From positions 1-62,076 of IMG/VR virus record IMGVR_UViG_3300028399_000007: a stretch of 62,076 nt of DNA; one strand, 5' to 3'. Source of the DNA: a virus. A model generated the notes under the pieces. That model did no database searches and was not told where the DNA came from. It saw only the letters and a list, made by a program, of their open reading frames with translations. A program made the position numbers and the translations under genes. Of this stretch, positions 1-62,076 are shown in pieces. How positions within the stretch are numbered: the stretch's first letter is position 1; every line of letters starts with the position of its first letter.

Positions 1-144
1 AAGGCAGACTTCTATGACCTGCTGCCCAGCGAACACAAGTGCGAGGTCTGCACATCGAGACGCGCCGGGGGATACTTTGGTTTTTCAAAGTTTATCAGCC
101 CCGAGGCGTGGGCGCTGTGGCAGACGCTAAACGGCGAGGTATAA
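1..144 (+). CDS. Partial CDS, last 47 residues of an unrecognised small protein
   Basis: An open frame enters from the window edge and stops at TAA 142-144, three bases before the next ATG. The fragment contains a CEVC pair and an aromatic-rich C-terminus (YFGFSKF, WALWQTL). I do not recognise the family. The tight spacing to the next gene supports it being real. If the window is a circular genome, the upstream part of this frame lies at the right end, where the same frame stays open back to an ATG near 62020 inside the last gene; that would be an overlap and is uncertain. Confidence 0.5.
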   Translation, partial: KADFYDLLPSEHKCEVCTSRRAGGYFGFSKFISPEAWALWQTLNGEV

Positions 145-146
145 CC

Positions 147-308
147 ATGCCCCGCCCTAAGCTGCCGCCCGGCGAGCGGAAGATCGCCGTATCATACAAG
201 CTGGCTCCGTGGATTGTACGGTGGCTGCGTGAACAGGACCGCCCGGCCTCCCAGTTAATTGAGGAAGCCGTGGCCAAGTACAACAAGTTGGAGGAGCCGA
301 AAAAATGA
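147..308 (+). CDS. Small ribbon-helix-helix-like protein
   Basis: 53 residues. ATG 147 is preferred over earlier in-frame starts because it follows the upstream stop and a GGCGAGG ribosome site. The pattern fits short phage or plasmid ribbon-helix-helix proteins: a basic proline-rich N-terminus (MPRPKLPPGERK), one amphipathic strand (IAVSYKLAPWIVRWL) and a helix (PASQLIEEAVAKYNKL). A DNA-binding regulator is inferred from the pattern, not proven. Its stop overlaps the next start by 4 bases (ATGA), so the genes are probably translationally coupled. Confidence 0.6.
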   Translation: MPRPKLPPGERKIAVSYKLAPWIVRWLREQDRPASQLIEEAVAKYNKLEEPKK

Positions 309-520
309 GTGCGCTTGAAAAGGGATCAATCGTTGAGGCTGTCAAGGCGGCACACTATCGCGGTGGCGACGGGTCAGCATGGCGTATCTACGCGCCGCAC
401 AGCCTGTCATGGTACGAGTATGCTGAATACGATGCTGCCCGGCGGGATGCGCGGATCATGAACGACGAGCAGGCCCGCGATGTGGCCATGTACCTTTCGA
501 CCGTTGGAGGGGAAGGATGA
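305..520 (+). CDS. Unknown small phage protein
   Basis: 71 residues starting at the ATGA overlap with the previous gene and itself overlapping the next start by 4 bases. The composition is acidic/aromatic, with a YEYAEYDAARRDA helix. No family recognised. Part of a run of coupled early genes (147-1552). Confidence 0.65.
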   Translation: MSALEKGSIVEAVKAAHYRGGDGSAWRIYAPHSLSWYEYAEYDAARRDARIMNDEQARDVAMYLSTVGGEG

Positions 521-951
521 AATTCAGTTGTGGCAAAACAAGGGCGCAGAAACGCGCCGAAAAAATTGAACGTCTGCAAAACTGGCATAAATGGTTCGCA
601 TGGCGTCCGGTACGTGTTGGCAATAATGATTGCCGGTGGCTTGAATTGGTTGAGCGGCGTGGTGAATTAATTTACCAAGGATCTATTTCTGAATCATGGC
701 GCTGGTGCTATTGTCCATTGCGTAAATTCAGCGTGAAGGTAGAGATATTTGAAGAGCTATATGACGTACCTGAATGGGTCAATTGGATCGCAATGGACGA
801 GGATGGTGAATGGTACGGTTACAAGAATAAGCCTGATAAGAAAGAACACGTGTGGAGTATTCACAACCATAATGATAACGTAGCGTTCTATATTACTACG
901 TCAAAAGGCTCTTCAAATTGGGAAAACAGTTTGTGGAAGGTAAAAATATGA
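517..951 (+). CDS. Phage protein with C-terminal VNWIAMDEDGEWYGY domain
   Basis: 144 residues. The N-terminal half is basic and tryptophan-rich. The C-terminal half holds VPEWVNWIAMDEDGEWYGY followed by NKP. The same block recurs at the window's right end (61935 onward: VPDWVNWVAMDESELWYGY, ENKP), so the two are paralogues or share a domain. Comparable short phage proteins of unknown function carry a WVNWIA-D-G-W-G--KP pattern. Coupled by ATGA overlaps on both sides. Confidence 0.7.
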   Translation: MKFSCGKTRAQKRAEKIERLQNWHKWFAWRPVRVGNNDCRWLELVERRGELIYQGSISESWRWCYCPLRKFSVKVEIFEELYDVPEWVNWIAMDEDGEWYGYKNKPDKKEHVWSIHNHNDNVAFYITTSKGSSNWENSLWKVKI

Positions 952-1325
952 AAGAGATCACGCTGTCAGTATTGGGTACCGCCTTCGCACTATCACTGAT
1001 TGCAGTGTCCTATATCGCGCCAGTGCAGGCCGCCAATGAGCGCCATTACCAAGAACGCTGGTGCAACGCTAATGGCGGCAAGATGGAAGTCCGTGTGCGT
1101 GGCGGTCGGGTGGATTGCGTCACAGCCCGGTTTGCCGTTGAATTTGATTTTGCCGACGGCTGGAAAGAGTGTATCGCACAGGCCCGGTGGTATGCCCTGA
1201 TGACCGGCAAGCACCCGGCCTGTGCCCTGATCATGGGGCCGGGTGATCAAAAATATCGGGAGATGTTGGATCACTATCTCAGCATGTATGACGTTTATTT
1301 GAAGGTGATTGAGGTGAAAAAATGA
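948..1325 (+). CDS. Exported protein with nuclease-like RVDC/VEFD core
   Basis: 125 residues from ATG 948 in the ATGA overlap. Residues 1-27 form a signal peptide (short charged N-terminus, hydrophobic stretch, APVQA-A cleavage). The mature part contains RVDC, AVEFDFADGWKE and a GKHPACALIM strand. I recall this pattern from small proteins with YHxxWC, RVDC-T, A-E-DFA-KW and GK-P blocks, which look like a PD-(D/E)xK restriction-endonuclease core. Export to the periplasm is well supported by the sequence; nuclease activity is inference. Confidence 0.65.
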   Translation: MKEITLSVLGTAFALSLIAVSYIAPVQAANERHYQERWCNANGGKMEVRVRGGRVDCVTARFAVEFDFADGWKECIAQARWYALMTGKHPACALIMGPGDQKYREMLDHYLSMYDVYLKVIEVKK

Positions 1326-1552
1326 TCACACGTTATTGCGACTGCTGCGGTGATGAAATCACCGATAAGAATGTGATAAATGCTTCTTCACATATAGGGC
1401 GGCTAAGATCGTCTCTGGAAGGGGAAAGAGGTACGTTAGTAATAGAAGTTATGGTAGGTATAGGTTCAACATGGAATGCCGGTGATTTTTGCAAATACTG
1501 CGTTCTTGATGCACTTTACAAGGCAGATAACAGGATAAAGCGTGCTGAATAA
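1322..1552 (+). CDS. Small protein with two CxxC pairs, zinc-binding-like
   Basis: 76 residues, coupled to the previous gene by an ATGA overlap. CDCC near the N-terminus and CKYC near residue 59 could bind one metal ion in a treble-clef or rubredoxin-like arrangement. Such short zinc-knuckle proteins are frequent in phage early regions, usually with unknown function. Confidence 0.65.
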   Translation: MITRYCDCCGDEITDKNVINASSHIGRLRSSLEGERGTLVIEVMVGIGSTWNAGDFCKYCVLDALYKADNRIKRAE

Positions 1553-1628
1553 ATGAGTCCGTACAAATTTTAAGCGTTGCAATCCCGCAACACACAACCG
1601 CAGGAGATCCCTGCAAGGAGAAAGTAAG

Positions 1629-1826
1629 ATGGAAATGGTTACTGGTGTAATTTTTGCCGTCGCGTTCATGGGCAGCAATCAGTACGTAGGCAGCACTATC
1701 GGGCAGGATTTTCCCGCCTGTGAAAAGGCCCCCTATGTGACGGTGAGCCGTCCGGGTGAAGGCTATGCCTTCGAGGTATCTCAGTGTGAATTGGCCGATC
1801 ACCCTGAATATATCGTCCAGAAGTAA
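1629..1826 (+). CDS. Unknown small protein, possibly exported
   Basis: 65 residues after a strong AAGGAG site (about 1615-1620). The N-terminus (MEMVTGVIFAVAFMGSN) is hydrophobic and could be a short signal or membrane segment. Two cysteines follow (ACEK, SQCEL). No family recognised. An apparent terminator hairpin lies 12 bases after the stop, marking the end of this early gene cluster. Confidence 0.6.
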   Translation: MEMVTGVIFAVAFMGSNQYVGSTIGQDFPACEKAPYVTVSRPGEGYAFEVSQCELADHPEYIVQK

Positions 1827-1837
1827 GGCCATTATAC

Positions 1838-1866
1838 GGGGAGGGGTAAAACCCTCCCCAATTTTA
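1838..1866 (+). terminator. Rho-independent terminator-like hairpin
   Basis: GGGGAGGG (1838-1845) pairs perfectly with CCCTCCCC (1852-1859) across a 6-base loop, followed by AATTTTAT. The T tract is short, so termination may be partial. Confidence 0.6.
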
Positions 1867-1897
1867 TACCTGCAACAATACTGCGAGGGCTGTGTGC

Positions 1898-2092
1898 ATG
1901 CGTGAAAGTTGTTTTTCTATTAATGACCTTGTGCAGTTTGAATTTATCGCAGGTGCATCCAGACCTGTTAAGGCGGTTGGCGAGATCATACGCATCGATC
2001 ACAATAAAAAGTGCGCCAGTATTAGATGTGGCGGGTTTGTTTATTTGATACCGTTTGACAGGATTTTATCTAAGGTAAGCAAAAAGAAATGA
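1898..2092 (+). CDS. Unknown small protein, SH3-like strand pattern
   Basis: 64 residues. ATG 1898 is chosen over GTG 1892 because GAGGG (1885-1889) then has a normal 8-base spacing. Alternating hydrophobic residues (VGEIIRIDHNKKCASIRCGGFVYLIPF) suggest a small beta barrel, as in phage proteins that bind nucleic acid or other proteins; this is inference only. The stop overlaps the next ATG. Confidence 0.55.
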   Translation: MRESCFSINDLVQFEFIAGASRPVKAVGEIIRIDHNKKCASIRCGGFVYLIPFDRILSKVSKKK

Positions 2093-2187
2093 AGTTTTAC
2101 GATGATGATAAACATGGCAAGCGTGTTTTGTGGATTCTCTTTATGCTAAACCTTTTTAACATAGCACTATTATTTCTACTTTATTAG
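2089..2187 (+). CDS. 32-residue single-pass membrane protein
   Basis: A charged N-terminus (MKFYDDDKHGKR) is followed by one membrane helix (VLWILFMLNLFNIALLFLLY). The start overlaps the preceding stop (ATGA), the usual arrangement in this cluster. Too short to assign to a family. Confidence 0.55.
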   Translation: MKFYDDDKHGKRVLWILFMLNLFNIALLFLLY

Positions 2188-2237
2188 AAGAATTTACAGT
2201 CCTCAGCCACTTTGACATTAACTAACATTGTGTAACT

Positions 2238-2477
2238 ATGATTAGCCTGATCTTATCTTTGTTAGTAGTTACCCTGATTTGGTGGGTCAGTGGTGAATCC
2301 CCTTACATGGCCGGTCTGTTGGCTGTGGTGCCGATCAAGATCCTGATCGCCGGTTACATGGCCACGACGCAAGGTGGCCGGGACGGGCTGCTACAGGCCG
2401 TTGAGGGGATGCTAATTGGACAATTTTTGTGGGGTTTTGCCCTGTTGGCACTGTTCTGGTGGCTGCGCACCCCGTGA
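2238..2477 (+). CDS. Small multi-pass membrane protein, GlpM/DUF3147-like
   Basis: 79 residues with about three membrane helices (1-17, 23-42, 57-77). SPYMAGLLAVVPIKILIAGY recalls the GlpM/DUF3147 pattern of a short helix followed by AGLLPL-P; the match is from memory and weak. No obvious ribosome site, so the start is uncertain. Role unknown. Confidence 0.5.
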   Translation: MISLILSLLVVTLIWWVSGESPYMAGLLAVVPIKILIAGYMATTQGGRDGLLQAVEGMLIGQFLWGFALLALFWWLRTP

Positions 2478-2585
2478 AACCCCGCCGTGCGGCCCTGAAA
2501 CCCTGAAAATCCGGGCCGTGGGCTAAATCTGGGGCGATCCCAGCCCCGATCTCGAAAAAGCCATATCTAGGCATACCTGCCTATA

Positions 2586-2600
2586 TAAATCAATAACTTA
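2586..2600 (+). promoter_or_regulatory. Dyad operator-like motif, copy 1
   Basis: TAAATCAATAACTTA, an imperfect inverted repeat fitting TAANTCANTGANTTA at all but one half-site position. It lies 84 bp before the TTGCAA box of the 2684 promoter. Four other copies lie in intergenic control regions. Confidence 0.55.
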
Positions 2601-2630
2601 GCGCATTTTTGATCGATACAGGCCGTTTTG

Positions 2631-2645
2631 TAAGTCATTGATTTA
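2631..2645 (-). promoter_or_regulatory. Dyad operator-like motif, copy 2
   Basis: TAAGTCATTGATTTA, near-perfect dyad. Its complement extended to 17 bp (AAATCAATGACTTACAA) is identical to the copy at 36746. It ends 38 bp upstream of the 2684 promoter. Presumably a repressor or activator dimer site; the protein is unknown. Confidence 0.6.
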
Positions 2646-2683
2646 CAAGGATAAAAAATTCTTGAAAAACGCAAGAAAAAACC

Positions 2684-2711
2684 TTGCAATCTGACGCCGA
2701 GCCGCTATACT
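2684..2711 (+). promoter_or_regulatory. Early promoter TTGCAA-N16-TATACT
   Basis: -35 TTGCAA (2684-2689), 16-bp spacer, -10 TATACT (2706-2711). The same boxes with 16-bp spacing occur at 42624 and 44466 on the minus strand, and near variants at 42737 and 44599. It drives the 2753 and 3070 genes up to the terminator at 3425. Confidence 0.75.
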
Positions 2712-2735
2712 TACCTTGAACGCAGACAAAACCAA

Positions 2736-2752
2736 CCAAGAGGGCTAGGAAA
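2736..2752 (+). promoter_or_regulatory. Conserved translation leader (CCAAGAGGGCTAGGAAA)
   Basis: The 17 bases before ATG 2753 match a leader shared by many early genes on both strands: 3070, 42350, 42578, 44154, 44432, 44670, 45117, 45384, 47209, 57722 and, degenerate, 57966. The GAGGG core is the Shine-Dalgarno element. Conservation extends well beyond the ribosome site. Confidence 0.7.
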
Positions 2753-3016
2753 ATGAAACTGACCAAAAACGAAGTAGAAGCGCTGAAAATTTGCCTCAAC
2801 TATGAAACCCGCGAAGCACAGTTGGAGGATAATTACTCAAACGGCGGAGCACAAGAATTTGCCGTTGAACTGTTTGACGGCAACATGAAAGCTGCTGGAG
2901 GGCTGATCACCAGCCTGCAAGAAAAAGGCATGGGTGTCATGGATGAAGAGGACGATATTTTTTGGCTGAGTGAAGAAGGTGTTAACACCATCTTCGATAT
3001 TTTGGAAGGTAAATAA
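2753..3016 (+). CDS. Unknown acidic early protein
   Basis: 87 residues, acidic, mostly helical, preceded by the conserved leader and promoter. No motif recognised. Its position as first gene of a strong early promoter suggests a host-takeover or regulatory role, which is inference. Confidence 0.75.
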   Translation: MKLTKNEVEALKICLNYETREAQLEDNYSNGGAQEFAVELFDGNMKAAGGLITSLQEKGMGVMDEEDDIFWLSEEGVNTIFDILEGK

Positions 3017-3023
3017 TCACCAA

Positions 3024-3039
3024 GCGCCAAGGATGGCGC
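3024..3039 (+). promoter_or_regulatory. Intergenic hairpin GCGCCA-AGGA-TGGCGC
   Basis: A 6-bp stem with AGGA loop sits between two early genes, 12 bases before the conserved leader of the next one. Identical hairpins occur at 42373-42388 and 44177-44192 (minus strand), with variants at 41922 and 45081. The loop itself is Shine-Dalgarno-like. Confidence 0.6.
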
Positions 3040-3069
3040 ACAACCAAAACAACCAAGAGGGCTAGGGAA

Positions 3070-3390
3070 GTGAATGAATCAGTACCGTATGAGATCATGA
3101 ACCAGCTTACCATGTCCAACAATGGCATGGGACGCTTAAAAGCAATGGTCGGCGCTAAGAACTTCGTCGTACACAACAACTACAGCGGCATTTCTTTCAA
3201 GTTTGCCAACAAGGGCGCAAGACAGCCCAACTATATCAAGATCACCTTGAACGCCATGGACACCTATGATGTTGAGTTTGGCAGGATCTGGGGTATGGAC
3301 TACAAGGTTATCGAAAAACTGGAAGGCATTTACAACGATCAGTTGAAAGAACTGTTTGAAAAATGCACGGGTCTTTATCTGAGCCTGTAA
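3070..3390 (+). CDS. Conserved phage protein of unknown function
   Basis: 106 residues, GTG start directly after the conserved leader. Patterns such as AMVGAKNFVVHNN, ITLNAMDTYDVEF and the terminal CTGLYLSL are, from memory, typical of a widespread phage family of unknown function. It ends 34 bases before a strong terminator. Confidence 0.75.
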   Translation: MNESVPYEIMNQLTMSNNGMGRLKAMVGAKNFVVHNNYSGISFKFANKGARQPNYIKITLNAMDTYDVEFGRIWGMDYKVIEKLEGIYNDQLKELFEKCTGLYLSL

Positions 3391-3424
3391 GATCAACTGG
3401 CCCGCCGGTAGTAAACCGGCCTTC

Positions 3425-3456
3425 GCCGATCCCCGTTACAGGGATCGGCTTTTTTA
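3425..3456 (+). terminator. Strong Rho-independent terminator
   Basis: GCCGATCCC (3425-3433) pairs with GGGATCGGC (3441-3449) over a 7-base loop, followed by TTTTTT. Ends the early transcript from 2684. Confidence 0.85.
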
Positions 3457-3473
3457 ATGAAAGGAAAAGCACA

Positions 3474-3557
3474 ATGCCGGATACAAAATTCTGGATAACC
3501 TATATAACAGTGACAGCGGCCCTGTACGGCGCTATCTTTTATTGGTTATTAGGCTAG
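3474..3557 (+). CDS. 27-residue membrane peptide
   Basis: AAAGGAAAAG site then ATG 3474. The peptide has one hydrophobic helix (WITYITVTAALYGAIFYWLL). It converges with, and overlaps by 4 bases, the leftward lipoprotein spanin gene. Possibly an accessory lysis or superinfection peptide; function unknown. Confidence 0.45.
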   Translation: MPDTKFWITYITVTAALYGAIFYWLLG

Positions 3558-3829
3558 TCCTTTTTACGGGACTGCGCTTCAATGCGCTGTGTGGCCGTGA
3601 CCAGTCCATTATGGATAACACGGCAACGGTGATAGATCCGCGCCCATTCAACCGCAGTAGCCAGTAGTGTGCCCGCCTTGCCGTCTTCGACAGGCGGCAG
3701 GGTATCGGGGCAACGGATTTGCAGGTTATCAGGGATCGACGGGTACGTTTGCACCACCAGCGGCTTGGTTGAGCAGGCCGACAGCGGCAGGATCGAGACA
3801 AGTACGATCAGCGGTAGGAGTTTCGACAT
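3554..3829 (-). CDS. Outer-membrane lipoprotein spanin (Rz1-like)
   Basis: 91 residues. A signal peptide ends in the lipobox LPLSAC, with Cys19 as the lipidation site, and a short periplasmic domain follows. Its first 101 bases overlap the 3' end of the inner-membrane spanin in another frame, the classic Rz/Rz1 nesting. Together they span the envelope and fuse the membranes at the last step of Gram-negative lysis. It is the last leftward gene. Confidence 0.85.
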   Translation of the reverse strand: MSKLLPLIVLVSILPLSACSTKPLVVQTYPSIPDNLQIRCPDTLPPVEDGKAGTLLATAVEWARIYHRCRVIHNGLVTATQRIEAQSRKKD

Positions 3830-4064
3830 ATCTAATTACCTCTTTTTCGATGGTCTTGTAAACGATCTGGACTTCGCCCGTGTCCCGTTCAGTGCCGATA
3901 GCAATATCCGTTATACCTTCGCCCAATGCTTCCCGTTCAGCATTAGCGTCCTCAATAGTTTCCATGTTATCGCCTGCTACCCATTGAACATGTGCCGACC
4001 AGCCTAATGTGAAACCAGCCACGAAAATTGTAATGGCGATATAGATCAATGCACTAGTTTTCAT
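3729..4064 (-). CDS. Inner-membrane spanin (Rz-like)
   Basis: 111 residues from ATG 4064 (AGGGAG site), overlapping the previous gene by 11 bases. An N-terminal membrane helix (ALIYIAITIFVAGFTLGW) is followed by a helical periplasmic domain. The overlap with the lipoprotein spanin gene is the main diagnostic. The periplasmic part is shorter than lambda Rz. Confidence 0.8.
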   Translation of the reverse strand: MKTSALIYIAITIFVAGFTLGWSAHVQWVAGDNMETIEDANAEREALGEGITDIAIGTERDTGEVQIVYKTIEKEVIRYVETPTADRTCLDPAAVGLLNQAAGGANVPVDP

Positions 4065-4581
4065 GGTGATGCTCCCTGTGATCTCCATGGTGCGGCTTTT
4101 TGGGCGGGGCAGGTGTAACTACAGGGACAACAGGTGCCGGATCGTTGTCCTCGATATATCTAAGCCCAACCCCATAACTCCCTTCGACATAGTTCTCAAA
4201 CAACAAGCCCTTTGCCCATAGTTCCCCCGTAGTTTCATCGCCTGATACTGATCCGACGATGCGCCCCACAATGGAATCAGTATGCGGCTGGTACCCGATC
4301 CCACCAGACACACGCAATCCGTTATTTTCAGACTGCCGCGCCAGATAGTAGAGATTGTCGGTCACATCATACCCGGCACACGTTCCTGAGTTGCAGACTT
4401 CTATGGTCCAGTCATTGAAGCGCAGATCATAGCCGATCATAACTTCCCCCGCTTTTGTCACGGAGCACTGAACCATAAGGACCAGCACCATGCCAGCTAT
4501 AAAAGTCAAACCATACCGGCCTAGTGGCTGGGATATAGTCCACCGAAACGTGATCACGATCTTATCAAGTAGTTTATTCAT
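4054..4581 (-). CDS. Membrane-anchored protein with His-rich tail, lysis region
   Basis: 175 residues from ATG 4581 (AGAGGA, 7-base spacing; ATG 4587 is too close to it). One membrane helix (YGLTFIAGMVLVLMVQ) precedes a soluble domain rich in beta strands and glycine, with a C-x4-C pair (CNSGTC), then a proline linker and a His-rich end (HHGDHREHHH). The soluble part recalls small outer-membrane barrel-like sequences, but I do not recognise a family. Confidence 0.6.
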   Translation of the reverse strand: MNKLLDKIVITFRWTISQPLGRYGLTFIAGMVLVLMVQCSVTKAGEVMIGYDLRFNDWTIEVCNSGTCAGYDVTDNLYYLARQSENNGLRVSGGIGYQPHTDSIVGRIVGSVSGDETTGELWAKGLLFENYVEGSYGVGLRYIEDNDPAPVVPVVTPAPPKKPHHGDHREHHHEN

Positions 4582-4774
4582 CTTCATTCCTCTGCCATTT
4601 GTCGTCCACAGTTGAGAAACCAACATAAGAGCCTACTATCGATCCAACAAAGAAATAGAATGGTGCTGTCAACACAGCCGCCATTTGCTCTGACATTGGA
4701 ATCAATGGGTAAATCAACCCAGCCAGCATGGCAAGCCACGCCATACGCCTACGATTCTTCCATCTGTCATTCAT
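4574..4774 (-). CDS. Candidate holin, two membrane helices
   Basis: 66 residues. A basic N-terminus (MNDRWKNRRR) and two membrane helices (about 11-26 and 33-52) with a charged C-terminus fit a class II-like holin topology. The position between the amidase and spanin genes supports a lysis role. The next two upstream genes also encode membrane proteins, so which one forms the lethal hole is open. Confidence 0.55.
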   Translation of the reverse strand: MNDRWKNRRRMAWLAMLAGLIYPLIPMSEQMAAVLTAPFYFFVGSIVGSYVGFSTVDDKWQRNEDE

Positions 4775-5036
4775 TCAGGGCCTCCAGTTCACGTTGATAG
4801 ATCGCCTGCAAAACACGGTCGCTCTTAGTGTCCTCGTTGTTGGCGATTCTGACCTCGATCTCTTTTAGTCGGTAGGACAAGAACAGGTACTGCTGTTGCT
4901 TCTGAACACTACCCATCTGTTCCCATGTCACATATCGGGTATCCAGCGCCCACAGGGCGACAGCCCCGACCATGACGGCGAGTAACAGGAGGGTGCGGGC
5001 TCCAGAAGCCAGTTCAACAAGCCGTTTCATATCCAT
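4767..5036 (-). CDS. Single-pass membrane protein with coiled coil
   Basis: 89 residues (MKRLVELAS at 5030 is an equally good start). One membrane helix (TLLLLAVMVGAVALWAL) is followed by a heptad-rich helix to the C-terminus. It overlaps both neighbours by 8-10 bases. Possible holin/antiholin or scaffold for the lysis cluster. Confidence 0.6.
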   Translation of the reverse strand: MDMKRLVELASGARTLLLLAVMVGAVALWALDTRYVTWEQMGSVQKQQQYLFLSYRLKEIEVRIANNEDTKSDRVLQAIYQRELEALNE

Positions 5037-5365
5037 ATAGTCAAACCAATTTGGACTAGTGCAACAATCAGCGTCATAATGCTAAACCCTACGCGCATAG
5101 ACATACGGAAGGACTTTATATCACCACGTATTTTTTCGCCTTCAGTAGCCGTCATAAAATCACGTTCCATTTCCCGGCGTATCTCAATCTTGCACCTGTC
5201 TATATGCCCGTGAAATTCCTCTATCTTTTCAAATAAACGTTCAAGTTTATTATCAAGTTTCGTTGTCATGCTTTTATAGCTGTCAACCGCAGTAATCAAC
5301 TGCGCTTCCAAAAATTCAGTCTTGGCCTGCAGGACAGCCATATCACGATCAAGATCACCCGCCAT
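5027..5365 (-). CDS. Coiled-coil protein with C-terminal membrane anchor
   Basis: 112 residues: a long charged coiled coil (1-80) and one C-terminal membrane helix (VGFSIMTLIVALVQIGLTIWI). The layout resembles phage proteins annotated as putative holins or haemolysin XhlA-like proteins. It lies directly downstream of the amidase, overlapping it by 11 bases. Confidence 0.6.
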   Translation of the reverse strand: MAGDLDRDMAVLQAKTEFLEAQLITAVDSYKSMTTKLDNKLERLFEKIEEFHGHIDRCKIEIRREMERDFMTATEGEKIRGDIKSFRMSMRVGFSIMTLIVALVQIGLTIWI

Positions 5366-5921
5366 AACGCCACCCCTTCAATGCGTTTGCAATAGCTTCA
5401 CAGGCTGCTTTTCTATGCTTCCTGATAGCGCCTGAGTTATGTACAAAATCAGGTTCAATGATCACTGCCGGGCATTTTGTTTTTGCCAGAAAATAATCAG
5501 GCTTTTCATCGCCCTCCACGTCACCATGGTAGTCAACGCGCCCCGGCACGTCCATACGATACCATCCTTCCTTTATGCCCCTGTTTGGGAAGTACATCGG
5601 CGCTATGGATCGTTGTATGATCTGTGCCAAGTGCTTACCTTTACTGCTCTTAGGGTAGTACAGCGTTTCACAGCCACGCCCAACAGGTTTACCGTCAATA
5701 ATTGCGCTATTAAAGTGCACCTCTATAGCTGCATCACAGTTATGTGAATTTATAAACGCAACTTTTTCACGCAATAAGCCGGTAGGCACAATCAACGCAT
5801 CCGATCCAAGTTGCATGGCCAATTCATCGACCCATAGTACAGCCTCGTCATGCTCATTAAAGCCATTGTACTGCGCACCTTTTGCTTTGGGGTGGTGACC
5901 TGCTGATAATGCAAATAACAT
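5355..5921 (-). CDS. N-acetylmuramoyl-L-alanine amidase (endolysin)
   Basis: 188 residues from ATG 5921, with GGAGG seven bases upstream inside the previous gene's end. Amidase_3 fold: zinc ligands include the SAGHHP histidine near residue 9 and the histidine of EVHFN near 68, with a late catalytic glutamate in VIIEPDFVHN. It cleaves the amide bond between muramic acid and the stem peptide. No signal peptide or separate wall-binding domain, so release needs a holin. Confidence 0.9.
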   Translation of the reverse strand: MLFALSAGHHPKAKGAQYNGFNEHDEAVLWVDELAMQLGSDALIVPTGLLREKVAFINSHNCDAAIEVHFNSAIIDGKPVGRGCETLYYPKSSKGKHLAQIIQRSIAPMYFPNRGIKEGWYRMDVPGRVDYHGDVEGDEKPDYFLAKTKCPAVIIEPDFVHNSGAIRKHRKAACEAIANALKGWRYGG

Positions 5922-5923
5922 GC

Positions 5924-6904
5924 TTACCTCCAAGAAATTCCTACTATATCCACCGGCGGGCCGCCGCGTTTCAGTTTCTGGTTTCCGATCTTGATGTATT
6001 GGCGGATCATGTCGCTGACCTCTAACCCAGCATCGTGCATTTCCAATAATTCAAAATTGCAATCACATACCGGGTCCAGCATGATGACCTTTGCATCTGG
6101 CGGATAGTTGTCCATCTGAAAAGGATGTGGGATCAACGGCATGTCCCTGTGTTTGATTTCCTGCGTGATCTCAAGCTCCACCATTGTTTTCTGCGCGTCA
6201 AGAAATTCTTTTCTCGCCACAGGATCAGCGGCGATTTGGTCGGGCGTCCAGATACCTTGCAACAATCCGGCGGAACCGCCTTTCTCCATGCGCCTCGGGA
6301 TACCATCGCGGACATACTTCGCGGCAACATTAGTAGGCCCGTTATAGTGCCATGGCGCTTCTGGGGCTACATAGGTAGAATGTATTTTTATAGGGCTACC
6401 AGAGACTACGGCAAACATATACAAGCCCACCGTCCCATCGCCGTGATTGTAAGGCGGAGAGGCTTGAATGTATCTTTGCCTAGCATATCCTGAACCAGAC
6501 GAAGGGCTATATAGTATGATACCAGCTTTGGGTGAAGTGCTGAATTGTCTTGCCGCATAATCATAGCCAACGCCAGCATCGTCATAGCCCCAATAAATAT
6601 ACGTCCCAGAATCAGAATAAATTTGAGGATAGAAACCGTAACTACCTCCCGGTAAAGCAAGATCAGCACTTGCACCCACACCTGTAACGCTAACAGTTCC
6701 AGTAGTCGTTTTAAGTTCACCCTGTCCTACCTGCCCAGAACCAATCATAGCTTGGACAATATAATTATCTGCAAGTACGGGTGCGCCCGATGCTTTTTCA
6801 AACATCGCAATAGGATTATCACGCAATAGCGTTATCAATGACGTTGTTACGGGGCTTTCTGAATCAACGTCACTGTCTGGTATAGGTGTGTAAGTAACTG
6901 CCAT
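5924..6904 (-). CDS. Tail fibre or receptor-binding protein
   Basis: 326 residues after the tail hub gene and before lysis, the usual place for a host-recognition protein. Residues 1-100 are rich in small and beta-prone residues (TTTGTVSVTGVGASADLALP), and the C-terminal third is charged and helical. No depolymerase motif seen. The assignment rests mainly on position and composition. Confidence 0.55.
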   Translation of the reverse strand: MAVTYTPIPDSDVDSESPVTTSLITLLRDNPIAMFEKASGAPVLADNYIVQAMIGSGQVGQGELKTTTGTVSVTGVGASADLALPGGSYGFYPQIYSDSGTYIYWGYDDAGVGYDYAARQFSTSPKAGIILYSPSSGSGYARQRYIQASPPYNHGDGTVGLYMFAVVSGSPIKIHSTYVAPEAPWHYNGPTNVAAKYVRDGIPRRMEKGGSAGLLQGIWTPDQIAADPVARKEFLDAQKTMVELEITQEIKHRDMPLIPHPFQMDNYPPDAKVIMLDPVCDCNFELLEMHDAGLEVSDMIRQYIKIGNQKLKRGGPPVDIVGISWR

Positions 6905-6911
6905 AGTGTCC

Positions 6912-9290
6912 TCAAATTATCTTGTACGCGCCACTGCCATCTGCAAACGAAGCATTGGCTGATGCAATGATATAGCTGTACCGTTCCTTTTCCTCTGTCG
7001 TCGCCGATGAGTAGTCCACCATTGTACTAGGCCCTATAAAGGCGTAGCGTCCACTGAAATTCAGTACCTGTGCCCGGATACGATGTTTCTCCCTGTCAAC
7101 GATCTCAAAAGCCTCAATAGCCTGTACTTGCTGTAACTTGGCCGATCCGGTCACGTCCTGTTCACCTGTCTCAATATTAAATATAGACGATAATTCGATA
7201 TTATCATCCTTGTCATCGACCTCAAAAGTGATGGTTTTAGCGCCGTTCTCATAGTTGCGTATGATCCTGCTACCCAGTGAGATCGCTTGGGCTTGGCTGG
7301 TTAACCAACGTGATCGTATCTCGCGCACACGCTTTACCCCAAACTGATCCTTGCCTTCCTTACCAAGTTCAGTTTGTACGTATATAAACTTGTAATTATC
7401 TGAGCTATCGTCATCGACCAAGTTACGTTTTCCATGGTATATCCATATCTGAGATATGCGCTCACTATCGTTATCATCAATGACCAAGCTATCAAGCAAT
7501 ACGTGCCGATTGCGCACAATGTCGTTAACAGTTTCAGATCGCGTAGCTGGTGCCAGTACGTTTATTTTGATCAACTGGTTTGTATCATCCCACCAAAGAT
7601 CGATCATAAAATGTTCAGTTATCTCTTTTATAATATCAACGACACCTTCCGGCTCATGGATCGTGCCCGACAGGTTTTGCGTAGCCCACCTATCGCGTAC
7701 TAAATCCCATTGGTTCTTATCTATAAACCCACGTGGTATATCCGTATAGTTGATCAAAATATCATATAACGCATCAACAACATTGACACTGCTGTAAACA
7801 ACGCAATCTTGTACCAGTGTGGATATATCATGGTCTATGGCCGTTGTACCACCTACACCACGTGTGCAGTTTTTGAAGATACCGTATGCCGTGGAAGATT
7901 CAGCACTGACATAATCAACAAGCTCATCCTCAATGCGTATCCTGCCAGCCGACCCATAGACACCAAAAATTGACGATGTATTGACGTACAATGTGGAAGC
8001 ATTGGCGCTTACCGCCGCATATAAAACACCATCACTAGGTAACGGGATCCGCGCACGATCCTTGTCCGCCAAGTTCAAAATATCCTTGCCCATAACCGTT
8101 ACTCTGCCACGGCTATCAGGCCCTTTTATTTTGTCTATCGTGTAGTGGCGATTATGGAAGTCATACAATGAGAATCCTTGATCTGGATCGATGTACCCGG
8201 TACGCACACGCATGATCCGGCCAACATAGTAAGGGTTACGTGCCAATAATTTACCAAAAAATGTACCTTGGCTTGTGTCATAAGTGCGCGTCGATGCGTA
8301 AGGATCGATGCCACGATCATGGTGTACAAAATCACTTAATTGGATACTGAACGCACCGCGCTCCGATAATCCTTTACCCGGTTTGATCCGCGTAGGCGTG
8401 AAACTTGGCAAACCTTGTATAGCGGGAAACATCTCGAACCCGCCCGGTACATTGGATTGATTTGAACAAAAGCGATATATCTTGGGTACACCGCGTTCAA
8501 CGGTCGTATCAACTGCGGTTGCATGGTTGGCATTGCCTGAATAATCATCATAGACCATTGACGATACACGGTGAAAAGTCCAGTTACCGATCAATGTTGA
8601 CGTTATTGCACTGCCTATAAATTTTTGGTGATAAAGCGTATTGACTTCTGTTGTAGTCAATGCAGTGGCATAAATTTTTACACCGTCTATCAGGCCGTTC
8701 ATCGTATTAGCCGATGCCTGCGCACTGATTTCAAGTCTGCCATTTTTAGAAAATTGCCTGCCTGCAAAAGTACGCGATCCGCCGTGCTTGCCGTTTACAA
8801 AACAACGCATGGTAGATCCGTCATAGACGCCTACTACATGGTGCCAGTGGTATTTGATCAAATGATCACCGGGATGCGCAGATGCGGTTACTGCTGATGC
8901 AACGCCTGCGCTGACAATAGCAAATTTTGCGTGACTGCTTGAATCACAATAGAGCAGAAACCCATTACCTGATTCATTGTAGGCCACGACATAGTTACTG
9001 TCCTTGTGCTGGTTGATATTAACCCAAGCCTCGACAGTCACAACACCGGACACGATAGCCGACATAGACGAAACGTAGGCATAGCTCGATGATCCGTTAC
9101 AGCCTATAGCAAATATATTGTAGTTGGCCGTATCTTGACAGGTGTTGCGCGTATTGTAGCACTCACTGCCTGCTGCCAGTGATGCGTTGCACGGTATTTT
9201 TCCATAAACATTACTGCAACGATCAAGCGCCATTTCAAAAATGGTAAACGGCTGCCTGCCTATTTTTTTATTAAGTACATCGTGCGCCAT
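6912..9290 (-). CDS. Tail hub/tip protein with N-terminal Cys cluster and LamG-like domain
   Basis: 792 residues. Residues 20-60 hold a C-x8-C-x9-C-x6-C set (RCSNVYGKIPC, SECYNTRNTCQ) resembling the iron-sulphur site of lambda tail tip protein L. Residues about 60-230 form a LamG/concanavalin-like domain (VTVEAWVNI, WHHVVGVYDGS, GLIDGVKIY). The remainder is a beta-rich hub region (residues about 280-770). It probably builds the tail tip, with the LamG insert binding host glycan. Confidence 0.75.
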   Translation of the reverse strand: MAHDVLNKKIGRQPFTIFEMALDRCSNVYGKIPCNASLAAGSECYNTRNTCQDTANYNIFAIGCNGSSSYAYVSSMSAIVSGVVTVEAWVNINQHKDSNYVVAYNESGNGFLLYCDSSSHAKFAIVSAGVASAVTASAHPGDHLIKYHWHHVVGVYDGSTMRCFVNGKHGGSRTFAGRQFSKNGRLEISAQASANTMNGLIDGVKIYATALTTTEVNTLYHQKFIGSAITSTLIGNWTFHRVSSMVYDDYSGNANHATAVDTTVERGVPKIYRFCSNQSNVPGGFEMFPAIQGLPSFTPTRIKPGKGLSERGAFSIQLSDFVHHDRGIDPYASTRTYDTSQGTFFGKLLARNPYYVGRIMRVRTGYIDPDQGFSLYDFHNRHYTIDKIKGPDSRGRVTVMGKDILNLADKDRARIPLPSDGVLYAAVSANASTLYVNTSSIFGVYGSAGRIRIEDELVDYVSAESSTAYGIFKNCTRGVGGTTAIDHDISTLVQDCVVYSSVNVVDALYDILINYTDIPRGFIDKNQWDLVRDRWATQNLSGTIHEPEGVVDIIKEITEHFMIDLWWDDTNQLIKINVLAPATRSETVNDIVRNRHVLLDSLVIDDNDSERISQIWIYHGKRNLVDDDSSDNYKFIYVQTELGKEGKDQFGVKRVREIRSRWLTSQAQAISLGSRIIRNYENGAKTITFEVDDKDDNIELSSIFNIETGEQDVTGSAKLQQVQAIEAFEIVDREKHRIRAQVLNFSGRYAFIGPSTMVDYSSATTEEKERYSYIIASANASFADGSGAYKII

Positions 9291-10058
9291 TTACTTGTCC
9301 AACATCCTTACATTCAAATCAGCACGCATCAAAGTTGTATCACTATAGCGCGGCGGCCTGATCCCGCGCCGTCCTTCGATCCAGCAAAACGCGGATTCAG
9401 CCGGGTAATTCTCCATATCCCATGAAAAGAAAAACGGTTTTGTCTCAGCGTGCTCAAAAAACGGGTTTAAGGTATTACGCACCCAATCAGGATCTAATAA
9501 CTGCAATCCGATCCGTGTCTCTAGTGCTTGGTACTTGACTGATCTACCAAGCAACAAGCCCGTATCACTGATATTAGTATTGTACCGCGATCCCCCTGCC
9601 ATACCCGGCGGCACAAAGCCTTTATCAAGGCCACGTGGTATAGATAAAACGTTACCTATTGATACACAGGTCAAAAAGGTTGAAACCGTGCAACTGGCTA
9701 TACTGATCCGCCAGTAAGGTTGTATCGTTGACGACCATACTTTGAAAATAACCGGATCATCCGTATCAGGCGTGATCGTAGATGTGGCATTAGTCCAATC
9801 TGTACCTGTCGATCCATATTGGAAGGTAACACGTGATCCCTTACTGCCCAGATTGTGCCTGAAAATAGCACCATAGGAACACGTTACACCGCCGCTAATA
9901 TATGCCTGTAAATTCTGCGTGCCAGTGCTGGCAGGCTGCCAAAAATCATAAGGTGCCCAGTCATAGGCGTTTTCTTTAGGACCAGCGACAGATTCAGCCG
10001 ATGCAGATACAACGGCACTGGTGTAGATATTGTGATAACCGAAACGTGGTGTGCTCAT
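9291..10058 (-). CDS. Distal tail protein
   Basis: 255 residues between tape measure and hub genes. Its ends abut or overlap both neighbours. The beta-rich sequence and the C-terminal pattern (KPFFFSWDMENYP, FCWIEGRRGI, LNVRMLDK) fit distal tail or minor tail proteins of siphoviruses. The exact family was not identified. Confidence 0.65.
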   Translation of the reverse strand: MSTPRFGYHNIYTSAVVSASAESVAGPKENAYDWAPYDFWQPASTGTQNLQAYISGGVTCSYGAIFRHNLGSKGSRVTFQYGSTGTDWTNATSTITPDTDDPVIFKVWSSTIQPYWRISIASCTVSTFLTCVSIGNVLSIPRGLDKGFVPPGMAGGSRYNTNISDTGLLLGRSVKYQALETRIGLQLLDPDWVRNTLNPFFEHAETKPFFFSWDMENYPAESAFCWIEGRRGIRPPRYSDTTLMRADLNVRMLDK

Positions 10059-12550
10059 ACCCTGATCTCCACGCCATCACCGATCTCTTCATTGATCCGC
10101 CTGATCAAATTGCGCACAGCGGCTTTTGAGATCAGTTCATCATCATCGCCAAGATTGACGCTAACTTGTGTCTGCTGCTGCGCCTGCACATTTTGCGGGG
10201 CTAGCGGCTGGTTAGGTACTTGGGTAACAGGTGGCGCGGCGGATGTGACCAAGGATGGCACGGCACCACCACCAAAGGACTGCGATTTTATAGCATTGAC
10301 ATTGGCAAACCCGGCGGCGGCTACCAGTGCTGCCATAGGCGGGCCTATGATCGGTCCTAGTTCCCATGCTTTGTTCATGCCTTCATAAGTGCTGATAATA
10401 GCATTGGCAATACTGGCCGCTTTGTTTATCTCGAACGCGGTTTTGTTGTACCTAGCAATACCTGACGTTAGTGACGTTAGTTCGCCAATGATAAATTTAC
10501 TTTTCTGGCGTAAGTTAAGCTCTTCAAATTTACGCCGTTGCAGGATCCCCTGTGCTTCCAAGTGACCTAATCTAGCTTGGTGCCTTAGTTCAAGTTCCTC
10601 CCGCTGCTTCAAAAATTCTTCCTCAAGCAAAAGCATAGCCTCATTGGCCGCCATAGCCTGCGCCATGGTGCCCTCGGCAGTGATATTCTCAAGCTCCATG
10701 CGGCGATTACGGTAGTCCAGTTCCAATTTTTCCAGATCGGTAAGGAACATCCGCCGTGTTTCAAGGATCAAGCGATCACGTTCTTCTGATAGTCGCAGTT
10801 CCTCTTTAGGATCGAGCGCACCCCCACCACCTGCCTCATCAGGCGCACCGGGTACGGCGGCACCGGGCGCTGACTTGGGCTTCTGTAAATCTTCTATTTT
10901 CTTTTTAAGTTCATCAATGACAGATACAAGCAATCGTGCTTCTTCTGCTAATTTTTGGAACCTTGACTGTGCTACGGAAGCCTGTGACACATCACCTGCA
11001 GCCTGCAACCTGTTCATGCGTATAGCCGCTTCTTCAAGCTCAGTGGAAAGTTCCTTGTATTGATCAGTAAGTTCCTTTAATTCTTCGGTAGCGGCGTTTA
11101 GTTGCAACGCCTGCTGATTGCCCTGCAATTCAAGCAATCTGGTATTTAAGTCTTTTACTGACCGCTGTGCTGCATCGGCACTGTCTCCAAATGAGAACAA
11201 TGCCGTAGCGCCTAGCAGTACCAGCCCACCGGGGCCGCCCAAGAACGCTAACAGGCCACGCAATCCTACCAGTGAGGCACGCAGTATTGACGCACGCTGC
11301 TGTGCTGCTGTAAGGCGCGTAGCAAACAGTAGGGCATTCCTGCCAGCGATCAAGAACGATGTGCCAATAGAAGCTATTAATGGACCTAAGAAACGTGCAG
11401 CACTGAAAGCCAACAAGGCTTTTAAGGCACTGCCTATAAGTCCTATGTTATCTTTTATTACAAATGTCAGTTTGCTAATAGACTGCACAAATCCACGTAG
11501 TGCGTCAGTGTCACCAAATATCTCAATCTTCAACTCTTCTAATGCGCTGCCTAGTCGTTTCAAATCGCCTTCAAGATTGTCAAAATTTGTTTGTGCCTGT
11601 ACAAATGCAGTGTTTGTGCCTTCTAACTGTTCGGCAAGCTCTGCTACTGAGTCTGCTTCTGCTACAAGTTGTTGCGCAACAACAACGGCACGCAAACCAA
11701 ACATTTTATTAAGCTCATCGACAGATAAATTCATGGCACGTAAATTTTGCAGCGCCTTTGTTAGCCCTACTACTGACGGCTTCAAATTTTTGTTAGTAGA
11801 TGATTCAAGACGCAACAATACGTTTCTTAGGCCAGTGCCAGCGTCACTGCCTTTTATTGCGATCTTTGCAAGTTGTTGAATAATGGAATTTGTCTCTTCA
11901 AAAGATATGCCCATTGACGCGGCTACCGTACCAGCCAAGCGCATAGCCTCTGCCGTTTCAGTTATCTCAGACGCACCCAGCCTAGCACCTTCTGCCATAA
12001 CATTTATAAAACGATTTGCCTGTTCAGCACCAGCGCCAAATTGATTTAGTGCACCGCCCAATGCCCTAGCAGCATCAGGTAATGATATGCCAGCGGCCTC
12101 AGCCAAGGTAACGGCGCTTTGTGTTACTTGTCTTAGTGCTTCAACGTTTTCAAGCAGATCAGGTTTAGCACTGGCGATTAACTTAAATGCTTCCGCAGCC
12201 TGCGATGCAGATAATGTAGTAGCCGCGCCCATTTCACGCGCAGCATCGCGCAGAAACTCCAGATCCCTACCAGTAGCTCCAGTTATAGCTGATAGATTTG
12301 AAATAGATTTTTCAAATCCTATTACCGTGTTTATAGAATCGCGCAGTATTAGACCGGCACCCAAACTACCGATTAATGTTCTTACTGAGAAAAGGGATTT
12401 TTTAAGACGATCAAATGCTGTGCTAGCACGGCCAACAGACTGCTCGGCGCGTGTCGCCATGCGATTCAAGCGATCCTCTATGCGCCTTATGCCGCTTTCA
12501 GATCGCTTGGGATCGATCTCAATGCCAAGTTCAGCTATTTCTGTTGCCAT
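10055..12550 (-). CDS. Tape measure protein
   Basis: 831 residues. TP901-type core near residues 60-330 (AAREMGAATTLSASQAAEAF, SLPDAARALGGALNQF), hydrophobic alanine/leucine segments near 380-460, then long charged coiled coils (480-700). It sets tail length and enters the tail lumen; at about 1.5 angstrom per residue this predicts a tail near 120 nm. It overlaps the chaperone extension by 20 bases. Confidence 0.92.
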   Translation of the reverse strand: MATEIAELGIEIDPKRSESGIRRIEDRLNRMATRAEQSVGRASTAFDRLKKSLFSVRTLIGSLGAGLILRDSINTVIGFEKSISNLSAITGATGRDLEFLRDAAREMGAATTLSASQAAEAFKLIASAKPDLLENVEALRQVTQSAVTLAEAAGISLPDAARALGGALNQFGAGAEQANRFINVMAEGARLGASEITETAEAMRLAGTVAASMGISFEETNSIIQQLAKIAIKGSDAGTGLRNVLLRLESSTNKNLKPSVVGLTKALQNLRAMNLSVDELNKMFGLRAVVVAQQLVAEADSVAELAEQLEGTNTAFVQAQTNFDNLEGDLKRLGSALEELKIEIFGDTDALRGFVQSISKLTFVIKDNIGLIGSALKALLAFSAARFLGPLIASIGTSFLIAGRNALLFATRLTAAQQRASILRASLVGLRGLLAFLGGPGGLVLLGATALFSFGDSADAAQRSVKDLNTRLLELQGNQQALQLNAATEELKELTDQYKELSTELEEAAIRMNRLQAAGDVSQASVAQSRFQKLAEEARLLVSVIDELKKKIEDLQKPKSAPGAAVPGAPDEAGGGGALDPKEELRLSEERDRLILETRRMFLTDLEKLELDYRNRRMELENITAEGTMAQAMAANEAMLLLEEEFLKQREELELRHQARLGHLEAQGILQRRKFEELNLRQKSKFIIGELTSLTSGIARYNKTAFEINKAASIANAIISTYEGMNKAWELGPIIGPPMAALVAAAGFANVNAIKSQSFGGGAVPSLVTSAAPPVTQVPNQPLAPQNVQAQQQTQVSVNLGDDDELISKAAVRNLIRRINEEIGDGVEIRV

Positions 12551-12851
12551 TTTTCAACTTGGCTTTATGTTGATTTACGTTCTCATCGACAAACGCATGA
12601 TCCATTTTACGCAGTAGGAATACAAATTCTTCTACATCGTCAATGCCGTACAAATCACAATAAGCCTTGATCTCCGTCAGTGGTATGTAAGAAAAACTAT
12701 CCGCCCTACTACATGACAATATATTGAAAGCATCGACGATATAGGACAAATCTTCAAAGTATTCAGGCTTGTCCTGCAATGCTTGTGGCATTTTTCCGGT
12801 ATCCTCATAGATGCCTTCAAGAAATTCTATATGCTCCCCCCATTGCGCCAC
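12531..12851 (-). CDS. Tail assembly chaperone, frameshift-extension (T-like) part
   Basis: 106 codons open from GTG 12851, but read most plausibly as the -1 frameshift extension of the 13267 gene. The A-AAA-AAC slip at 12872-12878 joins the frames as S-A-K-K-L-A-N-F-V-R-W before this segment. The fused protein chaperones the tape measure during tail assembly, as lambda G-T does. Confidence 0.85.
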   Translation of the reverse strand: MAQWGEHIEFLEGIYEDTGKMPQALQDKPEYFEDLSYIVDAFNILSCSRADSFSYIPLTEIKAYCDLYGIDDVEEFVFLLRKMDHAFVDENVNQHKAKLKNGNRNS

Positions 12852-12868
12852 CCAACGGACGAAGTTAG

Positions 12869-13267
12869 CTAGTTTTTTGCCGATTCCTCCAGTTCTTCCT
12901 GTTGATAGACCTCCATATCAGACGCAAGTGATACGACAAGCTCCCTGAAATCCTTGTAGGACGGATCTGAAAGGATCTGGTAAGCCCGTTCCTCGCTATA
13001 AGGCACGGGTTCACCATTTTCCTCAAGGCCACTCCAACCCAGTAACACAGATTTTGCAATGGCCTTGTTTAGCAGTTCCTCGACAACCTCATCACTTAGC
13101 GTGTTGTTACGGATCATAGCCTTGTAAGGCTTCATCAAAATCTTGAGATGGTTACGGTATGCACTATTGCCAAGTCTTGCCAATTTTAGTTGCGTACCAT
13201 TTCCAACTTCTACCCAAGTACCCTCCTCTTCTAGTTTTCTATTGGTTTTGAAATCTGAAAGATCCAT
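12869..13267 (-). CDS. Tail assembly chaperone (G-like)
   Basis: 132 residues between tail tube and tape measure genes. Mainly helical and acidic at the end (EEELEESAKN region). Stop TAG 12869-12871 follows directly on the slippery heptamer, so some ribosomes extend into the 12531-12851 frame. Together the two parts encode a fusion of about 245 residues. Confidence 0.85.
   Translation of the reverse strand: MDLSDFKTNRKLEEEGTWVEVGNGTQLKLARLGNSAYRNHLKILMKPYKAMIRNNTLSDEVVEELLNKAIAKSVLLGWSGLEENGEPVPYSEERAYQILSDPSYKDFRELVVSLASDMEVYQQEELEESAKN
12872..12878 (-). promoter_or_regulatory. -1 ribosomal frameshift site A-AAA-AAC
   Basis: The heptamer is in the correct zero-frame phase (GCA AAA AAC TAG), with the stop immediately after it. 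Slipping back one base gives an open frame continuous with the downstream chaperone part. This matches the X-XXY-YYZ rule and the conserved position seen in siphovirus chaperone genes. Confidence 0.88.
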
Positions 13268-13281
13268 AACTACCTCTTATG

Positions 13282-14472
13282 TTAATCTAGAATATCGAAT
13301 TGAATAGCATAGGTGCCGGTATCGTCAATGTAAGCACCCCAGCTAAAGTCCTGCATAATATCTGCATTACCTCCACCAGCCGCAACGTTGCCTTCTGTTA
13401 GTCGGACATTAGGGATTGTGATAATAATACTCTGTCCATCAGCGTCATCAACTTGGAAACGCAAAAGTGTGCTAGTGCCGTTCACAAATTTATTAAGCAC
13501 ATCATTGTTTTCAAAGTACGCTGATAGCGATCCAGTAACTTCACAACGACCTGTTGCAACACCAGCCAGTTGATCACTGCCAACCTTGTCCTGTTCACGT
13601 GGGTTATTGGCAAGTTCAATAGAGATGCTTTTGAACACGATACCACTGATCGTTTCACCACCTTCCCATATCCTGCCTACGTTGCCGCTAGCATTCATCA
13701 CGCTGTTGTTACTAGCCGGGGTAGTAGTGCTGGCTATGGTTGCACTGGTAACAGTGATGCCTTTACCCGTAAACGAGAAACTACCAGTCAGGATCGCACG
13801 TGATTCGATATTGAGCGACATACTGCCAACACGCATACCGGGGAATTGGTGTACCGCACTTGCCACGTCCTGAAACTGTTTCTCAATCGTGTAGCTTTTT
13901 GGTGTGGTACCATTGCGTGCCATCTTTCCTTGCATACGTGTAGAAGCAGCAAACACCTCACTGGTAAATGATGCTGCATTGCCGCTGCTAGCATCCGCCA
14001 AAAACGCAACATAGCCGCCACCACCTAGGGAACTTACATGAGTGACACGGTAATCACCGTCATTTGAAGATGTGGTAGCGTTTTTGACACGGATAAACTG
14101 ACCTGACACTAGTGCCACAAGTGCCGAATTATCTGCTTGGATGTGTGCGCCTGAGAACCGCGCTGAGGCGACGTTTGTGCTAACTATGGTATTGGTAAAC
14201 GTATCCTGTAGCGCACCCTCTATGAACGCATCCCAGTCTGAAAACCGCATCTCAAAGCCAATGTCACCGCTGGCACCGCCACCTACTTTGATAATGTCCT
14301 CTACATTGCGATCAGCGCGGATCGTTTCAGACGTGACGGTATTAATGTCTGATTTAAGGCTTTCAGATGTAATAGGCAATACTTTCATATTGGGGCCGGA
14401 CGGCGTGGTGCCCCAAGTCGTCTCTTCTACAAAAGAAACTTGTGTACGGTTTGAATCTGCAAAATTTGACAT
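13282..14472 (-). CDS. Major tail (tube) protein
   Basis: 396 residues, beta-rich, starting SNFADSNRTQVSFVEETTWG, a typical opening for tail tube proteins (repeat of VxExxWG-TP). It lies between tail terminator and chaperone genes. The length suggests an extra decoration domain; residues 75-180 include a compact beta-rich insertion. The ribosome site is held in a hairpin (14477-14508). Confidence 0.85.
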   Translation of the reverse strand: MSNFADSNRTQVSFVEETTWGTTPSGPNMKVLPITSESLKSDINTVTSETIRADRNVEDIIKVGGGASGDIGFEMRFSDWDAFIEGALQDTFTNTIVSTNVASARFSGAHIQADNSALVALVSGQFIRVKNATTSSNDGDYRVTHVSSLGGGGYVAFLADASSGNAASFTSEVFAASTRMQGKMARNGTTPKSYTIEKQFQDVASAVHQFPGMRVGSMSLNIESRAILTGSFSFTGKGITVTSATIASTTTPASNNSVMNASGNVGRIWEGGETISGIVFKSISIELANNPREQDKVGSDQLAGVATGRCEVTGSLSAYFENNDVLNKFVNGTSTLLRFQVDDADGQSIIITIPNVRLTEGNVAAGGGNADIMQDFSWGAYIDDTGTYAIQFDILD

Positions 14473-14476
14473 TGTG

Positions 14477-14508
14477 CTCCCCCTGAAAAGTCAGTATGTC
14501 CGGGGGAG
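14477..14508 (-). promoter_or_regulatory. Hairpin sequestering the tail tube ribosome site
   Basis: On the minus strand CTCCCCC (14508-14502) pairs perfectly with GGGGGAG (14483-14477), which is the Shine-Dalgarno of the tail tube gene, four bases before ATG 14472. The loop is 18 nt. It may time or adjust translation of this abundant protein. Confidence 0.55.
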
Positions 14509-14585
14509 GCGATTGGTGCGAGGCGTTTGAGCGAGGCTAACCAGCGTGCCCGGTTTTTGTAAGTATATGCACTATATGACTACTG

Positions 14586-14699
14586 TCAAGGTTGATCCTT
14601 TTCATCATCCTGTTTTTCAAGCCAAGTTTCCCATGCCTTGATCATGCCTTTGAAAAGGCGGATCAACGTCTCATGCAATACACGTGTAGCGGGTTTCAT
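14586..14699 (-). CDS. 37-residue protein downstream of tail terminator
   Basis: ATG 14699 overlaps the stop of the preceding gene (ATGA). The peptide is a basic amphipathic helix followed by an acidic tail (ETLIRLFKGMIKAWETWLEK, QDDEKDQP). No family known. The coupling and the continuous reading frame suggest it is translated. Confidence 0.5.
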   Translation of the reverse strand: MKPATRVLHETLIRLFKGMIKAWETWLEKQDDEKDQP

Positions 14700-15094
14700 G
14701 CACTGTAAACACCGTCCCAGTAAAATGGGATGCTAAGGATCATCATATACCACCCATCTTTCAGGATCCCTGTGCTAAGTGACGCCTCCCTGCAAGTGAT
14801 GCCGTTGAATTGTTTATCACGGAAAATATCAGCCAATAAATCAGCGTTTTCCCTTATTTCCTTGGTACCTGTATTTTCTGGTGAATACAAAGAAATTGAT
14901 ATTGTGCCGCTAACGCGATGCACACCGGGATTGCCTATATTGACGCGCCGCACGTCATCCTCGAATATGCGTAAACTGATCCACGATTGATCTTTAGGTG
15001 GCGTAAACGGCACGTTATCATACGCAATTTGCGTTAGCGCCCAATTGCTATCCAGACGTTTTTCTATGTCTCTACGCGCTGTAGCAAAGCTCAT
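14696..15094 (-). CDS. Tail terminator protein (DUF4128-like)
   Basis: 132 residues. MSFATARRDIEKRLDSNW and the IRENADLLADIFRDKQFNG and GWYMMILSIPFYWDG patterns match tail terminators, which cap the tube and join tail to head. It sits between the gp10-like protein and the tail tube. Confidence 0.75.
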   Translation of the reverse strand: MSFATARRDIEKRLDSNWALTQIAYDNVPFTPPKDQSWISLRIFEDDVRRVNIGNPGVHRVSGTISISLYSPENTGTKEIRENADLLADIFRDKQFNGITCREASLSTGILKDGWYMMILSIPFYWDGVYSA

Positions 15095-15528
15095 TTCAAT
15101 GCACCTATTGCGTCATCGAGGTACAATCGTATCACGTTCATAGTACGTTGCACCATTTCCCCCTTGTCAGGTTGTTTGAACGTGATCCCTTCACGCGGGT
15201 ATTCCAAGTAAACTATGTACGGCAGATTATTTGTAACAAAAAACTTGGGTAGGTCATCACCCGCGCCTAATGACACTGGTGGCGCAGGCGGATCAGGCAA
15301 GCGCGTACCTTTGGGCGGCTTATCAGGGTAACTAGAATCGATCTCATTTGCAGTAATGTTCCAGCTAGCCCGTGCCCAACCCGTATCAACCGGCGTTTTT
15401 TCTACAACACTTTCAAAAGCCTTAAATGCAGTTAACTTGGCAACTGTGCCGACGTTAATTGACGCCAGTTTAGCAAATTCCTTGATCTTGGCAGAAAATT
15501 CCTTTTTGTTGGTTATGCGCATAACCAT
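15091..15528 (-). CDS. HK97 gp10-like head-tail joining protein
   Basis: 145 residues from ATG 15528 (AGGAAG site, one base after the preceding stop). VEKTPVDTGWARASWNI is the hallmark of HK97 gp10-like tail components, and YIVYLEYP follows as expected. Role: completing the neck between connector and tail terminator. Confidence 0.85.
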   Translation of the reverse strand: MVMRITNKKEFSAKIKEFAKLASINVGTVAKLTAFKAFESVVEKTPVDTGWARASWNITANEIDSSYPDKPPKGTRLPDPPAPPVSLGAGDDLPKFFVTNNLPYIVYLEYPREGITFKQPDKGEMVQRTMNVIRLYLDDAIGALK

Positions 15529-15529
15529 G

Positions 15530-15904
15530 TTATGACTTCCTAAGTTGCAGATCCCAAATAGCACCTACTGGATCTTGCTTAATATCGACAACAGCATAAG
15601 CAACACTAGCGCCAGCTTCAACCAGTTCTATACGATCATGCAGTTCCGGTACTACCGGCAAACTGGATTGTGGAAACAAAAGTTTCAAATCAGTTGGCAG
15701 TATCTTCTCATTATCAATCTGAAATGATTTGTATTTTGAAAAAATACCGCTGACTGCATAAACACTGTTTTGATCGTTGACTGCGCCAGCCGATACATTG
15801 TACACCGTAGAAACTTTAGCGTAGTAACTAAAGTCCTTTGGTATATCGCCAACGGCGTTAAAAACCGTCTTGGCTGCGTTGCGCAATGTATCAGCCAATC
15901 CCAT
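15530..15904 (-). CDS. Head-tail connector (stopper-like) protein
   Basis: 124 residues in the connector block between the 16218 gene and the gp10-like protein. Beta-rich, with features such as ELHDRIELVEAGASVAYAVV typical of head closure proteins (HK97 gp9/SPP1 gp16 type). Assigned from gene order and fold pattern, not from a firm family match. Confidence 0.55.
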   Translation of the reverse strand: MGLADTLRNAAKTVFNAVGDIPKDFSYYAKVSTVYNVSAGAVNDQNSVYAVSGIFSKYKSFQIDNEKILPTDLKLLFPQSSLPVVPELHDRIELVEAGASVAYAVVDIKQDPVGAIWDLQLRKS

Positions 15905-16218
15905 CAGGGACCTACCTTAATACGAAGTTTTTGTTTCCATCGCCTGCTATTAGGTGCAGGCGTGAAAATTTTACTGGTTAATGTGTAACTTGTATTTGCA
16001 TTGCCGACACTAGGCTCTACCCATATAACAGTTTTAGTGCCGTTCACTTTCGATGATGAAATAGATAAGGCACTTGGCGTTACTGACCATACCGCACTTG
16101 CAATAGTATCACTAACTTCTGCCAAGAAAGCAGACCATTCAACTGTAGGCGCGAATCGTGTGCCGGGCAGCACATTCCAGTACGGTACGCCGTCTGAATC
16201 AACTTTTATGCTGCTCAT
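15904..16218 (-). CDS. Small virion protein, fibre- or Ig-like
   Basis: 104 residues, rich in serine, threonine and valine (SSIKVDSDGVPYWNVLPGTR, SVTPSALSISSSKVNGTKT), the composition of a small immunoglobulin-like or adhesin domain. Its stop shares a base with the next start. Probably exposed on the neck or capsid. Confidence 0.5.
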   Translation of the reverse strand: MSSIKVDSDGVPYWNVLPGTRFAPTVEWSAFLAEVSDTIASAVWSVTPSALSISSSKVNGTKTVIWVEPSVGNANTSYTLTSKIFTPAPNSRRWKQKLRIKVGP

Positions 16219-16220
16219 GG

Positions 16221-16604
16221 TTACGGTGCCGCGCTATCCTCGATCTCAATATCGAAGGCCGTGGTGTTCAAGCTATTGCCTGCTGTCACTACCTGTGTAC
16301 TGGTAGGCACTAGGTAACATACAAAAGCACTTGTGGAATTGACCAGTGCCGTGTGCGTTGCAGATCCCGTTGTCGTTACTGAAATACCTGAAACAATTGC
16401 CACGGTCATCTTCCTGCCGCTAACGTCACCATCTGCCAAGGTAAATACAGTAGAGGCGATTGCAATAGAGGCCAGAGCATGTGCTTTTGCACTGGCATAA
16501 GTCATGGGATGGACACCACTGCTCATAATGAACATTTTTTCAGTGTTGTCCTTCACCCAGTTAAGTGCTGCATCTAGCATCAAGTCATTTTGTGATCTGG
16601 CCAT
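16221..16604 (-). CDS. Small structural protein of unknown role
   Basis: 127 residues. A helical N-terminus (NDLMLDAALNWVKDNTEKMF) is followed by alanine/threonine-rich beta segments. It lies in the block of virion genes between the repeat protein and the neck proteins and is spaced by only a few bases from each. Confidence 0.55.
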   Translation of the reverse strand: MARSQNDLMLDAALNWVKDNTEKMFIMSSGVHPMTYASAKAHALASIAIASTVFTLADGDVSGRKMTVAIVSGISVTTTGSATHTALVNSTSAFVCYLVPTSTQVVTAGNSLNTTAFDIEIEDSAAP

Positions 16605-16607
16605 TTC

Positions 16608-18128
16608 CTACCTCCTGATATATGTAAAACTATTGGCTGACACTGTATAAGTACCCATTCCAATTCCAGTATTATAGACCATGTTCTCTGATCCAACCAT
16701 CCACGTAAGATCAGGGTGTGGTATAAACGGCACAGGCGGTTGCCAAGTAATAAAATCTACTGTATGCCTGTGCCTAGCTGACAGTAACTGCATTTTATGC
16801 AGTTGTGTCAATAAAACACTGTCAGATTTTATGAGATGCTTGGCTGAACTGCTTTTTAGGTAGTGGGTTTGCCCAATATCATTGGCGTCTGATATATGAA
16901 CATGCTTGGCGCTTTTTACAGATAGATTAGCATAGTACGACAGATAAACTATATCTGCTGTATGTCTGTGCCTAGCACTGCTTATGCCCAGTTCATGTGT
17001 CTGGTTTAGCGTATTTGAATCAGCCTTGTGCAAATGCTTGGCACTTTGTATGCGCAGATCACCAAGAACCTCTATGCCTATGTTATCTGCCTTATGTAAA
17101 TGCTTGGCACTGTTTACAGAAAGATTATGTACCTGTGATATTGCATTCTGATCTGCTTTTTGTAAATGCTTGGCGCTATCATTAAACAGATTGTGAGTTT
17201 GTACTAAATCATTCTGATCTGCTTTTTGTAAATGCTTGGCGCTATTTACGCTTAACTCATGCGTCTGGTTTAGTGCATTATTATCTGCTTTTTGTAAATG
17301 CTTGGCACTAGTGACAGTTAAATTATGCGTCTGTAAAATTTTGTTGCTATCTGCTTTTTGTAAATGCTTGGCAGATTTAACATCGAGGAAAGCAGCACTG
17401 TCTCCTGCCGTAAAAGCCTCAAACGCTATTACAGTAGCGGCAAATCTGGATACAGTCGTATTTTCTGACCATTCCTGCATTTCAATAAGGCCAGATACGA
17501 TTGACGATTTATAACTTGAAACTGTCCCGCCATAGGTACCGCCAAAATCCGCTATTTCAGTTTGCGCCGACCCCTGCGCTAATGCGCCTGTAGATTTTCC
17601 AGTCCAGCTAATGCCAAAGTAATCAACCACCAACACACTAGCAACGGGGCTAGTAACAGTAGCAGACATAATTTGCGACGATGAATAATTGCTAGTATCC
17701 GCTTTTTGGACGAAGATAGATGGATCAGCCTGTTTTACATTTGTTACTTCATGGACCTGCCAAATATGCCTTTGACACGCACCGTCATTATTGACGACTA
17801 TATCAATTACTGTAGAAGCCGCCGTTGTACTTGGCAATGCGCTGCCATATACAACGTAAACATCTGAAACAGACGAATAAGGACTTTCTTCAGCACGTAT
17901 CAAAGTGCCGACTTGATTAACGCCACTACCTATGCCGCTGTTTACACCGGGCGGATCTACTTGTATTGACGCTGTACCATTGTCAGGTTGGGATGAGTTG
18001 TCTTTTGAAAGATTTGAAATGACCAACATTCTGTTGGTATTTGAGGACGATATAACTACTGGTATGGTACTGCTTACAGTACCAAAAAGATTGGACGTAC
18101 CCAGTAGCTTTACTGCTGCAAATGCCAC
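16608..18128 (-). CDS. Virion protein with 20-residue SAKHLQKAD repeats
   Basis: 506 residues. Residues 1-255 form a beta-rich domain. About ten copies of a 20-residue unit follow (SAKHLQKADQNDLVQTHNL type; variants SAKHLHKAD, SARHRHTAD), then a short tail domain (PHPDLTWMVGSENM). The H-x-H-x-A-D core occurs in uncharacterised repeat proteins of phages. Histidine and aspartate spacing suggests metal binding or a solenoid. A short relative lies at 28042-28431. Surface fibre or capsid decoration is likely. Confidence 0.7.
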   Translation of the reverse strand: MAFAAVKLLGTSNLFGTVSSTIPVVISSSNTNRMLVISNLSKDNSSQPDNGTASIQVDPPGVNSGIGSGVNQVGTLIRAEESPYSSVSDVYVVYGSALPSTTAASTVIDIVVNNDGACQRHIWQVHEVTNVKQADPSIFVQKADTSNYSSSQIMSATVTSPVASVLVVDYFGISWTGKSTGALAQGSAQTEIADFGGTYGGTVSSYKSSIVSGLIEMQEWSENTTVSRFAATVIAFEAFTAGDSAAFLDVKSAKHLQKADSNKILQTHNLTVTSAKHLQKADNNALNQTHELSVNSAKHLQKADQNDLVQTHNLFNDSAKHLQKADQNAISQVHNLSVNSAKHLHKADNIGIEVLGDLRIQSAKHLHKADSNTLNQTHELGISSARHRHTADIVYLSYYANLSVKSAKHVHISDANDIGQTHYLKSSSAKHLIKSDSVLLTQLHKMQLLSARHRHTVDFITWQPPVPFIPHPDLTWMVGSENMVYNTGIGMGTYTVSANSFTYIRR

Positions 18129-18131
18129 TTA

Positions 18132-18650
18132 TCATGCCCTCACCAAGTCAACGGTCTTACTGCCTCCACGTTTTCTTAGCTGGCCATAAGGCTCTACAAA
18201 CGCTATAACTGAATCAGGCAGTGCGCCGTATTTATCACGATCCAATTTATCGATCTCAAGTTCTAAATCGCCTACCTTCAAACGACTAAAGCCTAGCGTA
18301 TCTGGCTGCCCTGTTGAATCAACTTGCAACAAGTAACCTGCAAGCTCAGATGTTGCGTTTTTAATATCGTCAGGGATAACATCACTATCAATAGCCCAAC
18401 CATCACGGGTATAAACATCATAACGTGGCCAACGTAGTGCCTGATCTTCCTTGGTAATATAGCCCTTCCAATCCACCCATATATCCAGTAAACGGGTAGC
18501 AAACATTAATGCATTTTGCTTATCGGCATTAGTAGCAGCGTCCCACGTATCCTTGTAAATGCGCGTAGCCCAATAATCATCAGCATCAGCGACCGTTACA
18601 TAAGAATTTGCACTACTGCCACCAATAGTTGTATCAAATATAACGGCCAT
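18132..18650 (-). CDS. Head-tail adaptor, DnaT-like connector protein
   Basis: 172 residues. SSANSYVTVADADDYWATR and the pattern ALMFATRLLDIWVDWKG match the phage adaptor family often mislabelled DnaT-like ssDNA-binding protein. It probably contacts the portal ring. It lies between the glycosylation cassette and the repeat protein. Confidence 0.75.
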   Translation of the reverse strand: MAVIFDTTIGGSSANSYVTVADADDYWATRIYKDTWDAATNADKQNALMFATRLLDIWVDWKGYITKEDQALRWPRYDVYTRDGWAIDSDVIPDDIKNATSELAGYLLQVDSTGQPDTLGFSRLKVGDLELEIDKLDRDKYGALPDSVIAFVEPYGQLRKRGGSKTVDLVRA

Positions 18651-18662
18651 GCAGCACCTCCA

Positions 18663-19394
18663 TTATACGACTATTTCAATATCTTCAATTTGCAAAGCAT
18701 GCAACATCAGTTGACGTTCTTCATACCATTCATCACCAAACTCACAATTTCTGAACTCGTTAAAGCATGGTGTACCTACAGTATAGTGCACAATCTTGGC
18801 ATCAGGGTTAGGCGGGTATTCGCTAACCAAGTGATTCCATTCAGGCCCAAGTTCACCAATTTGTTCATCCTTACACCATTTGAACTGGTGCAATTCAAGA
18901 CCCGATGCAGTATTTACATATTCAGGCGTTAATCTTTTGCAGGCAGAATGAGAGTTATTGAACACTATTACAGATGACCAGTTTTTACGCTCGTACTTGT
19001 ATTGCACTGTGCCCAAGTATTTTATTTCATCGCGTGGCGTATATTGGTGCTTAACTACACTTACCGCAGTACCAAACAAATCGACCTGATCGATCAGTTC
19101 CTTAATATCGCAACGCACCAGCATGTCACAATCCATGAAAATAGACACGCCTTTATAGCCACTAAGATATGGGACCAGAAAACGGGTAAAGCTAAATTCA
19201 TTGCTTTGTTTATCGTCAATTGGACGATCATGGATTGCTTTTAGCATAGATCGTTTTACTGGGTATATGGCAACAGGCACACTGGCACGTGAAATGATCG
19301 AATGAGATAGCACGTGATACGCAACAGCCTCAACTTGATCAAAACCAATGAAAATTTTAACAACTTCACCGGGTCGTACACTTTTATCAATCAC
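18663..19394 (-). CDS. Glycosyltransferase, GT-A fold (GT8-like)
   Basis: 243 residues. IFIGFDQVEAVAYHVLSHSI at the N-terminus and the DxD motif in SIFMDCDMLVRCD (nucleotide-sugar/metal site) fit GT8-type transferases. WCKDEQIGELGPEWNHLV supplies a typical acceptor-side acidic pair. It overlaps the 20272 gene by 4 bases, so the cassette is coupled. Likely glycosylates a virion protein or modifies host polysaccharide. Confidence 0.78.
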   Translation of the reverse strand: MIDKSVRPGEVVKIFIGFDQVEAVAYHVLSHSIISRASVPVAIYPVKRSMLKAIHDRPIDDKQSNEFSFTRFLVPYLSGYKGVSIFMDCDMLVRCDIKELIDQVDLFGTAVSVVKHQYTPRDEIKYLGTVQYKYERKNWSSVIVFNNSHSACKRLTPEYVNTASGLELHQFKWCKDEQIGELGPEWNHLVSEYPPNPDAKIVHYTVGTPCFNEFRNCEFGDEWYEERQLMLHALQIEDIEIVV

Positions 19395-20272
19395 TGTACC
19401 ATCCTCTTATCGTCATTTAAGTAAAGGTTTACCGCACTTTTAATATGCAGCCATGCAAGACCATTGCTAATTTCATCTAAATTCCATTGAGCGTATGCGA
19501 TCCTGTTTGCCCACTCATCCCTTTCATACATCACAGGATTTTCTATATCAGCCAAACTTTTATTGGCGATATCCCATACCATTGACCCAATATCAAAAGC
19601 AAAGACAGGTACACCGTTCAATACAGCGTCCACGCCAATGTTTGAGTTGTAACAAACAACGGCATGTGAGTTTTCAAAATCATCCTCCAAACGTCTGATA
19701 GAAGTTTTTGCACCAAGTATTGAAAAAAACTTGTTCATCGGTGCAAGGGGATGTGGTCTGAAAATAATTTCCCTGTCAGTTATTTCTTTCAATATATTAA
19801 TAACTGTCACGCACCAATTAATAATATCCACATTTTGCACGCTGGCATCAGACGGAACTTGACCGGCTACAATTATGTGGTCACCTTTGTCCCTCCACTC
19901 CTTCATCTCCACGTCAAGATTTTGGAACCTGTCACTAGGTACGAAAAGATTATTGAAGTTGGCCCTGCCGTTTAGCCCGTTCAGACCAACCGCATAATAC
20001 CTGTCACGCTTTATATAACCACGTTCAACGACAACGGTAACACCACCAGATGCACGCTGCCCTTGCATAACGTGTTTTCTAGGATAGCTGATCGGCACGT
20101 CTTTTTTGCCTATGCCAAAAATTACCGCTACATCACAGCATCCAGTTTTATACGTCTCTATTGGCGCAAGCATAATATCTTTTTCACCAGACGCCATCAA
20201 TCCATTGTAAAAACTATTCAATGCAGTGATGTGCATTTGATTGGTGCTAGGCACAAATACGATTATTTTCAT
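19391..20272 (-). CDS. Glycosyltransferase-like protein, GT-B (capsule-synthesis type)
   Basis: 293 residues. EIIFRPHPLAP followed by SHAVVCYNSNIGVDAVLNGV is the R-P-H-P ... S-x-G-x-D pattern of KpsC/CDP-glycerol-type transferases. The N-terminal half is a Rossmann-like domain (MKIIVFVPSTNQMHITALNS). The donor sugar cannot be told. Confidence 0.7.
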   Translation of the reverse strand: MKIIVFVPSTNQMHITALNSFYNGLMASGEKDIMLAPIETYKTGCCDVAVIFGIGKKDVPISYPRKHVMQGQRASGGVTVVVERGYIKRDRYYAVGLNGLNGRANFNNLFVPSDRFQNLDVEMKEWRDKGDHIIVAGQVPSDASVQNVDIINWCVTVINILKEITDREIIFRPHPLAPMNKFFSILGAKTSIRRLEDDFENSHAVVCYNSNIGVDAVLNGVPVFAFDIGSMVWDIANKSLADIENPVMYERDEWANRIAYAQWNLDEISNGLAWLHIKSAVNLYLNDDKRMVQ

Positions 20273-20274
20273 CG

Positions 20275-20886
20275 CTATGCACTCCTATGTGCAAGAATGA
20301 CTAAAGTTTTACCGTCATCCGCATCTTCAAACACCGTGCCTTCATGCTTGTCATACTGTGTACATATTTTATCGACGTAGTACCCGGCACTTTTAACCAA
20401 GCCTAAAAATTCTTTAGGTGTGTAATGCCTATAGTGAAATGGATGTGTCTCACCTGTAAACGGCACAACATCCTGATTAGGGACACTGCAAATCAATGTA
20501 TCTGCGAATCCCTTAAACACGTTCATCAAACTATAGTGATCTTTAACGTGTTCGATAGTTTCAAACGAAACTACCACATTAGGCAAACCACCAACATCAA
20601 GAAAACTACCTGCATCATGGCATAGCCAAGTTATGTTTTCATGATCATAATAAAACTTGCCAAACTCAATAGATGCAGAGTCTATGTCAACAGCCAACAC
20701 CTTGACCCCAGCATTAGCCATGATATTAGCGCCGTACCCTACACCACAAGCAAGATCAACAACACGCTCAACACCGAGATCGCTTAGTACCTTAGCTGCC
20801 CATTCATACCGTTTTACGTGATCATTGGCGATCTGTCCTAAATTTTTGCCAACCTGTCGCTCACCCGTATTCTGTAAATTTTCCAT
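20275..20886 (-). CDS. SAM-dependent methyltransferase, class I
   Basis: 203 residues. Motif I VVDLACGVGYGANIM, motif II VLAVDIDSAS, and the SFETIEHVKDH loop after strand 4 are clear. The family is UbiE/Methyltransf_11-like. In a glycosyltransferase cassette it probably methylates a sugar or helps make the glycan. It meets the 20886 gene with a one-base overlap. Confidence 0.82.
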   Translation of the reverse strand: MENLQNTGERQVGKNLGQIANDHVKRYEWAAKVLSDLGVERVVDLACGVGYGANIMANAGVKVLAVDIDSASIEFGKFYYDHENITWLCHDAGSFLDVGGLPNVVVSFETIEHVKDHYSLMNVFKGFADTLICSVPNQDVVPFTGETHPFHYRHYTPKEFLGLVKSAGYYVDKICTQYDKHEGTVFEDADDGKTLVILAHRSA

Positions 20887-21662
20887 TACACCGCCTCCCT
20901 GCGCATCAACCTGTTTTCAAGTTCAGGGCTACGGCCCATTTCTTTCCTGTCAGGCCCTTTTAAGTGGTCCATGTACTTACCTAAAACAGAATCGACAAAT
21001 GGATGATCTGATGAGTGGCCTTTTGCCAAGTTATTAGACGGCACATTTAGCAGTTCACGGATAAAGTCAAACACGTAACAATCATGCCATTGCCCAAGCA
21101 TGCGGAACGCGCCTGTGCTGTACGCATCCCAATACAGACGCATAAATTGTTTGTGGACTTCATAACTTCGATTAAATGCCATGAAACCGCACTCACTGAA
21201 AATCCCCGGCCTGCCTAAATAAGCCAAGTATTTCCCATCTAGCACAGTTTCAAAAAAATCATCAGGCAAGTTTGAATGGAAATACACATCAGCATCGATC
21301 CAAATTAAGTGTGGATCGTCCGTCATTTGATCAGCGGTTTTTATTGAAAATACCTTCCTGAAAAATCTGAAAGCATCGAACCTGAAATTATATATGGGGT
21401 CTTTCGCATTCTTATCCTCAAGATTGCGGACAAGACCACGAAACAACGGATCTGAGTTTTGTATCGTTTTGCAAAATTCTACAAACTCGTCATAGGAAAC
21501 AAGATTTTCATAAATTAAGCGATCATCATCAGGTCTATTAGATGGTGTGCTATTCTCATAAAATATCGTCAATTTATGATCATTGGTATGTTCTAAAAAT
21601 GTTTCTATGAATTTTTTGCCGTATAGATGATAACCTTTTTGACTAAATGACGTGACAATCAT
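20886..21662 (-). CDS. Glycosyltransferase, GT-A fold with DAD motif
   Basis: 258 residues. LIWIDADVYFHS is a DxD metal and nucleotide-sugar site, and SECGFMAFNRSYE and RMLGQWHDCYVFD follow as acceptor-region blocks. First gene of the four-gene glycan cassette, beginning 1 base after the basic 81-residue protein. Confidence 0.75.
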   Translation of the reverse strand: MIVTSFSQKGYHLYGKKFIETFLEHTNDHKLTIFYENSTPSNRPDDDRLIYENLVSYDEFVEFCKTIQNSDPLFRGLVRNLEDKNAKDPIYNFRFDAFRFFRKVFSIKTADQMTDDPHLIWIDADVYFHSNLPDDFFETVLDGKYLAYLGRPGIFSECGFMAFNRSYEVHKQFMRLYWDAYSTGAFRMLGQWHDCYVFDFIRELLNVPSNNLAKGHSSDHPFVDSVLGKYMDHLKGPDRKEMGRSPELENRLMRREAV

Positions 21663-21908
21663 TTACTGATCTCCGTAAGTTTTTCTAGTTGTTTTCTTTT
21701 TTGATCGCGTGTTGCGCGTTGACGATTCATTCTCAGATAATTTGACTTCCTTTTTTTCCTGTATCTCTCCTGATCCTTGATCTGCCTCACCTCCTGTCAA
21801 ATTACAAACAAAATCAAACATGGAGTACAGGGATTTATTTTCTCTGTACTCCGATTCATCAAGGATCAACTCACGTCGTTTAATCCTATGTATTAGCTTG
21901 ACCTTCAT
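21663..21908 (-). CDS. Small charged protein downstream of capsid gene
   Basis: 81 residues with a folded-looking N-terminus (KVKLIHRIKRRELILDESEY) and a disordered, lysine/arginine-rich tail (RNTRSKKKTTRKTYGDQ). ATGA overlap with the previous gene. The N-terminal part resembles that of the 22234 gene (VxRIxxxKKR...LTVN), so the two may be distant paralogues. Unknown role, perhaps DNA- or capsid-associated. Confidence 0.6.
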   Translation of the reverse strand: MKVKLIHRIKRRELILDESEYRENKSLYSMFDFVCNLTGGEADQGSGEIQEKKEVKLSENESSTRNTRSKKKTTRKTYGDQ

Positions 21909-22234
21909 TGCGGATTTTTACGCGGTCTGCCACGACCACGCTTAACAGGCTGCTGTTCACTATTATCCGTTGCCGTCACGCTACCATTGGTTTCTTCCTT
22001 TTCCCCATCGGTGACGGGCGCTTCTTCTTGCCCTTGGGATGCTTCATTTGTAGTCTCCTGTTCCTGATTTGTGTTATCACTAACAAGTTCCAATTTACTG
22101 CCATCATGCAATTCACCAGTAACGATAACAAAACGATCATTGGTGATCATGCTACTACGTGCATAGTCAACAGCATTGACAGTAAGTGTTCTTTTCTTCT
22201 TTTTGTCAAAGATACGTACCACCTCAGTTTTCAT
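21905..22234 (-). CDS. Protein with C-terminal AT-hook-like motif
   Basis: 109 residues from ATG 22234 (GGAGG, 5-base spacing). Domain 1-60 is strand-rich. A Q/E/T-rich linker follows, and the end VKRGRGRPRKNPQ contains the AT-hook core GRGRPRK. It lies directly after the capsid terminator. Could be a head-associated DNA-binding protein. Confidence 0.65.
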   Translation of the reverse strand: MKTEVVRIFDKKKKRTLTVNAVDYARSSMITNDRFVIVTGELHDGSKLELVSDNTNQEQETTNEASQGQEEAPVTDGEKEETNGSVTATDNSEQQPVKRGRGRPRKNPQ

Positions 22235-22251
22235 ACCGTCCTCCAATTATA

Positions 22252-22282
22252 AAAAAGCCCCGCCCAGTGGGTAGGCGGGGCA
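22252..22282 (-). terminator. Rho-independent terminator after the coat gene
   Basis: On the minus strand GCCCCGCC (22282-22275) pairs with GGCGGGGC (22265-22258), followed by TTTTTT. It lies 13 bases after the coat protein stop and would limit read-through into tail genes. Confidence 0.85.
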
Positions 22283-22295
22283 AAAGTCCCGTGGA

Positions 22296-23444
22296 TCAAC
22301 CTGCCAGTCGCGCGGCAAGTTCGGGACGAACCAGTTTAGCACCCCACAAAATGTCAAACTCCCACGTAACCTGCTTGTACTGGCGGGAAACTTCCAGACG
22401 TAGGGTAATACCAGTCTGCGGGTCAGTCATGGACATGATACGGCTACCCAGTGCCATATCCTGTGTGGACTGGACCAGCGGACGGTTAGCAAATGCAAAC
22501 GCATCACGGTGGAACACAAGGTTTACAACATGTGTACCCTTTATCGTGATCGCCTCATTGGACACATTGGCCTTTAGAGGCGGATCAAAGGAAATCGCAA
22601 ACTGCGCACCTGACGTTATCGCCGAAACCGTCTGCTGTACCACATAGGTCTGCGTATCACCGGCAATGGTGAAAATATCACCCTTCAAGATATTGCCCTG
22701 CGCTGAGGCAGAAGAAATCTTGATACTGGACGCACCTGCCAGCGCAGCGGAAGCCACTACGGCACCCGTTGCAGACAATGATCCTGCCGTATGCGTAGGC
22801 ACAGCATCATCAGCTACCCAGTCAAGGCCGAACTTACGACCAATCTCACCTTCGATCTTGACCTGTGCTGACATAACCTTTTCAGCATCACTGAAAGGTG
22901 ACAGTGCCAGTGCATTTGCCTCAGCATCATAGTCCAGCACACCACGGCGGTTAGTACGCGGCGCACGCTGCTGGTTTAGCACCTTACGTGAATCCGTAGC
23001 ACCCGTAACCGTGGATGCAAACGGCGTCACACCTTCCGTGCCAGCAAAACCATAGACACCCTTGTACTCGTCAAGAATGTCCTCGTTAACAACATTGGCG
23101 AGCGCACGCACTGCCTCACTTACCTGCATAGGCATAAAGTGCGCATTACGGTCAATCTCCACCATTTCCTTGTCAGTCAGGTAGAAATTAGACTTTTTCC
23201 AGTTGTTAAGCTGGACCTGTACCACGCCCGGCGCACTGTTGGGCGCGGACGAATATACAGGTGCCGGGGTTACATCGGATGCCTGCTGTGCGGAAGGGAT
23301 CGGCACGTCAATCGTCTTACCTTTCTGTGCCGCTTCCGTTGAATAATCACCGTTGACCAGACGCGGCATGACAGCCTGCTCACGCAATGCAAGCAGCCCA
23401 CGCGCCAGAATCTTCGGCATGATGTTGTCGAGACTATTAGCCAT
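22296..23444 (-). CDS. Major capsid protein, P22 gp5-like
   Basis: 382 residues. The opening ANSLDNIMPKILARGLLALRE, KTIDVPIPSAQQASDV and QLNNWKKSNFYLTDKEM fit the P22-type coat family. A beta-rich insertion (residues about 220-300) corresponds to the I-domain position. Preceded by a scaffold gene and followed by a strong terminator. Ribosome site TAGGAG. Confidence 0.88.
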   Translation of the reverse strand: MANSLDNIMPKILARGLLALREQAVMPRLVNGDYSTEAAQKGKTIDVPIPSAQQASDVTPAPVYSSAPNSAPGVVQVQLNNWKKSNFYLTDKEMVEIDRNAHFMPMQVSEAVRALANVVNEDILDEYKGVYGFAGTEGVTPFASTVTGATDSRKVLNQQRAPRTNRRGVLDYDAEANALALSPFSDAEKVMSAQVKIEGEIGRKFGLDWVADDAVPTHTAGSLSATGAVVASAALAGASSIKISSASAQGNILKGDIFTIAGDTQTYVVQQTVSAITSGAQFAISFDPPLKANVSNEAITIKGTHVVNLVFHRDAFAFANRPLVQSTQDMALGSRIMSMTDPQTGITLRLEVSRQYKQVTWEFDILWGAKLVRPELAARLAG

Positions 23445-23446
23445 AT

Positions 23447-23482
23447 CTACATACTCCTATTCATGCTCATGTTCATGCTCAT
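23447..23482 (-). CDS. Possible 11-residue leader peptide before the coat gene
   Basis: A tandem 12-bp repeat (ATGAGCATGAAC) encodes MSMNMSMNRSM and stops two bases before the coat ATG, overlapping its ribosome site. Translation could couple to coat synthesis. No clear ribosome site of its own, so the peptide is speculative; the repeat itself is certain. Confidence 0.3.
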   Translation of the reverse strand: MSMNMSMNRSM

Positions 23483-23526
23483 GTTCAAATTGGGGATACT
23501 CACCGAGTATGTAGGCCAATCACCGA

Positions 23527-24342
23527 TCAGCCGCCAAGGCCACTTACCTCAATCTTACCGGCTGCAATGGCCTCAATGTTTGAGTTAATGGAATCCTGAT
23601 CTTTGGCACTGACCTGCCCCGCACCTTCATTACCACCTGAGCCACCGCCAGCACCACCGCCAACATTACCCTCAAACAGATACGGGGCTTCCTGTACCAA
23701 AGCCTGCGCCCACTCACTCATGGAGATCGGCTTCTCACCATCTTTCCCATACATTGTGTTCCCTTCGGAGTCGATGGGTACGGGAGAACCGTTATCGTCC
23801 AGTGCCCACACACCCCTGCCTCTGGCAAGAATGTCCTGCATGGCACCCTTCCTTACCGTAGCAACCTGCGAAACCGCCTGCTGCAAGGAATTATCAATCA
23901 CTACTTCTTCAAGGCGCTGCCTGTAGTTCTTTGCAGAATTGTTGGCTTCCTCAAGTGACTTGGTAAGCGCCTCGATCTGACCTTGAAAATCACCGCGCAT
24001 ACGCTCGGTACGCTGGTGCAGAAGTTCATCCAGTTTGCCAGCATCGATCAGCTTTTGATCTTCAATGTTTTGAAGTTTCTCAAGCGCCTCACGTGCTTTT
24101 TCAGCGTCGATACCGTCATAGTTCTTTAGCTGTTCCTGCATTTCAGCGATTTTCTGCTGCATCTGCTCAGAATCGCTTAGCTTCTTTTTAAGCTCGATAT
24201 TGTTATTGCGGAACTCTGAAAGTTTGCTCTTAAAGTCCTTGTCGTCTGCATCCAGTACGTACTCATCACCGATTTTCGTGTAAAAGGAATGCAATGCCTC
24301 CGGCACTTCGTCTAGCGAATTAACAACGACCTTTATAGCCAT
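23527..24342 (-). CDS. Scaffold protein
   Basis: 271 residues, directly upstream of the coat gene. A long acidic coiled coil (30-140), a middle region (YGKDGEKPISMSEW) and a glycine-rich linker (GGGAGGGSGGNEG) before a short C-terminal helix that would bind coat protein. Typical phage scaffold layout. No protease domain seen. Confidence 0.82.
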   Translation of the reverse strand: MAIKVVVNSLDEVPEALHSFYTKIGDEYVLDADDKDFKSKLSEFRNNNIELKKKLSDSEQMQQKIAEMQEQLKNYDGIDAEKAREALEKLQNIEDQKLIDAGKLDELLHQRTERMRGDFQGQIEALTKSLEEANNSAKNYRQRLEEVVIDNSLQQAVSQVATVRKGAMQDILARGRGVWALDDNGSPVPIDSEGNTMYGKDGEKPISMSEWAQALVQEAPYLFEGNVGGGAGGGSGGNEGAGQVSAKDQDSINSNIEAIAAGKIEVSGLGG

Positions 24343-24384
24343 GTTTGGATCACCTCTTTCATCTTGTTAGTTAAATATAGCACG

Positions 24385-25365
24385 TTATTGAAAACTCACA
24401 CATTCTTTCAAAAACGCTTCATCCTTGTATCTTAGACTATGCGGCAGCACTTTGCCAAGTATCTCAAAATCCTGTTCACTATACTGCTTGGCCACCTGCG
24501 CCAAGGCAACCGCGCTGGCCAACATATCAGGCCGTGTATGCCAAACTTTTAATTGCAAGTTACCTAGTAATGCTACTTCGTCTTCATCCAAATCATGCTT
24601 ATTAGCCGCCTTTTCCGATAGTGCCCTGTATAGCGTTTGCTCAGCCTGTGTCATCTCCACACGGCCATTGTCGCACATATCCACGCCGGGGCGGTTATTG
24701 GTGCCGTCCACGTAAAAAGACTGCCCTGCCCGCCAACCGCTGTCCACACCTGCCAGTGTGATAGGCAGGCACCCCATATACAAAAATGCTGATAAGGCAC
24801 GGTTGATCACGTTGTACCCACCGCCCATGCAATCAGGGTTATCAAACAAATCTTGGTACAACTTCACTTCATTTTCAACGCCACACGCTGAATGGAATAT
24901 CAACACTTCTTCATCTTTCAGGTAGTCAAATAGCTTGGGATCACTACTGGATGCAATGATGTGTTTTACACCGGGCGCTTTGTAGATTTTTTCAGGGCAA
25001 GCTATGTGCGCACCGGGATCCATGCTTACGGCATAGTCAATTTTGAACCCCTTGTCATGCAAAAACTTAATCGCCTGTTTACAGGCTACAAGCAATGCTC
25101 CGTTTTCCTGTCTCTTGCGTATAGCGTCTAAAACATCTTCATCGCCCAATGTGTTACCACTGCCGCAGATCACCGCAGCTTTGCCCTTTAGCATATCCTT
25201 CTGGATCATGCCATAACCGTGGTTTCTGTGCAGATCGCTGGCATGTTCTATATTGCGTTTATAGTTATCTACGTTAGGGTTAACGAATTTAATACGCGGC
25301 TGTTTATTAAAATTCACACTATAAGGTCTTACATGCTCAGGCAAAGCAAATTCTCTATCCTGCAT
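24385..25365 (-). CDS. DUF115 / MptE-like protein
   Basis: 326 residues. AAVICGSGNTL, KIDYAVSMDPG and a late TLAGVDSGW block fit the DUF115 (6-hydroxymethylpterin diphosphokinase-like) family; members in bacteria act with flagellin glycosylation proteins. In this phage it sits between the MuF and scaffold genes. Together with the glycosyltransferases it suggests glycan handling on the virion, which is inference. Confidence 0.72.
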   Translation of the reverse strand: MQDREFALPEHVRPYSVNFNKQPRIKFVNPNVDNYKRNIEHASDLHRNHGYGMIQKDMLKGKAAVICGSGNTLGDEDVLDAIRKRQENGALLVACKQAIKFLHDKGFKIDYAVSMDPGAHIACPEKIYKAPGVKHIIASSSDPKLFDYLKDEEVLIFHSACGVENEVKLYQDLFDNPDCMGGGYNVINRALSAFLYMGCLPITLAGVDSGWRAGQSFYVDGTNNRPGVDMCDNGRVEMTQAEQTLYRALSEKAANKHDLDEDEVALLGNLQLKVWHTRPDMLASAVALAQVAKQYSEQDFEILGKVLPHSLRYKDEAFLKECVSFQ

Positions 25366-25390
25366 TTTTTAGTACCTTTGTTTTACGCAT

Positions 25391-25422
25391 AAAAAAACCG
25401 TGGCACAACAGCACCACGGTTT
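25391..25422 (-). terminator. Rho-independent terminator upstream of DUF115-like gene
   Basis: On the minus strand AAACCGTGG pairs with CCACGGTTT and continues into TTTT. It follows the 65-residue gene and precedes the 25365 gene, splitting the head operon. Confidence 0.75.
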
Positions 25423-25446
25423 ACCGTTACTGCAAACGCTGTAAGG

Positions 25447-25644
25447 TTACTCAAGCATTTTGTTAACCTCCTTTTCACTGAACCCAAGGCGCAAGTAGAA
25501 GTCACGCTCACTTTCTTTGCGCACATCACGCTTGGCAACCTTGCGCATAGGGCCGCTAGGATCGTTTTCAAACGCACCGGCAAGGATCGGATCACCGTCC
25601 GCATCCTTGATACGCTTGCCGTTGTATTCAGCATATTTAGCCAA
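25447..25644 (-). CDS. Small charged protein after MuF-zeta gene
   Basis: 65 residues, strongly charged (MRKVAKRDVRKESERDF, SEKEVNKMLE). Unknown family. It lies directly downstream of the MuF-zeta fusion and directly before a terminator, so an immunity or partner role is worth considering. It does not look like the epsilon antitoxin. Confidence 0.6.
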   Translation of the reverse strand: MAKYAEYNGKRIKDADGDPILAGAFENDPSGPMRKVAKRDVRKESERDFYLRLGFSEKEVNKMLE

Positions 25645-25716
25645 TAGGCACCTCCTGCCCGTAAGGGCAAACTATTCTGCACCCATAATTGTAATACAAA
25701 ATCTTGCAACTGTCAA

Positions 25717-27597
25717 CTATCCCTTGGCGATCAACTCCGGCCCAAGTCCTTGATTATCATAAAATTCCCACCTTGAAAAAAATTGCAGTAAATCGTCAAA
25801 ATTGGCCTCATTGCGGGTATTAGCCAGTATGACTTCCAGCGGCACATACCTGTTTGTAGGCCCCATAAACCGCTTCACAGCCCGTTTGGCGGCGTCCTGC
25901 GGCGGCAGGAACATGTAGTACCCCTCTAGTTCATAGCCTGATTCTATGAACCCCTTGGCGCGTGCTATGGCCGATGAACCTGTTTTCAGGGTCATGTCAT
26001 GGACAATATTAAGCCCACGCTGCCTAGCCCGCTCAGTGATCAAGTCAAAGATATAGCTAGATTCCTCATGCACTTCAAACGCATTCCAACCTTGGTACTC
26101 AGGCAGCATCTTTTTTATCTCGTCAGTATCTAAGATTATGAACTCATCCTTGTTGATCACTTCCACACCACCATTTTTCCTAGCACGTGTAAAGGATCCT
26201 TTGCCCGATCCACCGCGCCCACCGAACATCACGTATTTTGGTTTTACGCCTTTTGGCGGTTTAGCTTTGCGCATTGATTTAGGGTTAAGGAATTTTTTGA
26301 TAATGTCCTCATGGATCTTGGTACGTTCCTCATCCCATTTACCATTCTTAAAGTAAATTTTGTTAGTTGGCTTACGTTTTTCAATGCGTGCAATTATCTC
26401 ATCCATTTTCTTTCGCACGTCATCACCAAACTCGGCAAGTATCGCTTGCTCAGTCAACCCTTTTTCTGCAAATCTGTTGTACCAGTCAGATGCGGATTTG
26501 AATTTATGCCTGCGCCTGATCTTGGCTTCAAGTTCCTCAATAGTTAGCGGCCTGTTAGTCTGATCAATCAGATCGCGGGTAGTGATTTGTTTTCTACGCC
26601 ACATCCTGTATCGCGTAGGCCCTAATATGTCTTTTTGCATAGCTGGCGTCTGCTGTCTAAGCCAGCGTTCATAAGTGAGTCTGCCACCCGGCTTACCTAG
26701 AGCCGTGGCCTTTAGCCGCTTACGTTCCCTGTCGTCAAGTTTCTTGATCTTCCTTTTTACCTGCGGATCCTTTGTTAAATCACCAAATGACTTTAACACT
26801 GGGACCAGTGTACTGCGGCAATTCCAGTGTGCAGGCGGCGGCCCCTGCCATGCTGCTGTTGTACCTTCAAGTGCTTCGCCTTCCAATGTCCAAGCCTGCC
26901 CATCTAGTGATTGGCAGATCGGCGTTGTCCTGCCATCCAGTGTGGACATCCACTGCTGCCCCTTTATCACATCGCTGTTTGCCTTGTAAGTCTCATATCT
27001 CGCTTCCTGCGCCACTGCCTGCACACTGGATCTAACTATCGCAGTGGCCTCCCTGCGTGTACTTGGCATAAATCCACGCACACGTTGCGTCATATCCTGT
27101 ATTGAGCGCCCTACTACGATCCCGTCTCGCAACGTCCGTCTTAATTGTGTCAAATATCTTTTCTTGTTGTTTATTAACCATTCCCTAGTAGGCGCACCTT
27201 GGATCAAAGTATCGTTTGCCAATGATCTTAGCACTTGGTTATTTAATCTTTTTGAAAGCAATTCAAAATGCAACGCTGAATTTGTCGTATCTATGATATT
27301 GTTAGACTCTATTATTGAAACACGTTTCAGATCGCTGATTATTTCTTTTTCAATGATCTTGTAATAACGATCAAGTGTCTCCTGTGCAATAGTCATTACA
27401 CTTGTAAGCCGTTTATTTCTAATCAGCATGGAGACAGGACTTGCAGGATCGACACTTTGTAAAATCTTCAAAATGTCGTTCCCCATACCGTTTATCAGTT
27501 TGATAATTTTCCTGCGCAAACCGGCTTCAAGGCGCATTAAATTTATATCATGCCTTGTCAAAAGATTAACAATATCATCTGTTACATTGGCGGCCAT
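25717..27597 (-). CDS. MuF head morphogenesis protein fused to zeta-toxin-like kinase
   Basis: 626 residues. Residues about 1-290 form a MuF/SPP1 gp7 minor head domain (RREATAIVRSSVQAVAQEAR, STLDGRTTPICQSLDGQ, PPAHWNCRSTLVPV). A charged linker follows, and residues about 455-626 are a P-loop kinase (MFGGRGGSGKGSF, ILDTDEIKKMLPEY, NIVHDMTLKTGSS, RYVPLEVI) like zeta toxin. The P-loop reads GKGS, as in adenylate kinases. MuF domains can carry toxin domains into cells with the DNA; here the cargo may phosphorylate a nucleotide sugar. Confidence 0.82.
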   Translation of the reverse strand: MAANVTDDIVNLLTRHDINLMRLEAGLRRKIIKLINGMGNDILKILQSVDPASPVSMLIRNKRLTSVMTIAQETLDRYYKIIEKEIISDLKRVSIIESNNIIDTTNSALHFELLSKRLNNQVLRSLANDTLIQGAPTREWLINNKKRYLTQLRRTLRDGIVVGRSIQDMTQRVRGFMPSTRREATAIVRSSVQAVAQEARYETYKANSDVIKGQQWMSTLDGRTTPICQSLDGQAWTLEGEALEGTTAAWQGPPPAHWNCRSTLVPVLKSFGDLTKDPQVKRKIKKLDDRERKRLKATALGKPGGRLTYERWLRQQTPAMQKDILGPTRYRMWRRKQITTRDLIDQTNRPLTIEELEAKIRRRHKFKSASDWYNRFAEKGLTEQAILAEFGDDVRKKMDEIIARIEKRKPTNKIYFKNGKWDEERTKIHEDIIKKFLNPKSMRKAKPPKGVKPKYVMFGGRGGSGKGSFTRARKNGGVEVINKDEFIILDTDEIKKMLPEYQGWNAFEVHEESSYIFDLITERARQRGLNIVHDMTLKTGSSAIARAKGFIESGYELEGYYMFLPPQDAAKRAVKRFMGPTNRYVPLEVILANTRNEANFDDLLQFFSRWEFYDNQGLGPELIAKG

Positions 27598-27624
27598 TTT
27601 GTCTTCTACTATCTCTATTAGTCT

Positions 27625-27738
27625 CTATCGTGTCCCCTTGCAACTGTGCACACACTTTAACACCGCAATCGCAGCATACTCTGCCAGTGAATCCTCACTG
27701 CTAACATCCACGGCCACGTTTTTTAGGATCGGCAACAC
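27625..27738 (-). CDS. Possible 37-residue protein, non-ATG start
   Basis: The frame reads V-L-P-I-L-K-N-V-A-V-D-V-S-S-E and on to a cysteine-containing end, and looks protein-like, but the best start is GTG 27738 without a good ribosome site. It lies between the MuF fusion and a 70-residue gene. Weakly supported. Confidence 0.3.
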   Translation of the reverse strand: MLPILKNVAVDVSSEDSLAEYAAIAVLKCVHSCKGTR

Positions 27739-27753
27739 GTCTAGCAGGCATGC

Positions 27754-27966
27754 TCAAACCTCGTTATCTATTATTGCATCAATCGCAGCTATGATAGTCG
27801 CAACATCAATATCAAGCACTTTATCAATTGTCGTATCTTTCACATAGCTTTCATTTACAAGCAATTGATTAATGGGTTTACCTGATGCAATTAATTGCAA
27901 CGTACTTGCATGCGATAACGTAGAAACTGATCCTGTATCTAATTTTACCAATGTGCTACCTGTCAA
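27754..27966 (-). CDS. Small protein of the portal-MuF interval
   Basis: 70 residues, TTG start 27966. STLSHASTLQLIASGKP resembles a degenerate unit of the SAKH repeats, and IDKVLDIDVATIIAAIDAII is helical. Unknown family. Belongs to a run of small, non-ATG or overlapping frames between portal and MuF genes. Confidence 0.45.
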   Translation of the reverse strand: MTGSTLVKLDTGSVSTLSHASTLQLIASGKPINQLLVNESYVKDTTIDKVLDIDVATIIAAIDAIIDNEV

Positions 27967-28041
27967 ACCAAACCTACACTACTTATCGATCCTGCCACGA
28001 CAATATAAAAACCTGTTTCCTGATTGGTATATACTTACATA

Positions 28042-28431
28042 CTACCCATCAAAGCTGCATTGCGTATATAACTGGATCAGTGTACTCAACATAGGGTAAT
28101 GACGATACTGGACTCTGTATTCAATAAACGCAGCTACATCGCCAAAATCTCCAACGCCACCGCCTATTTTACGCAGCGGAGTGACGACTAACTTAGGTGA
28201 CTTATAAAAATCGTTGCTTTCAGCTACGTGCCTGTGAACCACACCTGCTACGGTCAAATTATGCAATTGAAAAATTTGCTCACTGTCCGCTGTGTGCAGG
28301 TGCTGACCATCTAATACGTTAATAGATGCGCTGCTTGGCTGCTGTATCAGTCCATGCATTGCAATAGATATTGCAACACCTATCAACAGGCCACGTATTG
28401 CTAGTGTTAACGCTCTATTTTTAACGGGCAT
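28042..28431 (-). CDS. Short SAKH/HxHxAD-repeat protein with membrane-like N-terminus
   Basis: 129 residues. An N-terminal hydrophobic stretch (LAIRGLLIGVAISIAMHGLI) is followed by repeats related to the 16608-18128 protein (GQHLHTADSEQIFQLHNLTV, VHRHVAESND) and a C-terminal segment rich in aromatic residues. Its start overlaps the preceding stop by 11 bases. Possibly a virion surface component or a diverged copy of the repeat region. Confidence 0.6.
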   Translation of the reverse strand: MPVKNRALTLAIRGLLIGVAISIAMHGLIQQPSSASINVLDGQHLHTADSEQIFQLHNLTVAGVVHRHVAESNDFYKSPKLVVTPLRKIGGGVGDFGDVAAFIEYRVQYRHYPMLSTLIQLYTQCSFDG

Positions 28432-28627
28432 TTGTGTTTACCAGTTTTCTAGCTACTAAATCAAACTGCCTTGAAATATCACGTAGTGCGCTATTTTCGT
28501 TTAGCGAAAACTCTATTAATCTTTCACCACAAGTATCAACAACAAGCATTGATACCCTGTAAAATATGACTTCCTTTCCACTAACGTTGCCTACTTCCCT
28601 TTTTACTTCCATATTGGTTATAGGCAT
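28421..28627 (-). CDS. Small structural-region protein
   Basis: 68 residues with a beta-strand-like first half (EVIFYRVSMLVVDTC) and a helical end (ALRDISRQFDLVARKLV). Unknown family. The start overlaps the stop of a still shorter frame (28618-28728). Confidence 0.55.
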   Translation of the reverse strand: MPITNMEVKREVGNVSGKEVIFYRVSMLVVDTCGERLIEFSLNENSALRDISRQFDLVARKLVNTNAR

Positions 28628-28728
28628 GGCACCACCTGTACACTTGTCACCGTTACAGAAGATTCTGGATCGCCAGTTATAGATTGCATAATACTTGCAC
28701 CGGCATTAATACTGTGCCTTATGTACAT
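28618..28728 (-). CDS. Possible 36-residue protein
   Basis: ATG 28728, no strong ribosome site. The frame is open further upstream (to a stop near 28781) without an ATG. The sequence (YIRHSINAGASIMQSITGD, SVTVTSVQVVP) looks protein-like and its stop overlaps the next start, as in the rest of the operon. An ATT or other rare start could make it about 50 residues. Confidence 0.4.
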   Translation of the reverse strand: MYIRHSINAGASIMQSITGDPESSVTVTSVQVVPCL

Positions 28729-28839
28729 CGTTAATACTGGCAATAATGATCCGCCCTCATCAATAAATAAATGAGTAGATCACAACTTGTCTATAAAGGG
28801 CGTAACCAATACCACAACACCAAAAAGACCTAATAACAC

Positions 28840-30318
28840 CTACCTCTCAGTAATGTTCACAATGTTTCCATTTTCATCACGTATGTCAAAAGACCTTCCT
28901 ACTCTTGCTACGCCTACATTATCCTCAATGCTGGTGCCTACTTCCATATCAATCTTGTCTTTCTCATCTTCTATTCCAGTATTTGCAGGTATGATCTCAC
29001 CTTGGCGCAGATTCCACAAAAACGTGTCTTGGCTAATAGCATTACTTTGCCATGCCTTCATTAGCGCAATAAGTTCATTAGGCTCCATGCGTGCCGATAT
29101 GAAGTCATCATTTAACAAAAAAGTCGTTCCCTTAACCGTGTTCTCATCTCCCCCGGCCCACCAAACCATTTCACGTAGCACCATCTCTATACCACGCGAT
29201 ACCGATCCTACTATGGTTTGTAAACTTCCTGCGTCACCACCTTGGCGTATGCGCATTGTCTCAGCGGTTTCAGCCTGTTTCTTCTGTTGTTCAAGCAAAC
29301 GCGCTCCAAGTATTGCCATCAGTGATTCTTTGTCTTTTTTCAAATTACTAAGTGCATCCAATCCTTGGCCTGAAAATTCGAGGTACCCTACTCTCGCATC
29401 TGCATTTTCAGTTACCCAAGCAATACCAGCACCGATACGCAATTCACTTTCTGAGTCAAACCCTGCTGCGTATGGAGTAGGTAATGCTGTATAGTGCGCC
29501 CCGTGTTCCAAATCAGCACTAGTGCGGTAATGTGACAAGTTCACATCAACCAAATCCAATAGTGGCGGTTTAACAGTGCCGTCAGTTAGTGAGTTAGAAT
29601 TTATGAAAAAGAAAGGGATATGATCTATACGCTGACCATTGCGCAACGGTATGACAGAAAGGTTTGGATCTATTCCCCATGTAATTGCGCCTGATTGCGT
29701 CTTAACTTCTCGGTAAACGTCTTGTGTGTAATAACGCTGCCCATTTTCAAATTTTAATGACAGTACGCGGTACTGTGTTTTAGTCTCCATTTCAAATGCG
29801 TCACTGCCTTTAAGTTTCTCATACTCTTCGCGCAAAACAACCATTGTTAGCATTTTCATGCCATCTATAACCGCAGTACGCCAGTTAATGATCGCTTCTG
29901 CCAAGTAAACAGCAACATAAGGCCGCGGCTCAGTGACCTCTTCGCTAGGATGATCAACCAACAGCCCTATACGCCCAACCTTCAAAATCTCATCAACTGT
30001 AGATTTTGAAAATTGCAATAAATCTACGCAATCATTTGTAACTTTTTCAGTGAAATGCAGGTAAGCATCCATGATCTCAAATGACGGCGGTTTACGGAAC
30101 ACAAGCCCAGACATGCCTTGGATCGTCCTGCCAGTTGCACCGTAAAATAATGCACGATTTTTGTACGCATCATATTCCTCAACCGTCTGCGCACTAAGCC
30201 TAGGCAAATACACTGCACCACGGCGCTTTACCGCATCAGTCCCATCAGCGCAATCCCGGCACCTCCGCCACTGATCGATACGCTGCTCATATTCTCTATG
30301 ATTATGTGTAACCGCCAT
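28840..30318 (-). CDS. Portal protein, DUF4055 family
   Basis: 492 residues next to the large terminase gene. The N-terminal pattern (LFYGATGRTIQGMSGLVFRK), VGRIGLLVDHP and the C-terminal ANTGIEDEKDKIDMEVGTS fit DUF4055 portals. It forms the dodecameric ring at the capsid vertex through which DNA is pumped. Start ATG 30318 lies 9 bases after the terminase stop. Confidence 0.88.
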   Translation of the reverse strand: MAVTHNHREYEQRIDQWRRCRDCADGTDAVKRRGAVYLPRLSAQTVEEYDAYKNRALFYGATGRTIQGMSGLVFRKPPSFEIMDAYLHFTEKVTNDCVDLLQFSKSTVDEILKVGRIGLLVDHPSEEVTEPRPYVAVYLAEAIINWRTAVIDGMKMLTMVVLREEYEKLKGSDAFEMETKTQYRVLSLKFENGQRYYTQDVYREVKTQSGAITWGIDPNLSVIPLRNGQRIDHIPFFFINSNSLTDGTVKPPLLDLVDVNLSHYRTSADLEHGAHYTALPTPYAAGFDSESELRIGAGIAWVTENADARVGYLEFSGQGLDALSNLKKDKESLMAILGARLLEQQKKQAETAETMRIRQGGDAGSLQTIVGSVSRGIEMVLREMVWWAGGDENTVKGTTFLLNDDFISARMEPNELIALMKAWQSNAISQDTFLWNLRQGEIIPANTGIEDEKDKIDMEVGTSIEDNVGVARVGRSFDIRDENGNIVNITER

Positions 30319-30327
30319 ATCTCACCC

Positions 30328-33300
30328 CTAAGTCCCAAGTACCTTGATTTCTTTAACTGTAGCAGGTTTTTTGCCAAGTAGGCGGTATCTAGTTTCGTCA
30401 CCACAATTATGAACAATCGCACCGCTACGTAAAATAAAATGATGCGCATCAGGTACAGTTAAACAATACACATCATGCTTGCCTGATCTCTCTATTCTTA
30501 CGACCCCAACGCGCACTACATGGCCTGCTACAGCATCTAGTTTTTTGATATTTGTTAACAATGAATCTATTACCACATACTGCGCATATTCTTTCAACGT
30601 TATCGACGCCTGATCTAACCCTATACCTTGTTTTGCAAGCATTGGAACAGAATTTCGATGTTTTCTTACCGGCAATTTTAACCATATATTTTTTACCGCA
30701 CATGACACACTCTTTTTCAATCTCTCTATTAAGTGCACTGGCACAGTTTTTTTCGTACTGTTCCTTATGCCATTTTCTTCCTTCTTCTGAGCTATGCCAT
30801 TTCTTAGCTTGCTTACAAGCGTTTTTTTGATTTCTTTTAAGACGTTCCTTATTTTTCTCGCACATCCCATGAATGCGTAAATGCTTATCAGCCTCAATGA
30901 CTTCCAAATTATCAATGTCATTGTTTGCCCTGTTACCGTCAATATGGTGTACGTGGTATCCATTGGGTATTTTGCCGTGGTATTTTTCCCATACAACCCT
31001 ATGCAACCTTTTACCATTTTTCTGAAAATAGCTGCCACATAAATAATACCTTTCGCCACAAAATTCTTGGATTGTGCTGCTAATTTCTTTAACGTACATT
31101 TTTTATGTTCCTCATTTACCCCTGCAACAAAAATACAGTGCCCTACATTTTTTAAGTGCCGTGCTTCTACCCATCCTTGATCTGTAAAAAATAAATGATC
31201 TGGTGTACAACAAACACAAGACCCATCTTCAAAAAATACTTTTATAGTATCAGCATTGCTTTCAATCATCCTGCAATTTTCAAACTTTTTATAGCCGTCA
31301 ATTGTCAAAATCTTTGCACCGCTATTGCACAATGATTTTATAGGAATGAATCCTTTATCAGTTGCTATCTCCTCATCACCGTGAAAACAATGATCCTCAG
31401 CATCCGTGTCCACATCCTCGCGGTTCTTTTCCGCCCGTGGCAATACCGGCACAGTACGTATAAACCCATCATTACAAGTATTAAACACGAATAATCCCGG
31501 CTCTTCCATAGGCAATTCCAAGGATGCTGCTAACCGTGTACGCAATAGTTCCCATCCCGATACGCGCGATCCTGACGATTTATTAGCTTCTGTCCATTTA
31601 ACACCTACTGCACGCATATCATCTGCAATACAGTTGTCATTCTGATTGTCATAAATAGAGCTATCCGCTGGACCCGGTTTTACGCGACCGTATATGCCCA
31701 TCATCTTTTCCCGCTCTATGATCCCCTTAGCAATATCCTTGGCATTCATTTTCAAACCAACATTAGGTTCGCCTTTTTTCCATCCGTACCATTCACCGAT
31801 GCGGAACAATGTTTTTGCAGGCCACGCTCTTTTAGTGCCGTCGCGCAATATGGCTTCCGTACCATCGCTTTCCGCCCACCAGCCTACCGAAAACGGTCTG
31901 CTACTGCCCCAGTCAAATGATCGATCTATGTACCAGCTATCAGGGATCTTAAACGGCTCAATCACATGCACACTACGATCCCATACATCATCGAACATGC
32001 CGCCGCTAACAATGTCCCAATCACCCTCCAACATGGCACGGACCAGTTCAGGATCGCCAAGGCCGCTCAACCTGTCCTTATAGTCAGGATCATCAATCAT
32101 CATGGTCGGATTATCACTAAGGAACGCGGGGATGAACTGGCGCAACATACCGCCTTCCTTTTTTGGCATCCTGATTATCGTGTTTGGTTGTGCAATGTTT
32201 ACAAAATCCGCCTTTACCCAGTTATGACCTATGCCACCGGGGTTACTGCTATTTATGATCCTTGGAAAGCGATCTTTGTATTTATCAGGTAACACCAGAC
32301 CCGGCGCACGGACACGTGATCGCAAATAGGCGTAAATCGTTTTTGTGAACATAGTCAATTCATCTACTAACAATAAATGTATTTCAGAACCGTGGTAGTT
32401 CATGCGATCTTTTTCATGCTGGCAATGGCACAAAAAAATCTTGCTATTGTTCCAGAATGTGATAATGCCCTTACCCGTATTTATTTTTGCATGCCCTTCA
32501 TCGATCCAATCTGATAACAGGTTAAAAAATCCCTTTGGTCCCTCCATGTGGTTCTTCCACAGTTCAGGGTATGTGCGGCGAAACAAATAAACCTGTAAAC
32601 CGGGGATTTCCGCACACCACATGATCGCAGCTATGCGCATAAGGTGACTATTATGCGTAACGATAAAATCATTTGTTATGTATAAATTGTTTGGGTGAGA
32701 AACAGAAATACAGACAGTTTCACAATGCCCGGCGGGTTCTATCTTATCAAGATAAAGCCCCATTGACTGATGTTGTTTACTATTGCATCTCTCGGCTTTG
32801 CGCTTAACACGGAACATCCTTTGTGGTTCACGGATCTTTATCCTGAGCGTATAGGCTTTTTGCCCTTTTCTTTTTTCACCTTTATACACATAATTCGGTA
32901 TTTTTGATTTTAATGAAACAATAGCGCCTAACGATCTTGCCAAGTGCCTTACGTCATCAGCCAATTGCTTTGATACCGTTGTAAAATAGCAATCACCATC
33001 CTTATCAACAGTCCCGTCTGTGTCCATTAGACCCTGTAGTAAAGACCATCGATCTTCAACGCCGCCAAACAAGTAAATGCGCGGAATAAACTTACTATTT
33101 GCCAAACATCCGTAAACACCAAGATCAACCAAGTCATCATAAACAAGTTTTTTCGGTACCGTATATGACTTGGCTTTGTTGTTATTGTTTTTGCCGACAG
33201 GATTTAGCTTTTTATCATAGTTGTAAAAATCTGATAAAATGTTATTTATGTTATCAACTATCTCACGATCAGGCGTACAAAAAGTAGTAACGCCACTACG

Positions 33301-33846
33301 CAAGCACCCATCTCCTAACAACACGCCAAGCAAATACGGTTCTACGGATCGCTTAACGTGTTTTTTTGGTCCTGCATTCTCTCCATGTACGTTAAATGCA
33401 CATGGCTCAGATATAACAGGGATCGCGATCCTGTTTTTGCGTTTTGTGTTGCGCTGGTAAAACTCGTAAATTTCTTTTGTTGTCCATTTACGCGCCGATG
33501 CTTCACCATTAACAGGCACATTACCTATCTTCCTGCTTTTACCTGTCGTCCAAGCAAGCCAAATATGATCGCTATCAACAATGGTTTCACTACCATCGGA
33601 CCACGTTAACTTGTAAACTTTTTGCTTGCCTTTCGGGTAATAGCCAATAATTTTTTGCACTGTTCCATCAGTTGCACAAATTGCGTCGCCTACCTTTACA
33701 TCCCTAAATTTTCTCCACCCAAACGGCGTTAAGATAAAATCATCAAATCTCTGCCCTTTTCCGGGGCCTGCGCTTCCGCCGAAGAGGATTTCAGTTGCGG
33801 GGGAGTTGAAAACGTAGGCTTGCTTTGGATGAAATGAAAGATCCAT
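30328..33846 (-). CDS. Terminase large subunit with two inteins
   Basis: 1172 codons from ATG 33846 (one base after the previous stop; TTG 33873 is an upstream alternative). Extein about 475 residues after removal of inteins at 32650-33756 and 30406-31389. Walker A FGGSAGPGK+S is interrupted by intein 1. Walker B (LLLVDELTMF) and the nuclease aspartates (FDWGSSRPFSVGWW, GPADSSIYD) are in the middle extein. The final extein begins CGDETRYRLL. It packages and cuts DNA. Function requires both splicing events. Confidence 0.92.
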   Translation of the reverse strand: MDLSFHPKQAYVFNSPATEILFGGSAGPGKGQRFDDFILTPFGWRKFRDVKVGDAICATDGTVQKIIGYYPKGKQKVYKLTWSDGSETIVDSDHIWLAWTTGKSRKIGNVPVNGEASARKWTTKEIYEFYQRNTKRKNRIAIPVISEPCAFNVHGENAGPKKHVKRSVEPYLLGVLLGDGCLRSGVTTFCTPDREIVDNINNILSDFYNYDKKLNPVGKNNNNKAKSYTVPKKLVYDDLVDLGVYGCLANSKFIPRIYLFGGVEDRWSLLQGLMDTDGTVDKDGDCYFTTVSKQLADDVRHLARSLGAIVSLKSKIPNYVYKGEKRKGQKAYTLRIKIREPQRMFRVKRKAERCNSKQHQSMGLYLDKIEPAGHCETVCISVSHPNNLYITNDFIVTHNSHLMRIAAIMWCAEIPGLQVYLFRRTYPELWKNHMEGPKGFFNLLSDWIDEGHAKINTGKGIITFWNNSKIFLCHCQHEKDRMNYHGSEIHLLLVDELTMFTKTIYAYLRSRVRAPGLVLPDKYKDRFPRIINSSNPGGIGHNWVKADFVNIAQPNTIIRMPKKEGGMLRQFIPAFLSDNPTMMIDDPDYKDRLSGLGDPELVRAMLEGDWDIVSGGMFDDVWDRSVHVIEPFKIPDSWYIDRSFDWGSSRPFSVGWWAESDGTEAILRDGTKRAWPAKTLFRIGEWYGWKKGEPNVGLKMNAKDIAKGIIEREKMMGIYGRVKPGPADSSIYDNQNDNCIADDMRAVGVKWTEANKSSGSRVSGWELLRTRLAASLELPMEEPGLFVFNTCNDGFIRTVPVLPRAEKNREDVDTDAEDHCFHGDEEIATDKGFIPIKSLCNSGAKILTIDGYKKFENCRMIESNADTIKVFFEDGSCVCCTPDHLFFTDQGWVEARHLKNVGHCIFVAGVNEEHKKCTLKKLAAQSKNFVAKGIIYVAAIFRKMVKGCIGLYGKNTTAKYPMDTTYTILTVTGQTMTLIIWKSLRLISIYAFMGCARKIRNVLKEIKKTLVSKLRNGIAQKKEENGIRNSTKKTVPVHLIERLKKSVSCAVKNIWLKLPVRKHRNSVPMLAKQGIGLDQASITLKEYAQYVVIDSLLTNIKKLDAVAGHVVRVGVVRIERSGKHDVYCLTVPDAHHFILRSGAIVHNCGDETRYRLLGKKPATVKEIKVLGT
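30406..31389 (-). other. Intein 2 of large terminase, with nested out-of-frame HNH gene
   Basis: 328 residues from Cys1 (CFHGDEEIAT) to Asn (GAIVHN) followed by Cys+1. Block B is CTPDHLFFT, block F KHDVYCLTV, block G AIVHN-C: a class 1 intein. Flanking extein is EDH / CGDETRYR. Only about 97 N-terminal and 25 C-terminal residues look like splicing domain; the roughly 200 residues between are the frame-shifted shadow of the HNH gene at 30473-31099. Confidence 0.88.
30473..31099 (-). CDS. HNH homing endonuclease nested in intein 2
   Basis: 208 residues in a different frame from the terminase but on the same strand. It has its own site (GAGGAA, 8 bases before ATG 31099). HNH_3-type core (LHRVVWEKYHGKIPNGYHVH, HIDGNRANNDIDNLEV) is followed by two CxxC...CxxxC zinc fingers (CVMCGKKY, FCSNACKTR; CAVCGNRF, CCSRPCSAR). 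Presumably cuts intein-less terminase genes so the intein can copy itself. Same finger type as the 35914-36618 HNH protein. Confidence 0.9.
   Translation of the reverse strand: MYVKEISSTIQEFCGERYYLCGSYFQKNGKRLHRVVWEKYHGKIPNGYHVHHIDGNRANNDIDNLEVIEADKHLRIHGMCEKNKERLKRNQKNACKQAKKWHSSEEGRKWHKEQYEKNCASALNREIEKECVMCGKKYMVKIAGKKTSKFCSNACKTRYRVRSGVDNVERICAVCGNRFIVNKYQKTRCCSRPCSARWGRKNREIRQA
32650..33756 (-). other. Intein 1 of large terminase (class-3-like, LAGLIDADG)
   Basis: 369 residues inserted inside Walker A, between GPGK and S. It begins GQRFDDFILTPFGW, so position 1 is Gly rather than Cys or Ser. Block B reads DSDHIWLAW, block F ETVCISV (Cys at F:4) and block G IVTHN before Ser+1. A non-nucleophilic first residue with W, C and T at those positions fits class 3 inteins. 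LAGLIDADG motifs: LLGVLLGDG and LLQGLMDTDG. Confidence 0.87.
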
Positions 33847-33847
33847 A

Positions 33848-34033
33848 TCACTCGTCCGATTCTTTAGTGACAAATAAATACTTGCCGCATTCCGTGCATT
33901 TGATACGGCTTACATATCTGTGATCTCGCAAATCAACAAACAGGTAAAAAGAAAACGATCCACAACTACATTGGAAACAATAATCTTCAAATAATTCAAC
34001 TACGTTATCTTCATTCTTGTTCTTTTTCGCCAT
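33848..34033 (-). CDS. Small zinc-ribbon protein between terminase genes
   Basis: 61 residues from ATG 34033 (several nearby in-frame ATGs upstream are possible). Cysteines CQCSCG and CTECGK form a likely zinc ribbon. It overlaps the small terminase end and precedes the large terminase by one base. Perhaps an accessory packaging protein. Confidence 0.6.
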   Translation of the reverse strand: MAKKNKNEDNVVELFEDYCFQCSCGSFSFYLFVDLRDHRYVSRIKCTECGKYLFVTKESDE

Positions 34034-34580
34034 CATCATCACCGTCATCAACTACTTCACCATCAATGACATTATAATCCTGTTCAACCTTTGGCATGGT
34101 TACATTGATAACAGGCTGTTTCATTTCAAGGCTGCCTTCCAATTCAACCTTGTCCTTTTGGCCTAGGTAGTTTTTACCTAAATGGATCTGCATCTGCGTA
34201 CTATGGCGCTGTGTTGCGTTGATCCATTGTGCACGGCGCAGTGACGCCTTGCCTTCCTCACGGCCACGCAAAATAACTTCCTTTAATTCAGGATTATTCT
34301 TTTTAGCTGTTTGAAGTAGCCTGTATGACATACCAAGCACCGCAGCTATTTCTTCATCGGTGCATTGCAGCATGGCAAGCTGGCGTACCTGCTCAATGTT
34401 GTATTCTTTCGATTTTCTACCTGCCGGGTGCTTGTTAGGATCTTCTGGCGTAACCTTAAAAACTTTGCCATTCAAAACATCGGCACGCGGTATCTTGGTT
34501 CGGTTAACTTTTTTCTTGGTAACCGATTTCTTTTTAGCTTTTTTCTTAGCCGTTTTTTTCTCTGTAGTTTGATTAGTCAT
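34011..34580 (-). CDS. Terminase small subunit
   Basis: 189 residues. A lysine-rich N-terminal tail precedes a helix-turn-helix region (QVRQLAMLQCTDEEIAAVLG, MSYRLLQTAKKNNPELKEVI), a central oligomerisation region and an acidic tail (EVVDDGDDDGEKEQE). Position before the large subunit and the HTH pattern support the call. It would recognise the packaging site. Confidence 0.82.
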   Translation of the reverse strand: MTNQTTEKKTAKKKAKKKSVTKKKVNRTKIPRADVLNGKVFKVTPEDPNKHPAGRKSKEYNIEQVRQLAMLQCTDEEIAAVLGMSYRLLQTAKKNNPELKEVILRGREEGKASLRRAQWINATQRHSTQMQIHLGKNYLGQKDKVELEGSLEMKQPVINVTMPKVEQDYNVIDGEVVDDGDDDGEKEQE

Positions 34581-34595
34581 AGTGTGTGAAGAAAT

Positions 34596-35309
34596 TTATG
34601 GAGCGTCCGGGTCAGTGTTGCACTGCCGCTGTGCTGTTGGATCAGCCATCGCCTGCTTCGGACGCCGTGAAACTTTTTTACCTTTATACATGCCTATACC
34701 CATTTCAGCTATTTTTGAAAAAGGTATCTCAGGCACCGTTAGTTTATCCCTGTATGTTTTATCAATAAAATAAATATACCGTAACTGATAGCCTTCAAGT
34801 GGTTTCCATTTACTAAATTCTTTTGACAGCATCTTATGATGGGCTTGCATCTGCTGCATAACTTCACCAGTATCAGGATCAACACGTAAAGTTTTGTTCT
34901 CTTTTATCCCGGTTAGTACAAAACCACTAGCCCTATAAATAGTCCCATCACCACATTGTGTCCCATCTGCAAAGCTAATGATCCATTTAATATGTGGATA
35001 GTGTTTTTTAATAAGTTTTATCGACACTGCAATAGCCCGGCTTTCGCTATTTTTTGGCAATTTATCACTAAACGCCATACGATTAAGTTCAATAAAGCCA
35101 TTCCATTTAGTGTCGTCAACTAATTTCACAATCAAATCTTTTCGCATAGACGGCCCATATTGCATAACACCTTCTAACCTGCCTTCCCAAAAAACACCAA
35201 AATGCAGTTGACTGTTGGGCACTACCTTGCCGCTATAATGATGCCGTCTTACAAACTTGTTTGCATCAGTTGCAGAAATAGGAACTATTTTCAAATCTTT
35301 TGCGCCCAT
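34596..35309 (-). CDS. Mom-like DNA modification protein (GNAT fold)
   Basis: 237 residues. FVRRHHYSGKVVPNSQLHFG, the strand VFWEGRLEGVMQYGPS, ELNRMAFSDKLPKNSESRA and YRASGFVLTG match the Mom family related to acetyltransferases. Mu Mom converts adenine to a carbamoylmethyl-type derivative that blocks restriction. The late position is like Mu. The proline/serine C-terminus is variable. Confidence 0.78.
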   Translation of the reverse strand: MGAKDLKIVPISATDANKFVRRHHYSGKVVPNSQLHFGVFWEGRLEGVMQYGPSMRKDLIVKLVDDTKWNGFIELNRMAFSDKLPKNSESRAIAVSIKLIKKHYPHIKWIISFADGTQCGDGTIYRASGFVLTGIKENKTLRVDPDTGEVMQQMQAHHKMLSKEFSKWKPLEGYQLRYIYFIDKTYRDKLTVPEIPFSKIAEMGIGMYKGKKVSRRPKQAMADPTAQRQCNTDPDAP

Positions 35310-35327
35310 AAAACCGACAAAAATCTT

Positions 35328-35927
35328 TTAATTATCCAAATGTTTTAGATAGTTTAGACAAATTTCATATATCGCATTGCCATTTTTATTATCGTTCAAG
35401 CTATCGTCAACACCATCATCAAGAATTTTATCAATAGCATCCCTGACAACTTCCGCCTGATCACTGTGCAAAGTAAAAGTGATCTGTTCAAATTCACCCT
35501 TTCCGCCATCGTTCAAATCAGGGAAACCAGTTGAATCAACATCACCTAAAATACTTTTCAATTCATCCTCGTCAAACCCCGTAAAAACCGTATCCAGATT
35601 TCCAAGCGCATCTAATTCACCTTTCAACAAGTCCCAATCCCATTCACTGTACTCAGATGACTTGTTATCAAGAATTCTATAAGCACGCACCTTTTTAGGT
35701 GGTAAATGATCTGCAATTATTACAGGCACTTTTTCTAACCCAAGCTCCTTAGCTGCTAAATACCTCGTATGTCCCGCAATAATAACGTGTTTTTTGTCAA
35801 CAATGATAGGATTTACAAAACCATAATCCCTTATACTTCTAACAACAATTTCAACCGCACTGTCATTTTTACGCGGATTCTTAGAATATGGCTTTATCTT
35901 ATCTATCATAATCTCAACAATGTCCAC
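35328..35927 (-). CDS. ParB-like N-terminal domain protein
   Basis: 199 residues. KIKPYSKNPRKNDSAVEIVV, FVNPIIVDKKHVIIAGHTRY and LAAKELGLEKVPVIIAD form the ParB/sulfiredoxin fold with the GHTR phosphate loop. In phages such proteins often neighbour DNA-modification or terminase genes; some ParB-type domains bind CTP or have nuclease activity. It overlaps the end of the HNH gene by 14 bases. Confidence 0.82.
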   Translation of the reverse strand: MDIVEIMIDKIKPYSKNPRKNDSAVEIVVRSIRDYGFVNPIIVDKKHVIIAGHTRYLAAKELGLEKVPVIIADHLPPKKVRAYRILDNKSSEYSEWDWDLLKGELDALGNLDTVFTGFDEDELKSILGDVDSTGFPDLNDGGKGEFEQITFTLHSDQAEVVRDAIDKILDDGVDDSLNDNKNGNAIYEICLNYLKHLDN

Positions 35928-36618
35928 AAACCATCCTCCTTACTTTTGTAAGCACAATTTCTTGAAATTGTCTTAAATTAGTACCAAAGTATCTTTTTAT
36001 ATCCTCTTTACAGCCTGCATTAACAAGTTCAAGCGTTATATTTTCAATTACTTTATGATGCTTTACACAAAGCGGTATAAGATTATCTAAGCCATTATCC
36101 TTAGTAATCCTATAAGGGACAATATGATGTACTTGTAAATTTTTTGTAGTTCCGCATAAAGCACAAAAAGGAAAATTACTAATTACAGAATCACGTATTG
36201 ATTTCCACCGACTACCATAATTTCTAGTTCTCTTAGTATCACATAACCATTCATTATAGCATTTGCGACAACAAAAATTTCCAGAACTGTTTGTTTTACC
36301 TGTCAACCTGCTTTTTTGTACATAAAATTCAGATTTACAATTTTTACATTGTCTTAAAACTTTTTTCATTTCATTAAATTTTTTATAACAATCCTTATTG
36401 CAAAAATTTCTTGCATTTATTTGTTTTTTGTATCTTTCGTTTAATTTACCGCAATACATACAATTAAAAGTGACAAACTCTGCCCGTCTAGGTTTTGGGG
36501 CCTTGCCTCCTATAGAACTTGAACAATGTTTGCATCTAAGAGGATTAGAATCCTTGCGCACATATCTTGATTGACCACAGTCAATACAAACTACCTTCTT
36601 TACCCAACCATCAGGCAT
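35914..36618 (-). CDS. HNH endonuclease with multiple zinc fingers
   Basis: 234 residues from ATG 36618 (GGAGG 6 bases upstream). Three CxxC...CxxxC fingers (CIDCGQ/CKHC, CMYCGK/CNKDC, CKNCKS/CRKC) precede an HNH domain (CALCGTTKNLQVHHIVPYR, DNLIPLCVKHH). It is the first leftward late gene. It may act with the terminase, as HNH proteins in several siphoviruses do, or be a free-standing homing nuclease. Confidence 0.85.
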   Translation of the reverse strand: MPDGWVKKVVCIDCGQSRYVRKDSNPLRCKHCSSSIGGKAPKPRRAEFVTFNCMYCGKLNERYKKQINARNFCNKDCYKKFNEMKKVLRQCKNCKSEFYVQKSRLTGKTNSSGNFCCRKCYNEWLCDTKRTRNYGSRWKSIRDSVISNFPFCALCGTTKNLQVHHIVPYRITKDNGLDNLIPLCVKHHKVIENITLELVNAGCKEDIKRYFGTNLRQFQEIVLTKVRRMVCGHC

Positions 36619-36744
36619 ATAATCCTCCAACTTGTCACAACGCCTGCGCCAAGTATGGCACCTGCCCCTGCCCGTTGCCTACCCGTGACAATAACGCCCC
36701 ACAACGGCTGTCAGGCGGCCTGACGGGCTGTGCCGCAGCCACGA

Positions 36745-36759
36745 AAAATCAATGACTTA
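36745..36759 (+). promoter_or_regulatory. Dyad operator-like motif, copy 3
   Basis: AAAATCAATGACTTA; the 17-mer AAATCAATGACTTACAA is identical to the complement of the copy at 2631-2645. It lies about 130 bp upstream of the first late gene start, in the position expected for a switch site. Confidence 0.55.
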
Positions 36760-37035
36760 CAAGCGTCACCAGTTAAAAACCGTCACCCATTTAATCACCC
36801 AATTTTTTTGTCGTAACGTACTGAAAAATATAGTTAATCACCCAGTCACCCGTTTTATACTAAATAAAAAATATATAAAAAATAGGGGATAGGGATAGTA
36901 GGGGATCCCTGATCCTCGTCTATATTAAAGTTTGTGCTGTTTTTGGGAAAAAAGGGTGACAGCCGCAACACTATGAATTAAAAAGCAAAATACGATTTTT
37001 CAAAAATGCGTGGCACCCGAAAAACGGGTGCCAAA

Positions 37036-37123
37036 TGGCCAAAAGTGTGAAAAAGTGGGTTTTCGGCCATTTTGGCCATACTGCTAGAAAAAATCTAGTT
37101 TGGCGTTTTTTCACACTTTGCCA
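37036..37123. repeat. Long inverted repeat with internal hairpins
   Basis: TGGCCAAAAGTGTGAAAA (37036 onward) is repeated in reverse complement as TTTTTTCACACTTTGCCA (37106-37123). Between the arms are GGCCATTTTGGCC and CTAGAAAAAATCTAG. Just before them, GGCACCCG-AAAAA-CGGGTGCC (37012-37032) forms a perfect hairpin. Such clustering suggests an origin or a strong regulatory structure. Confidence 0.65.
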
Positions 37124-37141
37124 AAAAAAATTGGTGACAAG

Positions 37142-37170
37142 TTGCAAGCCAATTTGAATCGCGCTATGGT
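37142..37170 (+). promoter_or_regulatory. Promoter of the primase-helicase transcript
   Basis: TTGCAA (37142-37147), 17-bp spacer, TATGGT (37165-37170). The -35 box is identical to that of the other early promoters. The transcript would start near 37178 and run into the leader hairpin. Confidence 0.6.
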
Positions 37171-37180
37171 TGCACCCATG

Positions 37181-37246
37181 GGCTAGTTACAACACATGGT
37201 TTGGTTTACAATAGGTTTTGTAGCACCAACCATCTGTTGACTAGCC
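37181..37246 (+). promoter_or_regulatory. Leader stem upstream of primase-helicase
   Basis: GGCTAGT, CAACA and ATGGTT on the 5' arm (37181-37204) pair in order with the 3' arm (37226-37246: AACCAT, TGTTG, ACTAGCC), giving about 18-20 bp with small bulges and a loop near 21 nt. It is followed by a terminator before the start codon. Confidence 0.6.
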
Positions 37247-37269
37247 CTCGCAGTATGTGCTGTGCTATG

Positions 37270-37309
37270 AAAAGCCCCTTGCACCTACTGTGTGCTTGGG
37301 GCTTTTTTT
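37270..37309 (+). terminator. Terminator/attenuator before the primase-helicase start
   Basis: AAAAGCCCC (37270-37278) pairs with GGGGCTTTT (37298-37306), followed by T residues. It ends 15 bases before ATG 37324, so transcription from 37142 must read through it. This suggests attenuation or antitermination of the replication operon. Confidence 0.75.
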
Positions 37310-37323
37310 ATGGGGATTGGTTT

Positions 37324-39432
37324 ATGGGGTTTGGATCAGAAACGGAACCTGCCGCGCCAACGAAGCGCGAGATCCAACAATTTCAAAAAGCCATGCGCGA
37401 TGATCTGGCCCGTAGTGGTCTGATCGCATCCCATCTCAAAAAACTTCGCTATGAAGTTCTAACCCCGCAAGACTCACTATCTGAATTTGATTGGCCTAAC
37501 TGGTCATACCGTATCCCTTACATCGATCCAATCACAGGGGAAGATACAGGGTACCATCGCTATCGTTTCATGGAGGAGGTGGCTAATAGCAAGGGGAAAA
37601 TCGTCAAGTACATGCAACGCAGCGGTACAACACCGAGGCTTTATTTCCCACCTGTCTATACTCCAAAAAAATGGGCAACAATACTAAATGATCCAAGCCA
37701 ATTTATTGTGTTCACAGAAGGCGAGAAGAAAGCCGCTAAAGCCTGCGTGGAAGGATTGCCTACTATTGCCCTAGGTGGTGTATCATCATTTAGCTGCAAA
37801 CGATTAGGGCAACGGTTAATAGATGACTTCAAACTGATCACGCTAAAGGATCGCCGCGTTGAAATTTGTTTTGATTCAGATTTCCGCACCAATGAAGATG
37901 TGATGCGGGAACTGCGGCGATTTGCCAAGGAACTCTATCGCGAAGGTGCGGTAGTCCTGTTCCGCTGGTTACCTGACGACTATGACAAAATCGGCTTGGA
38001 CGATTTTTTTGCCGCTGGTGCGCAGTTGACAGATTATGAACAACTGCCCTTTGACGCTTATGAACAATGCAAGGAAGTATTGGAACTCAACAACGAGCTA
38101 GCCTATATAAAAAACGTAAACGCATTTTATAATATAAAAACAGGGACGTGGTACAAAACTAAACCCGCCTTGGTGGATATGGGGTATGCCAACCGCGTTA
38201 TCATCGATCCTGAGACAGATCGTGAGCATAACGTCGCTGCCTTATGGTTAAAATCCAAGATGCGCCGCACCCATAAAAGGCTGGTATATGAACCGATGCC
38301 AATCTATGAGCCGTTTGAATTCCCGTTGATAACAGACGACAATGAATTGAACTTGTGGCGTGGTTGGGGCGCTTACCCTGAGCCGGGCAACTTGGATGAT
38401 TTCAACAGGCTATTGGATTACGTGTTCGGTGATGATCCGGATCAACGTGAAAATTTTTTGAAGTGGGCGGCATACCCGATCCAGTATCCGGGCACCAAAC
38501 TGACCACATCCTTTATGATCCAGAGCCCGTTACAGGGATCGGGCAAAAGTTCACTAGGGTTAATACTAGGTGATATATACGGCGGTAATTTCAGTAACGT
38601 AGATGCAGGCAGTCTATTTGAAAGTTTTAACTCATGGGCACGTAACAAGCAGTTTGTACTGGGTGATGAGATCACAGCGGATGCGTTCAATAAAAGACGT
38701 AGCTCAGATAAGATAAAGAACATGATCACGCGCGAAACGATCAGCATAAACGAAAAATACAAGCCCATTTACGAAGTAAAAGACTGTATCAATTACCTGT
38801 TAACGTCCAACCACCCCGATGCGCTGTACTTGGAGGAGTTTGACCGGCGCTTTTATGTGCATACCATCATGGCAAAATCCGTCCCGCCCAATTTAGGCAA
38901 ATGGGTAGATCGTTTCCGGTTTGGCAATGGTCAAAAAGGCCGATCCGCACTGATGCATTACCTGTTAACCGAAGTCGATGTATCTGATTTCAACCCCAAG
39001 GGCGAGGCCAAGGATTCATTTTCCAAGGAAATGATGCGCGAAGCGGGGCGGTCCGATCTGGAACAATGGGCTTGGCAACTGGCTAATGATCCTGACGCGG
39101 CGCTGCACATAACCGGCAAGACGTTTGATCGGGATATTTATACAACGGCGCAATTGCTAAAGATATACGATCCTTTGGGTAAAAAGAACGTGACGCTGCA
39201 TGCGCTTGGCAAGGCGCTGAAAAAATACCAGTTATTCTACAAACAAATCAGGTTTGATAACGGTAAACGCGAAAAATTGATCCCTATACGCAACAGGGAC
39301 AAGTGGATGAAATGCAAGTCCGCTAAATGGGCCGAACATTATGAACAATCCAAGGTCCATGATCTTGATACACGGCGCACGCCGATCAATGAGAAAAACG
39401 GGAATAAAAACAAGAAAAAAGATCAGACATAG
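37324..39432 (+). CDS. Primase-helicase (DUF3854 toprim + DUF5906 helicase)
   Basis: 702 residues from ATG 37324 (GGGGA site). N-terminal DUF3854-like toprim region (FTEGEKKAAKACVEGLPTIA, EICFDSDFRTNEDV). The C-terminal superfamily 3-like helicase has Walker A QGSGKSSLG, Walker B-like QFVLGDEITADAF, and YLLTSNHPDALYLEEFDRRF. Likely primes and unwinds DNA for the phage family A polymerase. First gene of the rightward replication operon. Confidence 0.88.
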   Translation: MGFGSETEPAAPTKREIQQFQKAMRDDLARSGLIASHLKKLRYEVLTPQDSLSEFDWPNWSYRIPYIDPITGEDTGYHRYRFMEEVANSKGKIVKYMQRSGTTPRLYFPPVYTPKKWATILNDPSQFIVFTEGEKKAAKACVEGLPTIALGGVSSFSCKRLGQRLIDDFKLITLKDRRVEICFDSDFRTNEDVMRELRRFAKELYREGAVVLFRWLPDDYDKIGLDDFFAAGAQLTDYEQLPFDAYEQCKEVLELNNELAYIKNVNAFYNIKTGTWYKTKPALVDMGYANRVIIDPETDREHNVAALWLKSKMRRTHKRLVYEPMPIYEPFEFPLITDDNELNLWRGWGAYPEPGNLDDFNRLLDYVFGDDPDQRENFLKWAAYPIQYPGTKLTTSFMIQSPLQGSGKSSLGLILGDIYGGNFSNVDAGSLFESFNSWARNKQFVLGDEITADAFNKRRSSDKIKNMITRETISINEKYKPIYEVKDCINYLLTSNHPDALYLEEFDRRFYVHTIMAKSVPPNLGKWVDRFRFGNGQKGRSALMHYLLTEVDVSDFNPKGEAKDSFSKEMMREAGRSDLEQWAWQLANDPDAALHITGKTFDRDIYTTAQLLKIYDPLGKKNVTLHALGKALKKYQLFYKQIRFDNGKREKLIPIRNRDKWMKCKSAKWAEHYEQSKVHDLDTRRTPINEKNGNKNKKKDQT

Positions 39433-39455
39433 TATTTGATATTATCACCTATTAA

Positions 39456-39885
39456 GATCGTGCCATGTAGTGAGAAAGTAACGTCAGGATCGAGCGATCC
39501 ACTTTGCCGAATGTGCCAATAAGCGGGAGTGAGACAGGTCCGTTGACAGGGACAAAGAAATGTATCGAGACAAGCCGATTTATAGTAACAGTGGTGATGA
39601 TCGAACCATGTTCTATTATAGTGACACGCCACGAGATTGAGACACCCTTATTGTCAGTAACACTAACTGTGATCGAAACACCTATGCGCAGCGTACCATC
39701 GAGGTGGATTGAAACATAATTAACGATAGTAACATGCTGCTTGATTGAAACGGAGTACATAACAGTAACACGGTGCTTGATTGAAACACTGTACACGATA
39801 GCAACACGTTGGTTGATTGAGACACGTCCTTTGATAGTTCGGATACTGAGATCGACCCATACACTTTGACAGTAGCAAAGCAACA
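39456..39885 (+). repeat. Tandem array 1 of a degenerate 36-bp repeat
   Basis: Units begin at 39527, 39563, 39599, 39635, 39671, 39707, 39743, 39779, 39815 and 39850: steps of exactly 36 bp, except the last (35). Consensus: GATTGAAACAC, 7-8 variable bases, GATAGTAACAC, 7-8 variable bases, so each unit is two similar 18-bp halves. Two looser units precede 39527. Open frames on both strands follow from the period being a multiple of three; a stop (39717) breaks the best plus-strand frame. Confidence 0.85.
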
Positions 39886-39900
39886 GAGGAATTTTGAGAT

Positions 39901-40125
39901 ATGCACGTTGATCCCATAATTGACCAACACGCGCCAGATTGCCTGTTAGTGCAGTTCCACGCGATCTGTTGCAAGTGGGAGAAGTGCGTTTATTTCGGAA
40001 CTAGGAAAGAAAAAGCCGGGTATTATCGTGAATTGAAGCAGTTCTATAAAAAACACGGATTGCCTGATGACACGATAGCCCCGCCTTGCAATTGTGGTAG
40101 AAAAATATGCTATCTATTAACTTGA
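39901..40125 (+). CDS. Small cysteine-rich protein between repeat arrays
   Basis: 74 residues. Cysteines CCKWEKC and CNCGRKIC suggest zinc binding; the middle is basic (FGTRKEKAGYYRELKQFYKK). A weak AGAGGA site precedes ATG 39901. Unknown family. Its place between the two 36-bp arrays makes it a candidate array-binding protein. Confidence 0.6.
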   Translation: MHVDPIIDQHAPDCLLVQFHAICCKWEKCVYFGTRKEKAGYYRELKQFYKKHGLPDDTIAPPCNCGRKICYLLT

Positions 40126-40138
40126 AAGAGGTACCAAG

Positions 40139-40492
40139 ATGCGTAGAAAAAAGAATGCCGAGACTGCGGAAAGTACGTTATTTTCAGAAACACAAACGCG
40201 AACCGTTTACACTGTGGAGATCAAGAACCCGTACAACGTGTGGGAGGACGTGAGGAACCCCAGCTATATGGTGCCTGTGATCCCCAGTAGCGTTGCATCC
40301 TGTAATGACAACCACCCGCTGATGAAGCATCACAGGATGTTGACCTATGATCAGGCCATGGCGATAGCATGGTCGATCAAGTCGCAAAACGAGCCTTCTG
40401 TGCGCGGCGTGCGGATCGTGGGCTATGAAATGGAATGGTCCGTCAAGGCCAATAGTGCGCCGGTCTATGAGCAGGAGATCGGCGGAGACTAG
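40139..40492 (+). CDS. Unknown phage protein between repeat arrays
   Basis: 117 residues after a GAGGTACC site. A basic N-terminus (RRKKNAETAESTLF) and a strand-rich middle (YTVEIKNPYNVWEDVRNPSY), then a helix (TYDQAMAIAWSIKSQ). No family recognised. Its stop is 41 bases before array 2. Confidence 0.65.
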   Translation: MRRKKNAETAESTLFSETQTRTVYTVEIKNPYNVWEDVRNPSYMVPVIPSSVASCNDNHPLMKHHRMLTYDQAMAIAWSIKSQNEPSVRGVRIVGYEMEWSVKANSAPVYEQEIGGD

Positions 40493-40533
40493 GCTAATGA
40501 TCAGGCAGGGTGTCTGAGTGTACCGGAACAGAT

Positions 40534-40893
40534 AATCGAGTCGCGAAGATGTATGGTAACAATGGCAATGATCGAGGCAAAAAAAGATAGCGTGCCGTTG
40601 AATATGATCGAGCCTTTGAAAGCGATTGGAACACGTGAATTGAGCTAAACAACCGTTTAGATAGTGACACAGTTTATGATTGAAACAGGTGCCCCGATAA
40701 CGACAGGCGCGAAGATTGAAACAAAAAATCCGATAGCATCACAATCCCGAATTGAAACGCAGAAAGATAGTGCACCACCGAATACGATTGAAACAGTGGA
40801 AAAGACAGTATCAGAAACGACGATTGAGACAAAAAGGCAAATTGCACCACTATCGCTGATCGAACCACCACCAGTTATTGCAACGGATATGGG
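40534..40893 (+). repeat. Tandem array 2 of the same 36-bp repeat
   Basis: Box A positions: 40534, 40570, 40606, 40642, 40678, 40714, 40750, 40786, 40822, 40858, all exactly 36 bp apart. Box B-like halves lie 18 bp after most of them (40624, 40660, 40696, 40732, 40804, 40840, 40876). Core GATTGAAACA is the same as in array 1 and the orientation is the same. The plus-strand IET frame has stops at 40648 and 40658. Confidence 0.87.
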
Positions 40894-40904
40894 GAGTGCT
40901 ATTT

Positions 40905-41282
40905 ATGGGTTATGGGTACATCGGCCAACCGTACAGCCATGAGGATGAGGCGGTGCGGCAGAATCGCTATGAGTTTGCATTGTCATTTGTGGCTGCCAAG
41001 ACACGTGCCGGGGAGATAGTCTATTCCCCTATCGTGCACTTCCACAATGCGGCTGTAGAACACAACCTGCCGGAAGGTGGGGCGATCTGGCGGCCTGTGA
41101 ACAGGGCTATGCTATTGGCCGCCAACAGGTTAATCGTGTTGGCCCTGCCCGGCTGGTCCTGCTCGCCGGGGCTTGAGTTTGAGATGAAGCTGGCGCGTGA
41201 GCACAGGATCCCGATCAAGTACGTGATCCCTGATCACAAGATGCAGACCCAGCTAGGCGTGGAACTGATCACATTTGATTAA
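40905..41282 (+). CDS. DUF1937-like protein, nucleoside deoxyribosyltransferase fold
   Basis: 125 residues from ATG 40905 (GGGGAG site at the end of array 2). GYIGQPYSHEDEAVRQNRYE, YSPIVHFHNAAVEHNLP, LAANRLIVLALPGWSCSPG and EFEMKLAREHRIPIKYVIP match the DUF1937 pattern (Toll/deoxyribosyltransferase-like Rossmann fold). May act on nucleotides or NAD-like ligands; substrate unknown. Confidence 0.78.
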   Translation: MGYGYIGQPYSHEDEAVRQNRYEFALSFVAAKTRAGEIVYSPIVHFHNAAVEHNLPEGGAIWRPVNRAMLLAANRLIVLALPGWSCSPGLEFEMKLAREHRIPIKYVIPDHKMQTQLGVELITFD

Positions 41283-41473
41283 CCCTTGTCAAATGGATCA
41301 GCATCGACCGTTTCAAGCGCCAGCGCCTCAACCTGCTTGGCATAATCCAGCATTTCCTCAATAGCATCCACGTCGCTGTAGTAAGCCGTTTCCTCGTCCA
41401 GCACAGTGCTGGCATGCGCCTTGATTTCCTGTGCCAGCTTGGCAATGGCTTTGATATGTTGTGTTGATCTCAT
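41279..41473 (-). CDS. Small acidic helical protein
   Basis: 64 residues, two helices (HIKAIAKLAQEIKAH and DAIEEMLDYAKQVEALALET), acidic tail. Last gene of the leftward early island; its stop overlaps the convergent DUF1937-like gene by 4 bases. Unknown family. Confidence 0.6.
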   Translation of the reverse strand: MRSTQHIKAIAKLAQEIKAHASTVLDEETAYYSDVDAIEEMLDYAKQVEALALETVDADPFDKG

Positions 41474-41700
41474 CGGCCTGTCCCCATTACAACAACATAG
41501 ACCCCGCTATGATCGCGATCTTGAAACACCTGCAAAACACGGCGACCCTTGAGAGTGCGTGCAATTGCATCGGGCGGGGTTTCAAGTATGTCGTATCGTC
41601 CGCGTAAAAATCCACGTACATAAGATATAACAGTATCCCACATGCTAGCCTCATATTCACCAACTTCTATGTTGTTGACATACGTCTTTACCTTGTACAT
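41470..41700 (-). CDS. Small protein of leftward early island
   Basis: 76 residues, strand-rich (YKVKTYVNNIEVGEYEA; GVYVVVMGTG) with a central helix. ATGA overlap with the next gene. Unknown family. Confidence 0.6.
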   Translation of the reverse strand: MYKVKTYVNNIEVGEYEASMWDTVISYVRGFLRGRYDILETPPDAIARTLKGRRVLQVFQDRDHSGVYVVVMGTGR

Positions 41701-41712
41701 TTCAATACCCTG

Positions 41713-41901
41713 TTATTCAATGATTGCGATTGAAAGGATCTTGTAATCCTGTTTACCGACCGGCGCGGTGATCACGGACTGCTCGATAAATGCCTTGGTG
41801 TAAAACTGCGCATCACTTGGCATGGCATTGTGGATAACGTCATATTCGATGGATCCGGTACCGTTGCCCGTAAGGATCTCTTTTTCAATATGGATTTCCA
41901 T
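41713..41901 (-). CDS. Small protein of leftward early island
   Basis: 62 residues with alternating hydrophobic residues suggesting a small beta fold (HIEKEILTGNGTGSIEYDVI; DYKILSIAIIE). Preceded by GAGGACATATC, a different leader from its neighbours, and by a variant hairpin (41922-41937). Confidence 0.6.
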   Translation of the reverse strand: MEIHIEKEILTGNGTGSIEYDVIHNAMPSDAQFYTKAFIEQSVITAPVGKQDYKILSIAIIE

Positions 41902-41921
41902 GATATGTCCTCTATGTTAGT

Positions 41922-41937
41922 GCGCCGTCCTTAGCGC
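41922..41937 (-). promoter_or_regulatory. Intergenic hairpin variant
   Basis: Minus strand GCGCTAAGGACGGCGC: same AAGGA loop and position as the GCGCCAAGGATGGCGC hairpins, with the C-to-T change tolerated as a T-G pair. Confidence 0.5.
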
Positions 41938-41945
41938 GATAGTCA

Positions 41946-42350
41946 TTACAGCCCCCACTTGGCATCAGTGTAGCCGGGCAACATCGTGATGAAGCGATCC
42001 TTGATCTTGTTCATCAGTTTATAGGCCCGTGAGTTTTCATAATTCTTGGTTTCACAGGATTGGTAATCGAGGCACTGGACCAGTTTTAGAAGTTCAACAG
42101 CACCCATCTTGGGCACGCGACGGAATTTAAGATCATCCTCAGTGATCACCACCCGTTCATAGCCGCCAAAATACTCCTCAGCGCGTCCGGGGTAGCGTGC
42201 GCACACACTGGCATAATTCTGATCCGTCAGAACATCTGACAGGTAGTTTGCCGTTTGCAGGGGATCAGGGTACTCACCTTGCAAGCCCATGTTGATATAG
42301 TTGACGACGATTGCCTTGATCGTCATGTCCGTAACAATAAATGCGCTCAT
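41946..42350 (-). CDS. Unknown early protein
   Basis: 134 residues after the conserved leader. Mixed alpha/beta with a helix AVELLKLVQCLDYQSCE. Typical of phage early proteins of unknown function with the pattern LQTANYLSDVLTDQNYASVC. No activity can be proposed. Confidence 0.65.
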   Translation of the reverse strand: MSAFIVTDMTIKAIVVNYINMGLQGEYPDPLQTANYLSDVLTDQNYASVCARYPGRAEEYFGGYERVVITEDDLKFRRVPKMGAVELLKLVQCLDYQSCETKNYENSRAYKLMNKIKDRFITMLPGYTDAKWGL

Positions 42351-42372
42351 TTTCCTAGCCCTCTTGGTCAGT

Positions 42373-42388
42373 GCGCCATCCTTGGCGC
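42373..42388 (-). promoter_or_regulatory. Intergenic hairpin GCGCCA-AGGA-TGGCGC
   Basis: Identical to 3024-3039, placed just before the conserved leader of the 42350 gene. Confidence 0.6.
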
Positions 42389-42395
42389 AGTGGTG

Positions 42396-42578
42396 TCAAA
42401 CTTCGCAATAAACTGCGGCGTCGCTGGGATCGATCATGGCGGTTTCGCCGTTGCCAAGTTCAACCTCAACAACCAGTTCGCCGTAGTAATCCTTGCCGTA
42501 GTCGAGAATGGTGCCGGGTACCAGTTGGTCAGTCCAGCCTACGTTAACGGTCTTGCCCTTTGCGTAGTAGTTGCTCAT
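42396..42578 (-). CDS. Small SH3-like early protein
   Basis: 60 residues: VNVGWTDQLVPGTILDYGKD and ELVVEVELGNGETAMI look like a small beta barrel. First leftward gene after promoter 42624-42651, with the conserved leader. Unknown function. Confidence 0.65.
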   Translation of the reverse strand: MSNYYAKGKTVNVGWTDQLVPGTILDYGKDYYGELVVEVELGNGETAMIDPSDAAVYCEV

Positions 42579-42623
42579 TTTCCTAGCCCTCTTTGTTGTG
42601 GTGTTTATTTAACCTTCACTTAC

Positions 42624-42651
42624 AGTATAGCGGCTGGAATCAGGATTGCAA
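42624..42651 (-). promoter_or_regulatory. Leftward early promoter TTGCAA-N16-TATACT
   Basis: Minus strand TTGCAA (42651-42646), 16-bp spacer, TATACT (42629-42624). The spacer end AGCCGC is identical to that of the 2684 promoter. Drives 42578 down to 41279. Confidence 0.8.
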
Positions 42652-42736
42652 GGTTTTTTATTGCATTTTTTCAAAAATTTTTCCATTAAAATACTTATAT
42701 TAGAATATGCTAATATACGGATTTTTGGCCGTGGAC

Positions 42737-42764
42737 TTGCAAGGCTTTCCACGGTATGTATAAT
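42737..42764 (+). promoter_or_regulatory. Promoter of the large noncoding RNA
   Basis: TTGCAA (42737-42742), 16-bp spacer, perfect TATAAT (42759-42764). Transcription should start near 42771. Divergent from the 42624 promoter. Confidence 0.8.
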
Positions 42765-43180
42765 TGCGCCCGTGCTCGGGGCAGAAAGCCGTGGCAACAC
42801 GGTGCAAGGGGCGAAGCCAACATAGTCCCGCTTCTCACGAAGTAAGCCCGAGCAAGCCGAGTCCGCGGGGCATGCCCCGGCCTCCGTTCCTGACGGGGGA
42901 TAGCGGCGAGTGATTAGGGCTGTGTTAGGCGTAATAATCAAAGGCCATGCCTCATCGTGAGGTGAGGCGCAGCACGAAAGCGAGTCGGGATAGGACAAAG
43001 GGTAGGTCGGAAGTCCGAGCGGGCACGCAAGGGCGATGGCCAGTCAATACGGTCGTGGTCGAAGGATCACAATGGTCGTTGAAGACAGCCGATTACCGGG
43101 CACGGGAAAGGTACGAGGCGTGTGGCATACTGTATCTTCACGGATACGGCACCACTGATCGGCGCACGTCTTGGTTGGTA

Positions 43181-43255
43181 GCGTATGTAGCTCAGTTGGT
43201 AGAGCGCATCCCCTGAAAGGATGGTGTCGCTGGTTCAAATCCAGCCTAACGCGCA
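43181..43255 (+). tRNA. tRNA-like domain inside the large RNA (anticodon position UGA)
   Basis: D arm GCTC/GAGC, anticodon stem CATCC/GGATG with loop CCTGAAA, T arm GCTGG-TTCAAAT-CCAGC are intact. The acceptor GCGTATG/CTAACGC has two internal mismatches, the 3' end reads GCA rather than CCA, and position 33 is C instead of the near-universal U. The short variable loop does not fit a serine tRNA. It may be a structural tRNA mimic rather than a decoding tRNA. Confidence 0.5.
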
Positions 43256-43568
43256 TATTGTGGGAATATGTAAAATGCAAAGACGCCGATCAGCGTGTTA
43301 TGAAAGTGACCTAATCCTGTGGCCTTATGGCAACACAGGGTTCCCAAGGCCGCAAGCTGAGGGAACTTCGTCAGGACACGCACTCAGGTCGTTTAGCGGC
43401 GAACTGGGGTAGTTGAGCGGCGGAGTAGTAACACGGCATAGGTCTATTGCCTGACCTGTAAACAAAACGGCAGTCATGTCTGCTTACGACAGTGCGCTTT
43501 GCGGCTGGCGTGGACAACCCGGCAACAACAGGCCGCACCCTGTTGGTACTCTGGGGAAAGGGCAGATC

Positions 43569-43598
43569 AAACCCGGCTTAATCTCAGCCGGGTTTTTT
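43569..43598 (+). terminator. Strong terminator of the noncoding RNA
   Basis: AAACCCGGCT (43569-43578) pairs perfectly with AGCCGGGTTT (43586-43595) over a 7-base loop, followed by TTT. The stop codon of the convergent 43584-44036 gene lies inside the hairpin. Confidence 0.9.
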
Positions 43599-44036
43599 AT
43601 TGACTTTGAAAACTTGCGTGATCCGCAACCTGCGATCTTTTGCCCAATCCTGCACATTACCGCCTATTACTGCGAAGCAGTGATCAACGGTGAAACAGAT
43701 ATATTTTTCGCCCTTGCTTAGTGCGGCGGTGATTGTTTTCGGCGTGTAGCTGCTTGAACAGTTTGGCTTATAAAAACGCTTGTAAAGATTGGACGAGCAG
43801 ACAGGTGGCTTTGCAGCGATGTTGTAATAACTGCAACCAAACTCCGCAACTGCCTGCATGATGATCTTTATGTCTGTGCTGCAACGATTACGCCGCCCCA
43901 ATTTTTTCAAAATGAGGTGCGCCTCCGCATAGCTAACGCCACACACCAGCGATACGGCGACAACAGAGCAGTCGTTGCGCTCATTCTTAAATCCGGTGGA
44001 ATCTCGCTGTTCCAAGGTTTTGGCGTACAGGTTCAT
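43584..44036 (-). CDS. Cysteine-peptidase-like phage protein
   Basis: 150 residues from ATG 44036, one base after the preceding stop. KNERNDCSVVAVSLVCGVSY (candidate nucleophile Cys), KPPVCSSN and DHCFAVIGGNVQDW (candidate His and Asn/Asp) fit the C39/papain-like pattern seen in some phage proteins. Activity is inferred from residue order only. Confidence 0.6.
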   Translation of the reverse strand: MNLYAKTLEQRDSTGFKNERNDCSVVAVSLVCGVSYAEAHLILKKLGRRNRCSTDIKIIMQAVAEFGCSYYNIAAKPPVCSSNLYKRFYKPNCSSSYTPKTITAALSKGEKYICFTVDHCFAVIGGNVQDWAKDRRLRITQVFKVNKKPG

Positions 44037-44037
44037 G

Positions 44038-44154
44038 CTACACCTCACCCTGTCGGTAAACCTTGATCCGCGCGGCGGTGCGCTCTACCTTGGCCTGTGC
44101 TACGTTGATTGCAACGCCAGCCAAAACACAAAAAGCTACGAGTACATATTCCAT
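44038..44154 (-). CDS. 38-residue membrane or exported peptide
   Basis: Conserved leader directly before ATG 44154. One hydrophobic helix (YVLVAFCVLAGVAINVA) then a basic helix (QAKVERTAARIKVYRQG). The stop is one base before the next gene's start, so translation is coupled. Confidence 0.6.
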   Translation of the reverse strand: MEYVLVAFCVLAGVAINVAQAKVERTAARIKVYRQGEV

Positions 44155-44176
44155 TTTCCTAGCCCTCTTGGTTAAT

Positions 44177-44192
44177 GCGCCATCCTTGGCGC
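44177..44192 (-). promoter_or_regulatory. Intergenic hairpin GCGCCA-AGGA-TGGCGC
   Basis: Identical copy of 3024-3039, followed on the minus strand by ATTAA and the conserved leader of the 44154 gene. Confidence 0.6.
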
Positions 44193-44207
44193 TGGTTTGT
44201 CTTTATA

Positions 44208-44432
44208 TTAAAACGCAAATCCTTTTGAACTTGCGATCTCAAACGGCGCTTCCTTGGCCCGGCGTTCAAAGTATTCCTCGACCGTGAAGTTTTTGGCGAG
44301 GAACCTTGCGAATTTCCTCATGCTGCCCTTGCGATACTTGAAGCGTGCGACAAACTGGCGCTCACCGTTTTCGCTACGGTACATGAGGCAGTACCCGTCA
44401 AAAACAAAGTTGGTCATGTTGAAATTGCTCAT
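44208..44432 (-). CDS. Unknown basic early protein
   Basis: 74 residues after promoter 44466-44493 and the conserved leader. Basic and aromatic (FVARFKYRKGSMRKFARFL) with an acidic helix (TVEEYFERRAKEAPFE). Unknown function. Confidence 0.7.
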   Translation of the reverse strand: MSNFNMTNFVFDGYCLMYRSENGERQFVARFKYRKGSMRKFARFLAKNFTVEEYFERRAKEAPFEIASSKGFAF

Positions 44433-44465
44433 TTTCCTAGCCCTCTTTTTTGTTGGTTCAAGGTA

Positions 44466-44493
44466 AGTATAGACGCTATGAAATATATTGCAA
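44466..44493 (-). promoter_or_regulatory. Leftward early promoter TTGCAA-N16-TATACT
   Basis: Minus strand TTGCAA (44493-44488), 16-bp spacer, TATACT (44471-44466). Drives 44432 to 43584. Divergent from 44599. Confidence 0.8.
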
Positions 44494-44545
44494 GGATTAT
44501 TTTCAAAAAATTGCGTATATAAGTATTTAATAATACTGGGTTTTG

Positions 44546-44560
44546 TAAGTTATTGATTTT
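44546..44560 (-). promoter_or_regulatory. Dyad operator-like motif, copy 4
   Basis: TAAGTTATTGATTTT, midway between divergent promoters 44466 and 44599 (38 bp from the latter). Could control both. Confidence 0.55.
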
Positions 44561-44598
44561 AATTGTTAAAAATAATTGTTAAAATGTAATAAAAACCC

Positions 44599-44626
44599 TT
44601 GCATTTTCCGCCCGGTGGTGTAAACT
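44599..44626 (+). promoter_or_regulatory. Rightward early promoter TTGCAT-N16-TAAACT
   Basis: TTGCAT (44599-44604), 16-bp spacer, TAAACT (44621-44626). Precedes 44670 and the clamp/DUF4942 genes. Confidence 0.7.
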
Positions 44627-44669
44627 GTAATTGTAGTTTGAAAAACCAACAACCAAGAGGGCTAGGCAA

Positions 44670-45074
44670 ATGGCTTACATGAGTCAAGAGAAAAAGAAAA
44701 TGCTTGCGCCGCAAATCAAGGCGGTGCTTAAAAAGTACGGGGTCAAAGCCACGATCTCCGTATCCCACCATTCAACGCTGGTCGTTACCCTGAGAGAAGG
44801 GCCGTTTGATATTATCGCTGAGTACAACAAGATCGCCGAAGAAAAAGGCAAGTACGCTGCTAGCTGGTATATGGACGTTAATCCTTACTGGATTGACGAT
44901 AACCATGCTGGTGAAATCCGTGACTTCCTTAATGAGTTGAAGGATGCCATGAACGGCAAGGGCGCTGAGGTCAAGAACCACAATAACAGCAATCCCATGA
45001 CCGACTACTTTGACGTAGGTTGGTATATCCGCATTTCTGTCGGACGCTACGACAAACCTTACAAAGTTATTTAA
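44670..45074 (+). CDS. Conserved phage protein of unknown function
   Basis: 134 residues after the conserved leader. SQEKKKMLAPQIKAVLKKYG, VSHHSTLVVTLREG, YMDVNPYWIDDNH and YFDVGWYIRISVGRYDKPY are, from memory, typical of a family common in proteobacterial phages and plasmids, function unknown. Confidence 0.8.
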   Translation: MAYMSQEKKKMLAPQIKAVLKKYGVKATISVSHHSTLVVTLREGPFDIIAEYNKIAEEKGKYAASWYMDVNPYWIDDNHAGEIRDFLNELKDAMNGKGAEVKNHNNSNPMTDYFDVGWYIRISVGRYDKPYKVI

Positions 45075-45080
45075 TCAACC

Positions 45081-45095
45081 GCGTCAAGGACGGCG
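45081..45095 (+). promoter_or_regulatory. Intergenic hairpin variant
   Basis: GCGTCAAGGACGGCG keeps the AAGGA core; CGTC can pair with GACG. Followed after a few bases by the conserved leader of 45117. Confidence 0.45.
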
Positions 45096-45116
45096 ACAAC
45101 CAAGAGGGCTATGAAA

Positions 45117-45380
45117 ATGAGTAACAAGGTAAACACTGGTATCAGACTTATCGCCAAACAGGCGGCGGATTTGCAGTTTCGTGCAAAGCGCCTAGCTGAC
45201 GAAAACATGCAATGGGATTGCAGTTTCAAGGGTACAGAAGCCGCCCAAGAGTACAATCGCCTCATGGACGAATATGAAGCATTGCAGGCGGTAGCTGATC
45301 GTGCTGGTGAGTACGTGGCGTTTATGACCGCCGTTGATTTTATCCTTGGAGGATTTGAGAACCAAAACCAAGAGGGCTAG
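45117..45380 (+). CDS. Unknown helical early protein
   Basis: 87 residues. ATG 45117 is chosen over ATG 45111 because the leader GGGCTATGAAA normally reads GGGCTAGGAAA; the base change created a false start. Helical (RLIAKQAADLQFRAKRLADE). The final residues NQEG and the stop are encoded by the next gene's leader (AACCAAGAGGGCTAG). Confidence 0.7.
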   Translation: MSNKVNTGIRLIAKQAADLQFRAKRLADENMQWDCSFKGTEAAQEYNRLMDEYEALQAVADRAGEYVAFMTAVDFILGGFENQNQEG

Positions 45381-45383
45381 AAA

Positions 45384-45641
45384 ATGGAATACGTTGATTG
45401 CACGTTCTGTGACCGCACGGGTACCGATCCGGAAGATGACAATGAACTGTGCCCGATCTGTTACGGCGAGGGCGCAGTTGCCGCGACACATGGTGTCGAA
45501 GAGTATAGTTCTTTCGGCACTTGCGAGCATTGCTTGCGTAATGGGCCGGTGATCGAAACCATGACCTTCTACGTCATGGGCAACGGCATAACCAAGAACA
45601 AATTAACGTCTTGCCTGTGTATTGACTGCTACCGGGGATAA
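45384..45641 (+). CDS. Zinc-finger protein, DnaJ-type CxxC pairs
   Basis: 85 residues. CTFCDRTG and CPICYGEG form a DnaJ-like zinc pair, and CEHCLRNG and CLCIDC a second one. Start three bases after the previous stop, with the leader inside the previous gene. Unknown role; perhaps RNA- or DNA-binding. Confidence 0.7.
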   Translation: MEYVDCTFCDRTGTDPEDDNELCPICYGEGAVAATHGVEEYSSFGTCEHCLRNGPVIETMTFYVMGNGITKNKLTSCLCIDCYRG

Positions 45642-46341
45642 TCAAGATGGAAAAAAGCAAAATACAACAGATTGCAACCATGGCGCATGTCATGAAAAAC
45701 CCAAAAAAGATACTTGTGTGCGCCACATCATTGATTTGATCAACGGCGAGGAACTTACTGATCAAAATCTGGCCGAGTTATACAAGTTTTTCATGCCACC
45801 GATCCCCAAGGCCAAGAAAACGCCCGAACAGTGGGTAGCCACTGCGATTGGGGACAAGGACGTGCGCTTTTATTTGAACTATGTGTACGTCGATAAGGAA
45901 TGGGTCATTGGTTCAAACGGCCATCATCTGCATCGTGTCCACAATGACAATAATCTCGAACCCGGTTACTACCTGCCGTCGCCTGCCGGGGGACAGGGTA
46001 TTGTCTTGGCTGAACCGCCTGACTTCGCTACTTACCCACAGGTCGAGAGCGTGATCCCGGCAAGCAAAAAGGGCGGGGTAAAATTTACTGTTGACGATCT
46101 TGAGATCAATAAAGAACAGTTGGCGGCTGGTAGTTCAAAAATGGTCGATGTTTACAAGTTCCCGAAGCGGTTGATAGGTGATGAACGCATATCGATCAAT
46201 TATGGATACCTGAATGATTTGATCGCCATACCCGGTTTCGATGATGCCGAACTATGCGTTTACCCAAAAAAGGGCTACGTGGCACTATGGTCAGGCAAAC
46301 TGTGTCTAGGCGTTATCATGTTGCGCAGACCAGCGGGGTAG
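45622..46341 (+). CDS. Sliding-clamp-like protein, start uncertain
   Basis: Up to 239 residues from TTG 45622; GTG 45719 would give about 207. DVRFYLNYVYVDKEWVIG, SNGHHLHRVH, INYGYLNDLIA and GYVALWSGKLCLGVIML follow the order of DnaN-type clamps (strand, DGHRL-like turn, NPxYL). The frame before about 45720 looks poor, while a well-initiated 30-codon frame (45647-45739) overlaps it. Probably the polymerase processivity factor; this is inference. Confidence 0.55.
   Translation: MTATGDNQDGKKQNTTDCNHGACHEKPKKDTCVRHIIDLINGEELTDQNLAELYKFFMPPIPKAKKTPEQWVATAIGDKDVRFYLNYVYVDKEWVIGSNGHHLHRVHNDNNLEPGYYLPSPAGGQGIVLAEPPDFATYPQVESVIPASKKGGVKFTVDDLEINKEQLAAGSSKMVDVYKFPKRLIGDERISINYGYLNDLIAIPGFDDAELCVYPKKGYVALWSGKLCLGVIMLRRPAG
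45647..45739 (+). CDS. Possible 30-residue ORF overlapping the clamp-like gene
   Basis: ATG 45647 follows GGGGATAATCAAG. The sequence MEKSKIQQIATMAHVMKNPK looks like a natural N-terminus. It ends at TGA 45737-45739, just where the clamp-like frame becomes convincing. Either a small coupled gene or the true N-terminus of the clamp gene separated by a frameshift. Confidence 0.4.
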   Translation: MEKSKIQQIATMAHVMKNPKKILVCATSLI

Positions 46342-46345
46342 CAAT

Positions 46346-47116
46346 ATGTTCAATAACATAGCAATACCAAAGAACTTGCAGGATTTTTGCAAGGCACGTG
46401 TTGAAGTCAACAAATGGATCAACGAAGCACAGGCTTGTATCAATCACGCAACCGAAGCGGTCAAGGGGATCTTGCCCTATGATCTGCCCTATACCGCCAG
46501 CCTGAGAGAATCTCCCAAGCGTATTATGCAGGAGGTGGACATACGCTTATGGCGGCGTGCGTTTGATCTGACGGGCTATGCGCAGATCATGGATGCACAG
46601 GCACAGAAAGAATTTAACCAAACGCTTGAGAACGATCCGCCTGAATTCAACGAGGACAATATACGTTCTATCTTCCTAAGCGCCGCGCAGGATTCAGAAG
46701 CCATGTTCAAGCGCGGCATCGTCAACGTGTTCAAATACCTGTCAAATGAATACAAGGCCAACAGTAAGGATCCTTTTGTGGTCGGCAAAAAGTGCATCAT
46801 GCGCGGCATGTTCAGTAGCTGGGTCGGCTACCCGTCGCTCAACTATGGCCACGCCTCTGATCAGATCAACGATATTGATCGCGTATTCAAGACCTTGGAC
46901 GGCAAGCAGCACCACCCGCGCGAACTGGAAGCCAAGATCAATGAGGCGTCCAAGGCAGGCCAAGACTTTGAGGACGATTATTTCAAGATCAAAGCATTCG
47001 CTAATGGCAACATGCACATCTGGTTCAAGCGCCGTGATTTGCTCGAAAAAGTAAATACCATTATTGCAGAATGGTACGGGGATCATGCGCTGGCCGATGG
47101 CACTAACAGCATGTAA
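46346..47116 (+). CDS. DUF4942 family protein
   Basis: 256 residues. LPYTASLRESPKRIMQEVDI, RLWRRAFDLTGYAQIMDA and the C-terminal FANGNMHIWFKRRDLLEKVN are typical of DUF4942, found in phages and mobile elements beside replication genes. Function unknown. Starts 4 bases after the clamp-like gene. Confidence 0.82.
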   Translation: MFNNIAIPKNLQDFCKARVEVNKWINEAQACINHATEAVKGILPYDLPYTASLRESPKRIMQEVDIRLWRRAFDLTGYAQIMDAQAQKEFNQTLENDPPEFNEDNIRSIFLSAAQDSEAMFKRGIVNVFKYLSNEYKANSKDPFVVGKKCIMRGMFSSWVGYPSLNYGHASDQINDIDRVFKTLDGKQHHPRELEAKINEASKAGQDFEDDYFKIKAFANGNMHIWFKRRDLLEKVNTIIAEWYGDHALADGTNSM

Positions 47117-47150
47117 CTATATGCTAATATATTTGCAATTAAAATAATTG

Positions 47151-47179
47151 TTGCAATCTTTTTTGCTTTGTAGTCTAAT
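47151..47179 (+). promoter_or_regulatory. Early promoter, TTGCAA with TCTAAT
   Basis: TTGCAA (47151-47156), 17-bp spacer, TCTAAT (47174-47179) overlapping TAATAT. Downstream CTGTAAGTTAACCAAGAGGG resembles the region after promoter 57658. The -10 assignment is less certain than at the other promoters. Confidence 0.5.
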
Positions 47180-47208
47180 ATCTGTAAGTTAACCAAGAGG
47201 GCTAGATT

Positions 47209-48054
47209 ATGTACGAGATGACACAAACCCATTCCACCCCGATGCCGGACGATCTGATCCGGCGCAACGCACCCAGCGTATTTGCTACGCAACCCTACCA
47301 CGAAGTAAGCGACCGCTATGCCTTCGTACCCACGATCAACATCATCGACGCCTTGCGCGGCGAGGGCTGGTTGCCTGTTGACGCCAGTCAGAAGCGCGTG
47401 CGCTTGAAAGATCGCCGGGAGTTCACCAAGCACTTGGTGCGGTTCCGCCGCTTGGGTGATGATATTCAGATCGGCGATTCGGTCATGGAACTGTTACTGA
47501 CCAATTCACACGACCGCGCCAGTGCCTTCTCCCTGCATGCCGGTGTCTTTCGCATGGCCTGTGCCAATGGCATCGTGATCGCGGATAGCACGCTGGCGAA
47601 GATCAAGGTGCGCCACAGCGGCGACGCGGCCAAGGAAATCATCGAGGGCAGTTACCATGTCATAGATGAGGTGCCCAAGATCGCCGCCGAGGTGGAGGAA
47701 ATGCAGCGCATTGATTTGACCCAGCCCGAGCGCCGTATCTTCGCCGATGCTGCTTACAAGCTGGTCGCGCCTGAGTTGAAGGAAGGGCAGCGGATGATCA
47801 CGCAACAGGACAGCATCCTGTCGCAGATGTTGGCTCCGCGCCGCCGCGATGATAACGGCACTGACTTGTGGACTACCTACAACGTGTTGCAGGAGAAGGT
47901 GATCCGTGGCGGTGTGCGCACTGCCAAGGTGTCTAACGGCAAGGTGCGCCATAGCACTACCCGCGAGGTGCGCAGCATTGACCGCGACATTAAGCTGAAC
48001 AAGGCGCTGTGGGAGATGGCCATGCAGATGAAAGACCTTAAAACCGCTGCATGA
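47209..48054 (+). CDS. DUF932 family protein
   Basis: 281 residues after the conserved leader. FVPTINIIDALRGEGWLPVD, FTKHLVRFRR, ELLLTNSHDRASAFSLHAGV and FRMACANGIV are the DUF932 signature (plasmid/phage protein of unknown function, often near replication or defence genes). Higher GC than its neighbours in the first two thirds. Confidence 0.85.
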   Translation: MYEMTQTHSTPMPDDLIRRNAPSVFATQPYHEVSDRYAFVPTINIIDALRGEGWLPVDASQKRVRLKDRREFTKHLVRFRRLGDDIQIGDSVMELLLTNSHDRASAFSLHAGVFRMACANGIVIADSTLAKIKVRHSGDAAKEIIEGSYHVIDEVPKIAAEVEEMQRIDLTQPERRIFADAAYKLVAPELKEGQRMITQQDSILSQMLAPRRRDDNGTDLWTTYNVLQEKVIRGGVRTAKVSNGKVRHSTTREVRSIDRDIKLNKALWEMAMQMKDLKTAA

Positions 48055-48129
48055 CGGCTGATAATAGGCGCAGGGAAGCGTCGTTTTTATAACAATCTAA
48101 AATAAAGACGGCCAAAAACAGACAAGATA

Positions 48130-48453
48130 ATGGACGATATAGACTTAAATCGGCACGTGGCTATTGCTATGGGTGCTTATGACGAGTACGTGCGGAACCG
48201 GGTTTTGTATGACGACCCGGTACTTGATTTTGGTGATTGGTTACGTCTCCCAAGTTTTAACTATGCAGCCCCGTCACGGCAGATCACAATGTTACAAGCA
48301 TTGTGGACTAGTGTTAGCGCCACACTAACATGGAGTAACGGCAATTTTTCAATCAAGAGCAAAAATTTTACGTATTCTGATCACAAACTTGAAAAAGTTA
48401 TCGCTCGTACATACCTGCATATAAAAAACGGAGATAAAAATGCCATTTATTGA
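48130..48453 (+). CDS. Unknown phage protein
   Basis: 107 residues with a helical N-terminus (HVAIAMGAYDEYVRNRVLYD) and DFGDWLRLPSFNYAAP. No clear ribosome site. Overlaps the next gene by 14 bases. Confidence 0.55.
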   Translation: MDDIDLNRHVAIAMGAYDEYVRNRVLYDDPVLDFGDWLRLPSFNYAAPSRQITMLQALWTSVSATLTWSNGNFSIKSKNFTYSDHKLEKVIARTYLHIKNGDKNAIY

Positions 48454-48628
48454 ATTTATTATGACTTATTGGGACTGGTATTTAGCAATAGGTGCAGTTT
48501 TTGGGGTTTACGAATCTTTAGTTGCAGTATATAAAACTGGAACACCTGTTCTTTTATTACCAATAATTTTTTTATTGGCAGTGGTTTTATGGCCAATTTT
48601 GGTCGTTTCATACATAGCAAAAAATTAA
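48440..48628 (+). CDS. Small two-helix membrane protein
   Basis: 62 residues with two membrane helices (about 8-28 and 36-58: PVLLLPIIFLLAVVLWPILV). GGAGATAAAA site. Inner-membrane location expected; unknown function. Confidence 0.6.
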   Translation: MPFIEFIMTYWDWYLAIGAVFGVYESLVAVYKTGTPVLLLPIIFLLAVVLWPILVVSYIAKN

Positions 48629-48641
48629 TAAAGGTATGCAA

Positions 48642-48896
48642 ATGACAAAATACACTGATCTAAAACCGCCTTTTGATCCACGTTTGGACGTGGATTCACA
48701 ACGATATGTTGTTTATAACGTGGAAGAAAAACGTGTCATGCGTAGTACGCAAGATATTTCACAAGCCGTGCGCATTTGTGTGCGGCTAAATGGTGACAAG
48801 GAAATCGCTGAATACGCCATTGCCGACAAGGATGCAAATACTTACCTTAGTGGCTGGCGCAAATTGCGGGAGGTGAAAAATGACTACAGCCAATGA
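48642..48896 (+). CDS. Unknown early protein
   Basis: 84 residues from ATG 48642, 7 bases after AAGG; ATG 48636 is too close to that site. LDVDSQRYVVYNVE and VRICVRLNGDKEIAEYAI suggest a mixed alpha/beta fold. Overlaps the next start by 17 bases. Confidence 0.6.
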   Translation: MTKYTDLKPPFDPRLDVDSQRYVVYNVEEKRVMRSTQDISQAVRICVRLNGDKEIAEYAIADKDANTYLSGWRKLREVKNDYSQ

Positions 48897-49710
48897 ACTA
48901 GAAAGTGCCAGCCGGATCGCCAATAGCACGATCAAGCAAATCAAGGAACGCGGTACTTGTAGCCGTGAAGAAATCCGGTTCCTTGTGGATGCCTATTACC
49001 AAGTACAAAAGATGCGGATCGCACTGGGTAATCAGATATTTGCATTGACTGAATCCAATGAACCGCATGAGATCAGTGACTGGCTGTTCAGCCAGTTCAA
49101 ACTGATCGAAAGCCAGATCAGCCGATCCCTGAAAGCATTTTGTGAGACCACAAAGCCCGGTCAATGGCTATTGTCAATCACGGGCATAGGCCCTGTGTTG
49201 GCGGCCAATTTTCTTGCCCATCTTGACGTGACAAAATCAGAAACAGCGGGCGGATTCTGGCGGTTCGCCGGGTTGGATCCAACACTGGAATGGAAGAAAG
49301 GTTGTAAGCGTCCGTTTAACGCGCGGCTTAAAACGGCTTGTTGGAAAGCGGGTGAATCATTTTGCAAGGTACAGAACCGTGATTCGGACGTTTACGGCAA
49401 GGTCTATGCTGAGCGTAAGGCACTGGAAATACAACGCAATGACAGGCTTGAATTTGCCGATCAGGCGAAGGAAAAACTGGAGAAGTTTAACATCGGCAAG
49501 GACACGGATGCCTACAAGCATTATGCTGAGGGTAAGCTGCCGCCTGCGCATATCGACCAGCGTGCCAAGCGTTATGCGGTTAAGCTATTCCTGTCACATC
49601 TGCATCATGTAATGTATGAATGCGAGCATGGGCGCAAACCACCCAAACCCTACGTCATAGAACACATGGGGCATGCGCATTACGTCGCCCCGCCAAACTG
49701 GCCATTGTAA
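48880..49710 (+). CDS. Protein with IS110-type Transposase_20 helix-hairpin-helix domain
   Basis: 276 residues, GGGAGG site. An N-terminal coiled coil (1-90) and QWLLSITGIGPVLAANFLAH, GGFWRFAGLDPTLEWKKG and ARLKTACWKAGESF match the C-terminal domain of IS110/IS116 recombinases. The N-terminal RuvC-like DEDD domain is absent, so it is not a full transposase. Phages often carry this stand-alone form; DNA-structure binding is likely. Confidence 0.75.
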   Translation: MTTANELESASRIANSTIKQIKERGTCSREEIRFLVDAYYQVQKMRIALGNQIFALTESNEPHEISDWLFSQFKLIESQISRSLKAFCETTKPGQWLLSITGIGPVLAANFLAHLDVTKSETAGGFWRFAGLDPTLEWKKGCKRPFNARLKTACWKAGESFCKVQNRDSDVYGKVYAERKALEIQRNDRLEFADQAKEKLEKFNIGKDTDAYKHYAEGKLPPAHIDQRAKRYAVKLFLSHLHHVMYECEHGRKPPKPYVIEHMGHAHYVAPPNWPL

Positions 49711-49721
49711 GGAGGGCTATC

Positions 49722-50114
49722 ATGGCTGCCAAGCCTAAAAAAATCGGTACCAAGATTGATCACCTGTTTGCCATGAGCGAAACAATCTCAGAACGTGAAA
49801 AAGAATTGAAAGAACTGAAATCAAAACGTGCTGAACTGGAAGCTGATATAATCAAGCACTTGCACACTGAAAACGCGACCGATGCCGGTGGTAAAATGGG
49901 CAAGGTCAGTATCAGCATCACCAAACATGCCAACGTGAAAGATTGGAAAAAATACTATGAGTATATCCACAAGCACAAGGCATTCGATCTTCTGCAACGC
50001 CGTGTAAGTGACAAGGCTTACTTTGATCGCGTTGAGGAAGGTGAAAAGATCCCCGGCGTGGAGGTTTACACGCGGGAAAAACTGAACCGATCACGGCGAC
50101 GTGAAAAGGTTTAA
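49722..50114 (+). CDS. Coiled-coil phage protein
   Basis: 130 residues from ATG 49722 (GGAGGGCT site). A basic start (AAKPKKIGTKIDHLFAMSE), a coiled coil (SEREKELKELKSKRAELEAD) and a strand-rich end (KMGKVSISITKHANVKDWKK). Widespread in phages with the pattern GKVSIS...VKDWxxYYxYI, unknown function, perhaps with the ssDNA-binding-like protein. Confidence 0.65.
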   Translation: MAAKPKKIGTKIDHLFAMSETISEREKELKELKSKRAELEADIIKHLHTENATDAGGKMGKVSISITKHANVKDWKKYYEYIHKHKAFDLLQRRVSDKAYFDRVEEGEKIPGVEVYTREKLNRSRRREKV

Positions 50115-50156
50115 TTAACCGGGCAGTAGCCCATATCAACAACAGGAGCAATTATA

Positions 50157-50399
50157 ATGCCGAGAAAGATCGATCCCAACAACGTAAAAGCACGTATCAA
50201 GGACAACAAGACCACTGCTGCCGCAGCCAAGAAAACCCTGCTATCCATGCTGGCGGCTGTGACCAAGGATTATGGTGGCAATGATGTGGATGTAAGTGAA
50301 ATGCGTGCAGAGCTTTCCACGTTTATCAAGTCCATCAGGGCGATCCGCAGCGATATGGACAAACTGGCCGCTATCGAAGCCGCTAGCGGCGATGACTGA
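50157..50399 (+). CDS. Small helical protein
   Basis: 80 residues, AGGAG site. Alanine/lysine-rich helices (KDNKTTAAAAKKTLLSMLA; EMRAELSTFIKSIRAIRSD). Unknown. Lies between the coiled-coil protein and the zinc protein, probably co-expressed. Confidence 0.6.
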   Translation: MPRKIDPNNVKARIKDNKTTAAAAKKTLLSMLAAVTKDYGGNDVDVSEMRAELSTFIKSIRAIRSDMDKLAAIEAASGDD

Positions 50400-50427
50400 T
50401 CGCAACGACTAACAGGAGGCTATTTAT

Positions 50428-51219
50428 ATGGCTGCAAAGAAAAAGACCAGTAAGGCCCTGAGCGTTGACTGGCGCAAGGAACTGGCCGCCAAGGCCAGTA
50501 AAATGAGTGCCAAGGGACGTATCAAGGCCGCTGGTGGCGAGTATATCAGCACTAAGGGCGGCAAGTTCTCTATCGGTGACAGGATCATCGGTGACAGCTT
50601 CCCCGCCGTTGTGATTGGTGCGGTATATGAAAACTCATGGTTCGATTCAAAGTTTGTCGAAGGCGAACCTTCCTGCCCTGCATGTTTCGCTATCGCGTAT
50701 GATGAGGAGGATCTAGCCCCTCACCCCGATAGCCCTGTGCCGCAAGCTGAGACGTGCGAAGAGTGCGAAAAGAACCAATGGGGATCATCAGAGGAAGGGC
50801 GTGGTAAGGCGTGCGGTAATCGCTTCCGCTTGGCCGTGGTCCACGGCGATGATACCAAGGCCAACGCCAGCGAGATCGAAGTCAAGGGTCTGCGGTTAGC
50901 GCCTACCAGCATTAACAATTTCCGATCCTACGTGGCGGAACTTGAGGCCCGTGGTGACTTGGAGCTTGTACAGGCGGCCTGCAATATCTACTTCGATCCT
51001 GAAAGCAAACAGGCGGTGCCGCCGATCTTGTTTGAGTTTATGAACGAGATCACGTCCGACAAGGCGCTCAACGCATTGGTGTCCAAGTGGCCTGATGCGG
51101 AAAAACTGCTGGAACAGCCTTATGACAAGGCGAACTATAAGCCGCCCGGTCGTGCGCGTGGCAAGAAAAAAACGACGAAAAAGAAAACCAGCAAGAAACG
51201 TGCAAGCAAGTTTTCCTGA
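50428..51219 (+). CDS. Zinc-containing, likely ssDNA-binding protein
   Basis: 263 residues, AGGAGG site. An N-terminal basic tail, a beta-rich domain (GDRIIGDSFPAVVIGAVYEN), cysteines CPAC ... CEEC ... C that could bind zinc, and a lysine-rich C-terminus (GKKKTTKKKTSKKRASKFS). The position directly before the polymerase and the composition suggest a single-strand DNA-binding protein; not proven. Confidence 0.6.
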   Translation: MAAKKKTSKALSVDWRKELAAKASKMSAKGRIKAAGGEYISTKGGKFSIGDRIIGDSFPAVVIGAVYENSWFDSKFVEGEPSCPACFAIAYDEEDLAPHPDSPVPQAETCEECEKNQWGSSEEGRGKACGNRFRLAVVHGDDTKANASEIEVKGLRLAPTSINNFRSYVAELEARGDLELVQAACNIYFDPESKQAVPPILFEFMNEITSDKALNALVSKWPDAEKLLEQPYDKANYKPPGRARGKKKTTKKKTSKKRASKFS

Positions 51220-51262
51220 TTTGCTTGCACGATCCATGCCCCGGCGGTGTCGGGGCATTTTT
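51199..51262 (+). terminator. Double hairpin terminator before the DNA polymerase
   Basis: CGTGCAAGCA (51199-51208) pairs with TGCTTGCACG (51222-51231), enclosing the stop codon of the upstream gene. TGCCCCG (51237-51243) pairs with CGGGGCA (51251-51257), followed by TTTTTAT. The second is a standard terminator 18 bases before the polymerase start, so it may set polymerase level. Confidence 0.8.
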
Positions 51263-51279
51263 ATATTTGAAGGTCAGGC

Positions 51280-54051
51280 ATGCCAAAAATACCGTTAGCT
51301 GTTATAGACTTTGAGACGCTGCGCATTGAGCCGCGCCCTGATTACCCACCAGAACCAGTGGGCCTAGCTGTGTTGGAGCCCGGTAAGCGCCCTGTGTACT
51401 TGGCATGGGGACACCCTTTGAAAAATAACTGTACTTTCGATGATGCTTACAAAACTTTGCATCGGATTTATGAAAGGTATTGTGTCGTTATGCACAATGC
51501 CGTTTTTGATCTTGAAGTCGCTGAAAAGTTTTTTGATCTGCCGCTAGTGCCGCCACATGGGTTTTGTGACACGATGCTTGAAGCATTTTTGTACAACCCG
51601 CGTTTCCCTGATATGAAATTGAAAAATCTGGCGGATAACCTGCTGGGTATGCCGCCTGTTGAAGAACAGCGATTGCACGAATGGATCCTGAGTCATGTTT
51701 TTACAAGTCAAAAAAGTGGCAAGGGCAGCATAAAAATATGGGATCACAGACCAAAAGGGCTGTATGCCATACCGCCGTCACAAGCCGGTGGGTTCATAGG
51801 CTATGCACCCGGTGACTTGGTGGGCAGATACGCCAAGGGCGACGTGGTGCGCACTAAGAAACTTCACAATCTTTTCATGCCCAAGATCAAAAAACTAGGC
51901 ATGATGGAACAGTGGGATGTTGAACATCGTGTTTCTATTAAGGCACTGGAAATGTCGCGCAGCGGTGTGCGTATAGACGTTGATAATCTGGCACCTGATC
52001 TTGAAACCGCCAAGAAAAAACTGGCTACTGCCGAAAGGAACGTTTACAAAAAATTGGGTGAGATAAATCTTAACAGCCCCAAGCAAAAAATAGAAGCATT
52101 TGAAAGCAGGGGTTTGGTGTCTGAATGGGAGTACACTGACAAAGGAAACCCAAAGACAAGTATAGACTCACTGATGCGCGTGTGTACGGATAAAAAACTT
52201 GTCAAGGATTTGAACATATATAGCAAGTACACCAAGATCATAGGCACCTATATGCAGCCTTGGCTGGCGTCTGCATTGAAGAACAACGGGTATTTCTACC
52301 CATGGTATAACACGATAAAGGGGGAAAATGATCGTGGTACCTATACAGGCAGGTTCAGTTCTAATTTTCAACAGGTGCCGCGTCGCGTCGAGGACGTATC
52401 ACTAAAAGGTTTACCATTCCTGCGCAACTACGTTATAGCAGATAAAAAATCGCACGTGCTATTTAACCGTGATTTTTGTTTTTCTGATGATACAGAAGTT
52501 TTAACAGATCGTGGTTGGATGTTATTCAAAGATTTAGGTAAAAATGAGCTAGTCGCTCAGTATAAAAATGGTGTTATCAGTTATGCCAAACCGCTTGCTT
52601 ATCAAAAAGAAAGATTTACAGGTAAAATGGTGCATATACATAGTCCCAAAAGTTGTAATATGTTGGTGAGTCCAGATCACCAATGCCTGCAACTGGACTA
52701 CAATAACCGGCCTGTGAAAATACGTGCCGTAGGTTATAGGCTTGGTCATTATAAGCAAGTTGTATCAGGCATAGTTAAAAATAAACAGTCCATTGATATT
52801 TCAATTGACTTGTTAAAATTATCTGTAGCAATACAAGCCGACGGCAAAATACTTTTTCAAAATACCGGCGTAAAAATTTCTTTCTATTTGAAAAAGGAAA
52901 GGAAAATAAAACGGCTTGAAGCATTGTTAAATGCGCTCGATATTCCTTACATAAAAAAAGCAATGGTAAGTAAAAAAGGCTTTTTCAGTTTCCTTTTTTA
53001 CATGCCTGATGACGTCAACAAAATTCTTGATACAGGCACAAAACAGTTTAAGCGTAGTCTGCTAAAACTTTCTTATGAAAACAGGCTGCTGTTTTTGAAA
53101 GAGCTTGGATATTGGGATGGATCAATCATTGGTGAAAGTTGGCAATACTTCAATACAAATTTAGCTAGTTTTGATTTACTGCAAGAAATGTGCGTCATAA
53201 CGGGTGTCAAATCAGTATTGAAGTACATGAAACGCGATGAGGTTAGAAAATGCTGCGGTTTGTTATATATGACTGTTAAGCACGCCGTTGATACAAAAAT
53301 GTTTAGCAAGGATTTTGTTGAATATGATGGCTATATGTATTGTGTCACTATGCCGCAAGGAACGGTTATTGTTAGACGTGGTGGCAACGCATTTATAACA
53401 GGACAATGTGGCCAAGAAGTACGGATCCTTGCGCATTTTGAAGATGGTGTGCTGTTATCCGCATTCAATAAAGATCCGGAATTGGACGGGCATAGTTTTG
53501 TCAATGATCTAGTAACCGAACTAACAGGCATTGACTACGGACGCTCTGCAATCAAAGCGTGCAATTTTTTGATCATCTATGGTGGCGGTGTTTACGCACT
53601 ATCACAAAATTTAGGGATCTCCTATGATCAGGCAGATGAGATATACAAGGCGCATGGTGATGCGCTTGTCGGTTTAGGTGAGTTGAAAAATGAGCTAAGG
53701 TTATTGGCACGCAGGGGAGAGATGTTTAAGACTGCTGGCGGTAGATGGTATGACTTTGAGGAAGGTTTTGAATATGTTGCGTTGAACACGTTGATACAGG
53801 GCAGTGCTGCTGATCATAGTAAACGTGCGTTATTGAATATATCCGATATGATAGAAACAAAAGGATATGACGCTAGGCTCATACTAACTGTGCATGACGA
53901 GTTTATGATCAGCGGCCCTGCAAGATGCAAAAAGAAATTTATGACGGATTTTCGTGAAGCAATGGAATATGATGAATTGTTTGATCTGCCTATGTTAACT
54001 GATGGCAAGATCGGCAAGTGTTGGGGGAAGATGGAAAAAGTTAACTATTAG
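51280..54051 (+). CDS. Family A DNA polymerase with intein
   Basis: 923 codons; extein 613 residues. N-terminal 3'-5' exonuclease (VIDFETLR, MHNAVFDLEVAEKF, FCDTMLEAFLYNPRF). Polymerase motifs: TYTGRFSSNFQQVPRR; motif A RDF+CGQEVRILAHF, split by the intein (52477-53406); motif B RSAIKACNFLIIYGGGVYAL; motif C LILTVHDEFM. It replicates phage DNA and is inactive until spliced because motif A is divided. AAGGT site before ATG 51280. Confidence 0.93.
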   Translation: MPKIPLAVIDFETLRIEPRPDYPPEPVGLAVLEPGKRPVYLAWGHPLKNNCTFDDAYKTLHRIYERYCVVMHNAVFDLEVAEKFFDLPLVPPHGFCDTMLEAFLYNPRFPDMKLKNLADNLLGMPPVEEQRLHEWILSHVFTSQKSGKGSIKIWDHRPKGLYAIPPSQAGGFIGYAPGDLVGRYAKGDVVRTKKLHNLFMPKIKKLGMMEQWDVEHRVSIKALEMSRSGVRIDVDNLAPDLETAKKKLATAERNVYKKLGEINLNSPKQKIEAFESRGLVSEWEYTDKGNPKTSIDSLMRVCTDKKLVKDLNIYSKYTKIIGTYMQPWLASALKNNGYFYPWYNTIKGENDRGTYTGRFSSNFQQVPRRVEDVSLKGLPFLRNYVIADKKSHVLFNRDFCFSDDTEVLTDRGWMLFKDLGKNELVAQYKNGVISYAKPLAYQKERFTGKMVHIHSPKSCNMLVSPDHQCLQLDYNNRPVKIRAVGYRLGHYKQVVSGIVKNKQSIDISIDLLKLSVAIQADGKILFQNTGVKISFYLKKERKIKRLEALLNALDIPYIKKAMVSKKGFFSFLFYMPDDVNKILDTGTKQFKRSLLKLSYENRLLFLKELGYWDGSIIGESWQYFNTNLASFDLLQEMCVITGVKSVLKYMKRDEVRKCCGLLYMTVKHAVDTKMFSKDFVEYDGYMYCVTMPQGTVIVRRGGNAFITGQCGQEVRILAHFEDGVLLSAFNKDPELDGHSFVNDLVTELTGIDYGRSAIKACNFLIIYGGGVYALSQNLGISYDQADEIYKAHGDALVGLGELKNELRLLARRGEMFKTAGGRWYDFEEGFEYVALNTLIQGSAADHSKRALLNISDMIETKGYDARLILTVHDEFMISGPARCKKKFMTDFREAMEYDELFDLPMLTDGKIGKCWGKMEKVNY
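52477..53406 (+). other. Intein in DNA polymerase motif A
   Basis: 310 residues. Starts C-F-S-D-D-T-E-V-L-T (block A); block B LVSPDHQCLQL; block F YMYCVTMPQG; ends ITGQ before Cys+1, so the last residue is Gln and the penultimate Gly instead of His-Asn. Endonuclease-like blocks LSVAIQADG and FLKELGYWDGS are relics of, or an active, LAGLIDADG domain. Confidence 0.9.
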
Positions 54052-54064
54052 GAGGACGGACGTT

Positions 54065-54244
54065 ATGGGTGACGATATATACAAAGAACACGGTTTCAAA
54101 GATCGCACGGACTACTTACATAGTTTGGCAGATGAATATGGCATGCCACTTGAAGATGTGATTGCCCTTGCCGATATACTTGGACAAGATGAAGATTTTG
54201 ATCAACTAGTTATATCACTTGAAGACAGGAGCATTCAACTATGA
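54065..54244 (+). CDS. Small acidic protein between polymerase and exonuclease
   Basis: 59 residues from ATG 54065 (AGGAGG site). FKDRTDYLHSLADEYGMPLE looks like a short helical bundle with an acidic tail. ATGA overlap with the next gene. Unknown. Confidence 0.65.
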   Translation: MGDDIYKEHGFKDRTDYLHSLADEYGMPLEDVIALADILGQDEDFDQLVISLEDRSIQL

Positions 54245-54843
54245 AGGGCGCAACGCTATCTAATCTTGAAGATTACGCACATTTCAGCATCGATCTTGAA
54301 ACATTTTCAACGGCACAAAATGCCTATATCACGGCAATTGGTGCGGCGATGTTTGCACCATCCACAGGCATGATTGTTGGGCGGTTTTATTGTGTATGCC
54401 ATTGCAGCTATCATAAACGATATGACATTGATCCAGCTACAATCAATTGGTGGCTAGGGCAAAATGATGAGGCTAGAAAATCATTGTGCGATGTTCCTGA
54501 TTATTTGACTTTCAATATACACGATGCGCTGCATAATTTATCTAAATTTTTGACAACGGATATGTTGCAGCCTGTTGTATGGGGCAATGGTGCGACGTTT
54601 GATATATCAATTTTGGAAAACGCCTATAACACGGAGGGATTGCAGATACCGTGGAAGTTTTACAATATCCGCGATATGCGTACTATCATTGACATGGCAT
54701 TGAGCTTGCCGGGAGGCGCTGATGCGTTGAATTTGGAGCGCATGGGTACGGCACATAATGCTATAGATGATGCCGAACACCAAGCACGTCTAATTTCAGC
54801 GGCGTATCAGTTTATTACCATGGGGAAAGTAGCCGATGCCTAA
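54241..54843 (+). CDS. DEDDh 3'-5' exonuclease (DUF5051/DexA-like)
   Basis: 200 residues. Exo I FSIDLETFSTAQNAYITAIG, exo II WGNGATFDISILENAY, exo III AHNAIDDAEHQARL, plus the typical TINWWLGQNDEAR and RDMRTIIDM blocks. Matches the 3'-5' exo(ribo)nuclease family with T4 DexA. Likely processes ssDNA or RNA during replication. Overlaps both neighbours. Confidence 0.85.
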   Translation: MKGATLSNLEDYAHFSIDLETFSTAQNAYITAIGAAMFAPSTGMIVGRFYCVCHCSYHKRYDIDPATINWWLGQNDEARKSLCDVPDYLTFNIHDALHNLSKFLTTDMLQPVVWGNGATFDISILENAYNTEGLQIPWKFYNIRDMRTIIDMALSLPGGADALNLERMGTAHNAIDDAEHQARLISAAYQFITMGKVADA

Positions 54844-55513
54844 ACCATTTCAGTGGTCTTATAGTAGGTGGGCATTGTTCAAGCAATGCCCGTTAAAATA
54901 CAAGAAAAAGGTGATTGATAAATTGCCCGATCCGTCCGGCCCTGCTGCTGAACGTGGCACGCATATTCATAAATTGGCAGAAGGCTACGTAAATGGGCAT
55001 ATAAAAGGATTACCTAAGGAGCTTGCTAAATACAAGGATGAATTTAAGACACTACGTGCGTTGAAAAGAAAAGAACCTGACCACGTGCTAACTGAGTTTG
55101 ATTGCAGCATGACACCAGAATGGACGCACACCAGTTACGATGATTGGAATGGCGTTTATGTACGTGCGTATATTGATTTATTAAGGCTAGGTGAAAATAC
55201 GGCTATCTACATAGACTACAAAACAGGGAAAAAGTACCCTGATCATAAAGATCAAGGCCATTTGTATGCAACGACTGTCTTTTGTTTAGACGAATCAATA
55301 GAATCCGTTAGTGGCGAATTCTGGTACTTGGATAGTGGTGATTTGATGACGTTTGAATATGAACGTAGTGCGTTGCAGAGAATGATCGATGTATGGGAGA
55401 GACGTGTCGAAAAAATAAAGAACGAAAAACATTTTGATGCGATGCCGGGACCATTGTGTAAATGGTGCAATTATCATGTATCAAAGGGCGGTGATTGTCG
55501 TGGACGAGACTGA
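54836..55513 (+). CDS. PD-(D/E)xK nuclease, Cas4/RecB-like
   Basis: 225 residues. SYSRWALFKQCPLKYK at the N-terminus, AAERGTHIHKLAEG, YIDLLRLGENTAIYIDYKTG (catalytic D and D/E-x-K) and QGHLYATTVF. The C-terminal CKWCNYHV and GGDCRGR with the early Cys may bind an iron-sulphur cluster, as in Cas4. Part of a nuclease/helicase block with 54241, 55678 and 55907. Confidence 0.85.
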   Translation: MPKPFQWSYSRWALFKQCPLKYKKKVIDKLPDPSGPAAERGTHIHKLAEGYVNGHIKGLPKELAKYKDEFKTLRALKRKEPDHVLTEFDCSMTPEWTHTSYDDWNGVYVRAYIDLLRLGENTAIYIDYKTGKKYPDHKDQGHLYATTVFCLDESIESVSGEFWYLDSGDLMTFEYERSALQRMIDVWERRVEKIKNEKHFDAMPGPLCKWCNYHVSKGGDCRGRD

Positions 55514-55703
55514 TTTTAAGAGATTACTGGATCAACAATTGGTCATGTATCAGGCTAAGTTAACCATGTATGTTGTGAGCGTCATTTCAAAGGATGCCAA
55601 GAAAGCAGCAGAACTGCGCTGTGATATTCACGATATTATGGATATGGTGCTCGATAAAATTCTGGAAGAGCTTTCAGATGAAGAAACTGGAAAAGGTCGA
55701 TGA
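55491..55703 (+). CDS. Small helical protein, GTG start
   Basis: About 70 residues; starts at GTG 55491 or GTG 55500, overlapping the previous gene by 14-23 bases. Two helices (DFKRLLDQQLVMYQAKLTMY; DIHDIMDMVLDKILEEL). Unknown. Overlaps the next gene by 26 bases. Confidence 0.5.
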   Translation: MIVVDETDFKRLLDQQLVMYQAKLTMYVVSVISKDAKKAAELRCDIHDIMDMVLDKILEELSDEETGKGR

Positions 55704-55977
55704 GCAAAAGTTTGTCAGGTACGTATTAGAACAGGGTGATCTGTGCCCAAAAGTAGGATGGCACGGACAACGTGGTTGGCCTGATCGAGAAGTTGTTATG
55801 TCTGATAACAGACATTTTTACATAGAATTTAAGCGCAAAGGTGAGGAATTACGTCCTTTGCAGAAGCACATACATGAGTTATTAAGAAAACGAGGCCATA
55901 GCGTTTATGTCACGGACAACTACCAAGAGGCGATCCGTATCTACCATAAGGAAAAAGATCGCCGAGAACAAACGTAA
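55678..55977 (+). CDS. VRR-NUC domain nuclease
   Basis: 99 residues from ATG 55678. GWHGQRGWPDREVVM, FYIEFKRKGEELRPLQKHIH and RGHSVYVTDNYQEAI are the VRR-NUC core (D ... E-x-K), a PD-(D/E)xK family of Holliday-junction or flap nucleases, often paired in phages with a SNF2 helicase as here. Confidence 0.85.
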   Translation: MKKLEKVDEQKFVRYVLEQGDLCPKVGWHGQRGWPDREVVMSDNRHFYIEFKRKGEELRPLQKHIHELLRKRGHSVYVTDNYQEAIRIYHKEKDRREQT

Positions 55978-57358
55978 AAAACTGTTTAAGCCACATCCTT
56001 ATCAAAAGGAATCGATCAGGTTTTTGCTTGAAAACCCTGCAAGTGGACTATTTTTAGCGCCGGGGCTAGGCAAGACTATCTGCACGTTGCAGGCATTTGA
56101 TATTTTGCGCGATGAGAAAATAATTAAAAACATGCTAATTGTGGCCAAGTTACGGATCATAAATAGTACGTGGCCACGTGAAATAAGTAAATGGGGATTT
56201 GACTACAAAGTACACACCTTGCATGGGAAGGACAAGGACAAGTTACTAAAAGAAAAAGCTGATGTTTACCTGATCAACTATGAAGGTTTGCCATGGCTTT
56301 ATGAACAATTGGTGAAAAAGAAAGTAGGCACGAATATAGATATGATCGTGCTGGATGAATCGAGCAAAATCAAGAATACACGCACGCAACGGTTTAAGTT
56401 GGTTAAAAAAATGATGCCGCTATTCAAACGGCGTCATATATTGACAGGATCACCGGCACCTAACAATTTATTGGATCTGTTTGGTCAAATCTTTTTCCTA
56501 GATGGCGGTGAAGCACTGGGCAGATATATCACACACTACAGAAATATGTATTTTTACCCAACAGGGTACATGGGCTATGAATTTAAGCTACAGGATGGCG
56601 CGGAGGAACAGATTTATGATCGCGTTGCGCCTATTGTATTACGTTTTGGCCATGATCTGATCGATATGCCGCCTTTGCAAAAGCGTACCGTCGATATTGA
56701 GTTTACCAAGGCCTCCCGTAAAAAATATGTCGAAATGGAAAACCATTTCATAACGATGATAAAAGACAAGACAGTTACAGCGTCCAATGCAGGGGTCAAG
56801 ACCCAGAAACTAAGACAAATGGCAAATGGCAGTGTCTATGATGAAAATGGAAAAATCGTAGTCATACATGAAGAAAAAATAGAGGCTTTGAAGGAATTGA
56901 TCGATGAACTACAGGGCGATCCGTGCCTTGTTGGCTATGAGTTTGATCATGATTTGAAAGCCCTGCAACGCCATTTTCCAGATGTACCGTATATTGGCAG
57001 GGGTGTTAACAGTAAAAAACAAAACAAGATCGAGGATGATTGGAATGCTGGTAAACTGCCTGTATTGTTCGGCCAGATCGCCACAGTTGCCCATGGTCTA
57101 AACTTACAGGAATCAGGTTGTAATGTAGTATTCTATAGCCTTACTTGGAATCTTGAAGATTACGAGCAATTTATACAACGTGTATGGCGACAAGGGCAGA
57201 AAAACACAACAATCGTCCATCATTTAATGATGGCGGATTCTGTCGATCAGGATGTGATGACGGTACTTGAACAAAAGGATGCAACACAACGCGCACTTTT
57301 AGACGCACTGGCTAAACGCACTAGACAAAGAGGTATGCAAAATGGGAAAGGGATCTGA
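55907..57358 (+). CDS. SNF2-family DEAD/DEAH helicase
   Basis: 483 residues from ATG 55907, overlapping the VRR nuclease by 71 bases; no strong site before that ATG, so a later non-ATG start near 55950 after AAGGAAAAAG is possible. Motif I FLAPGLGKTICTLQAF, II MIVLDESSKIKN, III ILTGSPAPNN, V FGQIATVAHGLNLQ, VI YEQFIQRVWRQGQKN. Works on duplex DNA with the VRR nuclease in replication or recombination. Confidence 0.9.
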   Translation: MSRTTTKRRSVSTIRKKIAENKRKKLFKPHPYQKESIRFLLENPASGLFLAPGLGKTICTLQAFDILRDEKIIKNMLIVAKLRIINSTWPREISKWGFDYKVHTLHGKDKDKLLKEKADVYLINYEGLPWLYEQLVKKKVGTNIDMIVLDESSKIKNTRTQRFKLVKKMMPLFKRRHILTGSPAPNNLLDLFGQIFFLDGGEALGRYITHYRNMYFYPTGYMGYEFKLQDGAEEQIYDRVAPIVLRFGHDLIDMPPLQKRTVDIEFTKASRKKYVEMENHFITMIKDKTVTASNAGVKTQKLRQMANGSVYDENGKIVVIHEEKIEALKELIDELQGDPCLVGYEFDHDLKALQRHFPDVPYIGRGVNSKKQNKIEDDWNAGKLPVLFGQIATVAHGLNLQESGCNVVFYSLTWNLEDYEQFIQRVWRQGQKNTTIVHHLMMADSVDQDVMTVLEQKDATQRALLDALAKRTRQRGMQNGKGI

Positions 57359-57587
57359 TTTAGATTATGGCGCGATACTAAAGTCATGGCGCACAGTGAC
57401 TAAGTTTTTGCACAGCGACAAAGATGCCATGGACGAAGAAATCGTCAAGGCATTGTTGCGTGGGGAGTTCCACGGTGCGCGGCGTGCATCGATCATCGGC
57501 GTATTGCATAGTCGTTACCACAAGCTACGCGGGCAACGGATCAGGAAAATGCTTGTTAACGGGCATTGGCCGGACGACAACCTGTAA
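57342..57587 (+). CDS. Small basic protein after helicase
   Basis: 81 residues, start inside the helicase end (17-base overlap). SWRTVTKFLHSDKDAMDEEI and HSRYHKLRGQRIRKMLVNGH. Unknown; last gene of the replication operon before promoter 57658. Confidence 0.65.
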   Translation: MGKGSDLDYGAILKSWRTVTKFLHSDKDAMDEEIVKALLRGEFHGARRASIIGVLHSRYHKLRGQRIRKMLVNGHWPDDNL

Positions 57588-57627
57588 TATAAGCATTTCC
57601 TTATTTGCATATTTGCATATAAATAAT

Positions 57628-57642
57628 AAAATCAATAACTTA
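57628..57642 (+). promoter_or_regulatory. Dyad operator-like motif, copy 5
   Basis: AAAATCAATAACTTA, 15 bp upstream of promoter 57658. The surrounding sequence contains TATTTGCATATTTGCATAT direct repeats. Confidence 0.55.
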
Positions 57643-57657
57643 TAACAATAAAAAGTA

Positions 57658-57686
57658 TTGCAATTATCGCGTGAAAGTGCTGTTAT
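57658..57686 (+). promoter_or_regulatory. Early promoter TTGCAA-N17-TGTTAT
   Basis: TTGCAA (57658-57663), 17-bp spacer, TGTTAT (57681-57686). CTGTAAGTTAA follows, as after the 47151 promoter. Precedes the conserved leader of 57722. Confidence 0.6.
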
Positions 57687-57721
57687 TTAGCTGTAAGTTA
57701 AAAAATGAGAGGGCTAGGAAA

Positions 57722-57961
57722 ATGGCTACTAGAAGATCAGTCACCAGCTACGTTGAAAAACTTGGCGGCAAGGTGGAAGTAGTCATTGATCCAGAGGACT
57801 ACACCATCTACGTTGATGCGCCTGATGGCATGCAATGGGTGGATGGATCAACGCCTCACATAGTAGAGCACCAGTTTCGTGGTCCGTGGGGAACGGGCGA
57901 GATATGGGGCGATGTACTGGAACGTGTCAAGTGCGGGCTGGAACCGTACCAAGAGGGTTAG
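57722..57961 (+). CDS. Unknown early protein
   Basis: 79 residues from ATG 57722 after GAGGGCTAGGAAA. EKLGGKVEVVIDPEDYTIYV and DAPDGMQWVDGSTPHIVEHQ. Its last residues YQEG and stop are the next gene's leader (CCAAGAGGGTTAG). Unknown family. Confidence 0.7.
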   Translation: MATRRSVTSYVEKLGGKVEVVIDPEDYTIYVDAPDGMQWVDGSTPHIVEHQFRGPWGTGEIWGDVLERVKCGLEPYQEG

Positions 57962-57965
57962 CACC

Positions 57966-58100
57966 ATGATCAATATCTATGATGCTATAGGCATGGCACT
58001 GTTTGTCATTGTGCTAACCATTGACGTAAAGGCTGATGCCTTGGTTGATACGGAAACTTATGTACCGCCTGCTGAACAAACTGACTGGGGATGCAACTAG
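57966..58100 (+). CDS. 44-residue membrane/exported peptide
   Basis: Degenerate conserved leader before ATG 57966. A hydrophobic N-terminal helix (AIGMALFVIVLTIDVKADA) could be a signal peptide cut after KADA; a short polar tail ends in Cys-Asn. Unknown. Confidence 0.6.
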   Translation: MINIYDAIGMALFVIVLTIDVKADALVDTETYVPPAEQTDWGCN

Positions 58101-58144
58101 GCGATCACGTAGTTGGTAATTAACCAAATAAAAGGAGTAAAAAC

Positions 58145-58300
58145 ATGCAACACAATAGCACTTATGCGAAAAAGCGTCGCAGTAAAAAAATGATGTACGG
58201 CCCTGTTCCGAAGATCCCCAAGTATCCTGATTTCAGGTGCAGCTATCCTGACCCTAGCAAATACTGGTGGGGTGAGTTACGTGATAAGCACGAAAACTAA
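58145..58300 (+). CDS. 51-residue basic protein
   Basis: AAAGGAG site 8-9 bases before ATG 58145. Basic N-terminus (YAKKRRSKKMMYGP) and a proline/aromatic-rich end (PKIPKYPDFRCSYPDPSKYW). Unknown; a small nucleic-acid-binding protein is possible. Confidence 0.6.
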   Translation: MQHNSTYAKKRRSKKMMYGPVPKIPKYPDFRCSYPDPSKYWWGELRDKHEN

Positions 58301-58694
58301 GTTTATGGACAGGAGGCGTGGAGAGCATCACGCTAACCCCAATCGGCGTAGAGGTGCACATCTACGATGGGGGATAAAAATGGCAAAATCTCACGGAACC
58401 GCTGACATTGGATGAGCCGAGACAAACCGATGCGCCCAGTGCCGCCAAAGATGAGACGCCGGAGTCGCGCCCGGCCCTGTCCGCCAAATGCGCCGTGAGT
58501 GATGGCCTGATAATCACTCAATATAGAGAGGCGAGCAGCCGCCTTTAAGTCCGCGCCCTGTTTATATCGGGCGCTACCGAGGCGGAACCTCATAAAAGGA
58601 GGCATTCCGCTGATAGACGATGACCGGCAGCGCCTATGGCGCGGGAGCTGCATCAGTTTATGATTGCCATGAAGCACGTAAAAGGATATGAGCA
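58301..58694 (+). other. GC-rich interval with chained tiny ORFs and hairpins
   Basis: No gene above 30 codons. Short frames follow each other by ATGA/GTGA-type overlaps (e.g. ATG 58412-58498, 28 codons; GTG 58495; ATG 58657 running into ATG 58695). Ribosome-like AGGAGG at 58311 and 58597. Hairpins GTGAT/ATCAC, GCGCC-TAT-GGCGC. GTTTAT boxes at 58301, 58560 and 58656. May be structured RNA, tiny peptides, or both. Confidence 0.4.
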
Positions 58695-58907
58695 ATGATG
58701 GTATATGTTGACTTGGTTCTGCAAAACGGTGGGATTGTCGTGATTGAGTGCCCTGATAAATATGCAGATGAGTTGTTTGACGCTTTAGACAATGCGCGGA
58801 AAAAGAACGATTGGTGGTCACCAATTATGTTCGAGGGATGTTCGGCAACATTTATGGGCATGACCCTTGACCGCGTTGACATGGGCAAGGTGATCGGAAC
58901 TTTATAA
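58695..58907 (+). CDS. Unknown small protein
   Basis: 70 residues, ATGATG start, AAAGGATATGAGCA upstream. YVDLVLQNGGIVVIECPDKY and DELFDALDNARKKNDWWSPI suggest a compact alpha/beta domain. Its stop lies 3 bases before the tRNA. Confidence 0.65.
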   Translation: MMVYVDLVLQNGGIVVIECPDKYADELFDALDNARKKNDWWSPIMFEGCSATFMGMTLDRVDMGKVIGTL

Positions 58908-58909
58908 TT

Positions 58910-58986
58910 GTGAGTATAGCTCAGTCTGGTAGAGCACTCGTTTTGGGAAAGAGTGGTCGCAGGTTCAAATCCTGCTGCCCGCACCA
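58910..58986 (+). tRNA. tRNA-Pro (UGG)
   Basis: 77 nt ending in encoded CCA. D arm GCTC/GAGC, anticodon loop TTTGGGA (anticodon TGG), T arm GCAGG-TTCAAAT-CCTGC. Acceptor GTGAGTA/TGCCCGC has one A-C mismatch and two G-T pairs; anticodon stem CTCGT/AAGAG has one G-A mismatch. The cloverleaf is clear but slightly degenerate. Confidence 0.82.
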
Positions 58987-59315
58987 AGCACCGGCAGGGC
59001 TAGCGGTAGTGACGTGCCGTTAGCCGCAAAAGACAGCACAGCGTTACCGCGTTCTGCCGCGCGGTCTGTTAGCCCGAGAGGGCGCAAAGACGCTAGGGGT
59101 GCGGTCGTCAACCGCATGGAGCTGCTCAATGCCGCCAACGGGGTTCCCCGCCCCCACAGTTTATGGGCACTTGCGTTATGCAGACGCAAGTAAAAGTAAG
59201 ATTCTACGCGCAAGAGAATGGCCTTGACACCACAAGAAGTCATTTGAGTGTATGGTATTTGTAGCAATAAGTGGTGTTGAGCTACCCCCGCCTCGTAGAA
59301 TCTTACCGCCCGCCA
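58987..59315 (+). other. Structured noncoding DNA downstream of tRNA-Pro
   Basis: No gene seen. Contains a perfect 8-bp hairpin ACTTGCGT/ACGCAAGT (59169-59191) and a perfect 13-bp inverted repeat GTAAGATTCTACG (59196-59208) / CGTAGAATCTTAC (59294-59306) enclosing CACCAC/GTGGTG. A GTTTATGG box lies at 59159. GC-rich before 59160. Confidence 0.55.
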
Positions 59316-59403
59316 GTTTATAGCAACCTGCTGTCTATGTTTTCGCTCGTACACCCGGATCGCAACCGGGGGCGAAAATCAACCGGCAGTTTGCCGCCAT
59401 TTA
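59316..59403 (+). repeat. Structured intergenic element B
   Basis: Begins GTTTATAGCAACCTGCTG and ends CCGGCAGTTTGCCGCCATTTA-type sequence (59383-59403). The ends pair with each other. Inside, TTTTCGC/GCGAAAA and CCCGG/CCGGG form a long hairpin. Shares both ends with element A. It leads straight into the leader of the 59421 gene. Confidence 0.6.
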
Positions 59404-59420
59404 ACCAAGAGGCAAATACG

Positions 59421-59603
59421 ATGAAATTCAAAACGCCACACAAAGACTTCAATTACATCGAGGACGGGCACAAGCGAAAGAAGGCGCGGGCGCATCGTGA
59501 CGGCGCGACTGTTTGGACTACGGGTGACGTGATAATCAAACACACGTTTGAGTCTGTTCGCAAAGCGAAGGCGTGGATGCAGTATCCCACGCCAAGGATT
59601 TGA
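59421..59603 (+). CDS. 60-residue basic protein
   Basis: CCAAGAGGCAAATACG leader (a variant of the conserved one) before ATG 59421. Basic (KFKTPHKDFNYIEDGHKRKK) with a helix near the end (ESVRKAKAWMQYP). Unknown. Flanked by elements B and A. Confidence 0.65.
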   Translation: MKFKTPHKDFNYIEDGHKRKKARAHRDGATVWTTGDVIIKHTFESVRKAKAWMQYPTPRI

Positions 59604-59759
59604 GTTTATGGCAGCCTGCCGGGCGAAAACCGCAAACGCGGCCCCTCAGTCTGGAACGCTGTACCGGAGTTGCACGCCGGTATGCACCGGGATACCCCGG
59701 CTCCGAGTGCGCCAGCGTTGGGTGAATGCATAAGTAGTCCGGCAGGTTGCCGCCATTTA
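59604..59759 (+). repeat. Structured intergenic element A
   Basis: Begins GTTTATGGCAGCCTGCCGG and ends CCGGCAGGTTGCCGCCATTT; CCTGCCGG pairs perfectly with CCGGCAGG. Internal stems CCGC/GCGG, AACGCTG/CAGCGTT, TACCGG/CCGGTA, CCGGG/CCCGG make a branched fold. Same termini as element B but a different core. Followed by the pentapeptide gene. Confidence 0.65.
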
Positions 59760-59771
59760 GTGAGTAAAAAA

Positions 59772-60485
59772 ATGAGTTTAGAACATTTATATAAATTTGA
59801 TTGGTACGTGTCACATCAAGCGTGGCTCAACAAAGAAGGCTATATGGCCCATGATCATCGTGGGACTAAGCCGCAAAAAGCTGATCTGCGCGGCACTGAT
59901 CTGCGCGGTGCTGATCTACTAGGTGCTAAGCTGTGCGATGCCAATTTACGTGATGCCAATTTACGTGATGCAAATTTGCGTGGGTCTAATCTGCGCAATG
60001 CCGATCTAAGCTGCGCCAATTTTAACAATGCTGATCTGTGCTTTGCCAGTCTATACGACACAAATTTACACTATGCTAATCTGCGTCATGCCAATCTAAG
60101 CTACGCTAATTTGTGCGGCGCTGATCTGCGCCATGCTGATTTGCGCGGCGCTGATCTGCGCCATGCTGATTTGCGTGATACCGATCTAAGCTACGCTAAT
60201 TTGTGCGGCGCTGATCTGCGCTATGCTGATTTGCGCGGCGCTGATCTGCGCCATGCTGATTTGCGTAACACCATCGGTAACGGACGTGAGATCATTACAA
60301 TCTTAACAGATAAATGGATAGTTAATATAACAAAAGAATTCATGACAGTTGGTTGTGAGCATTACAGCATTAAAGACTGGATGAGCTTTGATGATGATCG
60401 TATTTCTAAGATGGACCCCTGCGCACTTCATTGGTCGCGTATCTGGAAGCCGATTATTAAACAAATAATAGAGGCAACCAAATAG
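59772..60485 (+). CDS. Pentapeptide-repeat protein
   Basis: 237 residues from ATG 59772. Residues about 38-165 are A(D/N)LxX pentapeptides (ADLRGADLRHADLRDTDLSY style), roughly 25 units forming a right-handed quadrilateral helix. A C-terminal domain follows (GREIITILTDKWIVNITKEF, DWMSFDDDRISKMDP). Some such proteins mimic DNA and block gyrase; here the role is unknown. The DNA shows a 15-bp periodicity. Confidence 0.85.
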   Translation: MSLEHLYKFDWYVSHQAWLNKEGYMAHDHRGTKPQKADLRGTDLRGADLLGAKLCDANLRDANLRDANLRGSNLRNADLSCANFNNADLCFASLYDTNLHYANLRHANLSYANLCGADLRHADLRGADLRHADLRDTDLSYANLCGADLRYADLRGADLRHADLRNTIGNGREIITILTDKWIVNITKEFMTVGCEHYSIKDWMSFDDDRISKMDPCALHWSRIWKPIIKQIIEATK

Positions 60486-60691
60486 TGAAAGAAATCAGCC
60501 CTAAACTCGCCAAGGAACTGCTTGGGCGCATTGAGAAATTGGAAGCGTGGTGCGACGTACGGGCGAAAGATCACGTCACATTCAGCACACACTGGAGGGT
60601 GGCATCAGCCAAGGCCGTCGAAATTCGTCAGCATCTGCTCTTGCACATGAACGACGAAAGAGGAGAAACGTCCAATGAAAATACTTATTGA
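60485..60691 (+). CDS. Small helical protein
   Basis: 68 residues, GTG 60485 overlapping the previous TAG by one base. Helical (LAKELLGRIEKLEAWCDVRA). Unknown. Overlaps the next gene by 17 bases. Confidence 0.6.
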   Translation: MKEISPKLAKELLGRIEKLEAWCDVRAKDHVTFSTHWRVASAKAVEIRQHLLLHMNDERGETSNENTY

Positions 60692-60986
60692 CGAAGACGG
60701 CAGGCTACACATTGAACGTGCTGGCGTTTACAGGCAACAGACTTGCCCTTATACGTTTAACGGATTCTGGATGGGTTGCGGGGATTGGTGCCCGCATTTT
60801 GGCGAGCCAACTACTTTCCCGTTTCGGTCTGATGATCGTGATCCGGACGCAGGGCTGAGACCGTATGTGACGCTGGCGTTATGCCACGGAAATAGTTTTC
60901 GGGTGGTCGAAGAAGACTTCGCAGATGAGCGGGGAGAGCAGAAAGAGGAAATCCCTGCGGAGGATGACAATGAAAATCAAGATTGA
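60675..60986 (+). CDS. CGDWCPxFGEP family protein, copy 1
   Basis: 103 residues, AGGAGAAACGTCCA before ATG 60675. KILIDEDGRLHIERAG then MGCGDWCPHFGEP. Paralogue of the next gene, sharing M-K-I-x-I-D-x-x-G-x-L-H-I-E-R-A-G-V and CGDWCP. Cys/Cys spacing suggests metal binding. Function unknown. Confidence 0.75.
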   Translation: MKILIDEDGRLHIERAGVYRQQTCPYTFNGFWMGCGDWCPHFGEPTTFPFRSDDRDPDAGLRPYVTLALCHGNSFRVVEEDFADERGEQKEEIPAEDDNENQD

Positions 60987-61221
60987 TAAAAATGGAGCAC
61001 TGCACATTGAGCGGGCAGGTGTTATGAATGTGCAATACTGCTTGCATAGCCCCCACGTTAGTAGATGCGGCGACTGGTGCCCGGCTTTCGGTGAGCCGAA
61101 GGTAGTCGAGGACAACGGAAATACCGTCGCATGGCTCGGCCTGTGCGAAGAGGCAGGTTTTGTGTCATGTTCCCCGGAATACTTTTTCGATGAGCGAGGC
61201 CATGACAATGACCAAACTTGA
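60970..61221 (+). CDS. CGDWCPxFGEP family protein, copy 2
   Basis: 83 residues from ATG 60970 (GGAGG, 7-base spacing, inside the previous gene). KIKIDKNGALHIERAGV and SRCGDWCPAFGEP show it is a tandem duplicate of 60675-60986. It keeps an extra CEEAGFVSC pair. Confidence 0.75.
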   Translation: MKIKIDKNGALHIERAGVMNVQYCLHSPHVSRCGDWCPAFGEPKVVEDNGNTVAWLGLCEEAGFVSCSPEYFFDERGHDNDQT

Positions 61222-61519
61222 ACGCGAAACCCGTAAAGCAATCCGCGAATGGTGTGAGACACAAGGATATAAAGTAAAGAGTTTAGGGATGGTGTTCCCA
61301 CGTGCTCACGTTGTCGCTACAGACGGTCGTTACTGGCTTACAGTAGCTGTGCCGCCGATGGAGGCGTTAGAAGGTTCCCGTGCGCACGAAGCTGGAAGCA
61401 TACTTGCATTGTCTGCCGATAAAGAGTTAGGAGTAGGAGATTGGTGCAGTGTCGTTTATGTAGTCAGTGATCAGCTAATGGAACCCGTAGCTATCCCTGC
61501 GGTGGTTGTGGAGGGCTGA
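61208..61519 (+). CDS. Unknown early protein
   Basis: 103 residues from ATG 61208, 8 bases after GAGG; ATG 61202 is too close. ERETRKAIREWCETQGYKVK and a strand-rich remainder (RYWLTVAVPPMEALEGS; SVVYVVSDQLMEPVAIPAVV). Unknown. Confidence 0.65.
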   Translation: MTKLERETRKAIREWCETQGYKVKSLGMVFPRAHVVATDGRYWLTVAVPPMEALEGSRAHEAGSILALSADKELGVGDWCSVVYVVSDQLMEPVAIPAVVVEG

Positions 61520-61521
61520 TA

Positions 61522-61938
61522 ATGAGTGATGAGAAAATTACCAATATCGAAGAAAAACGCGCAGAGAAAACAGTAATCTCAACCCCGGAAGATTTTGCCG
61601 AGCTTCTGTTTAGTTTTACCGCACATAACTGTGACCCTAATAGACCCTATACAGGACAAATCCACACTGATGAAGGACTACGCGGTAAACAGGAAGTGCA
61701 CGGCATTACTATGCGGGATGTAGCTGATTGTTTGGCTATCGCATTTGCTAGGGCCTGTACAGAAGATGACGAGATCCATAAGAAAGCGGATGACAACACG
61801 CTCAGTTATAACGATCTATACACTATGGAATGGATTGACTTTGACCCTGTTGCCGTCATCCAGTGCCTTACCTGTGAGATAGAAAAGAGGATGGGGATAT
61901 TTCCTAATATATCCGGTTTGGGAGATATTGAAAAATGA
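61522..61938 (+). CDS. Conserved phage protein of unknown function
   Basis: 138 residues, GAGGGCTGATA site. PYTGQIHTDEGLRGKQEVHG, MRDVADCLAIAFARACTED and WIDFDPVAVIQCLTCEIEKR resemble a family I recall from other phages with no known function. Its stop overlaps the next ATG. Confidence 0.7.
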   Translation: MSDEKITNIEEKRAEKTVISTPEDFAELLFSFTAHNCDPNRPYTGQIHTDEGLRGKQEVHGITMRDVADCLAIAFARACTEDDEIHKKADDNTLSYNDLYTMEWIDFDPVAVIQCLTCEIEKRMGIFPNISGLGDIEK

Positions 61939-62076
61939 AAACCGTAACAATCAATGGTAAAGAGTACGAAGTACCTGACTGGGTTAACTGGGTGGCTATG
62001 GATGAATCGGAATTGTGGTATGGGTACGAGAACAAACCTATCCCAAGCAGGTTTGATCAAGGTCGTTGGGACGCAG
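61935..62076 (+). CDS. Partial CDS, VNWVAMDES-domain protein
   Basis: ATG 61935 in an ATGA overlap; runs off the window after 47 codons. VPDWVNWVAMDESELWYGY then ENKP matches the C-terminal half of the 517-951 protein. If the window were circular, the frame would end a few codons into base 1 onward (E-G-R-L-L-stop), giving about 52 residues. Confidence 0.7.
   Translation, partial: MKTVTINGKEYEVPDWVNWVAMDESELWYGYENKPIPSRFDQGRWDA

What the first reader, a model, noticed from the sequence alone, without database searches (positions are those of the whole stretch)
39456..40893. Two long arrays of a degenerate 36-bp repeat built from 18-bp halves, flanking two small genes after the primase-helicase
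Seen: box GATTGAAAC or a variant recurs every 36 bp for nine to ten steps in 39527-39850 and ten in 40534-40858. A related box (GATAGTAAC-like) sits midway, so the basic period is 18 bp. Both arrays have the same orientation. The 7-8 bases between boxes are hypervariable while the boxes and the spacing are kept, so selection acts on box and distance. Inference: protein-binding iterons (replication origin, partition or packaging site) or a repeated RNA element; the cysteine-rich 39901 protein between the arrays could be the binder. The box equals the 3' end typical of several CRISPR repeats, but neither the repeat hairpin nor 30-40-bp spacers exist.
Basis: partly seen in the sequence, partly recalled or inferred. 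Interest (0 to 1): 0.88.

Follow-up and report, generated by a model that had tools for sequence, protein, structure and literature searches.

The report
Phage TIGR guide-RNA arrays with distant TasA
The two repeat arrays are TIGR guide-RNA arrays, a CRISPR-like kind of RNA-guided DNA-targeting system described in 2025, carried by a phage whose matching guide-binding protein (TasA) lies 8 kb away; the kind is known, but what such systems do for phages is still an open question.

Summary
The arrays are real. Two same-strand, non-coding arrays of ten 36-bp units each (39527-39885 and 40534-40893) are built from alternating 10-nt repeats, edge GATTGAAACA and loop GATAGTAACA, separated by 8-nt spacers that never repeat. 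This is the anatomy of dual-repeat TIGR arrays of the TIGR-Tas systems (PMC12045711): edge, spacer A, loop, spacer B, giving a 36-nt guide. The matching protein is also in the window, about 8 kb downstream, at 48880-49710: 276 aa, about 52% identical to proteins sitting directly beside the same kind of array in other viruses, with sequence and fold matches to solved TasR and TasH. It has no nuclease domain, so it is a TasA. Of 80 viral relatives of this protein, 68 have such an array in the fetched flank, 61 within 400 bp. Of twelve records picked by array sequence alone, eleven carry tas. Unusual here: no array beside tasA, no terminator, rather degenerate repeats. Arrays far from tas also occur in other phages. 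No targets were found in this phage or in 3.2 Mb of other sequence. New member of a known kind.

The parts
39420..39526 (+). decayed 5' end of TIGR array 1 (about three poorly matching units)
   Evidence: profile chain reaches back to 39420
39527..39885 (+). TIGR array 1: ten units, edge GATTGAAACA-like + 8-nt spacer A + loop GATAGTAACA-like + 8-nt spacer B (one 7-nt slip at 39843-39849)
39901..40125 (+). 74-aa Cys-rich protein between the arrays, no known family; no evidence that it belongs to the system
40139..40492 (+). 117-aa protein between the arrays, no known family; no evidence that it belongs to the system
40534..40893 (+). TIGR array 2: ten units of the same design, ending just before the start of the DUF1937 gene (ATG at 40905)
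48880..49710 (+). tasA: 276-aa solo Nop-domain protein, the likely binder of the guide RNAs
   Evidence: tblastn/phmmer from array-adjacent proteins E<=1e-90; PDB TasR 9mty E=1.9e-14 and TasH 21kl E=2.1e-8; Foldseek, all 11 hits with E<=0.001 are TasH/TasR complexes
37201..39432 (+). primase-helicase (DUF3854, DUF5906, VapE-like) directly upstream of array 1; context only

Best explanation
The two arrays are TIGR dual-repeat arrays. Shown here by sequence: the edge / 8-nt spacer A / loop / 8-nt spacer B anatomy with a 36-bp period, and a TasA protein in the same phage. Inferred from the published systems: the arrays are transcribed left to right, probably within the transcript of the neighbouring replication genes since no terminator follows them; the transcript is cut within each edge repeat into 36-nt tigRNAs; a TasA dimer binds each through the repeats; and spacers A and B pair with opposite strands of one DNA site of about 16 bp. 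Because TasA lacks a nuclease, the ribonucleoprotein would bind and bend target DNA rather than cut it. Most likely use (weakest step, about 50%): holding down competing mobile elements or host DNA by blocking replication or transcription. TasA would act on these arrays in trans, from a gene 8 kb away.
For: Periodicity and unit layout. The same array design lies directly beside tas in L086 and L090/L035. Window protein 48880-49710 is 51-53% identical to those Tas proteins. PDB sequence matches to TasR and TasH. AlphaFold2 model with pLDDT 90.7 matches only TasH/TasR complexes at E<=0.001, then IS110-type recombinases. 80 viral tas relatives: 61 have an array within 400 bp, on the coding strand; several further ones show 35-, 37- or 38-bp periods beside tas. 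Of 12 records picked by array pattern alone, 11 carry tas. In the wider set 94% of spacers are 8 nt. Published design and 36-nt processing: PMC12045711.
Against: No array lies next to tasA in this window, and no terminator follows either array, although both are typical. Repeats are more degenerate than in L086. Guides have no match in the phage itself. Expression, processing and binding are untested.
Confidence: 0.93

Rival explanations
1. Iterons: double-stranded DNA binding sites for a replication initiator, partition or packaging protein near the replication origin.
For: Arrays follow the primase gene; cumulative GC skew has its minimum near 36-38 kb, though that is also where gene orientation switches.
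Against: An 18-bp step does not keep sites on one DNA face; two alternating repeat types with hypervariable spacers; the same arrays sit beside a Nop-domain gene in many other viruses.
Confidence: 0.03
2. Relic arrays: former TIGR arrays, separated from their tas gene by rearrangement and now decaying, no longer making guides.
For: Degenerate repeats, decayed 5' end of array 1, one 7-nt slip, distance from tasA, no terminator.
Against: Core positions A2, G5 and C9 of the repeats are nearly invariant and spacing is exact over almost all of both arrays; tasA is an intact open frame; other phages keep remote arrays together with an adjacent one.
Confidence: 0.12
3. A coding repeat (antisense open frame of 143 aa over array 1).
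For: 39452-39883 on the minus strand is open.
Against: Array 2 is not open over its whole length in any frame; spacer columns show no codon pattern; the frame stays open because the repeat has no stop in that frame, as also in L086.
Confidence: 0.01

Closest known systems
TIGR-TasA systems with dual-repeat arrays (PMC12045711), e.g. the Flavonifractor plautii TasA locus
   Same: Alternating edge and loop repeats, short split spacers, 36-nt unit, solo Nop-domain protein
   Different: 8-nt rather than 9-nt spacers; AT-rich GATTGAAACA/GATAGTAACA repeats; both arrays 8 kb from tasA; no terminator found; array processing untested here
TIGR-TasH of Salicola phage CGphi29 (PDB 21kl and others)
   Same: Phage-borne; 16-nt total guide (two 8-nt spacers) per the paper; homologous Nop domain (26% identity by tblastn)
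   Different: TasH has an N-terminal HNH nuclease, absent here
TIGR-TasR (PDB 9mty)
   Same: Homologous Nop/coiled-coil protein (E=1.9e-14; Foldseek E=1.7e-6)
   Different: RuvC nuclease at the N-terminus, absent here; UG and CCA repeat ends versus GA and ACA here
IS110-family transposases with bridge RNA
   Same: Shared RNA-binding domain (Pfam Transposase_20; Foldseek E about 0.01)
   Different: No DEDD domain seen; a guide array instead of a single bridge RNA
CRISPR arrays
   Same: Regular repeats with unique spacers; the box resembles the 3' end of some CRISPR repeats
   Different: Two alternating 10-nt repeats, 8-nt spacers, Nop-domain protein instead of Cas proteins

Membership tests
TIGR-Tas (dual-repeat array) | Two distinct alternating 8-12-nt repeats | tested here: met
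   10-nt GATTGAAACA and GATAGTAACA alternate over ten units in each array
TIGR-Tas (dual-repeat array) | Short variable spacers (9 nt typical; 8 nt in SpTIGR) | tested here: met
   8-nt spacers, all different, pairwise identity at chance level
TIGR-Tas (dual-repeat array) | Tas protein with Nop domain in the same genome | tested here: met
   48880-49710:
TIGR-Tas (dual-repeat array) | Array directly upstream and/or downstream of tas (typical, not strictly defining) | tested here: not met
   nearest array ends 8 kb before tasA; remote arrays occur in other tas phages, usually besides an adjacent one
TIGR-Tas (dual-repeat array) | Terminator after the array (typical, not strictly defining) | tested here: not met
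   none found in 39300-41300; a terminator-like hairpin follows the array in L090
TIGR-Tas (dual-repeat array) | Processing to 36-nt tigRNA and dual-strand targeting | not testable with these tools
   needs RNA sequencing and binding assays
TasA subtype | Solo Nop-domain protein without RuvC or HNH | tested here: met
   276 aa; the model starts with helices, no nuclease family in Pfam
IS110 transposase | N-terminal DEDD catalytic domain | tested here: not met
   only Transposase_20 region matched; no N-terminal catalytic domain in the all-helical start of the model
CRISPR array | One repeat type of about 25-36 nt with spacers of similar size, and cas genes | tested here: not met
   10-nt repeats, 8-nt spacers; the associated protein is Tas, not Cas
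Replication iterons | Direct DNA repeats bound by a cognate initiator | tested here: inconclusive
   no initiator recognised among the neighbours tested; DNA binding cannot be tested here

The most novel reading that the evidence does not exclude
TIGR guide arrays are scattered over phage genomes and serve one tas gene in trans, so that different guide sets are made from different transcripts at different times of infection. This window, where all arrays are remote and follow the primase gene, would be a clear case; tas-centred surveys limited to 5 kb would miss such arrays.
Probability: 0.3. Interest if true: 0.6.

Novelty: new member of a known kind. Interest (0 to 1): 0.45.

Why it matters
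TIGR-Tas was described only in 2025, and the role, targets and spacer origin of nuclease-free TasA systems in phages are open questions. This phage shows that guide arrays can lie far from tas, so genome searches near tas undercount guides; array-first searching finds them. The extra guides, and the placement of arrays behind a replication gene, give a testable link to infection timing.

Tried and rejected
Relatives of the 39901, 40139 and primase proteins in viral contigs: none found. Primase relatives in named phages were fetched but did not lead to the identification. Rfam: only two tRNAs. The first pattern scan also brought in coding or simple repeats (L048, L028), which were set aside. 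Self-targets: best 14 of 16 matches, same as mispaired spacers. Targets among 3.2 Mb of fetched sequence for 4144 spacer pairs: 20 exact hits against 24 and 28 with shuffled pairing, so no signal. That scan assumed the geometry spacer A + 0-2 bp + reverse complement of spacer B, which I worked out from the 8-nt 3' overhangs in the paper, and it tested neighbouring spacers in both pairings. Sharing of window spacers with other arrays: 3 single 8-mers of 40, about chance. A weak match of the 41279-41473 minus-strand protein to the Tas N-terminus (E 2e-4) is probably a coiled-coil effect. Genome-wide target scans of single guides were not run, since chance hits would swamp a 16-nt query. No plasmid match to TasA; no near DNA relative of 38-50 kb among named phages.

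Full report
Observation. The periodicity is real and strong. Match rates at lag 36 (0.48) and lag 18 (0.43) exceed every shuffle (maximum 0.36), and the two arrays are the top places in the window for both lags. The 36-bp unit is a 10-nt repeat GATTGAAACA, 8 variable bases, a second 10-nt repeat GATAGTAACA, and 8 variable bases; ten units in each array. Repeat columns average 1.22 bits, spacer columns 0.11; all 39 spacers compared differ and are as unlike each other as composition predicts. The region is not convincingly coding.

Identification. A scan of viral contigs for three successive boxes found the same non-coding array in L086 and in L090/L035, in each case directly after a ~275-aa gene with a Nop / Transposase_20-like sequence. 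[quoted passage not shown] In L090 the array ends in GATTGCAAC followed by a terminator-like hairpin, so the GATTGAAACA type is taken as the edge repeat.

The protein. tblastn with the L086 and L090 proteins finds one strong relative in the window, 48880-49710, at E about 2e-94 and 2e-91. It is 52-53% identical to both. Sequence search of the PDB gives TasR 9mty (E=1.9e-14) and TasH 21kl (E=2.1e-8). The AlphaFold2 model (pLDDT 90.7) has TasH and TasR complexes as its only hits at E<=0.001, followed by IS621/ISCro4 recombinases. At 276 aa, with no nuclease family match, it is a TasA.

Relatives. Eighty viral tas relatives were kept. With the unit profile, 68 have an array in the fetched flank, 61 of them within 400 bp, on the tas coding strand; several of the remaining loci show a 35-, 36-, 37- or 38-bp period beside tas, while L164 is cut off and L192 and L193 showed no clear array. 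The most common repeats there are GAGCGAGCCA and GAGAGAACCA, of which the window's look like AT-rich variants.

What is unusual. In this window no array lies beside tasA; the nearest ends 8 kb before it. Remote arrays also occur in other tas phages: G037 has arrays from 11 to 82 kb on both strands with tas at 30-31 kb, and G036, G039, G040, G041 and G046 have arrays more than 5 kb away besides an adjacent one; G027 has arrays only at 2-6 kb downstream. The paper's neighbourhood search covered 5 kb on each side, so such arrays may have been undercounted; I could not read its supplement.

Mechanism. By the published rules, each guide would pair spacer A with one strand and spacer B with the other at one site. 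TasA would bind and, by analogy with TasR, bend the DNA without cutting. What it acts on is unknown: no site in the phage itself and no excess of sites in 3.2 Mb of fetched sequence. Competition with other mobile elements, or silencing of host DNA, is the most likely use and remains an inference; the authors of the TIGR paper list the same possibilities.

Judgement. Membership in TIGR-Tas is well supported on anatomy, protein family and association across viruses; two typical features (adjacency, terminator) are not met; processing and targeting were not testable. It is a new member of a known kind.

Noticed in passing
window 30328-33873 (-): Terminase large-subunit frame of 1181 aa carrying intein splicing and LAGLIDADG homing-endonuclease domains.
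   Followed up: partly
window 59670-60485 (+): Pentapeptide-repeat protein; explains the 15/30/45/90-bp tandem repeats there.
   Followed up: partly
window 17085-17372, inside the frame 16608-18128 (-): 66-bp tandem repeat, 4.4 copies, in a protein without PHROGs or Pfam match.
   Followed up: no
G037, G040, G046, G039, G036, G041 (viral records behind L198, L212, L242, L207, L199, L221): TIGR arrays scattered far from tas, in several records on both strands.
   Followed up: partly
viral records G022, G016, G024, G045, G036, G041: A stop codon is counted in the tas match region; could be broken genes, recoding or a match-boundary effect.
   Followed up: no
window 36000-38000: Cumulative GC-skew minimum where gene orientation switches, just before the primase; a candidate origin region.
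   Followed up: no
window 43181-43254 and 58910-58986: tRNA-Ser(TGA) and tRNA-Pro(TGG) genes.
   Followed up: no
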